Assembly (NCBI GenBank): GCA_032027145.1
Contig: JAVSMP010000001.1
Coordinates: forward strand, 3,477,116 to 3,541,115
DNA length: 64,000 nt
Origin: Ignavibacterium sp.
GTDB taxonomy: Bacteria; Bacteroidota; Ignavibacteria; Ignavibacteriales; Ignavibacteriaceae
Reading direction: 5' to 3'
How positions within the stretch are numbered: the stretch's first letter is position 1; each line of letters begins with the position of its first letter. Of the stretch, positions 1 to 64,000 are shown piece after piece. Under the pieces are notes generated by a model. It did no database searches. It was not told where the DNA came from and saw nothing but the letters and a program-made list of their open reading frames with translations. The translations under genes and the position numbers were made by a program.

Positions 1-1099
1 CAGAAGTTCCCTCATAAATTTCAGTTATCTTTGCATCCCGCAAATATCTTTCAACCAAATATTCGCGAACATATCCATAACCGCCGTGTATCTGAATTGC
101 ATCAAGTGCATTTTGTACAGCTACCTTTGATGCATAAAGTTTAGCCATTGCAGCTTCTTTATAATAAGGTTTGCCGGCATCCTTTGCTGCGGCTGCTTTT
201 AATGTAAGCAGTTTGGCAGCATCAACTCGAACTGCCATATCAGAGAGCATAAACTGAATAGCCTGAAAATTTGAGATTGTCTGCCCAAATGCTTTTCTTT
301 CTTTAGAATATTTTACTGCTGCATCAAGCGATGCTTCTGCAATACCGACAGCTTGTGATGCGATTCCGATTCTGCCGCCATTTAATGTATTCATCGCAAA
401 GTTAAAACCTTTTCCTTCTTCCCAAACCACATTTTCAGCTGGTACTTTACAATTCTGGAATGTTAATGAACAAGTATCAGAGCTTCTTATACCGAGTTTA
501 TCTTCTTTTACTCCATGTTCAAAACCGGGTGTTCCTTTTTCAACAACAAGTGTAGAGATACCTTTATGACCTAATTCTTTATTTGTAGTTGCCATAACTA
601 AAACATAATCAGCAGTAGTGCCGTTTGTTATCCAGTTTTTAATCCCATTTAATACAAAATAATTACCTTCTCTGTCGGCAGTTGTTTTTTGTTTTGTTGC
701 ATCACTGCCTGCCTCAGGTTCTGATAAAGCAAAAGCTCCAAGCTTTTCACCTTTGGCTAATGGAATCAGATATTTCTCTTTAACATAGTCTGACCCATAT
801 TTCTCCAAGCCATAGCATACCAATGAATTATTAACAGACATAATCACACCAACGCTTGCATCAACTTTAGAAATTTCTATCATTGCCAGAACATAACTGA
901 TAGTATCAAGACCCGCCCCGCCAAATTCAGGTGGTACCATCATACCCATAAAACCAAGTTCACCCATTTTTTTTACTATCTCATACGGAAACTCAGCAGT
1001 TTTATCTCTATGAACTGAAGAGGATGCAATTTCATTTAATGCAAAATCTTTTGCAGATTCCTGGATCATAAGATGTTCTTCAGTAAGATTGAAATTCAT
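1..1099 (-). CDS. Acyl-CoA dehydrogenase (C-terminus cut by window edge)
   Basis: FAD-dependent acyl-CoA dehydrogenase, which introduces the alpha-beta double bond in acyl-CoA during beta-oxidation or branched-chain catabolism, passing electrons to ETF. Reading the minus strand from the ATG ending at 1099 gives an uninterrupted frame of about 366 codons that runs off the window start. Typical segments are visible: an N-terminal helical part starting MNFNLTEEH, the FALSEPEAGSDA substrate/FAD region, KNWITNG, GGRIGIASQAVG, RKAFGQ, QIHGGYGY and, at the edge, ITEIYEGTS, whose Glu is the usual catalytic base of short-chain (bcd-type) members. Family length is about 380 residues, so only some 15 are missing. 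The start is supported by AAGGA just upstream. Substrate chain length cannot be told from the sequence. Confidence 0.93.
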   Translation of the reverse strand, partial: MNFNLTEEHLMIQESAKDFALNEIASSSVHRDKTAEFPYEIVKKMGELGFMGMMVPPEFGGAGLDTISYVLAMIEISKVDASVGVIMSVNNSLVCYGLEKYGSDYVKEKYLIPLAKGEKLGAFALSEPEAGSDATKQKTTADREGNYFVLNGIKNWITNGTTADYVLVMATTNKELGHKGISTLVVEKGTPGFEHGVKEDKLGIRSSDTCSLTFQNCKVPAENVVWEEGKGFNFAMNTLNGGRIGIASQAVGIAEASLDAAVKYSKERKAFGQTISNFQAIQFMLSDMAVRVDAAKLLTLKAAAAKDAGKPYYKEAAMAKLYASKVAVQNALDAIQIHGGYGYVREYLVERYLRDAKITEIYEGTS

Positions 1100-1254
1100 G
1101 GCAAATCCTTTTTTAATTTTAATAAAACATTTAATTTTAAATTGCTTGTTAATAGTATTTATTTTATCCAAAAATAAACTAATAATTCAAATGTATCAAT
1201 CTCGGGGAAAAACTGGTTGGTATTTTTGTCAAGAAAAACAATGAAGATCAGGTT
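1100..1254. promoter_or_regulatory. Divergent intergenic region, acyl-CoA dehydrogenase / rlmN
   Basis: This 155-base AT-rich gap lies between two divergent genes and must hold both promoters. I see an AAGGA ribosome site for the acyl-CoA dehydrogenase but no convincing -33/-7 pair and no strong palindrome. A short frame starting at 1241 (ATGAAGATCAGGTTATGA) ends inside the rlmN start and is probably incidental. Confidence 0.4.
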
Positions 1255-2367
1255 ATGACGGAAGAATTAAAAACAGAGGGTCCGGTAAGGAAAACCTTAC
1301 TGAAAGGACTAACTCCAAAAGAATTAAAAGATTTTTTTGTAGCAGCTGGTGAAAAAAAATTTAGAGGAGAGCAGTTATTTGAGTGGATATATGGGCATAT
1401 GGCGCAAAGTTTTGACGAAATGACCACACTACCAACTTACCTTAGAAAAAAACTAAATAATTACTGCGAGTTAAACTCTCTAACTTTGGTTTCAACACAA
1501 ACATCAAACCGAAGCGGAACAAGAAAATATTTGTTTAAAACTTTTGATGAACATCTGATTGAATCAGTAATAATTCCGGAACCAAAAAGAATTACTCTTT
1601 GTATATCTACACAGGCAGGATGCCCGCTCGACTGCCAGTTTTGTGCAACCGGACTGATGGGTTACAAACGCAATCTTAGTTCGGCAGAAATAATAGACCA
1701 GTTTTTGATGGCATCAAAAGAATTCGGCAAAAATAAGATTTCAAATATTGTTTATATGGGAATGGGAGAGCCGCTGCTCAATTATTCAAATACCTTAAAG
1801 TCACTTCAGATTTTTGCTGAAGAAAAAACAAGAGATATCAGTTTAAAAAGAATTACTGTTTCAACAGCAGGTATTGCCCCTAAAATTATTGAACTTGCTG
1901 ACAGCGGATTGAAGGCTAAGCTTGCATTTTCTTTACATTCTATGTTTGAAGAAACCAGAAGTAAAATAATGCCGATAAATAAAAAATATTCTTTGTCCGA
2001 AAACCTTGAAGCAATAAAATATTATACAAAACAAACAGATAGCCGTATTACATTTGAATATGTAATGCTTAAGGATTTGAATGACAGATCAGATGATCTA
2101 AATGCTTTGATAAAATTATGCAATTCAATTCCTTGTAAAATTAATGTTATTCCTTTTAATTCAATCGCACACATGAATCCAACAGGTTTTGCAAAAGAAC
2201 TTGAACCTTCACAAAAGTTTGTAATTGATGAGTTTGTAAAAACTTTGCGTGATAATAATATAACCGTAACAATTCGTTATACACAGGGAGATGATATTGC
2301 AGCTGCCTGTGGACAGTTAGCTAATAAAACAATTAGTGAATCTCTTTCTAAAGAAAAGACTAATTAG
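1255..2367 (+). CDS. rlmN: Dual-specificity RNA methyltransferase RlmN
   Basis: Radical-SAM enzyme that methylates C2 of A2503 in 23S rRNA and usually A37 of some tRNAs, acting in the cytoplasm. The radical-SAM cluster motif CxxxCxxC is present as C123, C127 and C130 (AGCPLDCQFCATG). Two further cysteines needed for the mCys mechanism are at C116 (LCISTQAG) and C352 (AACGQL), matching E. coli C118 and C355. SAM-binding GMGEPLLN is at about 170-177. The length, 370 residues, is normal for the family. The ATG at 1255 has no clear Shine-Dalgarno. The next gene starts one base after the stop, so the two are almost certainly co-transcribed. Confidence 0.97.
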   Translation: MTEELKTEGPVRKTLLKGLTPKELKDFFVAAGEKKFRGEQLFEWIYGHMAQSFDEMTTLPTYLRKKLNNYCELNSLTLVSTQTSNRSGTRKYLFKTFDEHLIESVIIPEPKRITLCISTQAGCPLDCQFCATGLMGYKRNLSSAEIIDQFLMASKEFGKNKISNIVYMGMGEPLLNYSNTLKSLQIFAEEKTRDISLKRITVSTAGIAPKIIELADSGLKAKLAFSLHSMFEETRSKIMPINKKYSLSENLEAIKYYTKQTDSRITFEYVMLKDLNDRSDDLNALIKLCNSIPCKINVIPFNSIAHMNPTGFAKELEPSQKFVIDEFVKTLRDNNITVTIRYTQGDDIAAACGQLANKTISESLSKEKTN

Positions 2368-2368
2368 T

Positions 2369-2929
2369 ATGCGAAAATTATCGCACGATGAGATATCACA
2401 AAACAGAAGCACTCTCGAAAACATTGAACTTGTAAAAAAACTTCCTGTAATTGTTCTTCTCAACTCTATCAGAAGCTCATATAATGTCGGCTCAATATTC
2501 CGCACTTCTGATGGCGCTATGATTGAAAAAATAATTCTCTGCGGATACACTCCGCATCCGCCTTTTGATAATTCTAATGAAGGCAATAAAGATGTTCTTA
2601 AAACTGCACTTGGTTCAACTAAAAGTGTTAAGTGGGAGTATATTAAAAATCCTATTGACGCAATAAAAAATCTTCGTGAAAATGGAATGAAGATATGTGC
2701 TTTGGAACTTACCGAAAACAGTAAACCTTATTATCATACTGAACAATACAACTTTCCTATGTGTCTGGTTGTGGGGAATGAAATTTCAGGTGTATCTCAA
2801 GAAGTTTTGAATCTTTGTGATTACTCAATCGAAATTCCTCAGTACGGGATAAAACAATCACTTAATGTTGCAGTTGCCTACGGAATAGCAATCTTTGAAT
2901 TAAGAAAAATATTTGATGGTAAGGTGTAA
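2369..2929 (+). CDS. TrmH/SpoU-family RNA 2'-O-methyltransferase
   Basis: SPOUT-class methyltransferase that methylates ribose 2'-OH in rRNA or tRNA using SAM; the exact target is unknown. The three SpoU motifs are visible: motif 1 LLNSIRSSYNVGSIFRTSDG with the catalytic Arg, motif 2 CLVVGNEISGVSQEVL, and motif 3 IEIPQYGIKQSLNVAVAYG. The open frame extends back to 2336 inside rlmN, but the ATG at 2369, one base after the rlmN stop (TAGTATG), is the more natural start and gives 186 residues, suiting a minimal single-domain SpoU enzyme. It forms a two-gene RNA-modification operon with rlmN. Confidence 0.9.
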   Translation: MRKLSHDEISQNRSTLENIELVKKLPVIVLLNSIRSSYNVGSIFRTSDGAMIEKIILCGYTPHPPFDNSNEGNKDVLKTALGSTKSVKWEYIKNPIDAIKNLRENGMKICALELTENSKPYYHTEQYNFPMCLVVGNEISGVSQEVLNLCDYSIEIPQYGIKQSLNVAVAYGIAIFELRKIFDGKV

Positions 2930-3087
2930 GGATTGATCTTTTATCGATCAAATAAAATCAATTTGTAAGAAATATAGTTCAAGATCTAAATGAGGGAAAG
3001 TGAAGTGAAATATTTGAAGCTAATATTTATATAATTATTTTTGTTTCCAAAAAGAAGTATATGTATCTAAAAGGGAATGGATGAATT

Positions 3088-3332
3088 ATGATTATTAATG
3101 ACGTCCTGAACAAGTTATTTTCAACTTGGTCTAATATTGCAGTAATGAGGGCATTAAGAAATTATGTTATGGGAGTCTCTGGAAATGAAGCTGCCCGTTT
3201 AGCAGGGTTGACCCCAAAAAATTGTTTAATTACTTTAAGTTTATTGAAAAACTCGGTGTTGTTATTCGCATAAGAGATCGAAGTGAACATTTATTCTTAC
3301 TCAATTGTGATCATTTTTTGTTAATGAAGTAA
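3088..3332 (+). pseudogene. Frameshifted winged-helix (HTH) regulator of NTase module
   Basis: From ATG 3088 the frame encodes a small DNA-binding-like protein with GVSGNEAARLAGLTPKN, typical of a helix-turn-helix, then ends early at 3273. Another frame (offset +2) from about 3240 carries the expected wing, FIEKLGVVIRIRDRSEHLF, ending at TAA 3330-3332, two bases before the nucleotidyltransferase start. The simplest reading is one 80-residue winged-helix protein broken by a single indel near 3235-3240. A sequencing error is possible, but the downstream partner gene is also broken. In related loci an HTH of this kind sits before, or is fused to, the NTase domain. Confidence 0.6.
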
Positions 3333-3334
3333 TC

Positions 3335-3703
3335 ATGCCTATTCTTACTTCAGAAAAGAAGTTTGTCGAATGCATATCAGCAGAAATAACAAAAGCCCTA
3401 AAGAAATATTCAATAAGTGTTTTTCTATTTGGGAGTGTTGCTCGGAAACAAGAGACGATTAAAAGCGATATGGATATTTGTATTATTTATAAAATGGCAT
3501 CTTCTAAAAAAATTTTTGAGGAAATTATTCCAACTTTGAGTATAAAATTATATAAAAAGTTTGGCGTGTCTTTAGCACCTTTTTATATATCAAAATCAGA
3601 TTTTGTCAAGAGAGCAAAAAGTAATAAGCCTCCAATCGCAGATGTGATTACTGGAGGTAAATATTTATGTGGAGAACAGATTAAGAAATTATTAAATGGT
3701 TAG
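3335..3703 (+). CDS. Nucleotidyltransferase (MNT/pol-beta fold) domain protein
   Basis: Small polymerase-beta-superfamily nucleotidyltransferase. The signature FLFGSVARKQETIKSDMDIC at about residues 32-51 holds the GS motif and the paired acidic residues (SDMD) that bind metal and NTP. MNT proteins of this type act as antitoxins that adenylylate or otherwise neutralise HEPN toxins (HepT/MntA systems), or as stand-alone NTases. The 122-residue frame is intact although its neighbours on both sides are broken. It starts 2 bases after the HTH stop and its stop overlaps the start of the HEPN-like frame at 3696, a three-gene operon layout. Whether it still has a function without its partners is unclear. 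Confidence 0.75.
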   Translation: MPILTSEKKFVECISAEITKALKKYSISVFLFGSVARKQETIKSDMDICIIYKMASSKKIFEEIIPTLSIKLYKKFGVSLAPFYISKSDFVKRAKSNKPPIADVITGGKYLCGEQIKKLLNG

Positions 3704-4102
3704 AAAAACAATAAGTAAAACTATCGACAAATCTCTGACAAAAAACTATAAGATTGTGGCAGATAATTTTTATAATGGAGCAGAAGTGGCAATAGAATAT
3801 GAATAATGGAACGCTTCAGGCGTATCGATTATTTATTCTTCAATTGCTTATTCTGATGCTATAAGCATTAGATATGGCGGAGCTAAATGCCCAGGAGAAG
3901 ATCATAATCAAACTGTAACTCTACTTAATGAGTAGTAACAAATACTTATGAAAACAAATAAGCAATAGTACAGTTAGAAAAAATAATTGCACATAAAAAC
4001 ATAGGTTCATACAGTGGTGAAACATATGATGAAAAAAATATTGAGGTTCTATGGAAAAATATCGTGAGATTTAAATTGTGGACTGAAGGTCTAATAGAAT
4101 AG
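3696..4102 (+). pseudogene. HEPN-domain protein, remnant with stops and frameshift
   Basis: From ATG 3696, overlapping the NTase stop, the frame reads MVRKTISKTIDKSLTKNYKI and then meets TAA at 3804-3806. The same frame continues as WNASGVSIIYSSIAYSDAIS and GGAKCPGEDHNQTVTLLNE until TAG at 3933. A third piece in another frame (3962-4102) reads IVQLEKIIAHKNIGSYSGET and ends VRFKLWTEGLIE. In order these match a HEPN helical bundle of the kind paired with MNT nucleotidyltransferases: WNA-x-GV, a helix with ADAIS-like residues, RGEDH-type loop, and a final Y...(R/K)F..W helix. At least two nonsense changes and one frameshift mean it is dead. The missing or altered residues should not be read as function. 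Confidence 0.6.
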
Positions 4103-4182
4103 TAAGAGAGATCTGTTATTCAAATTACTGCATTTATTTCTTTCTTATATGAATCAGATTTCTAAAACAATATTATATTTTC

Positions 4183-6312
4183 TTGTATAAAAAAGTTTTG
4201 TTTGTGAAAAACGACAATGATACAAAACCAAATCCCATTGAGCTTGAAGAGTTAAGAACTAAGCTGTTTGAAAATATTTTAAGTGCCACCTCGCACTTTA
4301 GAAAAGTAGAATTATACACAGCGTATTTTAATTCTATACTTAATCTTCAATCTGAAAGAATTTGCGAAGCCTTTCTAAAAGAATTTATTGAAGAATTTTT
4401 ATCTTCTGTAAAAAAGTTTGAAGTCTGCGGTACAGATCCGGCATATACAGAACATTTGGTTTTAATATTAACTTCTCTTGAAAATTTTAATTGTTTTTCA
4501 CCGGAACTTTCAACTATTGTATTTGAAAAGAATAGAATAAATACCCAATTAAGTTTACTTAATAACGTTCTTAAAGGTGAAGAAAATCCAACACCAAATG
4601 AACATAAAGCTTACTTTCCATTAATTGATAAGGAATCATCAACTGAATTTTACGGAATACTTGATTCTGTAACCATTAGAATTAATAAAAGTACAGATGC
4701 CGATAAGTTAATAATTGTACCAAGCGAAACTGATCTTGAAAAAAGAATTGAAACTCAGGTTAATACTTCCTGGAAACTTGCTCTTGATTTATCTAAAAAA
4801 TATTTAAAGAAATTATATAAGCATCACGAAGTCATAATCAGTTTTGATAAAAGATTGGGTTTTTATGAAGGCAACTCGCTTGGTATTGCATTAACAGTTT
4901 CTTTTCTTGAACAACTATTAAAATTTTATAATCCTGTTTATGTTATCAATATAAAAGAACAAACAGCTTTTACAGGCGGAGTTGATAACAAAGGTAAAAT
5001 CCTTACAACCGGTGAAGAAATAATTAAACAAAAAGTTAAGGTTTTATTCTATTCAGAAATTAAAAACTTTGTAATTCCTAAATGCGAAGAAACTTATGCT
5101 TATTTTGCTTTAACACAACTTCAAAAAGATTATCCCAAAAGAAAATTAAAAATAATTTCTGTTGAAGCTTTTACAGATGTAATAAACAGGCGTGATCTTG
5201 TTGATATAAATAAACAGAAAGTAATAGTAAGAACAGGAAAGTTTGTTAAGAAGAATTGGGCTGCAGTTTCTGCAATACTTATTCTTTCAGCAATTATTTC
5301 TTTTTTTGTAATAAGAGACATTGATACTAATCCATCATTTTTTTCATCTGATGGAAGAAAAATTTATATAAAAAATAAAAGCGGTAAAATACTTTGGGAT
5401 AAAAATATTGGTGTCCCGGAACATTTACTTAGGCAAGAAAATCATTTAAAATCATTAACAATGATTGTAGATATAAATTCCGATGGAGTTAACGAAGTAA
5501 TAACTGCCAGAGAAATATCTAAAGACATAAGTGATCCTTACATTAAATGTTATGATTATGCCGGTAATTTAATTTGGAAATATTCTTTTAAGGATGAGGT
5601 CGTCTCTGAGCTGGAAGAATTGAATACAGAATATAGTAGTTTATTGTGCGATACATTTACAGTTAATGGTGAAAAAAGCTTATTCCTGATATCAAACAAT
5701 TTAAATTCTTTTTCTTCTGCTATTTCACGAATCAGTCTCTTAGATGGCAGGAGACAGCCGGGAACGTTCTGGGCTTCGGGACATATAATGGGTGCATTTA
5801 TTAAAGATATTGATTCTGATAGTAAACCGGAAATTGTGGGATTCGGTTACGACAATGGATTTGAAGATATTGTCTTTTTTGTTTATGAAATTGATAGTCT
5901 GACGAAAGTAAGACCGACAACAGAGAAATATCTCATCAGAAATTATCCCGTTGCTGATATGAAATCCTACATCAGGTTTCCGAAAACAGACTATGAAATA
6001 TATCATCAAGTTAGAACACCAAGTCCGTGGAATGGCGGCTTTTCAGATGAAGAAGAAAGTCACAAGTACGCTTTCACATTTGCAAACGTTAAAAATAATT
6101 CCGAGCCAACAATTGGTTTCCGAATTGATTACAATTTTAAAGACATTGATATTGTAATCATAAGTAGTTATAGGGTGCAAAGAGATACACTTGTTGCTCA
6201 CGGAGTATTAAAACCGCCTTACACAGATACAAAAGAGTACTGCAATCTGATAAAAAGCAAACTACTGTTTTATAAAAATGAGAAATGGGTGAAGAGGGAA
6301 GAGTTGGAATAA
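4183..6312 (+). CDS. Lon (S16)-like protease domain / TM / FG-GAP-like sensor protein
   Basis: Unrecognised architecture. Residues 1-150 are a mostly helical region I cannot place. Residues about 185-345 resemble the Lon proteolytic domain: YEGNSLGIAL carries Ser232 where Lon has its nucleophile, FTGGVDNKGKILTTG matches the Lon MTGEI..G.VLPIGG strand pair, and Lys282 lies 17 residues before the P of FVIP, the same spacing as the Lon catalytic Lys to its VLIP. There is no AAA+ domain. A hydrophobic helix follows (about 359-378). The C-terminal part has two DxNxDG-like calcium loops, DINSDGVNEVI (430-440) and DIDSDSKPEIV (542-552), as in FG-GAP/VCBS propellers. So the protease side is probably cytoplasmic and the propeller-like part periplasmic. 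No ATG is available: the frame opens at TTG 4183, with GTG 4204 as an alternative, so the N-terminus may be truncated at the junction with the decayed module. Its 3' end recurs at 8840-9082. Confidence 0.6.
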   Translation: MYKKVLFVKNDNDTKPNPIELEELRTKLFENILSATSHFRKVELYTAYFNSILNLQSERICEAFLKEFIEEFLSSVKKFEVCGTDPAYTEHLVLILTSLENFNCFSPELSTIVFEKNRINTQLSLLNNVLKGEENPTPNEHKAYFPLIDKESSTEFYGILDSVTIRINKSTDADKLIIVPSETDLEKRIETQVNTSWKLALDLSKKYLKKLYKHHEVIISFDKRLGFYEGNSLGIALTVSFLEQLLKFYNPVYVINIKEQTAFTGGVDNKGKILTTGEEIIKQKVKVLFYSEIKNFVIPKCEETYAYFALTQLQKDYPKRKLKIISVEAFTDVINRRDLVDINKQKVIVRTGKFVKKNWAAVSAILILSAIISFFVIRDIDTNPSFFSSDGRKIYIKNKSGKILWDKNIGVPEHLLRQENHLKSLTMIVDINSDGVNEVITAREISKDISDPYIKCYDYAGNLIWKYSFKDEVVSELEELNTEYSSLLCDTFTVNGEKSLFLISNNLNSFSSAISRISLLDGRRQPGTFWASGHIMGAFIKDIDSDSKPEIVGFGYDNGFEDIVFFVYEIDSLTKVRPTTEKYLIRNYPVADMKSYIRFPKTDYEIYHQVRTPSPWNGGFSDEEESHKYAFTFANVKNNSEPTIGFRIDYNFKDIDIVIISSYRVQRDTLVAHGVLKPPYTDTKEYCNLIKSKLLFYKNEKWVKREELE

Positions 6313-6328
6313 AAAAAAGAGAATAGCC

Positions 6329-6361
6329 AAACCTCCGAGGTTTAAAAAACATCGGAGGTTT
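6329..6361 (+). terminator. Hairpin after the protease-like gene
   Basis: AAACCTCCGA (6329-6338) pairs with TCGGAGGTTT (6352-6361), a 10-bp stem with a 13-base loop, 17 bases after the stop at 6312 and just before the convergent gene. The U-tract is only TTT, so termination is likely but weak. A related, stronger hairpin follows the truncated copy at 9092-9125. Confidence 0.55.
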
Positions 6362-6378
6362 ACTAAGAATATTAATTG

Positions 6379-7815
6379 TTATTTTAAAAGCAGCATCTTC
6401 TTTGTTTCTATAAAACCTCCAGCTTTTAATTGGTAGAAGTAAATTCCGCTTGAAAGATAGCTTGCATCAAAGTCGATCGTATAATTGCCGGTCGATTGAT
6501 CTTGATTAACTAAGGTAACAACCTCTCTTCCTAGAAAATCAAATACACTTATCTGTACTTTTGTGAGTTGTGGGACTGCATATTTTATTTTGGTTATTGG
6601 GTTAAATGGGTTAGGATAATTCTGAGATAATGAATAATTCTTGATAGTTAAATCACCGATTTCATTTGCGATTGTAGTAATTTGTATTCCATCAATAGAT
6701 TTAAGGTAAAAACCTTGACTTTGTCTACTATCTTTTGATGCTATAATCCATTTTGCATTCTGAATGACAGTAGTAGGCGTAAATGTACCAGAAAAGTTGT
6801 TTCCTTGCACAGTTAAAGTTCCATCATTATTAAACGTTAGTGTAAAATTTATCATTTCTCCACTTACATAAGTTCCTATAGTATCTTTAAATGTCATATT
6901 TTGATTACCATTATCTTCAAAGTAATTAACAATGCCATTTCTAAAAACTATACCGTAGTTGTTGCCTTCGTAATTAGCCCAGCCATCTCCTATCCCAAAA
7001 AATGCAGCATCATAGTTAACACCACCCGAACTATTTATAATTTGTGCCTCAATATCAATTGATGTTCCTAGTGAAATTTGATAAATAGATCGGATTTCTC
7101 CCCAAGAATAATCATCAATGCTAAATGTAGCTAGATCTTCAAAACTAGGAAACCAAGAGCCCATATTCACATTTCCACTCCACCAATTACCTTCCCAATC
7201 TGCTGTAGTTATAATTTGTATTCCATCAATAGATTTAAGGTAAAAACCTTGACTTTGTCTACTATCTTTTGATGCTATAATCCATTTTGCATTCTGAATG
7301 ACAGTAGTAGGCGTAAATGTACCAGAAAAGTTGTTTCCTTGCACAGTTAAAGTTCCATCATTATTAAACGTTAGTGTAAAATTTATCATTTCTCCACTTA
7401 CATAAGTTCCTATAGTATCTTTAAATGTCATATTTTGATTACCATTATCTTCAAAGTAATTAACAATGCCATTTCTAAAAACTATACCGTAGTTGTTGCC
7501 TTCGTAATTAGCCCAGCCATCTCCTATCCCAAAAAATGCAGCATCATAGTTAACACCACCCGAACTATTTATAATTTGTGCCTCAATATCAATTGATGTT
7601 CCTAGTGAAATTTGATAAATAGATCGGATTTCTCCCCAAGAATAATCATCAATGCTAAATGTAGCTAGATCTTCAAAACTAGGAAACCAAGAGCCCATAT
7701 TCACATTTCCACTCCACCAATTACCTTCCCAATCTGCTACAAGTTTATTATTGAAACTTGGTTGTGAATAAATAATTGAGATAAAAATAAACAAAAGTAA
7801 GAATAATTTTTTCAT
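6379..7815 (-). CDS. Secreted T9SS-cargo protein with two identical 178-aa repeats
   Basis: Exported protein of unknown function. A signal peptide (MKKLFLLLFIFISIIYS) is followed by two consecutive 178-residue units, residues 27-204 and 205-382, each starting ADWEGNWWSGNVNMGSWFPS and ending SIDGIQI. Apart from the last residues the two look identical. The unit is beta-strand rich with many aromatic and Asn residues and resembles a jelly-roll (concanavalin-like) fold, but I cannot assign a family. Residues about 395-478 are a T9SS type-A sorting domain: NYPNPFNPITKI, VFDFLGREV, SGIYFYQL and terminal ETKKMLLLK. It is therefore likely to be carried across the outer membrane and anchored at or released from the surface. 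AAGGTGAT just upstream of ATG 7815 is a good ribosome site. It faces the protease-like gene tail to tail. Confidence 0.85.
   Translation of the reverse strand: MKKLFLLLFIFISIIYSQPSFNNKLVADWEGNWWSGNVNMGSWFPSFEDLATFSIDDYSWGEIRSIYQISLGTSIDIEAQIINSSGGVNYDAAFFGIGDGWANYEGNNYGIVFRNGIVNYFEDNGNQNMTFKDTIGTYVSGEMINFTLTFNNDGTLTVQGNNFSGTFTPTTVIQNAKWIIASKDSRQSQGFYLKSIDGIQIITTADWEGNWWSGNVNMGSWFPSFEDLATFSIDDYSWGEIRSIYQISLGTSIDIEAQIINSSGGVNYDAAFFGIGDGWANYEGNNYGIVFRNGIVNYFEDNGNQNMTFKDTIGTYVSGEMINFTLTFNNDGTLTVQGNNFSGTFTPTTVIQNAKWIIASKDSRQSQGFYLKSIDGIQITTIANEIGDLTIKNYSLSQNYPNPFNPITKIKYAVPQLTKVQISVFDFLGREVVTLVNQDQSTGNYTIDFDASYLSSGIYFYQLKAGGFIETKKMLLLK
6679..7738 (-). repeat. Near-perfect 534-bp tandem direct repeat inside the T9SS gene
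   Basis: Bases 6679-7204 and 7213-7738 match at a fixed offset of 534 bases with no difference found by eye; divergence is confined to a few bases at the junction, where one copy reads ATTGTAGTAA and the other CTGTAGTTATAA. The unit keeps frame (178 codons). Absence of even synonymous differences points to a very recent duplication or ongoing gene conversion. An assembly artefact cannot be excluded from sequence alone. Confidence 0.9.
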
Positions 7816-8039
7816 TATATCACCTTTTTAATTTTGAGTAAATCCTATTAACTACTAAGAATAAATAATTGAAAAAAGTTTAGGCTCGGAAAACAAATAA
7901 AAAATTTTTTAAGTTTCTTTTAGAAATATTTAAAAATCTTCAAATCGTGCATTTATTTTCATCCTTCAGTACACTCAGCCAATTGACAGATTGATAAAAA
8001 AGTCTGATAGGCTGGCTTATTTGCCCATTCCTGTAATAA
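7816..8039. other. Intergenic, upstream of the T9SS repeat gene
   Basis: AT-rich stretch between the start of the T9SS gene (-) and a small antitoxin-like frame (+). Apart from the AAGGTGAT ribosome site of the T9SS gene I see no recognisable operator or RNA gene. The T-rich tracts around 7900-7920 could be part of the minus-strand promoter. Confidence 0.4.
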
Positions 8040-8243
8040 TTGAGAATTTTTATTAGAAAAAGAGGGGAAAATGATGTGGTTACGGTTATTAAAAAGAAAA
8101 CCGGAAAAGAAAAAATTAAAGAGCTTTTAACTGCAATTGGTGGAAAAGAAAAACTGTTGATAACTTCCAGGTATTCGGGAAAACTAAAGCTAAAAAAGAG
8201 TCCGCTTGTAATTCAAAAGAAGCTTAGAAATGAGAGGAACTGA
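8040..8243 (+). CDS. Small basic protein, possible orphan antitoxin
   Basis: A 67-codon frame starting at TTG 8040; GTG at 8076 gives a 55-residue version that may be the real one. The product is very lysine-rich. Its C-terminus, SGKLKLKKSPLVIQKKLRNERN region, resembles the PL..QK.LR.E tail found in short antitoxins of PIN/VapC-type pairs, where it wraps the toxin. No toxin gene adjoins it, so it would be an orphan or a remnant. There is no clear ribosome site. It could also be non-coding; I hold the call loosely. Confidence 0.3.
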   Translation: MRIFIRKRGENDVVTVIKKKTGKEKIKELLTAIGGKEKLLITSRYSGKLKLKKSPLVIQKKLRNERN

Positions 8244-8272
8244 TTTAATTAAATATTATAAGATTAACTTTT

Positions 8273-8497
8273 CTAACCAAAAAATTCTTCTACCGATACC
8301 TCAATTTCTCTTATGATGGCTCTCACGGTTCCTTTCCTGATATTTTTACCTCTATAATGTGGTACAGGAACAGCTTTACCATCTGAGTTTCTCACCCACA
8401 ATTCGTGTGAACCTTTCCCCGAACGGTAATAAACAAATCCAAATTTCTTCAGGCGAGTGGTTAATTCTTTGTAGTTTAATTCGCGGAGTTTAGCCAA
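8273..8497 (-). CDS. hicA: HicA family mRNA interferase toxin
   Basis: Small dsRBD-fold toxin that cleaves mRNA when not bound by HicB. The 74-residue protein shows the HicA pattern: LNYKELTTRLKKFGFVYYR, then GSHELW with the catalytic His31, and VPVPHYRGKNIRKGTVRAII, the conserved central and C-terminal strands and helix. It lies 2 bases downstream of hicB on the same strand, so it is co-transcribed in the antitoxin-first order. All key residues are kept, so it should be an active toxin. Confidence 0.88.
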   Translation of the reverse strand: MAKLRELNYKELTTRLKKFGFVYYRSGKGSHELWVRNSDGKAVPVPHYRGKNIRKGTVRAIIREIEVSVEEFFG

Positions 8498-8499
8498 TT

Positions 8500-8748
8500 T
8501 CAGATTCCAACGGGCATACTAAATGCGAGACGAGAATTTTTTGTCAGTGAAATTTCATTGAAACCAAGATTTTCATTTCTGCTTTTACGGTATTCAAAAA
8601 TCATTTTTGCAACATCTATACAGTTAAAAATGGCTTCTTCAATTGTATCGCCTTCGGCAAATGCACCCTGAATACCGGGAACCTTTGCTAAGTATCCGTC
8701 TTCGCTTTTTTCAACTTCTACCGATACGAGAATCGTATTATCTTTCAT
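8500..8748 (-). CDS. hicB: HicB family antitoxin
   Basis: Antitoxin partner of the adjacent HicA. The 82-residue protein has the partial RNase-H-like HicB fold: VSVEVEKSEDGYLAKVPGIQGAFAEG and then DTIEEAIFNCIDVAKMI. It is a short-type HicB: after the core there are only about 25 residues (SLTKNSRLAFSMPVGI) and no obvious helix-turn-helix or ribbon-helix-helix, so autoregulation by this protein alone is uncertain. It precedes hicA by 2 bases. Confidence 0.85.
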   Translation of the reverse strand: MKDNTILVSVEVEKSEDGYLAKVPGIQGAFAEGDTIEEAIFNCIDVAKMIFEYRKSRNENLGFNEISLTKNSRLAFSMPVGI

Positions 8749-8770
8749 TTAAATCATCCGATATTTTTTG

Positions 8771-8778
8771 CAAATATA
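8771..8778 (-). promoter_or_regulatory. Candidate -7 element (TATATTTG) for hicBA
   Basis: Read on the minus strand the octamer is TATATTTG, matching the Bacteroidota-type TAnnTTTG -7 box, 22 bases before the hicB start. No convincing -33 TTTG was found at the usual distance. Confidence 0.3.
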
Positions 8779-8839
8779 ATGAATTTTTTAGGTGATGACA
8801 CACACTTTTATTCAATATTTGTATTGGATTCTTTAAATT

Positions 8840-9082
8840 TCTTTTGCATTTGCAAAGAAAAATAATCATTCTGATGCAACAATTAGTTTCCGGATTGATT
8901 ACAATTTTAAAGACGTTGATATTGTAATCATAAGTAGTTATAGGGTGCAAAGAGATACACTTGTTGCTCACGGAGTATTAAAACCGCCTTACACAGATAC
9001 TGAAGAATATAAAGAGATTGTTAAAAATAATATTCTTTATTGGCAAAATGGGAATTGGGTTAAGAGAGAAGAGTTGGAATGA
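8840..9082 (+). pseudogene. Truncated copy of the 3' end of the protease-like gene
   Basis: The frame from about 8840 reads SFAFAKKNNHSDATISF and then FRIDYNFKD-V-DIVIISSYRVQRD, LVAHGVLKPPYTDT and ends NWVKREELE at TGA 9080-9082. This matches the last 80 or so residues of the protein encoded at 4183-6312, with an almost exact nucleotide block (8895-9000 against 6128-6233) and a more diverged final 25 codons. There is no start codon and nothing upstream matching the rest of the gene. It is a remnant left by a deletion, or one end of a segmental duplication. Confidence 0.85.
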
Positions 9083-9091
9083 GGTAATGCC

Positions 9092-9127
9092 AAACCTACG
9101 AGGTTTAAGAAAACCTCGTAGGTTTTT
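9092..9127 (+). terminator. Strong hairpin after the truncated copy
   Basis: AAACCTACGAGGTTT (9092-9106) pairs perfectly with AAACCTCGTAGGTTT (9111-9125), a 15-bp stem with loop AAGA, then TT. On the plus strand this is a rho-independent-type terminator; on the minus strand it lies just past the end of the convergent T9SS gene and may serve both. It is the counterpart of the hairpin at 6329-6361. Confidence 0.75.
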
Positions 9128-9143
9128 GTGAATACAGATTTTT

Positions 9144-12008
9144 TTATTTTAAAAGAAGCATCTTCTTGGTATCAATAAATTCTCCAGCTTTTATTTGATA
9201 GAAATAAATTCCAGAAGCGAGGTTCTTTCCATCGAACTCAATTTCATATTTTCCTGCATTTCTATACTCATTAACAAGTGTTGCAATTTCATTTCCCAAA
9301 ACATCATAAACTTTAAGTGTTTGCTGACCAGAGACAGGAGACTGCCAGCTTATTTTCGTACTTGGGTTAAAAGGATTTGGGAAATTTTGTGAAAGACTAT
9401 ATTCTTTCGGTATAGAGATAATATTATTATTTCTTTGATCATCTTCGATTCCAGTAATAACATTAGGAGCATAAGTTGTATCAGGAGTTCCATCACCATC
9501 AATATCAACTTCAAGTGTGGGTGTTTGAACATTAGTGTTTAGTGTGCAAGTTGCGACTGTATTTGGTTCAATTGCTATACTGTCATATTCAAAAGTAATC
9601 GTTCCTCTGGAAGTATCCGAATAATCTTCAATAACATAACTGAAATAACTTGTTGTGTCTTGTGATTCAATTACAAATGTATATTCGTTCGTTCCATCTA
9701 ATGGTTCAAGATAAACAGTTTTTATTTTTTCTCCAGTACTATCTTCATAAACATAATATTGACTGCCGGGAATTTCTTCTACATAAGTTGAATCATTAAT
9801 AGGTCCTGTGTGGTTTCCCAAATTATCATAAATATGAAAATCTACAGGACAAGCAACACTACTTATAATCTCTCTCATAGCATAGAATCCAATATCATCT
9901 AATAATACTTGAGTGGATAATGGGACTGAATTTTCAAGTTCAAATTTAATTGTATTTGTACGTCCCTTCAAAGCAGAAGGTATGGCGAACTTTTTCCAAA
10001 CAAAATTAAGATCAGGACTGTTTAATTGAAAACTGGTAATGAACTGATCCGATATATATACTTTAACTATGACATCACTTGTTGGAAAAATAGTACGTGT
10101 CCTGAACCAGATATATTCTACATCATCTGGAAAATAGAGAAAGTTATGTATCAGTACAGGTGAAGATTTAGTAAGGATAGCTGAAATGTTTCCCCCTATC
10201 AAAGTTACCTGAGGAGTCTCACCTCCTTGATAGCTCCATCCTGGTTCTTTTGAATAAAAAGATTTTGAAAAATTTCCATTAAATATCGAAGAAGTATTTG
10301 AAAGCTTAGTATCTTCAGTTACATCTTTCAAATTCTCTGTAAGAGAATATATATCACTCAAATTTCCAAGCCGATTTCTTGAACGAAAAAAACCCTCAGT
10401 TGTACCTAAGTTAGAATTATACCATTCAGTTCTTGGAATATTTGGTCCCTCGCCAAATTCATCTTCATTGGCTATTGTATTTATGGTTCCAAAATACCAA
10501 GTATGCACAAGGCCATGAGCATCATCAATTGGTAATTTTGTTGTTAGGTCAGTCTTACTTGGCGAAGTTGTATTGAGCCCTGGGAAATAATCTAAACCCT
10601 TAAACGGGTTCTGCCATAGATGAAAATGTGTTTCAAAATAATTATCGATGTATTTAGTCAGGTAGCTACCACTTTTCCATCCAGCAACTCCTATATTGAA
10701 TGAATTTACACGGTCATCATCCATAGGGACTAAAAAACCACGCCAATGACCTGCAGGATGTGGGTCTAAGGTTGTCATATGAATTTCGGGATCAAGATTT
10801 ACTTCGCTTGGTAAGATTCCATTAGCTGCCCAATATATAAGTCTTTGAATAGCTTCACTATTAACCACACAGCCTCTGCTATGACCAATAAAATGTAAAT
10901 GCTTTAAAAGAAATGAATAATCATTTGCTAAATTTACGAGTGTGGCAGCAAGAACATCTCCTGCAGCTTCTGCGAAACCGTGTACATTTATTGCCGACTC
11001 TAACGTCCAATCAAAAATAAAAACATTATCTTTATCTGGATTAATAGCTCTCGAGACCACATAATTGTCTATAAGGTAATCTATTGTACTATTACTATAT
11101 ATGGCAGCAAATTGTGAGAAAGTTGCTTCAATGGGATAAACATTTCCTTTTCTGATTAAATAAATATCTCTGTTATCTGAAACAGCATCAGCCATTGCAA
11201 ACTGCCATCGGAGGTGTTTCCATTTAGTTTCAACTATTGGATTTATAGGAATCAGCCCCTCTCCCGTAAAACCGTTTGTAATTATGATCGTATTTAATTC
11301 TCTACCGCTCCATCCACCTTCGTGATACAACTCGAGAATTTCCGTTTCACTTAATGCACGGTTGTAAATCCTAGTATCATCTATTGAGCCAGTAAAGGAA
11401 TTCAAATATGAAATTAATGGTTTTCCAATTCTAATTGGTGTACTAGTATTCTGAATTGAGGTTATGTTTGAGGTCGTTGTTGTATCGAAAACACCATTAA
11501 TATAAAAAGTTACTTTACTATCCGCTTTATTCCAGATAAATACAATGTGATTCCAAGTGTTTAAGTTTAAAGTAGTATTAGTTATAATTGTTTTTTGTTG
11601 ATACTCTGGTCCATTAAAGGATCCGCTTAAACTCCCATTCGCGTTTATTTGCAAACTATATTCATCATCCAGGTAGCCACCCTCACCAATCTTTAATAAT
11701 ATTATTCCTGTAGTATTCTGTTCTTGTCTAATCCATGTTGCCAAAGTTACGCCTGTTGCATTTGAAAAATCGAAAGAATTATTATCAGGTACGTTTAAAT
11801 AACTCATTGATGTGAATTTAGCGGCGGTATCTAATTGACCAGCAACATAAGTTACACCGTATATGGCTGTCGGATTATTCCCATTACCACTATAATCATT
11901 GGCATTACCATTAAACGGATAATATGCAACTAAACCTTGAGTGGATTGAGCAATTATGATATTTGTAAAAAATATTGCAAAAATTAAAACAGTAAATAGT
12001 TTAACCAT
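9144..12008 (-). CDS. Secreted LamG + lipase-like alpha/beta hydrolase, T9SS cargo
   Basis: Large exported protein. I start it at ATG 12008 (GAGG six bases upstream) rather than TTG 12020, giving 954 residues. Domains in order: signal peptide (MVKLFTVLIFAIFF...AQ); LamG/concanavalin-like lectin domain at about 24-230 (GLVAYYPFNGNANDYSGNGN, GVTLATWIRQE, NTWNHIVFIW, GSIDDTRIYNRALSETEI); an alpha/beta-hydrolase segment at about 240-510 with FIGHSRG (nucleophile Ser377), TLDPHPAG (candidate acid Asp415) and DAHGLVHTWYF (candidate His498 or 502), the lipase-type order; a beta-rich middle region; and a T9SS type-A sorting domain at the end (NFPNPFNPSTKI ... DTKKMLLLK). DIDGDGTPDTTY at about 840 is a calcium-loop-like segment. 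Its substrate might be a polysaccharide-linked ester or lipid; that is inference. It is convergent with the truncated protease-like copy. Confidence 0.8.
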   Translation of the reverse strand: MVKLFTVLIFAIFFTNIIIAQSTQGLVAYYPFNGNANDYSGNGNNPTAIYGVTYVAGQLDTAAKFTSMSYLNVPDNNSFDFSNATGVTLATWIRQEQNTTGIILLKIGEGGYLDDEYSLQINANGSLSGSFNGPEYQQKTIITNTTLNLNTWNHIVFIWNKADSKVTFYINGVFDTTTTSNITSIQNTSTPIRIGKPLISYLNSFTGSIDDTRIYNRALSETEILELYHEGGWSGRELNTIIITNGFTGEGLIPINPIVETKWKHLRWQFAMADAVSDNRDIYLIRKGNVYPIEATFSQFAAIYSNSTIDYLIDNYVVSRAINPDKDNVFIFDWTLESAINVHGFAEAAGDVLAATLVNLANDYSFLLKHLHFIGHSRGCVVNSEAIQRLIYWAANGILPSEVNLDPEIHMTTLDPHPAGHWRGFLVPMDDDRVNSFNIGVAGWKSGSYLTKYIDNYFETHFHLWQNPFKGLDYFPGLNTTSPSKTDLTTKLPIDDAHGLVHTWYFGTINTIANEDEFGEGPNIPRTEWYNSNLGTTEGFFRSRNRLGNLSDIYSLTENLKDVTEDTKLSNTSSIFNGNFSKSFYSKEPGWSYQGGETPQVTLIGGNISAILTKSSPVLIHNFLYFPDDVEYIWFRTRTIFPTSDVIVKVYISDQFITSFQLNSPDLNFVWKKFAIPSALKGRTNTIKFELENSVPLSTQVLLDDIGFYAMREIISSVACPVDFHIYDNLGNHTGPINDSTYVEEIPGSQYYVYEDSTGEKIKTVYLEPLDGTNEYTFVIESQDTTSYFSYVIEDYSDTSRGTITFEYDSIAIEPNTVATCTLNTNVQTPTLEVDIDGDGTPDTTYAPNVITGIEDDQRNNNIISIPKEYSLSQNFPNPFNPSTKISWQSPVSGQQTLKVYDVLGNEIATLVNEYRNAGKYEIEFDGKNLASGIYFYQIKAGEFIDTKKMLLLK

Positions 12009-12127
12009 TGTGTACCTCAAAAAAGGAATTTATGAGTAAATAATACGTTTAAGCTATGTCTTTCTATACCTTAAACATTTTTGTTTTCGGAAAACCCAAA
12101 CAATCTTTTTTTCAAAAATCTTTTTTA

Positions 12128-12135
12128 TAGCTTTG
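12128..12135 (+). promoter_or_regulatory. Candidate -7 element TAGCTTTG
   Basis: TAGCTTTG fits the Bacteroidota-type TAnnTTTG box and ends 6 bases before ATG 12142, so transcription from it would give a leaderless or nearly leaderless message. The same octamer occurs upstream of nrdJ at 62582. No good -33 TTTG was found. Confidence 0.35.
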
Positions 12136-12141
12136 TGGTGT

Positions 12142-13146
12142 ATGAAAAGTGATAATTCGATATTTAATACTCTTAACAGCATTTGTTTTGGAAAAGCTAC
12201 TCGATCTGAAATAAATTATATCATTGAGTTATCACACAATTACGCCTGCACTTATCTTAAATACAGATATAAAAATTTAAACAAAGTTTTATTAGCTGAA
12301 GATGTAACGATTAAAGAACTTGCGATTGATGCAATTGCTCCTATGTTTGAAAGAGATGAAAATGAATTATTTATAAAACTTATTAAGGCTTTTAATAATT
12401 GGAATCCAAAAATTGAAAGTGAAGAACAAGCATTATTTTTTCTTAACAGGATTGTTGCAAAAAGTACTGAGAAATATGTTTCAAATTTACTCCGTGATTC
12501 CGATCCTTTCTTTTCTAAAATCCTGGATTCGATAAATTACTTAATTGAGAAAAACGGTTACGCCAAAAAACAAATACTTGGAACAACTTATATAGTTGAA
12601 AATAAATCGAGTAATGGAAAATGGAGTAATGGAGATTGCAATGTTGGAGTAAAAAACTTACCTGATCATAATTTTATTGACGAATTACCAATTATTGTAT
12701 TTAACAGTAAACAGAATGTTGTTTCAAAAATATTTGAATTTATAAAAACAGAAACAGACAAAATACCTGCTATTCCATTAAATGCTCTTGTCATTAAGTT
12801 AAAACAGGTGAATGCATCATCGTACATTTATAAAGACAGTATTACGGAAAATGTAACTGAGATAAATTCAATTGTAGAGAAAGCTGTAAAGAATACTTTT
12901 AGTAAACTTCAGGAAAGCTATATTGAGAAAAACAAAATAGAAAAAAGTGATGGTGAACTAATTAAAAAAGCAATAGATAAAATTGTTGTTGATATGCAGG
13001 ATGGAGGAATAAATGTCGGGCTGCATAAATATTTGATGGAACAAATGACAAATCTTAGTTTTGATGAATATAAAAATAAGTACCAGAACACTTTTGAGTA
13101 TTTGTATAAAATCTTAAAAAAAGAAATAGCTGAAGAATTAGAATGA
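12142..13146 (+). CDS. Unknown protein, faint sigma-factor-like pattern
   Basis: I do not recognise this gene. From ATG 12142 (TTG 12133 is possible) it encodes 334 residues, soluble, with no signal peptide or membrane helix. The N-terminal 110 residues (NYACTYLKYRYKN, AEDVTIKELAIDAIAPMFE, FLNRIVAKSTEKYVSNLL) have the rhythm of sigma-70 region 2, an acidic-aromatic helix pair, and the last 35 residues (NLSFDEYKNKYQNTFEYLYK, KKEIAEEL) have the ending typical of region 4, but no clear helix-turn-helix is visible. The middle 200 residues are unplaced. It is followed 141 bases later by another unrecognised gene on the same strand. The sigma idea is a weak inference; structure prediction would be needed to support it. 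Confidence 0.55.
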   Translation: MKSDNSIFNTLNSICFGKATRSEINYIIELSHNYACTYLKYRYKNLNKVLLAEDVTIKELAIDAIAPMFERDENELFIKLIKAFNNWNPKIESEEQALFFLNRIVAKSTEKYVSNLLRDSDPFFSKILDSINYLIEKNGYAKKQILGTTYIVENKSSNGKWSNGDCNVGVKNLPDHNFIDELPIIVFNSKQNVVSKIFEFIKTETDKIPAIPLNALVIKLKQVNASSYIYKDSITENVTEINSIVEKAVKNTFSKLQESYIEKNKIEKSDGELIKKAIDKIVVDMQDGGINVGLHKYLMEQMTNLSFDEYKNKYQNTFEYLYKILKKEIAEELE

Positions 13147-13169
13147 ACTTAGTGATTTTGGGGAAATCC

Positions 13170-13230
13170 TTTGTGTTCCTAGTGGTAAAGTAAACCACAA
13201 AGAACACCAGAATATAAATCACAAAGAACA
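13170..13230. repeat. Imperfect inverted / direct repeat with CACAAAGAACAC units
   Basis: GTGTTCCTAGTGGT (13173-13186) pairs with ACCACAAAGAACAC (13194-13207) except for a three-base internal bulge, a hairpin with a 7-base loop. The motif CACAAAGAACAC appears twice (13196 and 13220 region). It lies between the two unrecognised genes and may be an old terminator or a member of a dispersed repeat family. Confidence 0.45.
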
Positions 13231-13261
13231 CAAAGTTGCCAAACAATTTTCCGAAATAATA

Positions 13262-13269
13262 TAAATTTG
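13262..13269 (+). promoter_or_regulatory. Candidate -7 element TAAATTTG
   Basis: TAAATTTG fits TAnnTTTG and ends 18 bases before ATG 13288. A TTG is present about 23 bases upstream, slightly too far for the usual spacing. It suggests the second gene can be transcribed on its own. Confidence 0.3.
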
Positions 13270-13287
13270 TAGTATTGAAGATTTACA

Positions 13288-13830
13288 ATGAACAAGAAAA
13301 AAGAAAATATTTTAATAACTGAACAGGATCTGTTTAATTATGTGTTTTTTAATAACCAGATTTCTGATGAAATAAAGCAAATTATTGAGAATGATAATTC
13401 ATTTGCAGAAGCTTTAGAATTTTATAGCATGCTTAAGATAGAATCGGTAAATAAACCTGATGAATCACTTAAAAAGAAAATAGCAGAAAAGATTCCAGCT
13501 TATAGCTTACCAAACATAATCTATCTATATCAATTAAAAGCTCCTGAGATAAAACAAAATGGAAACAAGTTTGCTGCCGATTCAAAGGAACTAAAGCCAA
13601 AGATGACAACAAAAACTTTTGTTGATAACGATAAAGAATATTTAATAAAAGTTTTGAACTATGGCGATTTAACAAAAGTATTTGTGTTTTCTACAAAGGA
13701 TGATGTTGTAAAGAATTTTGATATTGTAATTGAACCAAACAATATTATCTACCATTTTGATGATAATTCAGAGCCGCTAAAAATTGATAAAGTAATTGAG
13801 GCTGAAAAAATCGAAATAAGATTTATTTAA
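13288..13830 (+). CDS. Unknown protein, anti-sigma-like N-terminus
   Basis: Unrecognised 180-residue soluble protein. The first 60 residues (ITEQDLFNYVFFNNQISDEI, then DNSFAEALEFYSML) resemble the helical N-terminus of anti-sigma factors (a short acidic helix followed by a 'dpe..a.le' helix) but lack the zinc HxxxCxxC. The C-terminal half looks beta-rich (KVFVFSTKDDVVKNFDIVI). There is no membrane helix. Its position after the weakly sigma-like gene makes a regulator/partner pair plausible, nothing more. Confidence 0.55.
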   Translation: MNKKKENILITEQDLFNYVFFNNQISDEIKQIIENDNSFAEALEFYSMLKIESVNKPDESLKKKIAEKIPAYSLPNIIYLYQLKAPEIKQNGNKFAADSKELKPKMTTKTFVDNDKEYLIKVLNYGDLTKVFVFSTKDDVVKNFDIVIEPNNIIYHFDDNSEPLKIDKVIEAEKIEIRFI

Positions 13831-13869
13831 TTAATAAATTCTTCACACTTAGCTCTTTGCCCTATGTTA

Positions 13870-14526
13870 TTACACCGCAGCAGTAAAAAACTCTTCGCCA
13901 TTATCTTTTGTGTGTATCATTAATAAATTTGCTCTGACCATCTTAACTAAAGTTCTTGAAGCTCTTCTTTCAGAAATGTTAACCAGATTACTTAACTCTT
14001 TTACCGAAATTTTTTCAGTTTTATTAATGTATTCGAAAACATTTTTTTCAATAGGACCAAGAACATATTTCTTTAGTGCAGCCTGATTTGTTTGTGCACG
14101 AAATATCCGGATCATCTCTTTACTTGCAAGAACACTCTTATCATTAACTCTTATTGTAACTATTGCTGTATTGATATCGAGTTCTGGCTTGTAATCCTGC
14201 AATCTGTGAGGTTTAGTATCAGACTCTGGAATGCTTACGATAACAATTTCTTTTCCATTAACTTCCTTATAATCAATTGTAACATCTACGGCAGGTTCAC
14301 AAAGGTTTTTTGCAGCAGTAAGCACTAATTCGGCAGTTTCTTTTTCACTATCAACACCAACAATTTTTTTATCATCGTCCACACCAAACAGCATAAAACC
14401 GCCTTTTGTATTTGCAAAAGCTATCATTCCGCGGGCAATTTTTTCAGGAGTTGAAAATTCTCTTTTGAATTCACATTGAATATTCTCCCCTTCTTCAATC
14501 AAATCCAGAAGTTCTCTGTATTTCAT
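13870..14526 (-). CDS. AlbA_2 (Schlafen-like) domain transcriptional regulator
   Basis: DNA-binding-type regulator with an N-terminal AlbA_2/Schlafen-like domain (about 1-130): ENIQCEFKREFSTPEKIARG, AFANTKGGFMLFGVDDDKKI and KPHRLQDYKP are the usual family signatures. The C-terminal 80 residues form a winged helix (NVFEYINKTEKISVKELSNL, ISERRASRTLVKMVRANLL). I start at ATG 14526; GTG 14550 would share the last G of the preceding gene's stop (TAGTG) and add 8 residues, which would mean translational coupling. No clear ribosome site decides between them. Target genes are unknown. Confidence 0.8.
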   Translation of the reverse strand: MKYRELLDLIEEGENIQCEFKREFSTPEKIARGMIAFANTKGGFMLFGVDDDKKIVGVDSEKETAELVLTAAKNLCEPAVDVTIDYKEVNGKEIVIVSIPESDTKPHRLQDYKPELDINTAIVTIRVNDKSVLASKEMIRIFRAQTNQAALKKYVLGPIEKNVFEYINKTEKISVKELSNLVNISERRASRTLVKMVRANLLMIHTKDNGEEFFTAAV

Positions 14527-14549
14527 ATTACATAAAAATGAGATTAACA

Positions 14550-16946
14550 CTAATTAAAATGTTTTCGCGGATCCCAAAGCGGTTCAAGTTTTCTCTTAAT
14601 CGGCGGCTTGAATTTATCATTGTGATTAACAAATTCTATTGGTTCTTTTTCGCCGTTCTTATGTTTCTTTATCTGCTCATTATCGACAATAAGAGCTTCA
14701 TCTGTTCCTTTTTCTTCATCTTGTTTAATTTCATTCTCGGCAACTAATGTACTATCTGTAAGATGCTTATTGTTTAATGCAGCAAGACTGTCTTTTAACA
14801 TTTGCTCTTGTTTTGTTTTTTCCTGTTTATATACAGTAACTTTTTTTGATACTATCTTCACATACTGACTTGAAGGATACTTAGCTATTAAAGTATCATA
14901 AATAACCGCAGCAGAATCCAGCATGAAGAGATCATTTTCAAGTATCCATCCTGTTGTATAAAGTGCTTGAGGAGCTATTGGTGATTTTGGAAATTTATTA
15001 TAAATATTATAAAATTTAATTATTGATTGAGAGTAATTACCTTCAAGCATTAAATCCTCCGCAGAAGCATACTCATCTTTAGCAGGATCAAATCCAAGAT
15101 TAATAAGTGGTTTGTTTAGTTTATTTGCTGCAGCATTAACAATTGTTCTATCCTTATAATTATCATAGATAATTTCAAACAAACTATCAGCTTTACTTTT
15201 ATTATTTACAGTCAGATAATAACTCCCAAGAGCATAAAGTGTATTTGGATAATAAACGGGTGAGGGATATTTATCCAAAATGTTATCGTAAAGTGCAAGG
15301 GCAGAATCCTGAGCATTTAATTCAGTTAAAAACAGATTTCCAAGTTCAAGATTGTTTTTTGCAAGCACTGTATTGGCTGAATCAATACTGATCTTAAGTT
15401 TTTGCGGCGGATTTCTTTTAAATTTGACACTATCAAGACTTACTTTACTGTTTTTAAATATACTATTCGGGTTTTTAGGATCTTGTAATTCCTTTAAGCG
15501 TTGTGTTTTGAGTGAGTCAATCAGCTTTTGTCTTAAACCAATTGAATCCTGTGGATTAAAAAGTCCGATCTGAATAAGACTGTCAATTTTAATCAGACTA
15601 TCACGAACAAAAATGGAGTCCTTAATAAATGTTGAATCTTTTAACTTTGGGTTTTTAGGATTTAACAAAGTATCAACACCACCCCAGATTTCCTGCATTT
15701 CTTTTCGCTCAAGGAACTCGGTCAGAAGTTTCAGTGAATCGGCAACATAATCCGAAGAGTCCTTTGTAAACACTGTTGGATTTTGTGAGTAGTACAACTG
15801 CTTGCTTAAGCGATTGATATCTTTTCTAAGATTAGCATATTTAATAAAAAGCTGATTGTTGTTTTTTGCTTTTTCTTTGTAATCTTCAGGCAATGTAGCT
15901 GTTGCAGCTTTGGTATAAAAATATCCTGCACTATCGTAATTCATAAATCTTGTTCTGAATAGCTCAGCGATCTCAAAATTGGAAGCTGAAGCAAATGCAG
16001 TGTTTTTATAAGTTGTATCTACAATTTTAAATTGATCATAAGCCCGGTTATAATCGCCAATTTCAACTAATGTTTTGCCAATTTGAAAATCGATCTCGCC
16101 GTAAGATTCGCGAAATTTATCTTTTCTCCGTATATCCTCAAATACCTTTAATGCTTTATCAGGTTGATTATTATCCCTTAATGAATTTGCATATTTTATT
16201 GTTGCAGCAATTTCCAAATCAAAATCCGGTTCATTTTCAAAAACCTTTTCATAAGCAAGTAATGCATTTCCTTTGTCATTCTGTTTAGAATACATATTGC
16301 CCAGTTCGTAATAAATCCGAGCACGCACAACATCATCATCATAAACTTCTGCAAATTCATTAGCAAGTTTAATAGCAGTTGTAAGATCGTTTTCTTTTAT
16401 CCGGTACTTAATTTCTTGAACATAACTATCTTTTATAATCTCTTCATATCCTTCTTCAACAGCTTTGCTTCTGACTTCTTCTAAAAGTCTAAGTGCATTA
16501 TTAAAATCCCTGAGTTCAAAGGCACATTTGGCAAGCCAAAGATTCGCTTCTACTATCTCCTCTTCATCATTCTTTTCAGCAGTAAGAAATTCTTCAAATT
16601 TCTTTTTTGACTTTAAGTAATTTCCCTGATAATAGAATGACTTGCCGAGCATCAATAAAGCTTCATTAACATAAGTAGAGTTGGAATAAAATTGAAGAAG
16701 TTTAGAGCTTTTTTCAATAACTTTAATAAGAGATGCTTTTGTAGTAGCTGGAACAATAAGAGGTTCGGTAGAAAATAAATCCCGCTTTTGTGAAAATATT
16801 TCTTTTTCTGCTTCTTCAAACAGTGTTGAAGTATTATAATACAGATTGAAATAGGTAGTAAAATTTTCCCAGACAGAACATCTGTTAAAAAGCATCAGCG
16901 GTATTAATACAAGAAAATATTTAAAAGATTTGTTTCTTAAACTCAT
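14550..16946 (-). CDS. TPR-repeat outer-membrane lipoprotein-like, PorW/SprE-like
   Basis: Long TPR protein of 798 residues from ATG 16946 (TTG 16961 is the longer option). After a hydrophobic leader a Cys (LFNRCSVWENFTTYFNLYYN) could be lipidated, though the lipobox is not ideal. The opening of the mature part, with an aromatic run followed by TLFEEAEKEI, recalls PorW/SprE of the type IX secretion system. At least ten TPR-like helical pairs follow (for example EALLMLGKSFYYQGNYLKSK, ARIYYELGNMYSKQNDKGNA, PQALYTTGWILENDLFMLDS). The last 100 residues are charged and low in complexity. The two T9SS cargo proteins in this window need such a machine. The homology is moderate by eye only. Confidence 0.6.
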   Translation of the reverse strand: MSLRNKSFKYFLVLIPLMLFNRCSVWENFTTYFNLYYNTSTLFEEAEKEIFSQKRDLFSTEPLIVPATTKASLIKVIEKSSKLLQFYSNSTYVNEALLMLGKSFYYQGNYLKSKKKFEEFLTAEKNDEEEIVEANLWLAKCAFELRDFNNALRLLEEVRSKAVEEGYEEIIKDSYVQEIKYRIKENDLTTAIKLANEFAEVYDDDVVRARIYYELGNMYSKQNDKGNALLAYEKVFENEPDFDLEIAATIKYANSLRDNNQPDKALKVFEDIRRKDKFRESYGEIDFQIGKTLVEIGDYNRAYDQFKIVDTTYKNTAFASASNFEIAELFRTRFMNYDSAGYFYTKAATATLPEDYKEKAKNNNQLFIKYANLRKDINRLSKQLYYSQNPTVFTKDSSDYVADSLKLLTEFLERKEMQEIWGGVDTLLNPKNPKLKDSTFIKDSIFVRDSLIKIDSLIQIGLFNPQDSIGLRQKLIDSLKTQRLKELQDPKNPNSIFKNSKVSLDSVKFKRNPPQKLKISIDSANTVLAKNNLELGNLFLTELNAQDSALALYDNILDKYPSPVYYPNTLYALGSYYLTVNNKSKADSLFEIIYDNYKDRTIVNAAANKLNKPLINLGFDPAKDEYASAEDLMLEGNYSQSIIKFYNIYNKFPKSPIAPQALYTTGWILENDLFMLDSAAVIYDTLIAKYPSSQYVKIVSKKVTVYKQEKTKQEQMLKDSLAALNNKHLTDSTLVAENEIKQDEEKGTDEALIVDNEQIKKHKNGEKEPIEFVNHNDKFKPPIKRKLEPLWDPRKHFN

Positions 16947-16991
16947 ATTTGAAACTATCAAACCTTGAAATAAAGAAAAAGGTATTTTTTT

Positions 16992-17345
<354 letters not shown>

Positions 17346-20300
17346 TTATTTGCCATGGCAATGTTTATATTTTTTACCGCTGCCACAAGGGCAAGGATCA
17401 TTTCTGCCTACTCTCTGTTCAACTCTTACTGTTTGTACTTTTCCTTCAGGATTAGTGTGTGGTTGTCTTCCGGAAAGTCCGATATTTTCTGTGCTTTGTT
17501 TACTTTCCATCATTCTAACAGGTGCAGTTCTTCTTCTTTGAACTTCTTCGGTTGCCTGTGGAAAAAATTTAAATGAAAATGAAACTGATTCATTTCTTAT
17601 CTGACTTAAAAGATCTACAAACAATTTAAATGCTTCAGCTTTATATTCAACAAGCGGATCTTTTTGACCATAAGCTCTTAAACCAATGCCTTCTTTAAGA
17701 TCATCCATTTCTCTGAGATGTTCTTTCCACTTTTGATCAATAACACTTAGAACAGCGTATCTTTCCAATCTGGCCATCAGGTCAGAGCCAAGCATTTCTT
17801 CTTTACGTTTGTAAAAATCAATTGCAGATTGAACAATTTTATCTTTAAGACCATCTTTTCCAAGATGTTCAAATTCTTCAGGTTCAAGTTTGATATCAAC
17901 AAGCAGATACTGCAATAACTGCTCTTTTATACCTATTATATTAACATCATCAAAATTCTTTTCAATAATTTCATCAACTAATTCTTCCATCTGGTTAAGA
18001 ATTTCGCTTTTCAGTCTATCACCTTGTAAAGCTTTTTGTCTTCTGCTGTAAATAACTTCACGCTGTGAATTCATTGTATTATCATACTCAAGCAAACGCT
18101 TTCTAATGGCAAAATTATTTTCTTCAACTTTTTTCTGTGCACGCTCAACTGATTTGCTTATCATAGGATGCTGAATAACTTCACCTTCCTTTATTCCTAT
18201 TCTTTCCATAACTGAAGAAATTCTATCACTTCCGAATAATCTCATTAAATCATCTTCAAGCGAAAGATAAAATTTCGATGTTCCGGGATCACCCTGTCTT
18301 CCGGATCGTCCTCTTAACTGTCTGTCAATTCTTCTGGACTCATGTCTTTCTGTACCAAGAATATATAATCCGCTTTTATCTTTTACTCCGGCACCAAGTT
18401 TAATATCGGTACCTCTGCCTGCCATATTTGTAGCAATAGTAACTGCACCAATTTCTCCAGCGTGTGCCACTACTTCTGCTTCGCGCTGATGCTGTTTTGC
18501 ATTAAGAACATTGTGAGGGACTCCCTTTCTCTTCAGCATTCTGCTCAATGTTTCAGATACTTCTACAGATGTTGTTCCTACAAGAACCGGTCTTCCTTCT
18601 TTTCTCAGCTCTTCAATCTGCTCGATAATTGCATTATACTTTTCTCGTTTTGTTTTATAAACAGCATCATCCTGGTCTTCCCTGGTTATCGGTTTGTTAG
18701 TTGGAATAACAACTACTTCAAGTTTATAGATTTCGTAAAATTCACCTTCTTCAGTTTCTGCTGTACCGGTCATACCGGCAAGTTTGTTATACATTCTAAA
18801 ATAATTTTGCAATGTAATCGTAGCAAGTGTCTGGGAATCTTTTTCAACTTTAACATTTTCTTTTGCTTCAATAGCCTGATGTAAACCATCGCTATATCTT
18901 CTTCCCGGAAGAATACGACCGGTAAACTCATCAACAATTGCAATTTTACCTTCCTCAGTAACAACATACTCAACATCTTTTTCAAAAAGAGTATAAGCCT
19001 TCAGTAATTGATTGATTGTATGGATTCTATCGCTTGCTTCCGAAAATTTTTTATATAAAGCATCCTTCCGTTTTAATTTTTCTTCCAAAGTAAGAGTATC
19101 ATCATTTTCAAATTTGCTAATTTCATAACCTAAATCAGGAAGGACAAAATACTCTTTCTCCATTCCGCTTCCTTTTGCAAGTTCTTCTCTTCCCTTTTCT
19201 GTAATATCAATCTGATTTCCTTTTTCATCAATAACAAAATATAATTCATCATCAATGATGTGCATATTTTTACCCTTTTCCCGCAGGTAATCCAGCTCAG
19301 TTTGCTGCATCAATTTTTTGTTGGATGGTTCAGATAGAACTTTAGTCAGCTTGTTATTTTTGGGTAAACCACGGTAAGAGCGGAATAATAACACTCCTGC
19401 TTCAGTATCATTTTCGTTCCCTTTAGTCAGCATATCTTCTGCCTGCTGAACAAGGGTTGCAACAAGATTTTTCTGAAGTCTGAATAATCTTTCAATCCTT
19501 GGCTTCATATCATTAAATTGATGATCATCGCGGTCAACAGGCCCTGATATTATAAGCGGTGTTCTAGCTTCATCAATCAAAACAGAATCAACTTCATCAA
19601 CTATCGCATAATTATGTTTGCGCTGAACTTGCTGAGATAAATCAACAGACATATTATCGCGCAGGTAATCAAATCCAAACTCATTGTTTGTTCCATAAGT
19701 AATATCGCAGGCATACATTTGCTGGCGCTGAGATGAATCCATCGTGTTAAGAATCACCCCAACAGTTAAATTGTGGAACCTGAAAATTTCCCCCATCCAT
19801 TCGCTGTCTCTTTTAGCAAGATAATCGTTTACAGTAACAAGATGAACACCTCGTCCGGTAAGTGAATTTAAATAAAGCGGTAAAGTTGCTACAAGAGTTT
19901 TACCTTCACCAGTTGCCATTTCAGCAATTTTACCCTGATGTAAAACAATTCCTCCTATTAACTGAACATCATAAGGAATCATTTCCCAGTTTATTTTGTT
20001 ACCTGCAGCTGTCCAGCTTTTGCCAACTAATCTTGCACAAGTAGATTTTACAACAGCAAAAGCTTCGGGTAAAATCTGATCCAGAATTTCTTCATATTGT
20101 TCATTAAGTTTTTCTTCCAGATCATCAAGTTCATCATAGGCTGTATTACGGTCAAAGTCCTCATCAGATTGAAGTTTAGCTCTTAGCTCATTAATCTGAT
20201 TTCTGGTTTCTTCGGTATAAGTCTGAATTTTTTCTTTAAACTCTATTGTTTTATTTCTTAGTTCATCATCAGTAAGATTTTTGAAGCTCTCATAATGTTC

Positions 20301-20384
20301 ATTAATCTCAGTTACAATTGGCCAGAGCAGTTTCAAGTCTTTTTCGTACTTATCACCAAAAATCTTTTTAATAATCTTCAACAT
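17346..20384 (-). CDS. secA: Preprotein translocase ATPase SecA
   Basis: Motor ATPase that drives unfolded preproteins through SecYEG. Walker A MATGEGKT is at 156-163; VDEVDSVLIDEARTPLI carries the DEAD-like Walker B; MTGTAETEEGEF, MAGRGTDIKLG and RQLRGRSGRQGDPG are the other helicase motifs. The C-terminus has the zinc/SecB-binding CxCx8CH: C998, C1000, C1009, H1010. At 1012 residues it is longer than the roughly 900 of E. coli because of an insertion at about 285-430 after the first DEAD motor region, as usual in Bacteroidota/Chlorobi relatives. It heads the secA-glnB-TPR-AlbA run on the minus strand. Confidence 0.98.
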   Translation of the reverse strand: MLKIIKKIFGDKYEKDLKLLWPIVTEINEHYESFKNLTDDELRNKTIEFKEKIQTYTEETRNQINELRAKLQSDEDFDRNTAYDELDDLEEKLNEQYEEILDQILPEAFAVVKSTCARLVGKSWTAAGNKINWEMIPYDVQLIGGIVLHQGKIAEMATGEGKTLVATLPLYLNSLTGRGVHLVTVNDYLAKRDSEWMGEIFRFHNLTVGVILNTMDSSQRQQMYACDITYGTNNEFGFDYLRDNMSVDLSQQVQRKHNYAIVDEVDSVLIDEARTPLIISGPVDRDDHQFNDMKPRIERLFRLQKNLVATLVQQAEDMLTKGNENDTEAGVLLFRSYRGLPKNNKLTKVLSEPSNKKLMQQTELDYLREKGKNMHIIDDELYFVIDEKGNQIDITEKGREELAKGSGMEKEYFVLPDLGYEISKFENDDTLTLEEKLKRKDALYKKFSEASDRIHTINQLLKAYTLFEKDVEYVVTEEGKIAIVDEFTGRILPGRRYSDGLHQAIEAKENVKVEKDSQTLATITLQNYFRMYNKLAGMTGTAETEEGEFYEIYKLEVVVIPTNKPITREDQDDAVYKTKREKYNAIIEQIEELRKEGRPVLVGTTSVEVSETLSRMLKRKGVPHNVLNAKQHQREAEVVAHAGEIGAVTIATNMAGRGTDIKLGAGVKDKSGLYILGTERHESRRIDRQLRGRSGRQGDPGTSKFYLSLEDDLMRLFGSDRISSVMERIGIKEGEVIQHPMISKSVERAQKKVEENNFAIRKRLLEYDNTMNSQREVIYSRRQKALQGDRLKSEILNQMEELVDEIIEKNFDDVNIIGIKEQLLQYLLVDIKLEPEEFEHLGKDGLKDKIVQSAIDFYKRKEEMLGSDLMARLERYAVLSVIDQKWKEHLREMDDLKEGIGLRAYGQKDPLVEYKAEAFKLFVDLLSQIRNESVSFSFKFFPQATEEVQRRRTAPVRMMESKQSTENIGLSGRQPHTNPEGKVQTVRVEQRVGRNDPCPCGSGKKYKHCHGK

Positions 20385-20498
20385 TGTGTATAAATTTCTC
20401 CATTCATAATTACGATTGAAAAATTAAAGATAGCTATTATGATATGCAATTTAAGAATTATTGGACTAAGTATCTCTGTAGAAATACATATTGAAAAT

Positions 20499-21287
20499 TT
20501 ATTGCTTAATAATATTCAAGTATTTTAAGATATTGTATGTGATATTTATTCTGGAAATAAAACCAGCTTCGGGTTCTACAGACTCGACATTAGCAGCAAA
20601 AAAATAAGTGTTGTTGTTAGTTTCGATATAGCCGACAAACCAGCCGATATTTTTATCATTTTGCACCCCCCATCCGGTCTTAGCCCGTAAAATATAATTG
20701 TCATTTTGTTCATATATCATAATTCTCTTCAGAATATTGATACTTCTTTGAGAAAACTTAACTTCATTATTATAGATCTTTTTAAGAAATTCAATTTGGT
20801 CATCGGCAGAAATTCTTATTCCTCCATCAAGCCAAAAACGGTCTATCTCACCTGAGATATCTTCATTGCCATAATTGTTTATTTTAATGTATTGTTTCAT
20901 CCTTTCTTCGCCGATTCTTCTTGCTAATTCCTGATAAAACCAAACGGCAGAAAATTTAAATGCTCTTTTCATATCTAAATCCTGATTCCAATTTTCATAG
21001 GTTCTTTTAACACTATCCCATTTAATAATTTCATTTTCATCTTTAACTGCACCTGCCTCTAAAGCAGCCAAAGAGTTGAATATTTTAAATGTTGAAGCTG
21101 GAATAAACTGTTCTTTACATCTTTTAGAATTGTATTTGATAAATTCATCTTTATTTAGGTCAAAAAGAACAAAACATCCGTCATGTCCATATTCATCGAA
21201 ATATTTTTTTAAGTCAGCCCGTTCTTCAATACTTTGTGGTAAAATATTAAAATAGGGTAAGATGAAAAATATCAGTAAGAACTTCAT
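20499..21287 (-). CDS. OXA-like class D beta-lactamase
   Basis: Periplasmic serine hydrolase that opens beta-lactam rings. I start at ATG 21287 (262 residues) because a signal peptide begins there (MKFLLIFFILPYFNILPQ); the frame runs 26 codons further upstream without another good start. Class D signatures are all present: STFK at 65-68 with the nucleophile Ser65 and the carboxylatable Lys68, SAV (SxV) at 113-115, YGN at 139-141, FWLDGG with the omega-region Trp152, and KTGWG at 203-207. Length is normal for OXA enzymes. It has its own promoter region, divergent from glnE, and there is no sign of integron or insertion sequence, so it looks like a resident chromosomal gene. A BlaR-type sensor would lack this free form. 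Confidence 0.93.
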   Translation of the reverse strand: MKFLLIFFILPYFNILPQSIEERADLKKYFDEYGHDGCFVLFDLNKDEFIKYNSKRCKEQFIPASTFKIFNSLAALEAGAVKDENEIIKWDSVKRTYENWNQDLDMKRAFKFSAVWFYQELARRIGEERMKQYIKINNYGNEDISGEIDRFWLDGGIRISADDQIEFLKKIYNNEVKFSQRSINILKRIMIYEQNDNYILRAKTGWGVQNDKNIGWFVGYIETNNNTYFFAANVESVEPEAGFISRINITYNILKYLNIIKQ

Positions 21288-21372
21288 TTTTATAACTCTT
21301 TTAATGCTGAATAATATTTTTAAATAATTGTTGTTTAATATTAGATTCCATTTATAAAAAAACAATATTTTA
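21288..21372. promoter_or_regulatory. Divergent promoter region, bla / glnE
   Basis: An 85-base, strongly AT-rich gap between two divergent starts. It should hold both promoters. I see AAAAGAGTT upstream of the beta-lactamase ATG, a weak ribosome site, and no palindrome that would suggest a specific regulator. Confidence 0.4.
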
Positions 21373-24138
21373 ATGTTAAGACTCAGAAATCTTTCTGAAG
21401 ATTTTATAAGAAAAATAATAGAGAAAGCTGCCGGCAGAATTTCTCAAAATATGCTTGAGGATTTCTTTTCTTCAATTGAAAATGAAATTACAAAACACTA
21501 TTTCACAAGGTCTTCGGAATCAAATTTACTTCGTATTATTTCAAGTCAATTTGATTTTGCTTTTTTTGTTAATGAATGTCTAAAATACCCGCATCATTTT
21601 GAAATATTAATATCAATTTCCAACAACAGCAATTACCTGACAGATATTCTTGTCCGTAATCCAGAATATTTTCACTGGATTATTAATCCTTCTGTTTCAC
21701 AGCAAATAATTAATAAGAAATATTTTACAGAAGTTCTGGATAAGTCTGTCTCAACATATAAATCATTTGAATCCAAAGTAAACACATTAAGAAACTTTAA
21801 AAGAAAAGAAATTTTAAGGATTGGGTTAAGGGATATTTTTTTTAATCAGGATGTTTCTGAAACAACCAGACAACTCTCAGAATTAGCTGAGGTTATTTCT
21901 TCCAAATTATTCGAAATCTGTTATTCTGAAATCTTACTAAAAAATAATTTAACAAATGTTAAAAACAGATTTGTTGTTTTTTCATTGGGTAAACTTGGAG
22001 GCAATGAATTAAACTATAGTTCAGATATTGATCTTGTAGCATTCTATGATAGAAATTATTTAATCAACAAAAAGATATATTTCAGCCAGCTCTTAACTGA
22101 AATAATACATTTATTCATAAATACAGCTGTTGAAAAAACAAGTGCAGGATTTTTATATCGCGTTGATTTTCGATTAAGACCTGATGGGCGCAACGCTCCG
22201 TTATGCGGCAGTTATCTTGAATATTTAAAGTATTATGAAATGCGCGGAGAAGATTGGGAAAGACAGATGCTGATAAAAACCAATTTTCTCTGCGGAAGTA
22301 AATTCCTTTATAATAAGTTCTTCAATTATCTTTCAAAGTTTATTTATCCTGTAAGTTTTAATGTTTCACCAATTGAACAAATTAAAAAACTTAAATTAAG
22401 CATCGAAAGAAAAAATGCAGCCGACGCAAACATTAAACTCTCTCAAGGAGGTTTACGGAATATCGAATTCTCAGTTCAGGCATTGCAGCTGCTTAACGGA
22501 GGGAAAGATTTTTCATTAAGAACCGGTAATACACTAAACGCAATTAAGCTTTTAAGTAAGAAAAATATTTTATCTGATTATGAAACCAAAGTATTTACTG
22601 ATTCATACATTCTATATCGCAGAGCAGAACACTATCTGCAGTTAATGAATGATCAGCAAACGCACGAAATTCCGGATTCCGGTGATACAGCAGAAAAACT
22701 TGCTCATTTTATCGGATGTAAAGATCTCTCTGAATTCAAAAGAATTATTTCAGATTCAAAAGAAAAGGTTTATTCTGTTTATCAAAGTATCTTTGCACAT
22801 AGTGCTGTGATTGAAATTAAAAATAATTTTGATGCAATTGATTTTTACGATAAAAAACGTGCCGGCAGTAATTTTGAATATTTAAGAACCGGTAAGGGGC
22901 TACTTGAAAAAAAATTATTTGATTCAAGAACAATATTATCTTTTGAAAAGATTGAACCAAAACTAATTAAATATCTCACTGATTCAATTCAGCCGAATAT
23001 TGTGTTAGAGAATCTGGTCAGAATTATAAAGTCAGCTAAATTTCCGCAAATATGGTACGATGAATTTCAGAATGATAAATTTTTTGATCTGACACTTCTG
23101 CTTTGTGATCGCTCTCAAAAATCCATTGATCTTTTTGCCGAAGATAAACTTTTAAGAGATGAATATCTTTCACGTGATAGTTTAATTCCGTTAACTAATA
23201 TTGATATTTCTTCATTATCTTTAAAGCAATTTCTTTTCCGAAGCTCTGTTCAGTTAACTGCATCGCTTTTAAGACCGGATATGTTTCCGAAACTTTATTC
23301 AGATTATCTGACAAATAGAATATCAGCTATAATTATTAATAACTGTGCTGATAAAATCTGGAAAAAAAACTTTTTTGTTCTTGCAATGGGTAGTTTCGGT
23401 GATGAGCAGATGTCGTTTGCTTCAGATATTGATTTAATATTTATTGTAAATGATATTAGCAGATTTCCATCGGTTCAAAGTGACTTTCAGAAACTGTTTG
23501 ATATAATAAAAAACAATCTTCAGGGACTTGATATTGACTGCAGACTAAGACCTGAAGGGAAAAGCAGTCAGCTTGTCTGGGATGTTAATGAATACGGCAA
23601 ATATTTTTTATCACGGGCAAGAATATGGGAGCTCCTTTCTTTTACTAAATGCAGATTCCTCAGCGGGAATAAGGATCTTTTCAATATTTTATTTTCATTT
23701 TATTCTGAAGCTGTGAAAACAAAAAATAAAAATAATTTAAAATCAGAATTATTAGAGATGAGAAAAAAACTTCTGCCGATAAGTGATAGTTTATTTGATA
23801 TTAAAAAAAGTACTGGCGGATTGTATGATATTGATTTTGTTAACGGTTATCTGAATTTAACAAAGCCCGAAATAATGTTCTCTGATAGCTATAATAATAC
23901 TGCTACTGAAACAGATATGTTAGTTAAGTTAAAAAGGAATTTTGATTTTCTTAAGCAAACAGAAATTTTTAATCAGATTATCTTTAATACTAAATCATCA
24001 AAAATTCCCGCCGATAAAATAAAACAAAATAAACTATCTTATTCATTAGGATTCAAAACATTAGATGAGTATATGAAAAGATTAGACGAAGTAATTCATT
24101 CAAATAAAAACTATTTTCAAATATTATTTAATAAATAA
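21373..24138 (+). CDS. glnE: Glutamine synthetase adenylyl/deadenylyltransferase GlnE
   Basis: Bifunctional enzyme that adds AMP to, or removes it from, glutamine synthetase in response to P-II and glutamine. Two nucleotidyltransferase domains are visible: the N-terminal SLGKLGGNELNYSSDIDLVA (about 204-223, metal ligands D218 and D220) and the C-terminal MGSFGDEQMSFASDIDLIFI (672-691, D685 and D687), each followed by an RLRP stretch (RVDFRLRPDG, DCRLRPEGKSS). GGLRNIEFSVQALQ and GGLYDIDFVNGYL are the paired GlnE helices after each domain. At 921 residues it is near the usual 940-950. Both active sites look intact. It starts at ATG 21373 and is followed 3 bases later by a membrane protein gene. 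Confidence 0.92.
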   Translation: MLRLRNLSEDFIRKIIEKAAGRISQNMLEDFFSSIENEITKHYFTRSSESNLLRIISSQFDFAFFVNECLKYPHHFEILISISNNSNYLTDILVRNPEYFHWIINPSVSQQIINKKYFTEVLDKSVSTYKSFESKVNTLRNFKRKEILRIGLRDIFFNQDVSETTRQLSELAEVISSKLFEICYSEILLKNNLTNVKNRFVVFSLGKLGGNELNYSSDIDLVAFYDRNYLINKKIYFSQLLTEIIHLFINTAVEKTSAGFLYRVDFRLRPDGRNAPLCGSYLEYLKYYEMRGEDWERQMLIKTNFLCGSKFLYNKFFNYLSKFIYPVSFNVSPIEQIKKLKLSIERKNAADANIKLSQGGLRNIEFSVQALQLLNGGKDFSLRTGNTLNAIKLLSKKNILSDYETKVFTDSYILYRRAEHYLQLMNDQQTHEIPDSGDTAEKLAHFIGCKDLSEFKRIISDSKEKVYSVYQSIFAHSAVIEIKNNFDAIDFYDKKRAGSNFEYLRTGKGLLEKKLFDSRTILSFEKIEPKLIKYLTDSIQPNIVLENLVRIIKSAKFPQIWYDEFQNDKFFDLTLLLCDRSQKSIDLFAEDKLLRDEYLSRDSLIPLTNIDISSLSLKQFLFRSSVQLTASLLRPDMFPKLYSDYLTNRISAIIINNCADKIWKKNFFVLAMGSFGDEQMSFASDIDLIFIVNDISRFPSVQSDFQKLFDIIKNNLQGLDIDCRLRPEGKSSQLVWDVNEYGKYFLSRARIWELLSFTKCRFLSGNKDLFNILFSFYSEAVKTKNKNNLKSELLEMRKKLLPISDSLFDIKKSTGGLYDIDFVNGYLNLTKPEIMFSDSYNNTATETDMLVKLKRNFDFLKQTEIFNQIIFNTKSSKIPADKIKQNKLSYSLGFKTLDEYMKRLDEVIHSNKNYFQILFNK

Positions 24139-24141
24139 ATT

Positions 24142-26094
24142 ATGAAGTACCTTCAGAAATACTATTACATATTAACAGGTTCAATTGCCTTTATAATTTA
24201 CTTAAACACAATTGCACCTTCAGTAATCGAAATTGATCCTGGTGAGCTTGCTACGGTTCAAATCACACTTGGTATAGCACACCCAACAGGTTATCCTCTT
24301 TTTACTATGCTTGGATATATATTTTCATTGCTGCCTTTACCTTTTACAAAAATTTTTCAGATGAATCTTCTGGCTGCGATTTATTGCTCAATAGCAGTTA
24401 TAATTTTCTCAATTACAGCGAAACTTATTTTGGATAATATCAATCATTTTCAGTTTCTCAAAGTAAGGAAAGAAAAAACCAGTAAGAAGAATAAAAGTAA
24501 AAAGGAGGTTGATAAACCAGTTGTTTCCGGGTTTCAGTTTTCAGAACCGATAAAAATTATTTCGTCTATCGCTGGAGGATTATTTCTTGCATTCAGTAAA
24601 ACATTTTGGTTTCAAAGTACTTCGGTTGAAGTTTACAGTCTGCATCTGCTTATAATGTCAATTATCATTTTAACATTATTAAAAGCATTTCTGCTTGCAA
24701 AACAAGAGAAAGTACTTGACAAATACTGGATGATATTTGCTGTTGCATTAGCATTTGGATTTACAAATCACATGACTACATTGTGGATAATTCCTGCTGC
24801 TGCATTTTTTTATTTTATACAGAACAAATTCACTTCAAGAAGTATAAAGCAAATTGGATATATGCTAATGTTCTTCTTCCCTGTTCTGATTCTGATTTAT
24901 TTATATTTACCGATCAGAGCTTCGCAAAGCCCATTGCTTAATTGGGGTAATCCAATTGACTGGGAACGAATACTCAGACACATTTCAGGCAAGCAGTATC
25001 AGGTATGGCTTTTTTCATCAACTGAAGCTGCATCAAAACAATTTAAATATTTTATAAATAATCTTACGTCTGAATTTTCAATCACGCTCCTAATTATCGT
25101 ACTAGGATTATTTGTTTCATTTATTAAGGCAAAAAAGTTTTTTGTTTTTAACATTATAATTTTTCTTACAACTGTTTTGCTTTCTATTAATTACGATATA
25201 AATGATATTGACTCATACTTTCTTCTTGGATATATCTCACTTGCATTTTTCGCAGTATTTGGTGCGGCATATTTTCTGTTATTCACAACCGACAAAAAAA
25301 TTAATCTATCAATATCGGTTATCGGATTAATTCTTATTCTATCTTTTCAAACATACTCTAATTATGATTCAGTAAATCAAAATGATAATTATGCTTATGA
25401 AGATTATACTAAAATTTTATTAAACAGTGTACCTGACAGCTCAATTATATTCAGTTATCAGTGGGATTATTTTATATCAGCTTCATATTATTTTCAAATT
25501 GTAGAAAAGTTCAGGGACGATGTAATAATAATTGATAAAGAGTTATTACGCCGCTCCTGGTACTATAAACAGTTAAATACCAGTTATCCCGGATTACTAA
25601 GTGGAGTTAACAAGGATATTGAGCAATTTCTTAACGCATTAAAACCATTTGAACGCGAAGAAAATTTTAATGCAAATCTCCTGGAAACCATATTTAGAAA
25701 AATTATGACCGGACTTGTATCAACTAATATAAAGAAGCATAATTATTTTATAGCATTGGAACTTGTAGAAGGAGAAATGAAAAGAGGTGAGTTTCAATTA
25801 CCCGAAGGATATACATTAGTGCCACACCTATTTTTGTTCAAGGTTGTTGATAGTAGTGATTATGTGGAAGCACCTCTTCCGGATTATAAAATAAGATTTA
25901 ACAATGAAGACAATAAATATCAAAAATCGTTAAAGGGATTTATTTCTTCGATGCTGATGCGAAGAGCACTATATGAATTACAATATCAGAAAATTGATCG
26001 GGCAAAAATTTATGTAAAGAAAGTTAAAGATGATTTTCCCGATATTGTTCTTCCGCCTCAGTTATCAGGCTTAGCAGGAAAATCAGAGAAGTAA
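24142..26094 (+). CDS. DUF2723 membrane glycosyltransferase-like protein
   Basis: Multi-pass inner-membrane protein of the DUF2723 family, thought to be GT-C type protein or lipid glycosyltransferases. The family opening is clear: APSVIEIDPGELATVQITLG followed by IAHPTGYPLFTMLGYI, with the conserved DPGE and HPTGYPL motifs. About ten hydrophobic helices occupy residues 10-400, with a lysine-rich cytoplasmic loop at 110-130. The C-terminal 200 residues are soluble (YQWDYFISASYYFQI, DVIIIDKELLRRSWYY). Its start is 3 bases after the glnE stop, so the two are co-transcribed, but no functional link is obvious. Substrate is unknown. Confidence 0.8.
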   Translation: MKYLQKYYYILTGSIAFIIYLNTIAPSVIEIDPGELATVQITLGIAHPTGYPLFTMLGYIFSLLPLPFTKIFQMNLLAAIYCSIAVIIFSITAKLILDNINHFQFLKVRKEKTSKKNKSKKEVDKPVVSGFQFSEPIKIISSIAGGLFLAFSKTFWFQSTSVEVYSLHLLIMSIIILTLLKAFLLAKQEKVLDKYWMIFAVALAFGFTNHMTTLWIIPAAAFFYFIQNKFTSRSIKQIGYMLMFFFPVLILIYLYLPIRASQSPLLNWGNPIDWERILRHISGKQYQVWLFSSTEAASKQFKYFINNLTSEFSITLLIIVLGLFVSFIKAKKFFVFNIIIFLTTVLLSINYDINDIDSYFLLGYISLAFFAVFGAAYFLLFTTDKKINLSISVIGLILILSFQTYSNYDSVNQNDNYAYEDYTKILLNSVPDSSIIFSYQWDYFISASYYFQIVEKFRDDVIIIDKELLRRSWYYKQLNTSYPGLLSGVNKDIEQFLNALKPFEREENFNANLLETIFRKIMTGLVSTNIKKHNYFIALELVEGEMKRGEFQLPEGYTLVPHLFLFKVVDSSDYVEAPLPDYKIRFNNEDNKYQKSLKGFISSMLMRRALYELQYQKIDRAKIYVKKVKDDFPDIVLPPQLSGLAGKSEK

Positions 26095-26155
26095 GCAGTT
26101 GATTATAAGTTATTCTTAAAGCAATCCTTGATCGACAAAATTAAATTTAATTACA

Positions 26156-27259
26156 CTAATACTTGATAGATTCATCAATATCATCTATAAGGTCATCGGC
26201 TCTTTCTTTTGAAATTTCATCTTTAGTAAGAAATGATTGAAGAATCACATCCACCTGCTGAATAAGATTTCTCTTATAATATTTTGGTGCATAGATAGAA
26301 CCATCAAGCATATATAGTCTTCTGCTTTTTTCCTCATAAAAAGTATAGTTAACAAAAGGACCGCCCATTCCTTTTATGTTCAAATCCCATAAACCTTGTG
26401 TATATAGTGCATATCTGTTATTAAAATTAACTTCACTAGTTGTATAAAAACTGTCAGCAATTACTACATAAGCCGAGTCATCAGCAGTTTGATAAAACTT
26501 TTTAGTTAATCTGTTACGAATAGATCTGATTGAATCTGCATTAAGATATTCCGGAGTTGCATTATCTATCCAATGAACAAAAATCCATCTTTCCATATCA
26601 CTGCCGGGCGATCTTCTCAGCCAGACAAACTTATCCTCTTTATCATTCTTTGCAAGTTTAAAATCAGCCTGAACATAAATCATCCATCCATAATCTCTTA
26701 AAAGTAACCCTTCAATTGCTTTTCTTTCATATTTAGGAGAATAGAGGCTTTCTTTTAATCTATTGTCTGATTCCTTTTGATAGGCAAACAGCAGATTATC
26801 TTTATTTCTTAGGATTTTAAATTCCAATTCCTGCATATTTGAAGCCGAGAGAATTGTAACAAGCTGACCTCTTGCCCAAAGATCATATTTACTTAAAATA
26901 AAATCATTATCAGTTTCAAGTTTTTTCTGAACTTCTTGATCAGTAATTGATTTAATATACTGTGATGTGTAAGAGCCGGAATTAAGCGGTGCAACAATAA
27001 CAATATTTTTTTTCCTTTGAGCTTTATCAATCTGATTGGATGATATTCTATGTAAAGTAAAAAGTTTTTCAGGCAAAGGTGTGTTTATCTCAACTTCAAA
27101 AACAGTTTGAAGAGCCAGTTTTAATTCTTCATACTCGGTTGAATCTGCTACAATGTAAATTTCATCTTCAAAACCTGTTGCAGGTTTCTGAACTGAATCA
27201 CAAGATATAAAAAGAATTAATTGTACAGTTAAAAAGAATAATATCAAATACTTTTTCAT
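26156..27259 (-). CDS. DUF4837 family lipoprotein
   Basis: Predicted lipoprotein of 367 residues with signal peptide and lipobox (LILFISC, Cys at about 20). The body matches what I know of DUF4837: WLRRSPGSDMERWIFVHWID, and near the end LYTQGLWDLNIKGMGGPFVN. No enzymatic motif is visible; the function is unknown. A GAGGTAAT ribosome site precedes ATG 27259. It is the last gene of the tilS-hpt-ftsH run, 2 bases after the polyprenol-kinase-like gene. Confidence 0.75.
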   Translation of the reverse strand: MKKYLILFFLTVQLILFISCDSVQKPATGFEDEIYIVADSTEYEELKLALQTVFEVEINTPLPEKLFTLHRISSNQIDKAQRKKNIVIVAPLNSGSYTSQYIKSITDQEVQKKLETDNDFILSKYDLWARGQLVTILSASNMQELEFKILRNKDNLLFAYQKESDNRLKESLYSPKYERKAIEGLLLRDYGWMIYVQADFKLAKNDKEDKFVWLRRSPGSDMERWIFVHWIDNATPEYLNADSIRSIRNRLTKKFYQTADDSAYVVIADSFYTTSEVNFNNRYALYTQGLWDLNIKGMGGPFVNYTFYEEKSRRLYMLDGSIYAPKYYKRNLIQQVDVILQSFLTKDEISKERADDLIDDIDESIKY

Positions 27260-27261
27260 AA

Positions 27262-27930
27262 TTACCTCGGAACATTAAGTAAAACCAATTCGAGATTGGG
27301 AAAAATTATCAAATATAAAATCCACATAGTAAAACCAGTAGATAGCGGTATCGTCAGATTATCATCAGCAAAACCAAAGGAAATGTTTTCAACAATAGCA
27401 CCGATAAATGCAGCAACAAAACCAATTACATATTCCATCGGAAAATTACCAACTTTAGGTGTAAAAAAAACTACTATGCTTGCACTAATAAAAAATGATA
27501 ATGTTCCCTCAAAACTCTTTCTTAAAAATTTTCTTTTGCCATACTTTCTGCCTATTAATGCAGCCATTGAATCACTGATAATTAATATTGTAAAGGCAGT
27601 AACAAATATTACCTTAGGAAAAATTATTACACAGATTAAAGCCGAAAGCAAAACATAAGTTGCACCGGTTAAATTCTTCTTTTCATCATCAAGTTCATGC
27701 CGGCGTAAAAGGAATCCAAACAGTTTATAAAATAACTTTGCAAATGATTTAGATATAAATCTGCCGCCGTCAATAAATAAGGCTAATATTGTTAAGGCTG
27801 CTAAAATAATAAGTGCGGTTTGCTTTGGAATAAAATAGTAAATAACCGGTATAGATAAAGAAAAGAGATGAATTAATTTTCGTACTAATTCATCTCTGTA
27901 GTGAATTGTTCCATTATCAATGTGCGTCAT
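27262..27930 (-). CDS. Dolichol/phytol-kinase-like CTP-dependent lipid kinase
   Basis: Integral membrane protein of the SEC59/VTE5/COG0170 group (diacylglycerol or polyprenol kinases using CTP). It has about six to seven hydrophobic helices in 222 residues. The family markers are ELVRKLIHLFSLSIPVIYYF at the N-terminus, ILIISDSMAALIGRKYGKRK, KSFEGTLSFF and FADDNLTIPLSTG. It may phosphorylate an isoprenoid alcohol for lipid recycling; the substrate is not decided by sequence. It starts 2 bases after the ftsH stop and sits in an otherwise standard ftsH operon. Confidence 0.82.
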   Translation of the reverse strand: MTHIDNGTIHYRDELVRKLIHLFSLSIPVIYYFIPKQTALIILAALTILALFIDGGRFISKSFAKLFYKLFGFLLRRHELDDEKKNLTGATYVLLSALICVIIFPKVIFVTAFTILIISDSMAALIGRKYGKRKFLRKSFEGTLSFFISASIVVFFTPKVGNFPMEYVIGFVAAFIGAIVENISFGFADDNLTIPLSTGFTMWILYLIIFPNLELVLLNVPR

Positions 27931-27932
27931 CT

Positions 27933-29966
27933 TTAAGGATTCGTATCAGGTTTATTCCTTTGTTCCATTAATTTTTTAACATGATCTGGAATTTGTTCAG
28001 TCTGATTATTCTGGTTATTCTCTTTCTGCACCGGCGGCAGGTGTTCACCTCGAATAATTCTGTCAATCTCTTCAGCATCAAGTATTTCGCGCTCTAATAA
28101 TTCCTCTGATAATCTATGCAGCAAATTCATATTTTCGCTTAGTATTTTAACTGCTCTTTCAAAGGCAATGTTGATGATGTTTCTTATCTCTTCATCAATT
28201 TCAATTGCAGTTTTTTCGCTATAATCTCTATGCTTTTGAATTTCTCTTCCTAAAAATATTTCTTCTTCTTTTGCTCCATAAGCAAGCGGACCAAGTTTAT
28301 CACTCATTCCCCACTCGCAGACCATCTTCCTTGCGATGTTGGTAGCTTTTTCAATATCATTTCCAGCACCGGTTGTATAATGATTAAAAACAAGTTTTTC
28401 AGCAGCACGCCCGCCAAGTGCATAAGTTATCATTGCTTCAAGATATTCTTTAGAATAAGTATGTTTTTCATCAATTGGCAAATAACTTGTAACACCAAGA
28501 GCCCTGCCGCGCGGGATAATCGTTACTTTATGAACTGGATCAGCTTCTGGAATCATCCGTGCAACAAGTACATGCCCAACTTCGTGATAAGCAGTTGTCT
28601 TTTTTTCTTTTTCGGATATGATAAGACTTTTTCTTTCCATTCCCATCATTACTTTGTCTTTAGCTTCTTCAAAGTCATTCATATCAACTTTTTTCTTATT
28701 TTTACGTGCACCAAGTAAAGCAGCTTCATTAACCAGATTAGCTAAATCTGCACCTGATAATCCGGGTGTTCCTTTTGCAAGAACTTCCAGATTAACACCT
28801 TCTGCAAGTGGAATATTTCTAGTGTGAACTTTAAGAATTCCTTCTCTTCCTTTTACATCAGGTCTATCAACAACCACCTGTCTGTCAAATCTACCAGGTC
28901 TTAACAATGCCGGATCAAGAACATCAGGTCTGTTAGTTGCTGCAATAATTATTACCCCGCTATTCTGTTCAAAACCATCCATCTCTACAAGTAATTGGTT
29001 TAATGTTTGTTCACGCTCATCGTGTCCGCCGCCAAGACCAGCACCGCGATGTCTTCCGACAGCATCAATTTCATCAATAAAAATTATACAAGGTGCATTT
29101 TTCTTACCTTGCTCAAACAAGTCTCTAACACGACTTGCACCAACACCTACAAACATTTCCACAAAGTCTGCACCCGATATTGAGAAAAACGGAACACCAG
29201 CTTCGCCGGCAACTGCACGTGCAAGAAGAGTTTTACCTGTTCCGGGAGGTCCTAATAACAAAACACCTCTTGGAATCTTACCTCCAAGTTTTTGAAATTT
29301 AGTAGGTTCTTTCAAGAATTCTATTACTTCTTCCAATTCAAGTTTTGCTTCATCTGCACCAGCAACATCTTTAAATGTAACTCGTTTACTAGAAGGAGTA
29401 ATTAATTTTGCCTTACTCTTTCCAAACGAAAAGATTCCTCTTGAACCGCCGCTTTGCCCCTGCATTCTTCTCATTATTATAATCCATATAGCAATAATCA
29501 GAACCCAGGGTAAAAATCCCACAAGTATATTAACCCATTCGTTTGACTCTTTATTAAATGAGTAATGTATTCCTTTTTCTTTCCATAATTTTTCTTGTTC
29601 AATAATTAATGGCTCAGGGATATACACTGAAAATGCCTTTATACCAACAGATTTACCGTTAATAGTAATATCAGTTTCTTTTTTCAAAGTGGCTTTTAAA
29701 GTGTAATCATTCGGATCAGATTTTGTAATATTTGCGGAAGTAATATTTTGTGGATCTTCAATCAGTTTTTCATACTGCCCGTAAGGAATCTCAGTAAAAT
29801 TATCCACACCAGTTCTAAAGATTTGCATTATAATTACCGCAGCTACAATAACTGCTCCCCAGCCAAAAACAAGTCTAATCACCTTTGACCAATCAAAGTT
29901 GTCATCAGGTTTATTTGGGCTGCCTTTTGGTAATTTATTTCCTGATTTATTTTCGTTATCGCTCAT
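27933..29966 (-). CDS. ftsH: ATP-dependent zinc metalloprotease FtsH
   Basis: Membrane-bound AAA+ protease that degrades misfolded membrane proteins and short-lived regulators. Two membrane helices (about 31-50 and 145-165) flank a periplasmic domain. The AAA+ domain has Walker A GPPGTGKT at 239-246, Walker B IIFIDEID at 294-301, the second region of homology [19 protein letters not shown] and the pore motif MFVGVGA. The zinc site is HEVGH at 461-465. The length, 677 residues, is normal. Its position after tilS and hpt follows the widely conserved tilS-hpt-ftsH order. Confidence 0.98.
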
Positions 29967-29974
29967 TTTTTTTT

Positions 29975-30532
29975 CTAATTATTTTTTTCTGAATTATCGG
30001 ATAGGGCATAAATGGATCTTAAATTTCTATATTGTTGTGCATAATCTAATCCATATCCAATTACAAATTTGCCCGGAATTTGGAAGCCAATATAATCAAT
30101 TTTAACATCATATTTCAGGCTTTTTGGTTTCAATAACAGTGTACATACTTTTACACTTCGCGGAGAATATTTTTTGAAGAGGTCTCCGATGTATTTGATT
30201 GATAAGCCTGAATCAACAATATCTTCAACAATAATAATATCTCTGTCGTTTACATCACAATTTAATTCTTTGAGCAAGCGCACATTACCGGAAGATAACT
30301 TTGCATCTCCATAACTTGAGAGTTTAAAGAAATCTATCTCACAGTTTATTGTTACTCTTTTTATCAAGTCTGAAAGAAAAATAAAAGCACCGTTAAGTAC
30401 ACCAATGAAAATCGGAACTTTTTCAGAGTATTCTTCAGATATTTGTTCAGCAAGCTCTTTAATTCTAAATTGAATTTGTTCTTCAGTTAATAATGGAACA
30501 AAAACGTCTTCACCAATAATCAAATTATCCAT
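29975..30532 (-). CDS. hpt: Hypoxanthine phosphoribosyltransferase
   Basis: Purine-salvage enzyme that joins hypoxanthine (or guanine) to PRPP to give IMP/GMP. The PRPP-binding loop [14 protein letters not shown] is at 99-112 with E103-D104, and [15 protein letters not shown] precedes it; [17 protein letters not shown] is the usual C-terminal hood segment. At 185 residues it has family length. Its ATG overlaps the tilS stop by 8 bases (ATGGATAA), so translation is coupled. Confidence 0.95.
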
Positions 30533-31889
30533 TTTTAATATATACTTTAAGTGCTTTTTTTGTGGTTGATGTTATCTTGAATCTGTCATCAAGTCTTTTT
30601 CCTATAATCCAGACAATCTTATTATTATTCAATAATAATAATTGATTTTTCTTTTCAAATGTATCCATTTTTATATCGTTAAGATAATCAGAAACTTTTT
30701 TTGTTCCTTTCATCCCGATCGGATGAAATTTATCGCCATCTTTCCAGTTCCGTATCTGGAAAACACTTTTTACTTCATCAGCAGAGATAAATTCAATGTT
30801 AGGATTCTTTAATAGTTTAATATCTGCCGGATTTACCTTTTCGATACTCAAATTTTTATTGCCGATTTTTATTTTTTCACCAACTTTTATTCGTTTTGAT
30901 ATCTTTCCAGGTACTTCAGTTTTTGTTTTAATCAGAATATCATTTCTTGATCTTAATGCAATCAAACCTGCTGACAGTTCTTCAGACTTACCTGCCTGAT
31001 TATTAATGAGTGATGTTATTTTTTTAATATCTGCTGAATGGAATTTTATCTTAAAATTCTTATCGAGAATATTTTTTAACAGATGTACAGATATCTTCTT
31101 ATCTTTATTTTCAAAGTAGGTTAATGGAATCTGCACAAACTTATTTTGTTTCAATCTCAAATCACTTTCATTTTTATCAGTTTTTAATTCAGTGATAAGC
31201 CCCTGCAGGTTTACGGAGGTATTCAACAATGCTTTATCAAGCGATGGATTTAATTTGCTTTTAATTAAAGGAATAATTTCATTACGCAGAAAGTTCCGCT
31301 CAAATTCGCTTGACAAGTTTGATTGATCAATCCTGAACTCATATTGATTTAATTCAAGATAATTAAGTATTTCGGCTTTGCTTAAACAAAGAATCGGTCT
31401 TATAATGTTATCACGTTTTACGGGAATACCTGCAATACCGTTTAATCCAGCACCTTTAATCAAATTCAATAAAACAGTTTCCGCATTATCATCTGCATTA
31501 TGAGCAGTTACAATTTTATCAAATCCAATTGCACCTGCAAGTTTCTCAAAAACAGAATACCTGACTTCTCGGGCAGCTAATTCTATTGAATAATTATTTT
31601 CCTGTGCAAAAACTTTTATATTTTTTTTATAAGGATAGAAAGGAATATCAAGTTCTTTACAGACGATTTCACAGAAAATTTCATCTCTATCAGATTCTTT
31701 TCCTCTTAAAAGATGATTCACATGAACCGCACTAATTTCAATCTTGAATTTTTTTCTAAATTTATTGAAGAAGTGTAAAACAAAAATAGAATCAGGTCCG
31801 CCGCTTAGTGCAATTAAAATCCTATCATTAACTTTGATAAGATCGTTTTCTTTTATAAATCTTAATACTTTTTGTTCAGTAGCCTTCAT
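30525..31889 (-). CDS. tilS: tRNA(Ile)-lysidine synthetase
   Basis: Modifies C34 of tRNA-Ile(CAU) with lysine and ATP, so that it reads AUA. The N-terminal N-type ATP-pyrophosphatase domain has the PP-loop ALSGGPDS near residue 30, followed by VHVNHLLRGKESDRDE and TAHNADDNAETVLLNLIKGA, both diagnostic of TilS. The C-terminal part includes RNWKDGDKFHPIGMKGTKKV, the TilS substrate-binding domain. I chose ATG 31889 over TTG 31898. It is the first gene of the tilS-hpt-ftsH run. Confidence 0.95.
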   Translation of the reverse strand: MKATEQKVLRFIKENDLIKVNDRILIALSGGPDSIFVLHFFNKFRKKFKIEISAVHVNHLLRGKESDRDEIFCEIVCKELDIPFYPYKKNIKVFAQENNYSIELAAREVRYSVFEKLAGAIGFDKIVTAHNADDNAETVLLNLIKGAGLNGIAGIPVKRDNIIRPILCLSKAEILNYLELNQYEFRIDQSNLSSEFERNFLRNEIIPLIKSKLNPSLDKALLNTSVNLQGLITELKTDKNESDLRLKQNKFVQIPLTYFENKDKKISVHLLKNILDKNFKIKFHSADIKKITSLINNQAGKSEELSAGLIALRSRNDILIKTKTEVPGKISKRIKVGEKIKIGNKNLSIEKVNPADIKLLKNPNIEFISADEVKSVFQIRNWKDGDKFHPIGMKGTKKVSDYLNDIKMDTFEKKNQLLLLNNNKIVWIIGKRLDDRFKITSTTKKALKVYIKNG

Positions 31890-32167
31890 CAATTGCAAAA
31901 GTTCAAATTATCCACGATGTCATTAGCTGTAAAAAAACTGTCACAAATTTAATAAACTTATCAAATTCTATAATGACAGAATTACAAAATTGTTTATTGA
32001 TAAAAGAGTGTCTTTACAATTAAAGAAATTAATTCTGATTGAAAATGGATTTTCTTTGAATAAAAACCTTCAGGTTAATATCATTGATTGTATTGAGTCT
32101 CAGAAAACTAAATAACTTTTAAAATCATCAAGAAAAGAAACAGGTGAATCACAATTAAAGTATTATT
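31890..32167. other. Intergenic, greA to tilS
   Basis: 278 bases between the greA stop and the tilS start, containing the tilS promoter. A plus-strand frame without ATG is open from 31933 to 32115 (a 41-residue product if TTG 31990 is used, with KLFIDKRVSLQLKKLILIEN). It has no ribosome site and I do not call it a gene. No hairpin terminator for greA stands out. Confidence 0.35.
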
Positions 32168-32644
32168 TCATTTAATCTCAAGAATCTCAAACTCCATCAA
32201 ACCTGCGGGAGCTTTAACTTTAACCTTATTACCTGGTTTAGCGCCCATCAGTCCCTGCCCAACAGGAGAAGTAACCGAAATTTTTCCTTCCTGTAAATTT
32301 GCCTCTTCGGGAGATACTAAAGTATATTCAAAAACTTTATTTGTTTTAAGGTTTTTGATTTTAACAGTGGAAAGTAAATGAATTTCATCGGCTGGCATTT
32401 TAGATGTATCAATTACTCTTGCCCGTGAAAGTACATCTTCCATCTTGCTTATTTTTAACTCAAATAATCCCTGTTCTTCTTTCGCAGCATCATACTCGGC
32501 ATTTTCTGAGAGATCACCATGTGATCTTGCTTCGGCTATTTTGGCTGCAATTGTTTTCCTGCCGTTTGTTTTCATTTCCTGCAGTTCTTTTTCCAGTTCA
32601 ATTAGTCGTTCTCGGGTTAAATAAACAAAATTTTTGACGGACAT
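32168..32644 (-). CDS. greA: Transcription elongation factor GreA
   Basis: Binds the RNA polymerase secondary channel and stimulates cleavage of backtracked RNA. The N-terminal coiled coil carries the GreA signature: LTRERLIELEKELQEMKTNG, ARSHGDLSENAEYDAAKEEQ with the acidic tip (DLSENAEYDA), and the C-terminal FKBP-like domain has TVKIKNLKTNKVFEYTLVSP and SPVGQGLMGAKPGNKVKV. I start at ATG 32644 (158 residues, the usual size), not at the longer open-frame start 32686. Confidence 0.96.
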   Translation of the reverse strand: MSVKNFVYLTRERLIELEKELQEMKTNGRKTIAAKIAEARSHGDLSENAEYDAAKEEQGLFELKISKMEDVLSRARVIDTSKMPADEIHLLSTVKIKNLKTNKVFEYTLVSPEEANLQEGKISVTSPVGQGLMGAKPGNKVKVKAPAGLMEFEILEIK

Positions 32645-32895
32645 AATAAAATCTTCAATTGTTAGTGATTTAAAAAAAATTGCCACCGTTCTAATAAATC
32701 AGAACAGTGGCTGGGCAAAGATAAGAATTGAATATCCTGATGTCAAGAACTAATCCTTCTCCTTTAATAACACCAGCAGCTTAATTAAATAATAAAAACT
32801 GATAACATTTTTGTGTATAAAATTCAGAACCTCCGTTTATTATTATACTTATGCTGAATATGGCTTTTTATATACAGTTCAGCTCAACAATTTTA
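32645..32895. other. Intergenic, upstream of greA
   Basis: Between the greA start and the terminator of the large receptor gene. It contains the greA promoter region. CCACCGTTCTAATAAATCAGAACAGTGG (32684-32711) is an imperfect palindrome: CCAC.GTTCT ... AGAAC.GTGG, with an 8-base centre, that may be a hairpin in the greA leader or an operator. Nothing else is recognisable. Confidence 0.4.
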
Positions 32896-32926
32896 AAAAT
32901 AAAAAAGGCGATCCTAAGATCGCCTT
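32896..32926 (-). terminator. Rho-independent terminator of the TonB-dependent receptor gene
   Basis: On the minus strand AAGGCGATC (32926-32918) and GATCGCCTT (32913-32905) form a 9-bp stem with a 4-base loop, followed by TTTTTATTTTT. It lies 25 bases after the stop of the receptor gene at 32951. Confidence 0.9.
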
Positions 32927-32950
32927 AATGTTTAGAACTTAATTATTAAA

Positions 32951-35900
32951 TTAGAATGAGTATCTTAAACCTAATTGCATCTGCCATCTTGATAATAAAT
33001 CATTTGGAGACCAAGGAGTATTAGTAGTTGGTTTACTAAATCTGTAAACCGGTCTTCCGGTTGCTGGATCAGTTCCATTTAAGGTTACAATTGTATAAGT
33101 ATCCTGTGGAGTTGTCTGGAACCATCCCCACTCAGATTGGATAAGATTCATTACATTCTGTATATCAAGTGAAATCTCAAAACGTCCAATACCCGGAATT
33201 ATTGCAGCTTGAGTTATTCTCATATCAAGCAAATCATTCCAGGGACCTCTTGATGCATTTCTTTCTGACATCTGACCTTTATGATCGGATAAGTATTCAT
33301 TATTATTGATAAAATCAAAAAGCTCTGCTTTCTGAGTTGCATTTTCTACGAAAGCCCCGCTGGTAACAGCACCAACTAATATATCGTTTTCATCTTTAGG
33401 AATATAGAATAAATCATTTCCGTTTAATCCATCATTGTTCAAGTCTCCATTAACTGTAAATGAAAATCTTCTTCCTGATTGGATATTATAAAAGAATGAT
33501 ATTGTTGTTGGTAAATTATCGAAGAATTCGCGTGAATAAGCAATAGCAGCAAATCCTCTGTGTCCCATATCGAAGCTTGAATAAGTTAATGGAGGCTTAT
33601 TTGGATCGCTTGAAATAGGATTATATCTGATCTGTGATTGAGCCTGTGATGACAGCACACTGTTTATATCTTTTGTAATACCGTAATTATATCCAACATT
33701 AAATGATAATCCAGAAGCTACATTTCTTTGCAATTGAACAGAGAAATTTATCTGATTACCTTCATCAGTATTAGTTAAATAAAGTACATCAACATATCTG
33801 TTACTGTAACTATTGGTACCGCCATATCTTGGTCTGCCATCTCCCGGTATTGTGTTTGTTGATGGATTCAAATTCAATTTTTGATATACAAGATCGTTGA
33901 TTGACTTTGAATACATAAATTCAACTGTACCAATCATTCCCCCGGGTAATTCCTGATCAACACCGAGGTTTGCTCTTAAAATCTGGGGCCATTTGAAATC
34001 AGGATCAATAAGATCTATTTCGGATCTGAAACTTGGTGAACCTGTTCCAGGATCACCAACACCAGGTTGATTGTACGGATCAACTGAGAAACCAACGTTA
34101 CCACCTGAAGCCTGGTTAACTTCAGCAAGTAAGGTTCCGGTGTTTCCATAATTGTTAGACATCCAGACATAAGGAATACGACCAGTGAAAATTCCGACAC
34201 CACCACGCACCTGAGTTGATCTGTTACCAGATACATCCCAGTTAAATCCAAATCTTGGTGAAAACATTATGTTGCCACTTGGTACGTCAGAGGTCTTATA
34301 ATCTGGGAAATTTTCTGTAACCTGTGGATTATAGTCTGGTTCGGTCGGCAGAAACGGAATATCAGCTCTAACTCCAAAAGTTACTTTAAAAGTTGGAACA
34401 ATTGTCCACTCGTCCTGTAAGTAAAAACCAAGTTGATTTACACTAAATCTTGCGGCAGGTTTTTCTACACCAGGGACGCGTGAAAATACTTTCTGATAAT
34501 AACTCGGTGTATTATTTTGCAAATCTGCTAATGTATTAAACTCATAATATCCAAAGAATGATCTTATGAATGCATTTCTGAAAGTGAAAAACTCATTGTG
34601 AGTACCGACAGTTAAAACGTGATTACCAAAATAAGCTGAGAAGTTATTGGTAAATTCAAATATATCCTGATCTAATTCATTCACAGAAGAAAATCTGTCA
34701 GGACCAGCAACCAGAATTACCGCTTCTCTCATTACTCTTACTTCAGGACGTGTTTCGGAAGTACCTGCTCTTCTGTCTCTGATAGAAGTAAAACCTAAGA
34801 TCAGGTCGTTTGAAAAGTTATTTCCAAGTGTACTGTTTAATTGCAGAACCGTAGAGTTAGTTATATTTCTGATTCTGTAATTAAAAGTATTAAACGATAC
34901 CTGATTATTAGCATTTCTTCCAGCTAATACATCCTGATAAGAATTGACATAATTATGTCTTAAAGTAAACTTATGATTTTCAGATTGATTAAAATCTAAT
35001 CTGATAAATAACTTGTTGCTTGGTTGTTCAAGTGTTGTAGCACCATAGGTACCAGCATCCATACCTTTTGATTTTAAGATATTGTAAAACTGATCAGCAA
35101 GACTTTCTGCAGATGCAGGACCAGTAACCAAAGAAATATTTGATAATGGTTGATCTTTTCTTGTTACTTCACCATTAAGAAACATAAATAATTTATCTTT
35201 AATGATTGGACCGCCAAGTCTGAACCCACCGGCATATTCTTTAAATTCAGGATATTCTTGTTCATTAGATTCTGTCTCAGGCTTATCAGTTATAAATGCA
35301 CCATTACCAACAAGTTTCTGATTTCTTCCATATCCATAAACAGATCCTGTCCATTTGTTGGTACCGCTTCTTGTAATAGCATTAAGACCGCCTCCGGTAA
35401 AACTTCCATACTTTACATCGTAAGGAGCAACAATAACCTGAAACTCCTGTATTGCATCAATACTAATTGGATTGGTTCCTGTTTGACCACCGGGTGCGCC
35501 GGATGCACCTAATCCAAATAAATCATTGTACTGTGTACCATCAATTTGAATGTTGTTGTAACGATTATTTCTTCCGGCAATAGAGTTGCTTGTTCCACTT
35601 GCCTGCGGAGAAAGTTTTGCAAGATCACCAAAGTTTTTACCAATAGACGGTACTAACTCTATATCTCTTGCTGTAACGTTTTGTGTTGCACCAGTTCTGT
35701 TACTTGAGATAATTGAATTTTTTTCTCCGATGACAGTAATATCACCTAATTGAACTGCGTCCTCAACTAAAGTATAATCAACTCTAAGATTTTGACCTAA
35801 TTGAAGTGCTGGAATCGTTGATTCCTGTGATTTGTAGCCAACAAAAGAAACTGTAACTATATATGGACCGCCGGTCCTTAAACCGTTTAAATTATATTTT

Positions 35901-36112
35901 CCATCAACACGAGAGGTTGTACCATATTGGGTTCCTGATGGAGAGTGAACCGCAATTATGTTTGCACCAGGTAAGGGATCACCTTTTGCATCTACTATTG
36001 TTCCATTCATTGCTGAGGTTGTAACACCTTGTGCAAACGAATTGTTATGCACTAAAAAGAATGAAAACATTATCAGCAGCAGGAATGAAAGGAAAGAGTA
36101 TTTTTTTGTCAT
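32951..36112 (-). CDS. Oar-like TonB-dependent outer-membrane receptor
   Basis: Outer-membrane beta-barrel transporter or adhesin of the OmpA/Oar type. A signal peptide (about 1-28) is followed by a carboxypeptidase-regulatory-like domain (about 30-115: MNGTIVDAKGDPLPGANIIA, RVDGKYNLNGLRTGGPYIVT), then a plug (about 120-260: NVTARDIELVPSIGKNFGDL, RYNNIQIDGTQYND, GGLNAITRSGTNKWTGSVYG) and a long barrel ending in Phe (LGLRYSF), the BAM recognition end. At 1053 residues it suits this group. AAGGAG stands just upstream of ATG 36112. It is monocistronic, with its own terminator. No SusD-like gene adjoins it, so it is not a classic SusCD pair; the ligand is unknown. Confidence 0.88.
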   Translation of the reverse strand: MTKKYSFLSFLLLIMFSFFLVHNNSFAQGVTTSAMNGTIVDAKGDPLPGANIIAVHSPSGTQYGTTSRVDGKYNLNGLRTGGPYIVTVSFVGYKSQESTIPALQLGQNLRVDYTLVEDAVQLGDITVIGEKNSIISSNRTGATQNVTARDIELVPSIGKNFGDLAKLSPQASGTSNSIAGRNNRYNNIQIDGTQYNDLFGLGASGAPGGQTGTNPISIDAIQEFQVIVAPYDVKYGSFTGGGLNAITRSGTNKWTGSVYGYGRNQKLVGNGAFITDKPETESNEQEYPEFKEYAGGFRLGGPIIKDKLFMFLNGEVTRKDQPLSNISLVTGPASAESLADQFYNILKSKGMDAGTYGATTLEQPSNKLFIRLDFNQSENHKFTLRHNYVNSYQDVLAGRNANNQVSFNTFNYRIRNITNSTVLQLNSTLGNNFSNDLILGFTSIRDRRAGTSETRPEVRVMREAVILVAGPDRFSSVNELDQDIFEFTNNFSAYFGNHVLTVGTHNEFFTFRNAFIRSFFGYYEFNTLADLQNNTPSYYQKVFSRVPGVEKPAARFSVNQLGFYLQDEWTIVPTFKVTFGVRADIPFLPTEPDYNPQVTENFPDYKTSDVPSGNIMFSPRFGFNWDVSGNRSTQVRGGVGIFTGRIPYVWMSNNYGNTGTLLAEVNQASGGNVGFSVDPYNQPGVGDPGTGSPSFRSEIDLIDPDFKWPQILRANLGVDQELPGGMIGTVEFMYSKSINDLVYQKLNLNPSTNTIPGDGRPRYGGTNSYSNRYVDVLYLTNTDEGNQINFSVQLQRNVASGLSFNVGYNYGITKDINSVLSSQAQSQIRYNPISSDPNKPPLTYSSFDMGHRGFAAIAYSREFFDNLPTTISFFYNIQSGRRFSFTVNGDLNNDGLNGNDLFYIPKDENDILVGAVTSGAFVENATQKAELFDFINNNEYLSDHKGQMSERNASRGPWNDLLDMRITQAAIIPGIGRFEISLDIQNVMNLIQSEWGWFQTTPQDTYTIVTLNGTDPATGRPVYRFSKPTTNTPWSPNDLLSRWQMQLGLRYSF

Positions 36113-36381
36113 ATTTTCTCCTTGATTGAATTAAAGAATTGAATAGTTAAAAGATATTGAAAATAAATTGTAAATAAGTTTTCCATAGCATGTTTGCTGT
36201 AAAAGGCACAGGAAATATTAGGCTATTAGATTATTTATGCAAGCATATTAATCATTTTTTAAATAATTATTTTTCAGTAACATGAAAATGAATACTTGCT
36301 TTTTAACTATATCCGAATTTTTCGATTGAATTTTCATTTCTATATTTTGCATATAGTCAATTAAAAATTAAAAGAAAAAAA
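36113..36381. promoter_or_regulatory. Divergent promoter region, TonB receptor / phosphodiesterase
   Basis: 269 bases between two divergent genes. CTATAT (36340-36345) and ATATAG (36351-36356) form a short palindrome about 25 bases before the phosphodiesterase ATG, and ATGAAAAT near 36282 is repeated inverted as ATTTTCAT near 36330. Either could be an operator, but both are AT-rich and could be chance. Confidence 0.35.
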
Positions 36382-37605
36382 ATGTTCAGAAAAAAAATAA
36401 TTTTACTCTTTCTCATAATTGTAAGTGTAAATCTTACCGCTCAACAGAAATCTTACAATATTTTAATATCTTTTGACGGCTTCCGCTGGGATTATCCAAA
36501 TCGAGGTATTACTCCAAATCTTGAGTTTATAAAACAGAACGGAGTTCATGCAAGTTCATTAAAACCATGTTTCCCGACAAAAACCTTTCCTAATCATTAT
36601 TCAATTGTAACAGGGTTGTATCCCCAGAACCACGGAATCATTGCAAATACTTTTTACAATCCGATAACCGAAAAGATTTATAGAATCGGAGATACTGCCG
36701 CTGTAAGAGATCCGCAAAATTATATCGGCGAAGCAATCTGGGAAACTGCAAAACGACAAGGAGTAATTACTGCCAGCTATTTTTGGCCTGGTTCTGAACT
36801 TACTCTTGAATACAGAAGACCAAATTATTATGAAAAGTATGATCATCACAGACCATATTCAAAAAGAATTGAAGGAGTATTAAACTGGTTAAAGCTTCCA
36901 TTTAATCAACGCCCAAAGCTGATTACAGTTTATTTTGATGCTACTGATACTTATGGTCATCAGTTTGGAACAAATTCTCCGGAAGTTACTCGAAGCATTA
37001 TGCAATTAGACAGTTTGATTGGAAACCTTTTCGATGGTCTTAAGAGTTTAAATCTTTATGACAGCACAAATGTAATAATTGTATCGGATCATGGAATGAC
37101 TGATGTTGACAATGTTAAAATTATTAATATTGAAGAGATATTATCCAATACCAAACAGAAAATTGTTGATTCCGGACCAGTGATGTATCTCTTCCCTGAT
37201 AATGATGGTGATAAATCAAAAATCTACGGGCTGTTAAAAGCTTCTGAAAAGAATTACAAGGTTTATTACAAAGAGGAAATTCCTGAGTATTTTAATTTTT
37301 CAAAAAGTTTTATCATTCCTCCAATTTTAATATTAGCTGAGCCTGGATGGAGTCTTATAACAAATCGTGAAGTAAAAAAATACAGCAATTTGGGTTTCGG
37401 CGGTGATCATGGCTATGATAACAACTTTATAGATATGCATGGGATATTTTTTGCCATTGGACCTGACTTTAAAACCGGATATACCTGCGGTACTATCCAA
37501 AATATTGATATTAATCCATTGCTTGCAAAACTACTTCATATTATACCGAATCAAAAAATTGATGGAAAGTTTGAACAGATAGAGTTTTTATTGAAGGATT
37601 ATTAA
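36382..37605 (+). CDS. Exported nucleotide pyrophosphatase/phosphodiesterase (NPP) family
   Basis: Alkaline-phosphatase-superfamily enzyme that hydrolyses phosphodiester or pyrophosphate bonds of nucleotides outside the cytoplasm. The signal peptide is MFRKKIILLFLIIVSVNLTA. Metal ligand Asp32 is in LISFDGFRWDY, and FPTKTFPNHYSIVTGL holds the catalytic Thr68. DATDTYGHQFG, VSDHGMTDV and FGGDHGYDN supply the other two-zinc ligands in the usual order. At 407 residues it matches bacterial NPP enzymes. It stands alone between a divergent receptor and a peptidase pair. Confidence 0.92.
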   Translation: MFRKKIILLFLIIVSVNLTAQQKSYNILISFDGFRWDYPNRGITPNLEFIKQNGVHASSLKPCFPTKTFPNHYSIVTGLYPQNHGIIANTFYNPITEKIYRIGDTAAVRDPQNYIGEAIWETAKRQGVITASYFWPGSELTLEYRRPNYYEKYDHHRPYSKRIEGVLNWLKLPFNQRPKLITVYFDATDTYGHQFGTNSPEVTRSIMQLDSLIGNLFDGLKSLNLYDSTNVIIVSDHGMTDVDNVKIINIEEILSNTKQKIVDSGPVMYLFPDNDGDKSKIYGLLKASEKNYKVYYKEEIPEYFNFSKSFIIPPILILAEPGWSLITNREVKKYSNLGFGGDHGYDNNFIDMHGIFFAIGPDFKTGYTCGTIQNIDINPLLAKLLHIIPNQKIDGKFEQIEFLLKDY

Positions 37606-37668
37606 AACCTGATATCGTTTCTGAATATTAATTCTAAAGTTATTTATCAGGCAGCAGAGGAAATACAT

Positions 37669-38937
37669 TTGAAACATCTTAATATTAACTATTTAAAAGA
37701 TAAACTTAGTAACGGTCTTGAATACATTTTGTATCAGGATAATTCATTACCAATAGTTTCGGTTAATATCTGGTATCGTGTGGGCTCTGGTTATGAAAAG
37801 AAGGGTAAGACAGGTTTAGCTCATTTGTTTGAACATATGATGTTTCAAGGATCTGTAAATGTACCTAAGGAAATGCATTTCAAATATATTCAGGAATCAG
37901 GCGGTACGCTTAATGGTTCTACTTCAAGAGACAGAACTAATTATTTTGAAAAACTTCCTTCAAATAATTTAGAACTTGCTTTATGGTTGGAATCTGACAG
38001 GATGGGATATTTTCTTCCAGCATTAACTCAGGAAAAGCTTAACAATCAGAAAGATGTGGTAAAGAATGAACGGCTTGAAAACTATGACAATCAACCTTAT
38101 GGATTAGCGTGGGAAATCTTAAATAAAAATGTTTATCCGGCAGATCACCCTTATAACTGGATAACTATCGGACATCTAAAAGATATTGAAAGTTATACGC
38201 TTGAAGATGTTGAAGAATTTTTTAAAAAATATTACTCGCCGGATAATGCCTGTGTTGTGGTTGCCGGTGATATTAAGATAGCAGAAACAATTGATCTGAT
38301 TAAAAAATATTTTTTAGAGATTCAATCGTTTAACACTGCTGAGAAACCGGAAAAGAAATTAGTAAAGCTAAATCATAATATTTATCTGGAACATGAAGAT
38401 AATGTTCAGCTAGAAAGACTTTATTTATCATGGCCATCGGAATTTATTTTTGACAAACATGATGCGGCACTCGAAGTTTTTGCTGATTTGTTATCCGGAA
38501 CCAAAAATTCACGTTTGCATAAAAAATTAGTTATTGAAATGCAGGCTGCAATAGATGTAACCTCATTTCAATATTCCGGCAGGTTCGGCGGACAGTTTGT
38601 TATTGTCTGCACACTAAAGCCGGCACAAAATGCTGATAACATAAAACAAATTATACTGGATGAAATTAATAATTTTATAATTGATGATGTTTCTGAAAAA
38701 GAACTTGAAAAATCAAAGAATGGAATTAAATCACAATTTGTTTATTCTATGCAAAACCTGGATAATATTGCAGATCATCTGAACTATTATAACTATTTTC
38801 TTGGAGAACCAAATTCATTTGAGTTTGATCTTAACAGATATAATTCGGTTACAAATGATGCTATCAAAACAGCGGTGCGCAAATATCTGCTTAATCCTTT
38901 TGTTGAACTTAGAATTTTACCCAGACGCAGTCAATGA
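37669..38937 (+). CDS. M16 zinc peptidase, catalytic subunit
   Basis: Insulinase/pitrilysin-family metalloprotease half. The inverted zinc motif HxxEH is present as H52-LF-E55-H56 (GLAHLFEHMMFQGS), with the third ligand Glu134 in VKNERLEN. At 422 residues it is a single half-enzyme that needs a partner. It starts at TTG 37669, supported by AGAGG 8 bases upstream. It lacks a clear signal peptide. The next gene overlaps its stop by 4 bases (ATGA) and encodes the companion subunit. Confidence 0.92.
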   Translation: MKHLNINYLKDKLSNGLEYILYQDNSLPIVSVNIWYRVGSGYEKKGKTGLAHLFEHMMFQGSVNVPKEMHFKYIQESGGTLNGSTSRDRTNYFEKLPSNNLELALWLESDRMGYFLPALTQEKLNNQKDVVKNERLENYDNQPYGLAWEILNKNVYPADHPYNWITIGHLKDIESYTLEDVEEFFKKYYSPDNACVVVAGDIKIAETIDLIKKYFLEIQSFNTAEKPEKKLVKLNHNIYLEHEDNVQLERLYLSWPSEFIFDKHDAALEVFADLLSGTKNSRLHKKLVIEMQAAIDVTSFQYSGRFGGQFVIVCTLKPAQNADNIKQIILDEINNFIIDDVSEKELEKSKNGIKSQFVYSMQNLDNIADHLNYYNYFLGEPNSFEFDLNRYNSVTNDAIKTAVRKYLLNPFVELRILPRRSQ

Positions 38938-40298
38938 GATTAAACCGGAAAAATAAACCTGCTGAGGCTTCAAACATTAAATTTAATCTGCCTTTACCAG
39001 AAGAATTTAATTTAGATAACGGATTAAGAGTAATCTTTATTCAAAAAAAGAATCTTCCGATTATTAAAACTTTAATGATTTTAAATGCTGGAAGTAAATT
39101 TGACTACAAGTCAAAAAAAGGATTATCTCATCTGACAGCACTTACGCTTGATGAAGGTGCCGGAGGAATCAGTGCTCTTGATTTAAGTGATGCATTTGAT
39201 ATACTTGGCTCTGATTTTAGTTTATCTGCTAGTCACGATCTTATAAATATTAATCTTCAGTCTTTGTCAGAACACTTTGAGAAATCTATCGAGCTTTTTT
39301 CTAAAGTAATTTTATACCCTGATTTTAATGAATATGATTTTGAGCGTGAGAAAAAGAAACTTCTTGTCAGGATCTTACAGAATAAAGATAAACCGGATTA
39401 TGTAGCAGACCGGCTTTTCGAAAAGATTGTTTTCTCGCCTGATAATTCTTATGCTTTTCCAATTATCGGTTATACAGATACAGTATCTTCTATAACCAGA
39501 GATGAAGTAAAAAAATTCTATGCTGAATATTTCTTTCCAAAAAATTCCACTCTAATTGTGGTCGGCAATATTGAAATTGAAAATCTGAAAAGCATTCTTA
39601 ATAAAAATCTGAAAGAATGGATAAACAGCGGTTCAGTAAAACCAGTCCCGAATAATTTTAAAATTAGTGATAAAAAAATTTATGTCTGTCATAAAGATAA
39701 TTCAGTTCAAACCGAGATCAGAGTTGGTCATTTATCCCAGCCAAGAAACCAGAAAGATTTTTTTCAGCGTCTTCTACTTAATACAATACTTGGCGGTCAG
39801 TTTACCAGCAGAATAAATCTTAATCTAAGAGAAAGAAACGGCTACACATACGGTGCAACATCAAGATTTAACTATTACAAAGATGCATCGTTTTTTGAAG
39901 TCTCAACTTCGGTTGGAATTGAAAACACTGCTAATGCTGTTAAAGAAATTCTTTTTGAACTTGAGCAGATAAAAAACGGTGTTAAAGATTCTGAGCTTGA
40001 ATTTGCAAAATCATCTATTACAAAGAGATTTCCATTGGGTTTTGAAACTTATGGACAACTTACATCGGGTTTGTCCGGAAGAGTACTGTTTGATTTATCA
40101 TCCGATTATTTTTCAAGTTATGTTGATAATGTAAACTCTGTGGATAAAGCTGAGGTTAATCTGGCAGCAAATTCTTTTATTAATAATGATGCTTTAACCA
40201 TAGTACTTGTTGGAGATAAAGAGAAAATTATTCCGCAGGTACAAAACCTGGGTATAGGAATTTATGAAGCTGATTTATATGGAAATGTTCAGGTATAA
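38934..40298 (+). CDS. M16 peptidase-like, non-catalytic partner subunit
   Basis: Second half of the M16 pair. At the place of HxxEH it has GLSHLTALTLDEGAG, that is H66-LTA-L70, so the catalytic Glu and the second His are missing. It keeps the substrate-side motif RERNGYTYGATSRF typical of the non-catalytic halves (Arg/Tyr pair). Its 454 residues and 4-base overlap with the catalytic gene fit a heterodimer like that of mitochondrial processing peptidase. It converges on the next gene with a gap of only 3 bases. Confidence 0.9.
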   Translation: MRLNRKNKPAEASNIKFNLPLPEEFNLDNGLRVIFIQKKNLPIIKTLMILNAGSKFDYKSKKGLSHLTALTLDEGAGGISALDLSDAFDILGSDFSLSASHDLININLQSLSEHFEKSIELFSKVILYPDFNEYDFEREKKKLLVRILQNKDKPDYVADRLFEKIVFSPDNSYAFPIIGYTDTVSSITRDEVKKFYAEYFFPKNSTLIVVGNIEIENLKSILNKNLKEWINSGSVKPVPNNFKISDKKIYVCHKDNSVQTEIRVGHLSQPRNQKDFFQRLLLNTILGGQFTSRINLNLRERNGYTYGATSRFNYYKDASFFEVSTSVGIENTANAVKEILFELEQIKNGVKDSELEFAKSSITKRFPLGFETYGQLTSGLSGRVLFDLSSDYFSSYVDNVNSVDKAEVNLAANSFINNDALTIVLVGDKEKIIPQVQNLGIGIYEADLYGNVQV

Positions 40299-40301
40299 TT
40301 T

Positions 40302-41318
40302 CTACATATTTAATACTAGATCACCCGGCTGAATAAAGCGATATCCAATTTTTCTGTATCCGGGTATCAGTTCAGTAATAAGCAAATAATCCTCTGCAGA
40401 AATTATCACGACTCTTTCTTCTTTTTTAGCCAAAGTCTTAATATACTCTCCGAAGCTTGATTCAGGATTAAGAGAATTAATCTTTAAAATATCAAATCTG
40501 CTGCTCTTTACAATTTTAATGTTTCTCTTTTTTAATGCGGCTTCAATTACTTTATAATTCACAGATTTAAACAAATCAGAATTAACATCAACAATAAAGA
40601 ATGCTGCAGAGTTAAAAGCAGAAATAATATTCTTTAATGAAAGTATTGTTCTGTTTTCCGGAATTGAAGATGACAGTTTATAATCAAATTCTGTTATATC
40701 ATCATTAAGAATAACAGCAAATCTCCTTTCAAAATTTTTCAGATCTTTTAACAGAGACTTTGATTTACTGTCAGGAACAAGAACAGCATAAAATAATTCA
40801 GGTGTTCTTAACAACTTGCTGTATTGTTCTAAATTATCCGGTTTTATATCCGAGACTAAAAAAGAAACAGCACCGAACTCTCTTCTGATTTTATCATCAT
40901 AACTTAGTTCAGCCGCCAACTTTAAATATTTTTCGGAAATAATTTTCAGAAGAACTTTTTTTTCTTTCGTTTTTTCTTCACTTATGATATCAGCGTTATA
41001 ATCCCATAACAATTCACTTACTTCCAACTGAAGCAGATTGATCGGAACATCTTTTGGAACAATAATATTATATGAAGCGAAGAGTGAATCCCCAGTTATC
41101 TGTTTAATCTTCTTCTTTTTGATCCAGCTGTTTTCAATTCCATAATTATATAAAGCTGATCTGAATAAGCTGTCAACGGATGCGCCGGATATCTCATCTC
41201 TGTTTTGTTTTAGTTCATCTTTTGCAATAAACTTATTAATAAAAACATTAACAAAAAGCAGAACAATTACTACAACTAAAAGAACAATTGAAATATTTTT
41301 AAGAGAAAATCTTAACAC
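40302..41318 (-). CDS. Membrane-anchored protein of unknown function
   Basis: A 338-residue protein with one N-terminal membrane helix (about 8-28, ISIVLLVVVIVLLFVNVFIN), so bitopic with a large extracytoplasmic part. The C-terminal half alternates strands and helices (VSFLVSDIKPDNLEQY, LFYAVLVPDSKSK, AAFFIVDVNSDLFKSVNYKV) in a way that recalls divergent polysaccharide deacetylases (YibQ-like), but without their metal residues; I do not make that assignment. GTG start at 41318. It precedes the enoyl-CoA hydratase gene on the other side by only 11 bases, so the two may share a terminator region. Confidence 0.6.
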   Translation of the reverse strand: MLRFSLKNISIVLLVVVIVLLFVNVFINKFIAKDELKQNRDEISGASVDSLFRSALYNYGIENSWIKKKKIKQITGDSLFASYNIIVPKDVPINLLQLEVSELLWDYNADIISEEKTKEKKVLLKIISEKYLKLAAELSYDDKIRREFGAVSFLVSDIKPDNLEQYSKLLRTPELFYAVLVPDSKSKSLLKDLKNFERRFAVILNDDITEFDYKLSSSIPENRTILSLKNIISAFNSAAFFIVDVNSDLFKSVNYKVIEAALKKRNIKIVKSSRFDILKINSLNPESSFGEYIKTLAKKEERVVIISAEDYLLITELIPGYRKIGYRFIQPGDLVLNM

Positions 41319-41329
41319 TGAATGTTTAA

Positions 41330-42112
41330 TTATTTATTTATAAAAACCGGTTTTCTTTTTTCCAGAAATGCTTGTGTACCCTCTTTAAAGTCCTCAGTGC
41401 CACAGCAAAGAGCAAATAATGCTGCTTCAAAATTTTGTCCTTCCTGTAAAGATACTTCATCAACAGCTTTGATAGATTTTAATGCTAATCTAACAGCCTG
41501 CTGACCTTTGGAAGCAATTTTAACTGCCATATCAAAAGCCTGACTTTGTAATTCACTTTGCGGATACACTTTATTAACCAAGCCTATTCGTAAAGCTTCA
41601 TTAGCATCAATCATATCGCCAGTTAAAATCATTTCAGCAGCTCTGCCCGAATTGATAAGTCTGGTAAGTCTTTGGGTTCCGCCATAGCCAGGAATAATTC
41701 CAAGATTAACTTCAGGCTGCCCAAACTTTGCATTTTCACTTGCTAATCTTAAATGACAAGATAAAGCAAGCTCACATCCGCCTCCGAGAGCAAATCCATT
41801 AACAGCTGCAATAACTGGTTTTTCAAACTTTTCAATCAGAGAAAAAACTGATTGTCCAAACTCAGCAAATATTTTACCTTCTAACATATTTAGCTTATTG
41901 ATTTCAGATATGTCTGCACCTGCAATAAAAGCTTTTTCACCGCTTCCGGTAATTATCACTACAAAAATATTTTCATCTGATCTTAATCTCTCCAAAACAT
42001 TTTTTAATTCAACTAAGGTATCATGGTTCAGGGCATTTAATTTATCTGGTCTGTTTACAGTTATCAGTCCGATATTCTGGTTAACATTAAGCAGTAAATT
42101 TCTATAATCCAT
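41330..42112 (-). CDS. Enoyl-CoA hydratase/isomerase family protein
   Basis: Crotonase-fold enzyme, most likely hydrating 2-enoyl-CoA to 3-hydroxyacyl-CoA. Typical segments: ITVNRPDKLNALNHDT, SGEKAFIAGADISEI (oxyanion hole), KPVIAAVNGFALGGGCELAL, FGQPEVNLGIIPGYGGTQRL with the catalytic Glu, and AEMILTGDMIDANEAL. ATG 42112 with GAGGTG upstream gives 260 residues; the open frame back to TTG 42127 is not needed. It probably takes part in acyl-CoA breakdown with the dehydrogenase at the window start, though they are 41 kb apart. Confidence 0.92.
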   Translation of the reverse strand: MDYRNLLLNVNQNIGLITVNRPDKLNALNHDTLVELKNVLERLRSDENIFVVIITGSGEKAFIAGADISEINKLNMLEGKIFAEFGQSVFSLIEKFEKPVIAAVNGFALGGGCELALSCHLRLASENAKFGQPEVNLGIIPGYGGTQRLTRLINSGRAAEMILTGDMIDANEALRIGLVNKVYPQSELQSQAFDMAVKIASKGQQAVRLALKSIKAVDEVSLQEGQNFEAALFALCCGTEDFKEGTQAFLEKRKPVFINK

Positions 42113-42123
42113 TTTATCACCTC

Positions 42124-42732
42124 TCAAAAATTTATAGATAAAGGAATTCTTACTTTCAGATCTAAAGAAACAAATTGTTTTTCAGGCAGATAATTATAGG
42201 ATGCAACTAATTCCATCATAAACATTGAAAATCCTGCTCCCGCACTGAAACCAAAATCATGTTTATCCTTAGTAAAATTATTTTTCCCGGCATTTTTATC
42301 AAATTCATGTAGTGTATACGAATAACAATATGCAGCAGAGATCTGAGCAATGGGCATCAGTAAAATTATATTTTCCAATATCGGAGAAAAATAATATCGG
42401 GCGCCGATATTAACAGGAATTGCATTTACATGATAATTTGAGTAATCGGTTTCTCTATAGAAATCTTGTGAACCGGGAAATTGTTCAAAACCTATTTTTG
42501 TGTATAAAAACACAGGTAGAAATTCATTGTCTGTATAAGAAAATTCTATATTAACACCGTATCCTAAATTTGTGGTACTGGAAAAATCAGCTATCGGAAA
42601 TCTTGGTCCTACTCCAAATGACATAAATAATCCGGATACTCTGCCCGAAGGCGGTTGTTCTGCATACATTGACAATTGAAGAAGAAACATTAAAATCAGA
42701 AAATATTTTGTTGTAGTTATTATCTTAATCAT
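42124..42732 (-). CDS. Outer-membrane beta-barrel protein
   Basis: A 202-residue exported protein: signal peptide (YFLILMFLLQLSMYAEQ), then alternating hydrophobic/polar strands, for example GLFMSFGVGPRFPIADFSS, NIGARYYFSPILENIIL and GFSAGAGFSMFMMELVASYN, as in eight-stranded OmpA/OmpW-like barrels. The end (SINF) finishes in Phe as expected for BAM substrates. No specific family is evident. It lies between the DUF2231 gene and the enoyl-CoA hydratase. Confidence 0.7.
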   Translation of the reverse strand: MIKIITTTKYFLILMFLLQLSMYAEQPPSGRVSGLFMSFGVGPRFPIADFSSTTNLGYGVNIEFSYTDNEFLPVFLYTKIGFEQFPGSQDFYRETDYSNYHVNAIPVNIGARYYFSPILENIILLMPIAQISAAYCYSYTLHEFDKNAGKNNFTKDKHDFGFSAGAGFSMFMMELVASYNYLPEKQFVSLDLKVRIPLSINF

Positions 42733-42749
42733 AAACTCAGTTTAATTAA

Positions 42750-43199
42750 TTATTTAATAATCTCCTGTGAATTAATAATAATCTGTTTTGATAATCTGCT
42801 GCCATAGTATCCGGTTTGATAAATCGTAAATAAACCAATTAAAGAAACTATAAAAAAAATAAAAGCAATAATCCTTTTAGAAGAATATTTTTTGTTAACA
42901 ATAAATCTTACTGCAAGTATAGCTGAGAAAAACCAAACTGTTATGTTTGCATAAAGCTGATGCTGTTCAAAAATTTGTTTTGAATCTGACTGCCAATTAC
43001 TGATCATTTCAGCTGCTCGATTACCGGTAAGAACTGCAAATAAAGCAGCAGTAACACCAAGGACTAAAAATAAAAAAGCTGTTTTATTAAAGTATTCTTT
43101 TTGAGTGATAAAATACAGCAGTTCAATAAATGGATAAACACATAATAAGGCAATCGGAAAATGAATTATCTTTAAATGTATTTGAGTAAAAATTTCCAC
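42750..43199 (-). CDS. DUF2231-type four-helix membrane protein
   Basis: Small inner-membrane protein with four hydrophobic helices. The opening IHLKIIHFPIALLCVYPFIE matches the HP-x-VHFPIALL start of DUF2231, and TGNRAAEMISNW with QHQLYANITVWFF fits the second and third helices. Function is unknown. The start is GTG 43199. It lies 17 bases upstream of the beta-barrel gene on the same strand. Confidence 0.7.
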   Translation of the reverse strand: MEIFTQIHLKIIHFPIALLCVYPFIELLYFITQKEYFNKTAFLFLVLGVTAALFAVLTGNRAAEMISNWQSDSKQIFEQHQLYANITVWFFSAILAVRFIVNKKYSSKRIIAFIFFIVSLIGLFTIYQTGYYGSRLSKQIIINSQEIIK

Positions 43200-43276
43200 A
43201 GGCTGTTTGGTTAAATTGTTTTAGTTTTATCGGGCTGCATATATAAAAACATTTTTTTTATCTTCGATTTATAAAT

Positions 43277-44005
43277 TTAATACTCAACTTTATACAAGAA
43301 TAAACCTTTTGCTGGAACAGCTTCAAACGCAGATTCTCTGTTTTTTAATCTAAAAACTCCGTTAAGATAATTCTCTGGTTCAGGCAATTCCTGAGACCTT
43401 AACAAAGTTCCTGCAATTGTTCTAACCATTCCGTGTAAAAATCTATCTGCCTTAATATAGAAAACTATCAGATCACGGATTTCGCGCCAGCCAATCTGGT
43501 AAACAGTGCAGATTTTATTTTCAACCTCTGAATTTTTTCTGCTGAATGAGGTAAAATCATTTGTTCCGGCAATTATTTTAGAAAGATAATTAAGTTTTGC
43601 TAAATCAATTTCTTTATGATAAAAATAACTAAAATTTCTGAAGAACGGATTTTTTGTTTTGGAAATCAGATAAAAATATACTCTTCTCTTTGCATCAAAT
43701 CTGGAGTGAAAATCCTCTGATACTTCTTCCATTTTTTTAATTGAGATATCAAAGGGAAGAACAGAATTAAGTGAATGTTTGAATCTATAAATATCTATCA
43801 AATTATTTGTGCGGAAATTTGCAACCTGTCCGGCAGCATGCACACCGCTGTCAGTCCTTCCTGATCCAATAAGATTAATTTTCTCTTTTAACAATAATTC
43901 AATCGCATCAGTAATAGTCTTCTGAACAGTTTTACAGTTTTCCTGGATCTGCCAGCCGGCATATTCTGTTCCATCATATTGTATTAAAAGTTTATAATTT
44001 TTCAA
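43277..44005 (-). CDS. truA: tRNA pseudouridine(38-40) synthase TruA
   Basis: Isomerises uridines 38-40 in the tRNA anticodon arm. Catalytic Asp52 lies in GSGRTDSGVHAAGQVANF; YDGTEYAGWQIQ, FHSRFDAKRRVYFYLIS, FTSFSRKNSEVENKICTV and FLHGMVRTIAGTLL are standard TruA blocks. At 242 residues it is complete. It starts at TTG 44005, since no ATG precedes the conserved MKNYKLLIQY opening. Confidence 0.95.
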   Translation of the reverse strand: MKNYKLLIQYDGTEYAGWQIQENCKTVQKTITDAIELLLKEKINLIGSGRTDSGVHAAGQVANFRTNNLIDIYRFKHSLNSVLPFDISIKKMEEVSEDFHSRFDAKRRVYFYLISKTKNPFFRNFSYFYHKEIDLAKLNYLSKIIAGTNDFTSFSRKNSEVENKICTVYQIGWREIRDLIVFYIKADRFLHGMVRTIAGTLLRSQELPEPENYLNGVFRLKNRESAFEAVPAKGLFLYKVEY

Positions 44006-44162
44006 GAATTAATGTGTTTTTAATTTACATCGTAAAGATATACCGCTTTTAAAACTATCCCAACTAAATATTTTTATCATAAACCAGTTAACTAATTGTT
44101 ATAAGTTTCTTATTTTAACACAAGAAAATTTCTTGTCAAAAAAGTATTTCTAATTAAATAAA

Positions 44163-47100
44163 ATGCAATCTGATCCAAAAGAAACAAATAATACTGTAAG
44201 CAACGGCACAAACATAGCCGCCGAAGACCTGATGAAGTATAAATTGCTTTACGAGAATTATCCATTAATTCTTTTCAGTATTTCTTTGGATAAGAAAATT
44301 ATTTCTATTAACAAAAATGGTGCTTCTGAACTTGGATATGATGTTAATGAATTAATCGGTACTGATATTTCAGATATTTATATCCTTACTGAAAAGGATA
44401 GAATTGATAAACAAATTAAGTATGTGTTATTAAATCCGGGTAAACAATCTTCGCATGAAATGATTATGCTTAGAAAGAATGGTCAAAGTTTTTGGGTTCG
44501 TGAAACAATCTATACTTCTGCAGATACTGAAATAATTACCGAGATCAATTTCGTTTGTGATAATATAACCTATCAAAAAAATGCTGAAGAGAATGCAAAA
44601 AAACTCGCTCAAAGTCTTCAGAATATGCTGGATGCAACTCCTTTGGGGGTATTAGTGTACAGCTTGGATGAGAATGATGATCTGATTCTGATAAGCACAA
44701 ATCAGTCGGCTGTCAATAAACTAAAGATTGACGTTTATAAACTTATATCAAAAAAGATACAGGATATTTTTCCCGGACTATTAAAAGAGAATTTCATTGA
44801 GAAGTTTAAGTCCGTATTAAAAACCGGCAAATCTCTATTAAATGCACAGTTAAATTATGAGGATACTTATTTAAAAGGAGTTTATGAGTTTTCAGTAATG
44901 AAGTTAACTTCAAATACTATTGCTGTCTTTTTTAACGACATAACAGAAAAACATAAAGCAACCGAAGCACTTATTCAGAGTGAAATAAAATATAAAACTC
45001 TTTTTGAATCTGCTAATGATGCAATCATTTTGGTTTTTAACGGTGTAATAGTTGACTGTAACCAAAAAACACTTGAACTATTTAAATGTACAAAAGAAAT
45101 GTTCAAAGATATTCCTCCTTACGATCTTTCACCTGAATACCAGCCAGATGGAACTGTATCGAGCCTTAAAGGGAAGAAGAAAATCAATGATGCGTTATCG
45201 GGTCAACTGCAGTTTTTTGAATGGACTCATAAAAGATTTGATGAAAGTATTTTTATTGCGGAAATCAGTTTAAACAGAATTCAGTTGGGTAATTTAGTTT
45301 TTGTTCAAGCAATAGTTAGAGATATTACCGAAAGAAAAAATTCGGAAAGAATTATTTCTGAACAAAAAAGAGAACTTGCTACATTAATGAGTAACCTGCC
45401 AGGAATGGCTTATCGCTGCAAAAATAATATTAACTGGACAATGGAATTTGTGAGTGAAGGATGCTATCAGTTGACCGGTTACAGGCAGGATGAACTTATA
45501 AATGATAAACAAATAAGTTATGCAAGCCTCATTCATAAAAATGATCAGCTTTTAGTTTATGAGATAATCCAGAATGCAGTTGCAAATCATGAACCTTTTA
45601 CTTTATTGTACAGAATTCTAACCTGGCAGGGTTTAGAAAAATGGGTTTGGGAAAAAGGACGTGCTGTATATGATGAGTTCGGAAATGTTGTTTGCCTTGA
45701 GGGCTTTATTACAGATATAACTGAACGGAAACTTTCTGAAGAAAAAGTAAATATACTTGCTCAAACATTAAAAAATGTTTCTGAATGTGTGTGCATAACC
45801 AATATACGCGATAAAATAATATTTGTTAACAAGTCTTTCAGCAGAGTTTATGGATACTCTCAAACTGAAATTATCGGCAAACCAATTTCACTAATCCGTT
45901 CACCAAATAACGATGCTGCGGTTGTTAAAGAAATTCATCCCCAAACGCTTGCAGGAGGCTGGACAGGTGAACTGATAAATAAAAGAAAGAACGGCGAGGA
46001 GTTTCCAGTATATTTATCAACTTCGCTAATAACTGATGATTCAGGTAAGCCAATAGCACTTGCTGCCGTTAGTATGGATATAACTGAAGCAAAAATGCGG
46101 CAGAAAGAATTAACGGATGCAAAGGATAAAGCTGAACAGGTATCCAGAATTAAGAGCAACTTCTTTACTAATGTAAGTCATGAATTAAGATCACCTCTTG
46201 TAGGTATCCTTGGCTTTGCTGAAATATTAAAAAATGAAATAAAAAATCCGGCACTTGCTGATATGGCTGAAACAATTCTGTTAGGCGGCAAACGACTTCT
46301 CGAAACTCTAAATAATGTACTGGATCTTTCTAGAATAGAAACAGATAAAATTAAAATTAATTACAAAGAAATTAATTTAGCTGGATTTGTAAACGAAAAT
46401 ATCAAGTTGTTTAATGCACTTGCAGAAAAAAAGAATCTCAAGCTGCTTGTTAAAAAATCTAAAGGAGATGTATATATACTTGCTGATGAACATTTGCTTT
46501 TTCAGATTTTCAATAATCTTATGACAAATGCCATTAAATATACTCACTCTGGTTCTGTTACTGCTGAGATAAAATCTTTTAAGAAGAATGATCTTAGATT
46601 TGCATCTTTAAGTATTACTGATACCGGAATCGGAATACGAGATGAAAATAAGATGATAATATTTGAAGCTTTCAGACAGGTTAGTGAGGGCTTGAACCGG
46701 CAGTTTGAAGGCACAGGTTTGGGATTAACAATAACCAAGAAGCTTGTTGAAATGATGTCTGGTGAAATTATTCTTAAAAGTAAACTTGGCAGTGGCTCAA
46801 CTTTTCAGATTGTTTTTCCTCTTCAAAGTGCCAAGCTAAAAGAAAAGGATAAGAAAGAAAATAAAAAATCAGATAAGAAAACTGAAGAGACACCGATTTT
46901 AAATAGTCTTCATAAAGTCTTAATGGTTGATGATGATTCTGCAAGCAGAGATATAGCTAAGTTGTTTTTAAAGAATATCTGCGAAATGGACTTTGCTTTT
47001 ACCGGACAGGATGCAATTGCTATGGCATTGATCAATGATTATAAATTAATACTGCTGGATATAAATCTGGGAATCGGTCTTTCGGGAATTGAAGTTGCTC

Positions 47101-47267
47101 AAAAAATAAAAAGTATAAAAGGTTATGAAAAAATTCCTATCGTTGCATTAACTGCTTTTGCTCTGCCGGGTGAAAAGGAGGAATTTTTGAATGCCGGATG
47201 TACACACTATCTCTCAAAACCTTTCAGCAGAAATGATCTTGTTGAGTTATTAAAAGATTTGGTCTGA
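44163..47267 (+). CDS. Cytoplasmic hybrid histidine kinase with five PAS domains
   Basis: Signal-transduction kinase of 1034 residues without any membrane segment, so it should sense an intracellular cue. Five PAS/PAC units run from about 25 to 645, with recognisable ends such as RDITERKNSERI, TDITERKLSEEK and SMDITEAK. A HisKA domain follows with His673 (NFFTNVSHELRSPLVG), then HATPase (NNLMTNAIKYT, TDTGIGI, GTGLGLTITKKLV) and a C-terminal receiver (about 917-1034) with phosphoacceptor Asp966 in LILLDINLG and the SKPF lysine. The output regulator is not encoded next to it. It ends exactly at 47267, one base before the end of the convergent aldehyde dehydrogenase gene. Confidence 0.92.
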   Translation: MQSDPKETNNTVSNGTNIAAEDLMKYKLLYENYPLILFSISLDKKIISINKNGASELGYDVNELIGTDISDIYILTEKDRIDKQIKYVLLNPGKQSSHEMIMLRKNGQSFWVRETIYTSADTEIITEINFVCDNITYQKNAEENAKKLAQSLQNMLDATPLGVLVYSLDENDDLILISTNQSAVNKLKIDVYKLISKKIQDIFPGLLKENFIEKFKSVLKTGKSLLNAQLNYEDTYLKGVYEFSVMKLTSNTIAVFFNDITEKHKATEALIQSEIKYKTLFESANDAIILVFNGVIVDCNQKTLELFKCTKEMFKDIPPYDLSPEYQPDGTVSSLKGKKKINDALSGQLQFFEWTHKRFDESIFIAEISLNRIQLGNLVFVQAIVRDITERKNSERIISEQKRELATLMSNLPGMAYRCKNNINWTMEFVSEGCYQLTGYRQDELINDKQISYASLIHKNDQLLVYEIIQNAVANHEPFTLLYRILTWQGLEKWVWEKGRAVYDEFGNVVCLEGFITDITERKLSEEKVNILAQTLKNVSECVCITNIRDKIIFVNKSFSRVYGYSQTEIIGKPISLIRSPNNDAAVVKEIHPQTLAGGWTGELINKRKNGEEFPVYLSTSLITDDSGKPIALAAVSMDITEAKMRQKELTDAKDKAEQVSRIKSNFFTNVSHELRSPLVGILGFAEILKNEIKNPALADMAETILLGGKRLLETLNNVLDLSRIETDKIKINYKEINLAGFVNENIKLFNALAEKKNLKLLVKKSKGDVYILADEHLLFQIFNNLMTNAIKYTHSGSVTAEIKSFKKNDLRFASLSITDTGIGIRDENKMIIFEAFRQVSEGLNRQFEGTGLGLTITKKLVEMMSGEIILKSKLGSGSTFQIVFPLQSAKLKEKDKKENKKSDKKTEETPILNSLHKVLMVDDDSASRDIAKLFLKNICEMDFAFTGQDAIAMALINDYKLILLDINLGIGLSGIEVAQKIKSIKGYEKIPIVALTAFALPGEKEEFLNAGCTHYLSKPFSRNDLVELLKDLV

Positions 47268-48632
47268 TTACTTTATATAAACTGTTTTAATATTAACAAA
47301 CTCTTTAATACCAAACGGAGATAGCTCTCTTCCATATCCTGATTCTTTTATTCCGCCAAACGGCAAACGCGGATCTGATTTAACAAAATCATTTACAAAA
47401 CAGCATCCTGCATTGAGTTTTTCTTTAGCAATCTGCTCCCCTCTTTTATTATCTTTTGTAAACACAGCTGCTCCTAAACCAAAAATACTTTTATTTGCTA
47501 ATTCAACAGCCTCATCATCATCTTTTGCTTTAATTAAAGCAGCTACGGGACCAAACAATTCCTCATCGAATGCAGGCATACCAGGTTTAACATTTATTAA
47601 GATTGTCGGAGGGTAATAAGCCCCATCAAGAGAAGGAATTTTTCCGCCAAGAATTATTTCTGCTCCAAGTTTTACACTTCTCAACACCTGATCGTGCAGC
47701 TCATCTCTAAGCTGAATACTAGCTTGCGGACCGAGATGATTTTTCTCATCTAAAGGATCGCCCATTTTTTTCTCAGACATAAATCTGAGATAATATTTTT
47801 CAAATTCATCGTAAACTTTTTCAACAATGATAAAACGCTTTGCAGCAATACAGCTTTGTCCTGCATTTATCAATCTTGAATTAACACAAGAGAATGCAGC
47901 TTTTTCCAAATCCGCATCTTCAAGCACAAGGTAAGGATCGCTTCCGCCAAGTTCTAAAACTGTTTTTTTAATTAAACTGCCAGCTAAAGATGCAACCGAT
48001 TTACCTGCAGGTACACTTCCGGTTAAAGTAACAGCCTGAATATTTTTATTTTCAATTACAGACTTCACATTTTTTGAAGTAACCGCTAGTGTTCTGAAGA
48101 GATTCTCAGGAAATCCTGCTTTTCTAAACACATCTTCAATAGCTAAGGCACAGCCGGTAACATTTGATGCGTGTTTTAAAACACCTGCATTACCAGCCAT
48201 TAAATTAGGAGCTGCAAATCTGAAGACCTGCCAAAATGGAAAATTCCATGGCATTACAGCAAGAATAACACCCAGCGGTACATAAGAAACAAAACTTTTT
48301 GAAGCCTCAGTTTTTATAATTTCATCAGCCAAAAACCACTCAGCATTTTCTGAATAGTAATCACACACCCAGGCACACTTCTCAACTTCAGCTCTGGACT
48401 GGGCTATTGGTTTACCCATCTCCATTGTCATCAAAACAGAATATTCCTCAGAATTTTGCCGTAATACTTTTGCCGCTTTTCTCATTAACTCTGAACGCAG
48501 CGCAAATGTAGTTTCTTTCCATTTTAAAAATGACTGATGAGCAAGTGAAATGATCTCAGAAGACTGTTCTGTGGTCATTTCATCGTATTGTTTTAATACT
48601 TTATTGTTTGAAGGATTTATTGATGTTAACAT
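47268..48632 (-). CDS. NAD(P)-dependent aldehyde dehydrogenase, succinate-semialdehyde type
   Basis: Aldehyde dehydrogenase superfamily; the closest resemblance is to succinate-semialdehyde dehydrogenases. General base Glu227 is in VLELGGSDPYLV and nucleophile Cys261 in NAGQSCIAAKRF; PWNFPFWQVFR and LTGSVPAGKSV form the cofactor site. PFGGIKESGYGREL is the usual C-terminal block. At 454 residues it is of short SSADH size. Substrate cannot be fixed from sequence. It starts 12 bases after the SpoIIE-type phosphatase gene and shares its strand. Confidence 0.88.
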   Translation of the reverse strand: MLTSINPSNNKVLKQYDEMTTEQSSEIISLAHQSFLKWKETTFALRSELMRKAAKVLRQNSEEYSVLMTMEMGKPIAQSRAEVEKCAWVCDYYSENAEWFLADEIIKTEASKSFVSYVPLGVILAVMPWNFPFWQVFRFAAPNLMAGNAGVLKHASNVTGCALAIEDVFRKAGFPENLFRTLAVTSKNVKSVIENKNIQAVTLTGSVPAGKSVASLAGSLIKKTVLELGGSDPYLVLEDADLEKAAFSCVNSRLINAGQSCIAAKRFIIVEKVYDEFEKYYLRFMSEKKMGDPLDEKNHLGPQASIQLRDELHDQVLRSVKLGAEIILGGKIPSLDGAYYPPTILINVKPGMPAFDEELFGPVAALIKAKDDDEAVELANKSIFGLGAAVFTKDNKRGEQIAKEKLNAGCCFVNDFVKSDPRLPFGGIKESGYGRELSPFGIKEFVNIKTVYIK

Positions 48633-48644
48633 AATATTTAAAAT

Positions 48645-49880
48645 TTAAAAAGTTCTTTTTATAACGACAATTGTTTTATCATCATTATAGGTTCCGTTTT
48701 TCGAATACTTAAAGACATCTTCAAGTATTCCAAGTGCAATTTCTTTAGATGATTTATCTTTTAATTTCCTTACAATGGTGTTAAGTCTTTGTTCACCATA
48801 AAATGATGATTTATTATTTGCTGCTTCAGTAACTCCATCAGAATATAACACAAGAATATCATTTGGATAAATATTAATATTTTCAACAGAATATTTTGAT
48901 TGAGGGACAGGACCCAGTACCGGACCGGTTGTTTCGAGATATGTAATTTTTTTTATTTTACTTTTGTAAAACAGAGGCGGATTATGTCCGGCATTTGCAT
49001 ATAAAAACAATCCGTTTTTATTAGTTGTAAGCTCGCCGTAAAACAATGAAGTAAATTTATCATCCTCAAAAATTTTATTGACCAGTTCATTCATTTGCTT
49101 CATAATCAGCGAGATATTAACATCAAATGTAGTTGTCATTCTTAAAGCACCTGAAACATACATTGCCTCTGCAGCTGCTGCAATACCCTTGCTGGCAGCA
49201 TCTCCAATAGCAATTCCAACACGATCATTATTTTCACCGATTTCCAGATAATCAAAAAAATCTCCGCCAACAATTTCAGCAGGATCTGTTATTCCATAAA
49301 TTTCAAAGTGACTGAAATTAAACTCATGCTCAGGTAAAATACTCCTCTGAAGCTGACGGGCTTTATCAATATCTGCTTTTAGCTGATTTGCGCTGTAAGA
49401 TATTCTTCGCTGCTTTATTTGAGAAGTAAGTGCGGTAGAAATTATACTGAGATTTATTTTTAGTTCTTCATCAATATTTTTTGAATTAAGAGCAATTACA
49501 TATTCATAAAATGGTTTCCCCTGTATTTTAACTTTATACCCTACACCGGAAGCTGAATATTTAAATATGCCTTTTTTCCTTAATGCTTCGATTGTTTCAT
49601 GACCAAGTATTGTTCTTGATTGTGCAAGTTGTTCGAAAACAGGATACTCCAATGCTTTGATAACAAAGCTTTTTTCAATTTTATCCATTCTTCCGGTTTG
49701 ATAGAGCAATTTATACCCTTCTATTTCAGGATATAACTTCCATATTCTTCCCCCGATAAATCCGATTGAAGGATCCTGAACAATTTCATTGATAACTTTT
49801 TTAAGCATCTCTTCATCAGAAAAAAATTTTTGAGATGCAATGGTTTCAACCGTTTTATGTAGCTTTTTTTGATCTAACAT
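48645..49880 (-). CDS. SpoIIE/RsbU-type PP2C phosphatase with N-terminal sensor
   Basis: Serine phosphatase of the partner-switching type, which typically dephosphorylates anti-anti-sigma (STAS) proteins. Residues 1-160 look like a GAF-like sensory domain; a linker helix (about 155-190) leads to the PP2C domain: RSILPEHEFNF, IVGGDFFDYLEI, AIGDAASKGIAAAAEA, YANAGHNPPLFY and LVLYSDGVTEA, which keep the metal-binding Asp residues. No STAS or anti-sigma kinase gene is close. It ends 9 bases before... the ALDH gene start on the same strand and follows the M64 gene by 9 bases, so the three are probably one transcript. Confidence 0.88.
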   Translation of the reverse strand: MLDQKKLHKTVETIASQKFFSDEEMLKKVINEIVQDPSIGFIGGRIWKLYPEIEGYKLLYQTGRMDKIEKSFVIKALEYPVFEQLAQSRTILGHETIEALRKKGIFKYSASGVGYKVKIQGKPFYEYVIALNSKNIDEELKINLSIISTALTSQIKQRRISYSANQLKADIDKARQLQRSILPEHEFNFSHFEIYGITDPAEIVGGDFFDYLEIGENNDRVGIAIGDAASKGIAAAAEAMYVSGALRMTTTFDVNISLIMKQMNELVNKIFEDDKFTSLFYGELTTNKNGLFLYANAGHNPPLFYKSKIKKITYLETTGPVLGPVPQSKYSVENINIYPNDILVLYSDGVTEAANNKSSFYGEQRLNTIVRKLKDKSSKEIALGILEDVFKYSKNGTYNDDKTIVVIKRTF

Positions 49881-49889
49881 CTTAACCTG

Positions 49890-51161
49890 CTAATTACTAT
49901 AGAAGTTTATCATCCACCCGATTGCTCTTTTACACACCGGACAAAAATTATTTACTGAAATTGATTTCATTGAACAATCCTGCATTGGACGATAAATTCC
50001 TTCTGCTGCATATCCCCCGCCCTCATATACTCCGACTTCGTTTTGATATTCTTTAATTTGAGGTGTCGGTACTGGAGTATCCTCATTCAGCATATCTTTC
50101 CATTTTGACTCAAAGTTAACCAGCGTTGTTAAGTTTGGTTCAAGTGGTTCAACATCAAGCGGATAAAATTCATTATATGCTACATCTGATGTATAATATT
50201 CATCCCCGAGACCGGCAAATCCATGCCCAAATTCGTGAGTAAAGATATACTCACTAAATTTATTATCACTTATACAAACTGAATAATGATTGTATATTGA
50301 GCCGCCTCCATATATATCAGAATTAACCAGAATAAAAATCTGATCATACGGAACATTTGAAGCAATGTCTCTAAGTGATTTATTATCTTTTGTCATCAGA
50401 TAACGGTCAAGATCGAACATATAAAACTGAGAGTTTACAATTGTATTTTTCCAGATATTTTCCGGAGGTATATCGGTACCTGATTGCTTTGATGGTGCTT
50501 CGATTCCCCTGATATTAAATTTATCTTTATTTTCCTTATAAGGCGAGGCATTGAATAAATACCCTGCAAACCTTTCACAATCTTTTCTGAATTTAACCAT
50601 CTCATCAGAAGTATATCCTTCAGGAATTAACACTATATCAACGGCTTTATCAGGATTAGCACTATTGTAAACCTCAAAGGTATTAAAGCTAAATACTCTT
50701 TCAGTTTTAATAAAATAATTATTTGGATCAACTATATATTCAAATTTTTTATTAAGCAGATTTTTTCTGTCTCTTGAATAAAATTCAACCACGACAGATT
50801 TTTTAGGATACGGAAAAACTATAGTCTCACTAAAAGTTCTTACAGTTTGTTTGGCTTCATCAGTAGTCTGCCATTCACTAAATAGAGTTGAATAAGTACG
50901 CGAGTAAATTATTTGTCCGGTTTGATAATCTTTAACAAAAAATTTATACTTTCCATAATCAAACTTATCAATCAGATTAATTTTTGAACCTGCCCAAAAT
51001 GGTTCTTCAATCAATTCATCAAACGAATAATTATCTTCGGTTGAATTGCCGGTATGAAAATAATCAAGTCTTAATGATTTACTTTCAAAGTATTGATCGA
51101 AGTTAATTTGGGGAAATATAATGTTTGTAAACAGTAGAACCACAACTAAAAAATTTTTCAT
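49890..51161 (-). CDS. Exported M64 (IgA-protease-like) zinc peptidase
   Basis: Secreted metallopeptidase of family M64. The signal peptide is MKNFLVVVLLFTNIIFPQ. After an N-terminal beta-rich domain of about 155 residues comes the peptidase part: VDIVLIPEGYTSDEMVKFRK, RGIEAPSKQSGTDIP, and the zinc site HEFGH at 309-313 with Asp320 in GLGDEYY, exactly the M64 pattern. NNFCPVCKRAI near the C-terminus holds the usual Cys pair. There is no T9SS sorting domain, so it is probably periplasmic or released by another route. Confidence 0.9.
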   Translation of the reverse strand: MKNFLVVVLLFTNIIFPQINFDQYFESKSLRLDYFHTGNSTEDNYSFDELIEEPFWAGSKINLIDKFDYGKYKFFVKDYQTGQIIYSRTYSTLFSEWQTTDEAKQTVRTFSETIVFPYPKKSVVVEFYSRDRKNLLNKKFEYIVDPNNYFIKTERVFSFNTFEVYNSANPDKAVDIVLIPEGYTSDEMVKFRKDCERFAGYLFNASPYKENKDKFNIRGIEAPSKQSGTDIPPENIWKNTIVNSQFYMFDLDRYLMTKDNKSLRDIASNVPYDQIFILVNSDIYGGGSIYNHYSVCISDNKFSEYIFTHEFGHGFAGLGDEYYTSDVAYNEFYPLDVEPLEPNLTTLVNFESKWKDMLNEDTPVPTPQIKEYQNEVGVYEGGGYAAEGIYRPMQDCSMKSISVNNFCPVCKRAIGWMINFYSN

Positions 51162-51250
51162 AAAAATAATTTCATTTGGATTTAAAATCTGAGCAGTTAT
51201 AAAATCTCAGCTTTTTGTAAAAAATAATGCTAATTAAAAAAACACTACGA

Positions 51251-51835
51251 TTAAAAAGTTTTTCGTGAGCCAGGTTTAACTAATTCAAGTTTACCTTCCT
51301 TGCATATTTCACATTCTTCCGGCAGATATGAAACCACCTCCAAACTTAATGCAGCAAAAAAATCATGACTAAAATCTACCTTGCCGTTGCTTCTATCAAC
51401 TATGCTTCCAATTCCTACCACCTTTGCTCCAAATTGTTTAACAATTTCTATAACTTCAAACACTGATCCGCCGGTAGTAACAACATCTTCACAAACAATA
51501 ACTTTTTCTCCTTTCGCAAGTGAGAAGCCGCGTCGTAATGTCATTACTTTGTTTTCTCTTTCAGTAAAGATAGATCTGGTATTTAGCTGTCTTGCAACTT
51601 CATAACCAACTATTATTCCCCCCATTGCAGGAGCAATAACGGTATCTATCTCATAATCCTTAAAATGATTAGCGATCAGAGAGCATATTTGCGAAGTGTA
51701 TTCAGGATATTGTAAAACCTTTGCACACTGAAAATACTGGTTGCTGTGCCTTCCGGAAGTAAGCAGAAAATGTCCTTCCAGTAACGCTTCGGTACCTTTA
51801 AATATTTTAAGTACATTTTCTTTATTCAAGTTCAT
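51251..51835 (-). CDS. pyrE: Orotate phosphoribosyltransferase
   Basis: Converts orotate and PRPP to orotidine 5'-phosphate in pyrimidine synthesis. The PRPP loop [14 protein letters not shown] is at about 112-125 and the flexible loop [17 protein letters not shown] precedes it; [14 protein letters not shown] is the N-terminal substrate block. I start at ATG 51835 (194 residues). The start overlaps the 3' end of the small TPR gene by 14 bases, so translation is coupled. The tail [18 protein letters not shown] is characteristic of the longer OPRT subgroup. Confidence 0.95.
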
Positions 51836-52133
51836 CAAGATAATCCTCCAGTGCCCTGACTGCTTTAGTGTCGTTTAACTCTTTAGCTATTTTTAAGCCT
51901 GTACGGTAATAATATTCCGCATCTTTAATTTCGTTGTTGTTCTCTTTAAGATTTCCGTAAGTAATGTAAGCCTGAACATATTTGGGTTCTTTCTTTAAAA
52001 GATCTTTAAGAAATTCTTCCGCTTCATCATCCATATTTTGCTTTAGATATTCTTTAACGATACTGAAGATGATATCGGCATCCATCGGATTTTCATCGTA
52101 CTTATCCAACAGTTCATCTAATCTTGAATTCAT
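51822..52133 (-). CDS. Small TPR-repeat protein
   Basis: A 103-residue soluble protein made of about two and a half TPR units ([53 protein letters not shown]), probably a protein-protein adaptor. It is acidic. It overlaps phhB upstream by 4 bases (ATGA) and pyrE downstream by 14 bases, so the three form one tightly coupled operon. Partner is unknown. Confidence 0.75.
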
Positions 52134-52420
52134 TTTAATCTCTCCTCAATTTTTTGTGCAAGTTCAAAATCATTTTCTGTAACCCCGCCGGCACTATGTG
52201 TTGAAATTGTAATCTTAACTTTATTCCACCCAAACATTAAAATATCAGGATGATGATCCATCTTTTCAGATTCCAGACCAACAGCATTTACAAAAGATAA
52301 TGCTTCAATAAAATCCTTAAACTGGAACTGTTTGAATATTGAATTGTTTTCAAAAGACCATCCTGAAAACTTTGATAAATTAGAATTGATTTGTTCCTGA
52401 TTTAGTTTATTTAGTTTCAT
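52130..52420 (-). CDS. phhB: Pterin-4a-carbinolamine dehydratase
   Basis: 4a-hydroxytetrahydrobiopterin dehydratase, which recycles the pterin used by aromatic amino-acid hydroxylases. The signature E-K-x-DHHPDILMFGW-NKVKI-x-STH-x-AGGVTENDFELA is complete, with the catalytic His pair (DHHP) and the third His in STHSAGG. I start at ATG 52420 rather than GTG 52423; 96 residues is normal. No phenylalanine hydroxylase gene is in the window. Confidence 0.93.
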   Translation of the reverse strand: MKLNKLNQEQINSNLSKFSGWSFENNSIFKQFQFKDFIEALSFVNAVGLESEKMDHHPDILMFGWNKVKITISTHSAGGVTENDFELAQKIEERLK

Positions 52421-52552
52421 CACTGAACCTGATTATTACTTTGTAAAAATACAAAATATGTTGATTAAACACCTTGTCTTGTTTGGTTATTCAGGCAATA
52501 AGGGCTAACTTTTCAATGTAATTTTTAAACTTTTGAACAAACTGGAAGACTT
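52421..52552. promoter_or_regulatory. Divergent promoter region, phhB / rocD
   Basis: 132 bases between divergent genes. GGAAG precedes ATG 52553 by five bases. TTTGTAAAAATACAAA (52440-52455) is a short palindrome (TTTGTA/TACAAA) near the phhB start that could bind a dimeric regulator. No other element is clear. Confidence 0.4.
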
Positions 52553-53773
52553 ATGAACTCACAATATTATATAGACTTAGAGCACAAGTACGGCGCTCAT
52601 AATTATCACCCGCTTGAAGTTGTAATTGCAAAAGGTAAAGGAGTTTGGGTTTGGGATGTTGAAGACAAAAAATATCTCGATTTCCTTTCCGCATATTCAG
52701 CTGTTAATCAAGGACATTGTAATCCGAAAATAGTCAATGCAATGGTTGAACAAGCACAAACTTTAACTTTGACTTCGCGTGCATTTTATAATAATGCTCT
52801 TGGTGAATTTGAAAAATACATAACCGGATTATTCGGTTATGATAAAGTACTGGCAATGAACACAGGTGTTGAAGGTGTAGAAACTGCTATAAAACTTGCC
52901 CGAAGATGGGCTTATGATGTTAAAGGAATTAAAAAGTATGAAGCTAAAATTATTGTTGCCAACGAAAACTTTCATGGAAGAACATTGATGGCTGTTTCGG
53001 CTTCAACAGATCCAGATTCATATGATGGATATGGACCATTTGTTCCCGGATTTGTAAAGATACCTTATAATAACATTCAGGCATTGGAAAAAGCTTTGGA
53101 GGAACCGAATGTTGCAGCATTTTTGGTTGAACCAATTCAGGGTGAAGCAGGTGTTTTTGTACCTGATGACGGTTACTTAAAGAAAGCTTATGAACTTTGC
53201 AAAGCAAAAAATGTTCTTCTTATTTGTGATGAAGTACAAACAGGTTTGGCAAGAACAGGTAAAATGCTTGCATCTGATTACGACCAGGTGAAGCCAGATA
53301 TTTTAATACTCGGTAAAGCATTATCCGGCGGTACTATGCCTGTATCAGCAGCTTTAGCAAATGATGAAATTATGCTTACAATAAAACCCGGTCAGCACGG
53401 ATCAACTTTTGGCGGAAATCCTCTTGCATGTAAAGTTGCAATCGCATCTTTAGAAGTACTGATTGAAGAAAAACTGGCTGATAATGCTTTCAAACTTGGT
53501 AATTACTTTAGAGCCGAAGTTCAGAAGATGGTTGATGAATTCGAGAATCTCACTCTTGTTAGAGGTAAAGGATTATTAAATGCAATCGTTATCAAACCTT
53601 CATCAAAAGGTAAGACAGCTTGGGATGTGTGCGTTTCATTGAAAGAAAATGGAATGCTTGCAAAACCTACACACGGGGATATAATCCGTTTTGCACCACC
53701 TTTAGTTATAACTAAGGATGAAATTGATTTTGCTCTTGATATAATCAGAAAAGTTATGAAAGATTTCAAATAG
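52553..53773 (+). CDS. rocD: Ornithine aminotransferase
   Basis: PLP-dependent ornithine--2-oxo-acid transaminase, giving glutamate-5-semialdehyde in arginine/ornithine catabolism. The OAT-specific opening [20 protein letters not shown] and [20 protein letters not shown] are clear; the PLP aldimine Lys255 is in [19 protein letters not shown] and [11 protein letters not shown] form the cofactor pocket. At 406 residues it is the usual length. It is a single gene, followed by a hairpin. Confidence 0.95.
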
Positions 53774-53782
53774 ATTAATTTA

Positions 53783-53819
53783 GTTCCGATCCTGTTTTAT
53801 GTGAAGGCAGGATCGGGAC
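53783..53819. terminator. Bidirectional terminator-like hairpin without U-tract
   Basis: GTTCCGATCCTG (53783-53794) pairs with CAGGATCGGGAC (53808-53819), a 12-bp stem with one G-U pair and a 13-base loop, between the convergent rocD and hybrid kinase genes. Neither side has a run of T, so it would act as a weak intrinsic terminator or as an RNA 3'-end stabiliser for both messages. Confidence 0.65.
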
Positions 53820-53859
53820 AATATTATCTAACAAAAAGTTTTAAATCTTAAATTCCAAT

Positions 53860-56487
53860 CTATACCAGCCGTTCTTTTAGTACAACTTTTGTTTCTTCAA
53901 TTGATTTTAATAATCTAGGTAATCTTTCTTCAATATTCGGCAGATCGTTATTCCTAGCAGAAAGTTCAATGCCCAAAGCTTCATCGCCCACATATTTTGC
54001 ACCAACAGAGTAACTTGAACCTTTAAGAGTATGCGATAACTCTACAAGTTTTCTAACATCCATCGCCAGAAGACACTCTTTAATCAAAGTAAGTTTATGT
54101 TCTGCATCTGCTATATAATCGGTCAGCAAATCTTTTTCAAATACTGCATCATTAAGACTTATTTGTTTTAATCTTTCAAAATCAAAAATTCTACCATCGT
54201 TAATTGTTTTATTAGTATTAGGTTCATCTGTGTAATCAATCTTTAAAAAATGATCAATGAGTTTTATTATGTGTCTTGCAACCATAGGTTTAGCTACATA
54301 CTCATCCATACCTGATTCAATACACCTTTCGCGGTCACCAACCAATGCGTGTGCAGTAATTGCAATTATCGGCACTTTGCATTTGGGCTCCTTCATAGCA
54401 CGGATCATTTTTGTTGCTTCAAAACCATCAACATCCGGCATTTGAATATCCATTAAGATAAGATTATAATCATATTGGGTAAATGCTCTTACCGCCTGCT
54501 CGCCATTCATAACAGCATCAACATCGTAACCGGCAGAGATTAATGTTCTTATCGCAACTTTTTGGTTAATAAGGTTGTCTTCTGCAAGCAGGATTTTGAA
54601 TCCTTTTCTTTTAGCACTGTATTTTTTTATATCAGCATCAGAAAATTGAATTTCATCAAGATACTCTTCATCTATTTGAGATTTTAACTTATTTAAATGT
54701 TCAGTATCTGCACCGGGTTTTTTAACAAAAATATGGAACTCAAACTGGCTTCCTTTTCCCTCAACACTATTAACTGAAATATCACCTTCCATAAGATTTG
54801 TGAATTCTTTACAGATAACAAGTCCAAGTCCTGTTCCGCCAAGGCTGCTTCCTTCAAGTCCTGTTACCTGAGAAAAAGGCTTAAATAATTCTTTGATTTT
54901 ATCAGCAGGAATCCCAATTCCCGAATCGAAAATTGTTGAACTTATCTTAACTTTATTTTTATCTGTATCATCAACACTAATTTTTATTTTGATTTCTCCA
55001 GCATTGGTAAACTTAACTGCATTACTGAGAAGATTCAGGTATATCTGTCGAATTCTTGTTGGGTCGCCAACAAAATTAAGATCAACATTCTCCGGAATAT
55101 CAGTAAGTATTGATAACTGTTTTTCTTTAGATTTTGGAGTAACAATAGAAACTGCCTGACTGATTATTTTCCTTAAATTAAAATTCAATTTCTCAAGTTC
55201 TATTTTGCCTGCTTCAATTTTAGAAAGATCAAGCACTGCATTAATTGTCTCCAGCAACGACTCGGCAGATATTTTGGCACTATGAATAAACTGTTTTAAC
55301 TCATCCAGATTATTATAAGATTCATTTTCAATCAAAGATAAAAATCCTATTATACCGTTCATTGGTGTTCGGATTTCGTGGCTCATATTAGCAAGGAAAC
55401 GGCTTTTTGCTGTACTTAATTTCATAGCTTCTTTGGCAAGAGCATCAGATTTTTCTTTCTCTGCTTTAAGTTCAATCTCCGCCTGACGCCTTTTTTCCAA
55501 TGTATTAATCTCTTCTGTTACATTTCGCAAAGTTCCTTCAAGATAAAATTTTTCTGAGCCGTTATCCCTTACCGCTTTTACATTCATCCTAACGATCAGC
55601 TCATTTTTATTTTTATCTATCATCCGCGAAACATAATTTTCTGCATAGCCGTACTGTTTAACTATCTTTAATAATTTTTCCCTGTCAGATTGATCTTTAT
55701 AGTAATCAGGAATACGAGTAACAATTAAGTCGTCTAATTTCTCATAGCCGAACATTTTAACCAGCGATGTATTTGCTGTGATAAATTCACCCTCAGGAGT
55801 TGATTGGAAAATGCCATCTGAAGAATTATCAAATATAGACCTGAATTTCTTTTCTGATTCTTCCACCTTTAATGCATTCTTTGCAACTTCCAAACGCATT
55901 CTGAAATTTATTGCACTGCCAACTACAGAAAGGAGACTAAGGAACAGGACAAAAATCAGAGATTCGAACATATTTGGAAGAAAATAAATCTTCTGATCGT
56001 TAAAAAGAATTGCTACTGCAAAGACAATATTGTAATAAATCGCAACAAGTATCTGGTTTTTTATTTCCCAATTCAGAAACATTGCTGAAGTAAAAATCAT
56101 CAGACCAACTATTTGCGAGTTTACTATCAGAGATTTAGGTATCAGTAGTATCATTACCCCAGTAGAGCCGATTATGGTTAACAGCAAGATATGAACTAAT
56201 GGGATAGTATATTTTGTTGCTCTTTCTGTGTTAAGAAATACCAGTATTAAAAACGCAACTAATGTGGCTAATAATCTTACAAAGTATATCTGAACAGTAA
56301 ATTCAGAATAATGCCTTACTTCAAAAATCATTGCAAAGATTCCGGAGATTGCTACCATCAAAGCAATAACTTTAAGCGGCGTAACTAAATATTTTCCAGT
56401 TTCTTCCCTGATCTGATTATACCTCTCTTTCAGGAATGGTATATTAGGGTTAAAGATGAAACCAACAACTGTTTTGTTGTTTTTCAT
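53860..56487 (-). CDS. Membrane hybrid histidine kinase (6TM-PAS-HisKA-HATPase-REC-Hpt)
   Basis: Full phosphorelay in one chain of 875 residues. The N-terminal sensor has six hydrophobic helices at about 37-57, 66-85, 93-117, 125-139, 146-162 and 172-192 with short loops, so it is embedded and has little periplasmic part. A PAS domain (about 212-325) follows, then HisKA with His370 (FLANMSHEIRTPMNG), HATPase (LNLLSNAVKFT, DSGIGI, GTGLGLVICKEF), receiver with Asp680 (NLILMDIQMPDVDG) and Hpt with His819 (ELSHTLKGSSYSVGAKYVG). The ultimate response regulator is not encoded here. It converges on rocD. Confidence 0.93.
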   Translation of the reverse strand: MKNNKTVVGFIFNPNIPFLKERYNQIREETGKYLVTPLKVIALMVAISGIFAMIFEVRHYSEFTVQIYFVRLLATLVAFLILVFLNTERATKYTIPLVHILLLTIIGSTGVMILLIPKSLIVNSQIVGLMIFTSAMFLNWEIKNQILVAIYYNIVFAVAILFNDQKIYFLPNMFESLIFVLFLSLLSVVGSAINFRMRLEVAKNALKVEESEKKFRSIFDNSSDGIFQSTPEGEFITANTSLVKMFGYEKLDDLIVTRIPDYYKDQSDREKLLKIVKQYGYAENYVSRMIDKNKNELIVRMNVKAVRDNGSEKFYLEGTLRNVTEEINTLEKRRQAEIELKAEKEKSDALAKEAMKLSTAKSRFLANMSHEIRTPMNGIIGFLSLIENESYNNLDELKQFIHSAKISAESLLETINAVLDLSKIEAGKIELEKLNFNLRKIISQAVSIVTPKSKEKQLSILTDIPENVDLNFVGDPTRIRQIYLNLLSNAVKFTNAGEIKIKISVDDTDKNKVKISSTIFDSGIGIPADKIKELFKPFSQVTGLEGSSLGGTGLGLVICKEFTNLMEGDISVNSVEGKGSQFEFHIFVKKPGADTEHLNKLKSQIDEEYLDEIQFSDADIKKYSAKRKGFKILLAEDNLINQKVAIRTLISAGYDVDAVMNGEQAVRAFTQYDYNLILMDIQMPDVDGFEATKMIRAMKEPKCKVPIIAITAHALVGDRERCIESGMDEYVAKPMVARHIIKLIDHFLKIDYTDEPNTNKTINDGRIFDFERLKQISLNDAVFEKDLLTDYIADAEHKLTLIKECLLAMDVRKLVELSHTLKGSSYSVGAKYVGDEALGIELSARNNDLPNIEERLPRLLKSIEETKVVLKERLV

Positions 56488-56584
56488 TTTTTACTCATAA
56501 TGTTTTTTCAAATCTACATAATTTTTATGAAAAATTGATTTATCCTTTCTATTTTATAGTTATAAAAACTAAAATTATTTTCAA

Positions 56585-57175
56585 ATGGATTTTTTATATT
56601 CGATTGATCTGGCTGTATTTTATTTAATAAATCATACTTTATCAGCCGGATTTCTGGATAAATTCTTTTCTATAATAACCAATGTAAACAATTGGTATAT
56701 CACTTATGTAATTTTGTTAGGCATCAGTTTTATTAAAGGCGGAACTAAAGGAAAGCTGGCTGTAATTGGTGTAATTCTGCTTGTTGTTGTAACCGATCAG
56801 TTTGGTTACAGAATTCTTAAAGATATAATTGCCAGACCAAGACCATTTTCGGTCTTAACTGATGTAATTTTACCAATTGGCTCAACCGGCACATACTCTT
56901 TCCCTTCAAATCACGCATTAAATAATTTTGCAGCAGCAGTTTTCTTCTACCGTTTATATCCCAATCTTAAATGGGTATTATTTATAACTGCTTTTCTTGT
57001 ATCTGTTTCAAGAGTGTACCTGGGATTACATTATCCTTCAGATATTTTAGGCGGAGCTTTAATCGGAGTATTGTTTGGTTATATTTTTGCTGAAATTATT
57101 TTGAGACTTGATAAACTAATTGAACAAAATGATTTAAAGAAATCTGAATCTCAGAATTCTGAAAGGTTCAAATAA
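56585..57175 (+). CDS. PAP2-family membrane phosphatase
   Basis: Six-helix phosphatidic-acid-phosphatase-type enzyme acting on a lipid (poly)phosphate at the periplasmic face of the inner membrane. The three catalytic motifs are complete: KX6RP as K79...R86P87 (KDIIARPRP), PSNH at 107-110 and SRVYLGLHYPSD at 142-153 with the nucleophile His149. At 196 residues it could be an undecaprenyl-diphosphate or phosphatidylglycerophosphate phosphatase; sequence does not decide. It is the first gene of a three-gene run with 1-base gaps. Confidence 0.88.
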   Translation: MDFLYSIDLAVFYLINHTLSAGFLDKFFSIITNVNNWYITYVILLGISFIKGGTKGKLAVIGVILLVVVTDQFGYRILKDIIARPRPFSVLTDVILPIGSTGTYSFPSNHALNNFAAAVFFYRLYPNLKWVLFITAFLVSVSRVYLGLHYPSDILGGALIGVLFGYIFAEIILRLDKLIEQNDLKKSESQNSERFK

Positions 57176-57176
57176 T

Positions 57177-57911
57177 ATGAAATTTTTAACAATAATCTTA
57201 TCATTCTTTGTTTTTAGTCCGGCTTCATATTGTGTTTATAGCTCTTTTTCTGTACCTGATTCTGTAATTATAGAAAGCAGAAATTATTCAGACAGCAATA
57301 ATGATAGTACTATATGGATAAATATTGACTATCCTTTTATTCTTAATTCTGATAAATCTGAAGTTATTAATAGAATAAACAAAGTGCTTGAAGAAGACTT
57401 CAAACAATCTATTACCTGGTATAATGAAATGGTTACTGATACTACTGTATTTTTTGATAAACTTTATCCTATGCAATATAGCTTTGAAACAGGTTTTGAT
57501 GTTTTTTATAATACAAAAGATTTTGTCAGCATAGAAATGAATCATTATCAATTCACCGGCGGAGCTCATGGAAATTATTTTGCTGTCGGATATAATATTA
57601 ATCTTGCTGATGGTTCGTTTCTTTCACTTACTGATATTATTCAGCCTGGCAAGCTTGACCTTTTAGCTTACGAATGCGAAGAAGCAATATTGGAAAAATA
57701 TCAGGCTAATTCTTTATTTGAAGCTGGATTGTTTGAAAATGAAATTGTTATTCCTGAAGATCAGGATTTTTATATAATTCCCGGAGCTTTGGTATTACAA
57801 TTTGATCCTTATGAAATTGGACCTTATGCTATGGGTGAGATTACCGCTGAGATTTCATTCGAAAAAATAATGGATATATTATCAGAAGATTTACCGTTCA
57901 GTACCAAATAA
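57177..57911 (+). CDS. DUF3298-domain exported protein
   Basis: A 244-residue protein with an N-terminal signal sequence (MKFLTIILSFFVFSPASYC). The C-terminal half is a DUF3298 domain: FTGGAHGNYFAVGYNINLAD with the GGAH motif, then SFLSLTDIIQPGKLDLL, seen in RsiV- and PdaC-like proteins that bind cell-wall or lysozyme-like ligands. No enzymatic residue set is visible. It lies between PAP2 and GNAT genes, one base from each. Confidence 0.8.
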   Translation: MKFLTIILSFFVFSPASYCVYSSFSVPDSVIIESRNYSDSNNDSTIWINIDYPFILNSDKSEVINRINKVLEEDFKQSITWYNEMVTDTTVFFDKLYPMQYSFETGFDVFYNTKDFVSIEMNHYQFTGGAHGNYFAVGYNINLADGSFLSLTDIIQPGKLDLLAYECEEAILEKYQANSLFEAGLFENEIVIPEDQDFYIIPGALVLQFDPYEIGPYAMGEITAEISFEKIMDILSEDLPFSTK

Positions 57912-57912
57912 T

Positions 57913-58380
57913 ATGATTAACAATATTAATATCCGTTTTGCTGAAAAATCAGATACACCGATAATCTACTCGCTTATTAAGAAATTAGCTGAGTATGAAA
58001 AATTATCAGATATAGTTATTACTACTGAAGAAAAATTAAAGCAATCTATCTTTGATAATGAAAAATTTGTTGAAGTTCTAATTGCCGAGTTTGATGGTAA
58101 AGCAGTTGGTTATGCGCTGTTCTTCAAAAATTATTCAACCTTCCTGGGCAAAGCAGGAATTTATCTTGAAGATCTTTTTGTATTACCAAATTACCGGGGG
58201 AAAGGAATCGGAAAATCTTTATTAAAAAAAATTATATCTATTGCAAAAGAGAGAGATTATGGCAGAGTTGAGTGGTCTGTATTGGATTGGAATGTATCAG
58301 CAATTGATTTTTACAAAAAAATTGGAGCAAAACCATTGGAAGAATGGATAGCTTTTAGATTAACTTCAGATAAGTTTTGA
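57913..58380 (+). CDS. GNAT-family N-acetyltransferase
   Basis: Acetyl-CoA-dependent N-acetyltransferase of 155 residues, close to the spermidine/diamine-type (SSAT-like) or RimI-like subgroup. Motif A is LEDLFVLPNYRGKGIGKSLL with the Q/R-x-x-G-x-G/A acetyl-CoA loop, and motif B is VEWSVLDWNVSAIDFYKKIG. LVRPEDLE-like opening FAEKSDTPIIYSLIKKLAEY is also typical. The acceptor is unknown. It is the last gene of the PAP2-DUF3298-GNAT run. Confidence 0.88.
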   Translation: MINNINIRFAEKSDTPIIYSLIKKLAEYEKLSDIVITTEEKLKQSIFDNEKFVEVLIAEFDGKAVGYALFFKNYSTFLGKAGIYLEDLFVLPNYRGKGIGKSLLKKIISIAKERDYGRVEWSVLDWNVSAIDFYKKIGAKPLEEWIAFRLTSDKF

Positions 58381-58507
58381 TGAAAAATTATCGCCAAATT
58401 ATTCATTTTCTTAAATCAAAGTATAACTCTGCTTAAAACATTTTTCATTATTTTAACAGAGCAAAAATTTCCAAAGAAACAATTTTCTAACATAAAAAGA
58501 GGAACAA

Positions 58508-59767
58508 ATGGCTAATCGTGATAGACGGGTTGTTGTAACCGGGCTTGGCGCCTTAACACCAATCGGATTAACTATAAATGAATTCTGGGACGGAATGATG
58601 GAATCAAAAAGTGGTTCAGCAATGATTAAACAATTTGATACTTCAAAAGTTGAAACCAAATTTGCCTGTGAATTAAAAGGCTTTGATGTTGGAAATTTTC
58701 TGGATAGAAAAACTGCACGAAGATTAGACCCATTTGCTCAATATGCTCTTGTAGCTGCAAAACAAGCTGTTGAAGACAGCAATCTTAATCCTGAATCCCT
58801 GTCCGAAGAACAGAAAAATAAAATCGGAGTTATATTCGGAAGCGGTATTGGCGGTATCCAAACATTTTATGATCAGGCTGTAATAAATCGCGAACAAGGG
58901 CCAGGAAGAATTTCACCTTTCTTTATTCCTATGCTTATACCGGATATTGCTGCCGGACATATTTCGATGCAATATGGTTTCCGCGGACCAAACTATTGTA
59001 CTGTTTCTGCATGTGCAACCGGCAACAATAATATGATCGATAGTTATCTGCTTATAAAATTCGGAATGGCTGATGTAATGGTTACCGGCGGAAGTGAAGC
59101 TTCAATTAATGAATTAGGGATTGGAGGATTTAATGCAAACCGGGCTCTCTCAACAAGAAATGACTCTCCTGAAACAGCCAGCAGACCATTTGATGCAACA
59201 CGTGATGGATTTGTTATGGGCGAAGGAAGCGGTGCTTTAATTCTGGAAGAGCTTAATCATGCTTTAAAAAGAAATGCTAAAATCTATTGCGAGATAGTTG
59301 GCGCTGGGTTATCTGCCGATGCACACCATATTACTGCCCCTCATCCGGAAGGAACCGGTGCAGTTTTATCTATGGAGATGGCTATAAAACAGGCTAATAT
59401 TAATCCAACAGAAATTGATTATGTAAATATGCATGGCACTTCCACTCCTTTAGGAGATATCGGTGAAACCAAAGCGCTTAAAAAAGTATTTGGAGATCAT
59501 GCATACAAGATGAATTTATCATCTACAAAAAGTATGACAGGACATTTACTAGGAGCTGCTGGTGCTGTGGAAGCAATTGCATCAATTCTTGCCGTAATAA
59601 ATAACAGAATACCACCCACTATTAACTTTGAAAATCCGGATCCGGAATGCGATTTAAACTATACGTTTAATAGACCTCAGGATAGAACAGTTAATTATGC
59701 TCTAAGCAATGCATTTGGATTTGGTGGACATAATACTTCAGTTGTTATCAAAAAATTTGTTCAATGA
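58508..59767 (+). CDS. fabF: 3-oxoacyl-ACP synthase II
   Basis: Condensing enzyme of type II fatty-acid elongation. The Cys-His-His triad is visible: Cys169 in TVSACATGNN, His309 in VNMHGTSTPLGD and His346 in STKSMTGHLLGAAGAVEA, with Lys341. VVVTGLGALTPIG opens the protein, as in FabF. At 419 residues it is full length. No acpP or fabG gene is near, so it is separate from a fab cluster. GAGGAAC stands a few bases before ATG 58508. Confidence 0.95.
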   Translation: MANRDRRVVVTGLGALTPIGLTINEFWDGMMESKSGSAMIKQFDTSKVETKFACELKGFDVGNFLDRKTARRLDPFAQYALVAAKQAVEDSNLNPESLSEEQKNKIGVIFGSGIGGIQTFYDQAVINREQGPGRISPFFIPMLIPDIAAGHISMQYGFRGPNYCTVSACATGNNNMIDSYLLIKFGMADVMVTGGSEASINELGIGGFNANRALSTRNDSPETASRPFDATRDGFVMGEGSGALILEELNHALKRNAKIYCEIVGAGLSADAHHITAPHPEGTGAVLSMEMAIKQANINPTEIDYVNMHGTSTPLGDIGETKALKKVFGDHAYKMNLSSTKSMTGHLLGAAGAVEAIASILAVINNRIPPTINFENPDPECDLNYTFNRPQDRTVNYALSNAFGFGGHNTSVVIKKFVQ

Positions 59768-59849
59768 TGAAGATATAAACTGAAGTTTCTGAAATTCTTG
59801 TTACTATTACTTTTTTGAGGTGAAAAGAGAAAATAAAACTCATTACTGA

Positions 59850-60545
59850 TTATTGATTTTTCTTTTCAAAAACAGAATCAGGAATACCTTTGTTCACTTC
59901 ATAATTTGAATATTTAACAATAACCCTTCCTTTGGTAATTCCGTCAGGTTTACCGTTTTTCTTTTTTGGTTTTTCAGGCGTTAAATCTTCGTTACTATTT
60001 AATGGTATGTTCATTTTATCAGTATTAAAAGAAAAAACTATTTCTTCCGGAAGCGGATATTTGAAATCATCGGAATAAGAGAAATCTATAACAAAGATTC
60101 CATTAGTTTTTGTTGTTGATTCAACCTTTCGTATAACTTGTTTTGCCTGCTCAATCCATAAAGTTGAAAATATGACATCACCTTCATTACCAAGCGGAAT
60201 AATTTTTACTATTGATGTTTTAATTCCATTTAACAAAACATCATTTTCGTAAATAGCAGTATGTTTTGTGTTTATCAGTGAAGTTGGTGAGAATTCCATA
60301 CCGTTCTTGGGAAGCATTGCAAATCCATCTGATTTCAAGTGCACTTTATCAGGCTGTTTAAAGAATATTTTTGCTTTCGATTCGGGTACTTTGATAAACT
60401 CAACATTAACCTTAATACTAATTTCGGCAGTATAATCTTTAACCTTATTAAAATTATCAACAACATTCCTTAAAATTTCTTCAGGATTTTTTGATTGAGT
60501 AAATATCTGATTGGATATCAACAAAAAGAAAAAAATAATCTTCAT
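59850..60545 (-). CDS. Exported LolA/LppX-like outer-membrane lipoprotein-carrier-type protein
   Basis: A 231-residue protein with a signal peptide (MKIIFFFLLISNQIFTQ). SKNPEEILRNVVDNFNKVKD and YTAEISIKVN, then AKIFFKQPDKVHLKSDGFAM, follow the pattern of the LolA/outer-membrane-lipoprotein-sorting superfamily, a half-barrel that binds acyl chains. GAGG five bases upstream favours ATG 60545 over 60548. It follows an ABC-2 transporter pair by 8 bases, so it may act with it. The final 40 residues are Lys/Pro-rich. Confidence 0.7.
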   Translation of the reverse strand: MKIIFFFLLISNQIFTQSKNPEEILRNVVDNFNKVKDYTAEISIKVNVEFIKVPESKAKIFFKQPDKVHLKSDGFAMLPKNGMEFSPTSLINTKHTAIYENDVLLNGIKTSIVKIIPLGNEGDVIFSTLWIEQAKQVIRKVESTTKTNGIFVIDFSYSDDFKYPLPEEIVFSFNTDKMNIPLNSNEDLTPEKPKKKNGKPDGITKGRVIVKYSNYEVNKGIPDSVFEKKNQ

Positions 60546-60556
60546 CATAACCTCTT

Positions 60557-61396
60557 CTATGATAAAATATCTTTCCGCTTAAATAAAAACAATGTTAGAG
60601 AAAAGAAGAAGATAATATGTACTAACATTACAGTAACAGCTTTTACAATTTCGCTTAAATCAACAGGATCATCAAAGAATAGTTTCCAGGAAAGTAAGTA
60701 ATTAGTAAAAAGATAGGGTTTAATATTCTGGAAGAAATCAATGTTAAGTGCTGAAAGAATCACAAATACAATAATTACTGCCATAGTGCTTATTATCGGA
60801 CCAATCGCATTTTCAACCATAGAAGAGAAAAGAAATGCAAGAGCAGTAACAACCGACATACATAATGCAGCAAAACCGTATGCAGCTAAAAATCTCCAAA
60901 GAACATCTGATTTCTCAAAAATAATTATTATCTGATTATTTAAAACTAAAAGTTCACCCGTACCAAAAACTAAAAGCCCTGCTGCCAAACTGCTTACTGC
61001 CAGCCAAAGAATTAACAGACTTGTATAGATAATTCCGGCAATAAATTTTGAAAAAATAATCTCAGTTCTGGAAACAGGTCTGGTTAAAATCATTCGGTAA
61101 GTGCCGGCTGTTGCTTCTCCGGCTAATAAATCTCCAGCTACAAGTGTAATTAAAAAAGGTATATGTATTGCAAGGCTATTCATTATTAAATATGAAACCA
61201 GATATCCATTAAGAAGATTACCTACAAAAACAAACGATTGTCGAATATTTCTTGTAAAATAATTTATTGTGTCCTGTCCTTCATATTTAAATGCTATCTG
61301 AATTATAAGAACAAGAACACCAATTGCAATAAATCCGATATAGGTTCGCCATTTCTTAAAAATTTTATATAACTCAATTTGGATAAGAGTCAACAT
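60557..61396 (-). CDS. ABC-2 type transporter permease
   Basis: Inner-membrane permease of 279 residues with six hydrophobic helices and a first large loop after helix 1, in the ABC-2/NatB style (LVAGDLLAGEATAGTYRMIL, TRPVSRTEIIFSKFIAGIIY). Its ATG shares one base with the stop of the ATPase gene (TAATG), so translation is coupled. The substrate is not indicated. Confidence 0.87.
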   Translation of the reverse strand: MLTLIQIELYKIFKKWRTYIGFIAIGVLVLIIQIAFKYEGQDTINYFTRNIRQSFVFVGNLLNGYLVSYLIMNSLAIHIPFLITLVAGDLLAGEATAGTYRMILTRPVSRTEIIFSKFIAGIIYTSLLILWLAVSSLAAGLLVFGTGELLVLNNQIIIIFEKSDVLWRFLAAYGFAALCMSVVTALAFLFSSMVENAIGPIISTMAVIIVFVILSALNIDFFQNIKPYLFTNYLLSWKLFFDDPVDLSEIVKAVTVMLVHIIFFFSLTLFLFKRKDILS

Positions 61397-62316
61397 TACG
61401 AAGCCTCTTCAGTTATTTTTAAGAAATAATCCTCCAAGGAACGTTTGGGGATAACAGCACTGATTGAAATATTGTTATCAACGAAGTATTTATTCAGTTG
61501 TGATATTTCATGATTTTCGAGATAAAAAACAAAAACTGATTTTGTATTTGTCTCAAATTTTTCTTTCCATCCTGATTGAAAAATCAGCTCTTTAGCTTTC
61601 TGTTCATTATCTACATCGAAAGAAACCTTTAGTTTTTTTGTATTAAGTAAATCTTTAACATCACCTTCAACTTTAGTTGCTCCTTTGCTGATAATTATCA
61701 TTCTGTTAGCAACAAGTTCTACTTCGTGGAGTATATGTGAAGACAGAAATAAAGTCTTTCCTTTTTCTTTGCTCAGATAGGTTATCAAATCACGTATTTC
61801 CTTCATACCCTGCGGATCAAGTCCGGTAGTCGGCTCATCAAGAATAATTAATTCAGGATCGTGCAGTAATGATTGCGCCAAGCCTAATCTTTGTTTCATT
61901 CCATGTGAAAAAGTTTTCACTTTACTATCAAAACGATTATCCAGACCAACTAACTCAAGAACCTGCATAATTTTATGTTTGGATATTTCTTTGCCCGAAA
62001 GTTTGCCAAGTATTTCTAAGTTCTTATAAGCTGACAAATAATTATAAAAGTCAGGCTTCTCAACGATAGCCCCAATTTTCCCAAGAATATTTTTTCTATC
62101 TGAGCTAATTGAGTTACCAAAGAGATTGATGGTGCCGGATGTTTGTCTGATAAGTGATAATAACATGCGTATAGTTGTGCTTTTACCTGCACCATTAGGT
62201 CCCAAGAAACCAAATACATCACCTTTATATACTGACAAATTAAGATTATTAACTGCGCGCAATTTTTTAAAGTCTTTTACAAGTGAATTTATTTCAATAA
62301 TTTTTTCCTGAGCCAA
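61396..62316 (-). CDS. ABC-2 type transporter ATP-binding protein
   Basis: ATPase subunit of 306 residues. Walker A GPNGAGKST is at 39-47, the signature is FSHGMKQRLGLAQSLLHDPE, Walker B and D-loop are LIILDEPTTGLDP, and the switch His is in SSHILHEVE. After residue 220 there is an extra C-terminal domain (KVSFDVDNEQKAKELIFQSG) as in CcmA/NatA-type exporters. The start is TTG 62316. It heads the operon ATPase-permease-LolA-like. Confidence 0.92.
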   Translation of the reverse strand: MAQEKIIEINSLVKDFKKLRAVNNLNLSVYKGDVFGFLGPNGAGKSTTIRMLLSLIRQTSGTINLFGNSISSDRKNILGKIGAIVEKPDFYNYLSAYKNLEILGKLSGKEISKHKIMQVLELVGLDNRFDSKVKTFSHGMKQRLGLAQSLLHDPELIILDEPTTGLDPQGMKEIRDLITYLSKEKGKTLFLSSHILHEVELVANRMIIISKGATKVEGDVKDLLNTKKLKVSFDVDNEQKAKELIFQSGWKEKFETNTKSVFVFYLENHEISQLNKYFVDNNISISAVIPKRSLEDYFLKITEEAS

Positions 62317-62740
62317 GTTTTTCTCAATTGTATAATTTTGCAGTATTAAAATACTAACAAAAAAATCTTTTAAATGATTTAAAAATTTTTAGCGGCAGAT
62401 TTTTAGGATAAGAAGTTCAAAATTCCTAATGATGCTAAAATTTATTTATAGTCAAGTGTTGTATAAAAAAAATTCAATTTGGTTTTTTATAAAAAAATTT
62501 TCATTTTCGATTCGAGAATTAGCAGACAAAAATAATTTTTTCTATTACTGATTATTTATTTTTATTTTAAAATTATTTTCATAGCTTTGGATAAATTTTG
62601 ATATGAGTGATGATAAAAATATTAACCTTTCTTATACAATTACTAAATCACTCATAACGCTAAGCTCGCTTCTCAACAAAAATATAAATTTTATTATTTA
62701 ACTTAACTGCTCAATGCAGTAACACCCTTAGGAGATTTGG
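62317..62740. promoter_or_regulatory. Divergent regulatory region, ABC transporter / nrdJ
   Basis: A 424-base AT-rich gap, the longest in the right half. It holds a TAGCTTTG box (62582-62589), an inverted repeat ATGAGTGAT (62603-62611) / ATCACTCAT (62647-62655) with a 35-base spacer, and an in-frame short ORF ATG 62603 to TAA 62701 (32 residues, MSDDKNINLSYTITKSLITL...) that has no ribosome site. I looked for a cobalamin riboswitch B12 box, expected for a B12-dependent enzyme, and did not find one. AGGAG precedes ATG 62741 by 7 bases. Confidence 0.5.
62582..62589 (+). promoter_or_regulatory. Candidate -7 element TAGCTTTG for nrdJ
   Basis: TAGCTTTG is identical to the box before 12142 and matches TAnnTTTG. 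It gives a leader of about 145 bases before ATG 62741. No clear -33 TTTG at the normal distance. Confidence 0.3.
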
Positions 62741-64000
62741 ATGCATATAAAAAGACTTTTTACCGAACAGGGAAGGGATCCTTTATCATCTTTTGAATTT
62801 ATTAAGAGAACATCTGAGATTAAAAATCCTGATGGTTCAATCGTTTTTAAAATGGAAAATGTATCTGTGCCCGGGCAATGGTCACAGGTAGCTACTGATA
62901 TCATAGCACAAAAATATTTTAGAAAAGCAGGCATCCCAAAACTTCTGAAAAAAATAAATGAAAAAGGAGTTCCAAAATGGCTTTTACCATCTGCTGCAGA
63001 TACAGAAAGATTAATGGAACTTCCCGAGAATGATAGATTTACTTCTGAAACAGATTCAAGACAAGTGTTTCATAGACTTGCCGGTACCTGGACTTATTGG
63101 GCCTGGAAAGCTAAATATTTTGATTCAGAAGAAGATGCCAGAGCATTTTATGATGAACTGATGTTTATGTTAGCAAATCAGATGGCTGCACCAAACAGCC
63201 CGCAGTGGTTTAATACAGGTTTAAACTGGGCATACGGAATCACCGGTCCTTCACAAGGACATTTTTATGTTGACTATGAAACCGGCGAGTTAACTAAATC
63301 AAGTGATGCATATACTCATCCACAGCCACACGCCTGCTTTATTCAATCGGTAAATGATGATCTTGTAAACGAAGGCGGAATAATGGACCTTTGGGTGAGA
63401 GAAGCAAGATTATTTAAATATGGTTCTGGAACTGGTTCAAATTATTCAGAGCTTAGAGGCTCTAAAGAACCATTAAGCGGCGGAGGTAAATCTTCAGGAT
63501 TAATGTCATTCTTAAGAATTGGAGATAGATCTGCAGGCGCAATAAAATCCGGAGGCACAACCAGACGTGCTGCAAAAATGGTAACACTTGATCTTGATCA
63601 TCCAGATATTGAAGAATACATAAACTGGAAAGTGATTGAAGAACAAAAAGTTGCTGCACTTGTTGCGGGATCAAAACTTTGTAATTTACATCTTAACAAT
63701 ATCATAAAAGCTTGTTACGATGAACATCCTGAAAATGACCGCTTTAATAAAAAGCTGAACAAGAAGCTAAGAATTGCAATTCTTGAAGCACGTAAAGCTC
63801 AGATACCAAACAATTACATCGAAAGAGTTATTCAGCTTGCTAAATTAGGATTCAAATCAATTGAATTTCCTATTTACGATGCTGATTGGAATTCTGATGC
63901 TTATGCAACTGTATCTGGTCAAAACTCGAACAACTCTGTAAGAGTAACAAATGAATTTATGAACGCAGTTCTTAACGATGGCAATTGGAATCTGTACTGG
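62741..64000 (+). CDS. nrdJ: B12-dependent (class II) ribonucleotide reductase, partial
   Basis: Adenosylcobalamin-dependent ribonucleoside-diphosphate or -triphosphate reductase that makes deoxynucleotides without oxygen. The 420 codons present run off the window end. Family markers: AAPNSPQWFNTGLNWAYGIT, GPSQGHFYVDY, PHACFIQSVNDD with the first redox Cys199, LFKYGSGTGSNYSELRGSKE and SGGTTRRAAKMVTLDLDHPD. The ATG at 62741 has a good AGGAG. Such enzymes are usually 700-1000 or more residues, so over half is missing, including the radical-site Cys. Confidence 0.95.
   Translation, partial: MHIKRLFTEQGRDPLSSFEFIKRTSEIKNPDGSIVFKMENVSVPGQWSQVATDIIAQKYFRKAGIPKLLKKINEKGVPKWLLPSAADTERLMELPENDRFTSETDSRQVFHRLAGTWTYWAWKAKYFDSEEDARAFYDELMFMLANQMAAPNSPQWFNTGLNWAYGITGPSQGHFYVDYETGELTKSSDAYTHPQPHACFIQSVNDDLVNEGGIMDLWVREARLFKYGSGTGSNYSELRGSKEPLSGGGKSSGLMSFLRIGDRSAGAIKSGGTTRRAAKMVTLDLDHPDIEEYINWKVIEEQKVAALVAGSKLCNLHLNNIIKACYDEHPENDRFNKKLNKKLRIAILEARKAQIPNNYIERVIQLAKLGFKSIEFPIYDADWNSDAYATVSGQNSNNSVRVTNEFMNAVLNDGNWNLYW

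Follow-up and report, generated by a model that had tools for sequence, protein, structure and literature searches.

The closest described analogue of the locus considered here is the CalpL/CalpT/CalpS system of type III CRISPR, in which a Lon-SAVED protease cuts an anti-sigma factor and frees an ECF sigma factor (PMC11417357, PMC12751052). Other proteolytic switches have been characterized. The anti-sigma factors RsiV and RsiP undergo regulated intramembrane proteolysis upon a signal (PMC9044953, PMC8844934), and the TPR-CHAT protein Csx29 of CRISPR is reported to be a triggered protease (PMC10028731). As for the S16 domain of Lon, it is found without an AAA+ ATPase in the PDZ-Lon protein NP_389388.1 of Bacillus subtilis, which appears in a 2008 survey of S16 architectures whose accessible part names none with an FG-GAP domain (PMC2605481).

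The window analysed in this work is a stretch of 64,000 nucleotides from Ignavibacterium sp. (assembly GCA_032027145.1, contig JAVSMP010000001.1, positions 3,477,116 to 3,541,115 of the forward strand). It contains a gene, denoted here as c0, whose product is made, in this order, of a helical N-terminus predicted to be cytoplasmic, a Lon-type S16 domain, a single helix crossing the membrane and an outer domain of FG-GAP-like, beta-rich character, and which is accompanied by two further genes, denoted c2 and c3 (Table 1). Neither this architecture nor this module was described in any of the titles or abstract openings listed by a search of the open-access literature.

Like CalpL/CalpT/CalpS, the locus has three genes and a Lon domain that would be controlled by a sensor, and it may share with that system the cutting of an anti-sigma factor and the release of a sigma factor. 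Whereas CalpL senses cyclic tetra-adenylate through its SAVED domain and acts in phage defence, c0 carries a beta-propeller-like domain on the outside, connected via a membrane helix. No SAVED match was found for c0 in Pfam or NCBIfam and no match of any kind in PADLOC; of the 60 PDB sequences that the c0 profile retrieved at E ≤ 1, none bears the name CalpL or SAVED. Since SAVED is absent, the sensor differs and the protein is membrane-bound, the c0 module is not a member of the CalpL/CalpT/CalpS group. A role as a defence gene was considered and rejected, c3 also being without a PADLOC match and c2 having two weak ones (E 0.0059 and 0.0072).

With the Lon proteases (LonA, LonB and LonC; MEROPS family S16), c0 has in common the S16 fold and the Ser-Lys dyad; these enzymes, however, have an AAA+ ATPase where c0 has a sensor and a membrane helix, and because it lacks AAA+ c0 is not an ATP-dependent Lon. 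The PDZ-Lon protein NP_389388.1 is the membrane-anchored YlbL, and we know of no sigma-like partner for it. As covered by the accessible part of the survey mentioned above, it resembles c0 in having S16 without AAA+, but it has a PDZ domain where c0 has the FG-GAP-like one. In the case of RsiV and RsiP, the anti-sigma factor sits in the membrane and is attacked by a site-1 and a site-2 protease, which are distinct proteins, whereas here sensor and protease form one chain and the presumed inhibitor is soluble. Csx29 is RNA-triggered and belongs to a protease family different from that of the Lon-type c0. As general background, Csx30, the substrate of Csx29, acts on a sigma factor, and there are known bacterial receptors that relay a signal to the inside by phosphorylation, by means of a cyclic nucleotide or through an anti-sigma factor bound to them.

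Table 1. Features of the c0 locus, in window coordinates
Feature	Position	Strand	Basis or remark
c0, receptor-protease gene, 709 aa	4183..6312	+	ORF; TTG start at 4183, GTG at 4204 likelier
Helical stretch at the N-terminus of c0 (residues 18-130, approximately), without AAA+	4234..4572	+	AlphaFold model; no Pfam AAA match
S16 (Lon proteolytic) domain of c0, about residues 137-344	4591..5214	+	Profile match, AlphaFold model, Foldseek, VIA-align
Ser232, predicted nucleophile	4876..4878	+	Kept in 60/60 covering stretches; aligned to Lon Ser
Lys284, predicted general base	5032..5034	+	Kept in 59/59 covering stretches; Lys282 is 5026-5028
Transmembrane helix of c0, about residues 358-380	5254..5322	+	Model helix; hydropathy in homologues
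Extracytoplasmic beta-rich FG-GAP/beta-propeller-like domain of c0	5323..6309	+	FG-GAP_3 matches, PDB profile matches, AlphaFold model
Secreted protein with type IX sorting tail, between c0 and c2	6379..7815	-	
Remnant of a second c0 copy, comprising its 80 terminal codons	8841..9080	+	90% and 76% DNA identity in two blocks
Secreted, Laminin-G-like protein ending in a type IX sorting tail, between c0 remnant and c2	9144..12020	-	
c2, sigma-factor-like partner, 337 aa, ATG at 12142 likelier	12133..13146	+	AlphaFold, VIA-align; only copy found in genome
c3, anti-sigma-like partner, 180 aa, candidate substrate	13288..13830	+	Neighbourhood, alignment; only copy found in genome
Conserved Ala motif of c3, FAADS here; candidate cleavage site between helical and beta parts	13570..13584	+	

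S16 domain, dyad and topology of c0

The c0 frame was confirmed as an ORF of 709 aa from a TTG codon, and the downstream GTG is the likelier start because the homologues begin near residue 8-17 of the window protein. Comparison with the homologue of genome G002 gave dN/dS values of 0.24 for the inner half (with a dS of 2.3, near saturation) and 0.22 for the outer half, which argues that the frame is more than a product of chance. Among 59 related genomes, 25 gave a match to c0, its own counted, and in 16 of these 25 the match spans most of the length; the named c0-type loci among the matches listed are six records of Ignavibacteria, Ignavibacteriaceae or Ignavibacterium and one "Bacteroidetes bacterium", all of them MAGs.

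The presence of a Lon S16-type domain had been proposed by eye in the first-pass annotation. Taken alone, the window protein reaches E 0.039 with Pfam Lon_C and E 0.0032 with NCBIfam spore_lonB, both under the curated cut-offs, so that the by-eye call went further than the single-sequence tools. A profile of 52 homologues, in turn, matched the proteolytic domain of Archaeoglobus fulgidus Lon (E 1.4e-11) plus further Lon chains among the PDB sequences, and one built from 23 homologues picked out Lon-sized frames in 12 genomes (E 1.3e-6 to 5.9e-4), with nothing better there. The predicted structure, which that annotation had suggested as a check, contains the fold: the AlphaFold model (mean pLDDT 91.1, pTM 0.68; 7 is to be added to its residue numbers to obtain those of the 709-aa protein) matches human Lon in VIA-align over model residues 130-335 with Z 22.1, rmsd 2.3 and 178 aligned residues, E. 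coli Lon with Z 20.4 and A. fulgidus Lon with Z 17.8, the Lon domains ranging from Z 17.5 to 22.1 in the rows shown, and Foldseek agrees on the Lon fold (best E 1.4e-8). Therefore, c0 has a genuine Lon-type S16 domain.

The fold alone is no proof of catalysis, because ComM, a helicase and not a protease, also matches the model, with Z 17.6. The same match is what speaks for a catalytically dead S16 scaffold that would bind c3, a reading which we nevertheless hold to be very improbable, given that both dyad residues stay invariant among homologues whose identity to the window protein falls to 16-20%. The conservation counts derive from 72 aligned stretches of the phylum, 12 of them short of Ser232 and 13 short of Lys284: in the stretches that cover each position, Ser232 is kept in 60 of 60, Lys284 in 59 of 59 and Lys282 in only 14 of 59, and the first two are among just five residues invariant in 52 sequences. 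When c0 is aligned with A. fulgidus Lon, Lys284 coincides with the lysine that follows the Lon serine by 43 residues; the catalytic pairs are Ser509/Lys552 in A. fulgidus Lon and Ser679/Lys722 in E. coli Lon, both 43 residues apart. This correspondence, together with the counts, designates Ser232-Lys284 as the predicted dyad of c0. The pair originally named was Ser232/Lys282, of which the serine stands and the lysine had to be discarded as a catalytic residue. Lys282 is indeed not conserved among the homologues, an outcome that the first-pass annotation had itself named as refuting its reading of c0; it does so only in a literal sense, because the wrong lysine had been named and the aligned catalytic position is occupied by Lys284.

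Upstream of the S16 domain, the N-terminus of some 120 residues is helical in the AlphaFold model (model residues 11-123), and no AAA+ family appears among the Pfam matches of the window protein or of the family members. On these grounds a Lon with a hidden AAA+ was rejected, and the absence of the ATPase noted at first pass is upheld. The single membrane helix and the two calcium-type loops recognized then were likewise recovered. All 52 of the 52 c0 homologues possess a hydrophobic helix at the equivalent alignment position; the window protein and 36 homologues have no other, and the remaining 16 show one to three more by the same simple threshold. Two Asp-rich loops of the FG-GAP type are found in the outer domain, at about residues 430-438 and 542-550. 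Since basic residues precede the membrane helix, the protease half should be cytoplasmic. The FG-GAP-like character attributed to the outer region finds some backing in the family, with 13 of 23 members matching FG-GAP_3 at E ≤ 0.1 (best 5.3e-5), but the window protein alone stays under the curated cut-off (E 0.17). The FG-GAP match exceeds the curated cut-off in L055, a relative devoid of the Lon domain, and propeller proteins are included among the PDB profile matches in the outer part of c0. In genome G222, a relative combines a Lon-like domain, in which the Ser and the Lys are both present, and a hydrophobic helix with a propeller of another type, DUF5122, which indicates that the outer part is exchangeable.

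The c0, c2 and c3 neighbourhood

c0 belongs to a three-gene module with c2, of about 330 aa, and c3, of about 180-275 aa, which recur around c0 homologues. Near relatives mostly have the order c0-c2-c3, distant ones c2-c3-c0. The window has 5.8 kb between c0 and c2, a distance that counts against the explanation preferred below; this interval holds the two genes for secreted proteins and the remnant of the second c0 copy. Considering the 57 full Lon-type proteins, c2 is located within three genes in 34 and within the fetched stretch in 40.

A survey of 395 genomes of the phylum provided 61 with a match to the c0 profile, from which 14 weak ones (1.3e-6 to 9.0e-4) were left out, 12 of these being Lon-sized frames of 806-855 aa matched over the S16 part. 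The remaining 47 genomes, all at E < 1e-20, comprise 36 with the Lon-type protein and 11 with the Lon-less type only. c2 was detected in 53 of the 395: in 47 of the 47 genomes with the c0 family (36 of 36 for the Lon type) versus 6 of the 348 others, with Fisher p values of 9e-55 for the 47 and 2e-38 for the 36 alone, both inflated by shared ancestry, as the genomes are not independent. Such per-genome counts are lower bounds, the two best candidates having been scored in each genome for c0 and five for c2. Full re-scoring of 20 genomes for c0 found none in G018, G155, G289 and G099, only a Lon-sized frame in G362, and in G222 a Lon-type match (6.3e-24) missed in the first count; on the basis of this re-scoring, c2 occurs without any c0 in five genomes, in one of them (G099) as a weak c2 match. 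When 15 genomes were searched in full for c2, it was present in 8 of the 9 with c0, the exception being G009, and in 1 of the 6 without it (G018). G009, which carries a Lon-type c0, is 82% complete and lies outside the sample of 395.

The first-pass annotation had pictured a membrane sensor whose cytoplasmic Lon-like domain could cleave a partner, and the fold, the profile, the invariant dyad, the topology and the neighbourhood point in that direction, at the level of sequence and model. The conserved c2 and c3 genes supply candidate partners that were absent from that annotation.

c2 and c3 as candidate output and inhibitor

The AlphaFold model of c2 (pLDDT 89.0, pTM 0.74) retrieved nothing by Foldseek at E ≤ 0.001. 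In VIA-align, three of the top four rows were sigma factors, each matched over region 2; the model aligned with C. difficile sigmaA (7l7b) with Z 8.0, rmsd 2.7 and 89 aligned residues, with E. coli sigma70 (6p1k) with Z 6.8 and with sigma28 (1sc5) with Z 6.2. The sigma matches run from model residue 3-13 to 120, and their Z of 6-8 is within the range of common helical bundles. All attempts at naming c2 by sequence failed, whether by Pfam, NCBIfam, the PDB profile or profile-profile comparison: two sigma models of NCBIfam were each hit by a single member (E 0.023 and 0.051), and Pfam and NCBIfam gave no other sigma family; the c2 profile matched no PDB chain at E ≤ 10; and its comparison with 38 sigma sequences was not significant (probability 5%) and out of register with the fold match, its score of 20.9 being above the best of 60 column shuffles, 15.6. 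The protein contains a pattern, D-L-A-x-D-x-I-A-x-L-F, with nearly invariant D63 and F69, which by eye falls in the register of sigma region 2.2, whose pattern is D-L-V-Q-E-V-F-x-x-L-W. In genome G371, a c2 is preceded in the same chain by a receiver domain (PF00072, E 2.9e-24) and adjoins a PAS histidine kinase, and this position behind a response-regulator receiver suggests that c2 is an output module.

Taken at the level of the fold, these data suggest that c2 may be a sigma factor. It could otherwise be a regulator of another kind, acting on transcription or on RNA, whose helical bundle resembles that of sigma factors, which would still leave a receptor-protease cascade and would depart from the preferred explanation only in the nature of c2. 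The failure to find a sigma match by sequence and the VIA-align scores are in line with this second reading, but the three sigma chains in the top four rows, each over region 2, and the zinc-finger, anti-sigma-like layout of the c2 partner in the Lon-less relatives argue against it, and we regard it as somewhat unlikely.

In those Lon-less relatives, c2 is followed by one protein composed of a head, a membrane helix and the same outer domain as c0. An H-x(2-4)-C-x2-C finger is present in the first 75 aa of 16 of 20 such outer-domain proteins, as against 3 of 837 other ORFs, the four fingerless ones being three pieces at contig edges and one double-domain protein. Judged by its sequence, this head has the layout of zinc anti-sigma domains (zf-HC2), the best score for Pfam zf-HC2 among the 9 proteins scanned being E 0.0058 (L097), under the cut-off. 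By its sequence pattern, c3 resembles a head of this kind made into a separate soluble protein, mostly without cysteines, to which a beta-rich part is added. A hydrophobic segment was seen in 0 of 34 c3 proteins, the finger in 6 of the 37 listed c3 or adjacent proteins, and the c3 of the window has neither a zinc-binding Cys nor an H-x3-C-x2-C finger. Naming c3 through the PDB was also unsuccessful, its profile giving nothing better than E 0.59.

The most conserved residue of c3 is Ala97, kept in 33 of 34 sequences (the 37 just mentioned minus three unrelated neighbours), within a motif whose commonest form is LAAx[S/T] and which may represent the cleavage site. In a larger set, Ala97 is kept in 41 of the 42 c3 proteins taken as Lon-paired and in 2 of 4 not Lon-paired (p 0.017, post hoc and from few cases), and if Ala is required at positions 96 and 97 alike, 3 of the 4 versus 8 of the 42 have lost it (p 0.037, also post hoc). 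As for the unpaired proteins without Ala97, that of G018 ends before the motif and the partner of the receiver-fused c2 of G371 lacks the Ala; the c3 of G155 keeps Ala97 but reads IQA. G045, where no Lon-type c0 was detected, keeps LAAAS, and the one loss in the Lon-paired set is that of L094, which adjoins a Lon-type c0. The 42 include L052 (G046), adjacent to a c0 cut at the contig edge with its Lon part out of view, and a 76-aa c3-like fragment beside the receiver-linked pair (L202) was left out of the count. Outside the by-eye membrane helices, the motif is missing in 16 of 16 zinc-finger fused proteins, which alone proves little because the whole beta part is missing too. Lon, for its part, is reported to cleave preferentially after Leu, Ala and Phe (PMC11986505).

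If the S16 domain is active, its target might be c0 itself, which would thereby set its own cytoplasmic part free, or some further protein different from c3, while c2 and c3 would be held by binding only. The invariant dyad is silent on what is cut, the form fused to a zinc finger does its work with no Lon domain at all, and ATPase-free S16 proteins that process themselves are known, such as viral VP4. Set against this are the occurrence of c2 in all 36 Lon-type genomes of the phylum sample and the conserved Ala motif at the junction of the two parts of c3, in view of which we consider such a target unlikely. It would be more unlikely still that the protease degrades the output c2 and not c3, the signal acting by loss of c2: direct degradation of a sigma factor by Lon is described for sigma-T (PMC10662116), but a folded c2 would hardly be a substrate without an AAA+ unfoldase, and CalpL, the closest analogue, cuts the anti-sigma factor (PMC11417357), so that this alternative appears improbable.

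Exchange of halves and proposed signalling route

Between the window and G002, the membrane-plus-outer half of c0 is 85% identical and the inner half 39%, with 38 and 41% for c2 and c3; the step in identity sits just before the membrane helix, and dS amounts to 0.42 in the outer half versus 2.29 in the inner one. The nearest relatives of the G002 inner half, c2 and c3 are those of G006 (67, 62 and 70%, respectively), and the nearest relative of its outer half is that of the window. From this pattern, G002 would be a natural recombinant in which protease, c2 and c3 stay matched while the sensor moves. Over all pairs, a mirror-tree test of whether c2 and c3 are followed more closely by the inner than by the outer half did not discriminate, and the tendency is, if anything, the reverse: the partial rank correlation with c3 was 0.21 for the inner and 0.27 for the outer half (136 genome pairs), and that with c2 was 0.12 and 0.34 (91 pairs), the c2 of G010, G014 and G027, broken or cut, having been left out of the pair comparison. 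G003 also goes against a matched inner half, since its c2 and c3 are 58 and 66% identical to those of the window and its inner half only 32%.

The preferred explanation is that c0 is a transmembrane receptor protease that, upon a signal, cuts the anti-sigma-like c3 and thereby frees the sigma-like c2, as a membrane counterpart of CalpL/CalpT/CalpS; we give this proposal slightly less than an even chance. In this model, c0 would reside in the inner membrane, with its C-terminal beta-propeller-like domain outside, sensing a signal, and its N-terminal half in the cytoplasm as an ATPase-free Lon-type serine protease relying on Ser232 and Lys284. c3 would hold c2, a divergent, sigma-factor-like transcription output. 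The signal would pass through the membrane helix, probably via a change in oligomeric state, and render the protease active, which would then cut c3 at the Ala motif, between the c2-binding helical part and the beta part, so that c2 would be released to act. In a wider formulation, which we advance tentatively, as possible and short of probable, the locus would represent a new class of transmembrane receptors, with an outer sensor and an inner ATPase-free Lon protease that cuts a soluble anti-sigma factor at an Ala motif and frees a sigma factor whose family has yet to be described, with the outer domain as an exchangeable cassette and protease, inhibitor and sigma factor staying matched.

If this proves true, a receptor with its own cytoplasmic protease effector would add another type of output to those of known bacterial receptors, in an arrangement simpler than the cascades of intramembrane proteolysis, and the logic of CalpL (sensor, Lon, anti-sigma, sigma) would be in use outside CRISPR. 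The module would also provide a candidate new family of sigma-like proteins together with the inhibitor that naturally goes with it, as well as a protease switch that is portable and needs no ATP; three small soluble or truncated proteins would suffice to follow the steps of the proposed route. Some bacteria may thus convert an outside signal into gene expression by means of a protein cut made inside the cell.

A receptor-gene relic and its neighbours

The short receptor tail at 8841-9080 is the relic of a duplicate of the receptor-protease gene (c0), and the former place of this duplicate may have been directly before c2, the sigma-factor-like partner gene. In the toxin-antitoxin pair that adjoins it, the HicB-like member matched HicB_lk_antitox with an E-value of 7.5e-5, under the cut-off, while the name HicA was given by eye.

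Features of the window and of related loci
Location	Coordinates	Feature	Remarks
Window	8841-9080	Tail of second c0 gene	Length 240 bp; the intact c0 tail lies 2770 bp upstream
Window	8276-8748	HicA/HicB-like toxin-antitoxin pair	Adjoins c0 remnant
Window	6664-6963, 7198-7497	Direct repeats, 300 bp, 98% identical	Inside one secreted protein gene
L202	9004-10506	c2 fused behind response-regulator receiver domain	PAS histidine kinase adjoining
L198	13656-16076	Lon-like domain and hydrophobic helix joined to DUF5122 propeller
L124	1552-4140	Tandem pair of outer domains with anti-sigma-like head	863 aa

Convergent secreted-protein genes

Five genes of the secreted-protein cluster (those at 6379 and 9144 in the window, and one each in L032, L034 and L036) are convergent to c0 or its remnant, at most about 75 bp from the stop, and type IX tails were recognized by Pfam only in the two window genes. 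This placement may reflect a shared terminator, a cassette site or sensor-related cargo. The 300-bp repeats represent a recent internal domain duplication.

Receptor number and inputs to the sigma-factor-like partner

In L096, two genes for the anti-sigma-like partner (c3) and four full Lon-type c0 genes lie within 19 kb, and L100 carries three c0 genes in a row, indicating that receptors multiply around one c2. Variant architectures are found as well (see table), and three c2 matches lie in the same stretch as the DUF5122-propeller gene. The receiver-c2 fusion, finally, constitutes another input leading to the same c2 output.
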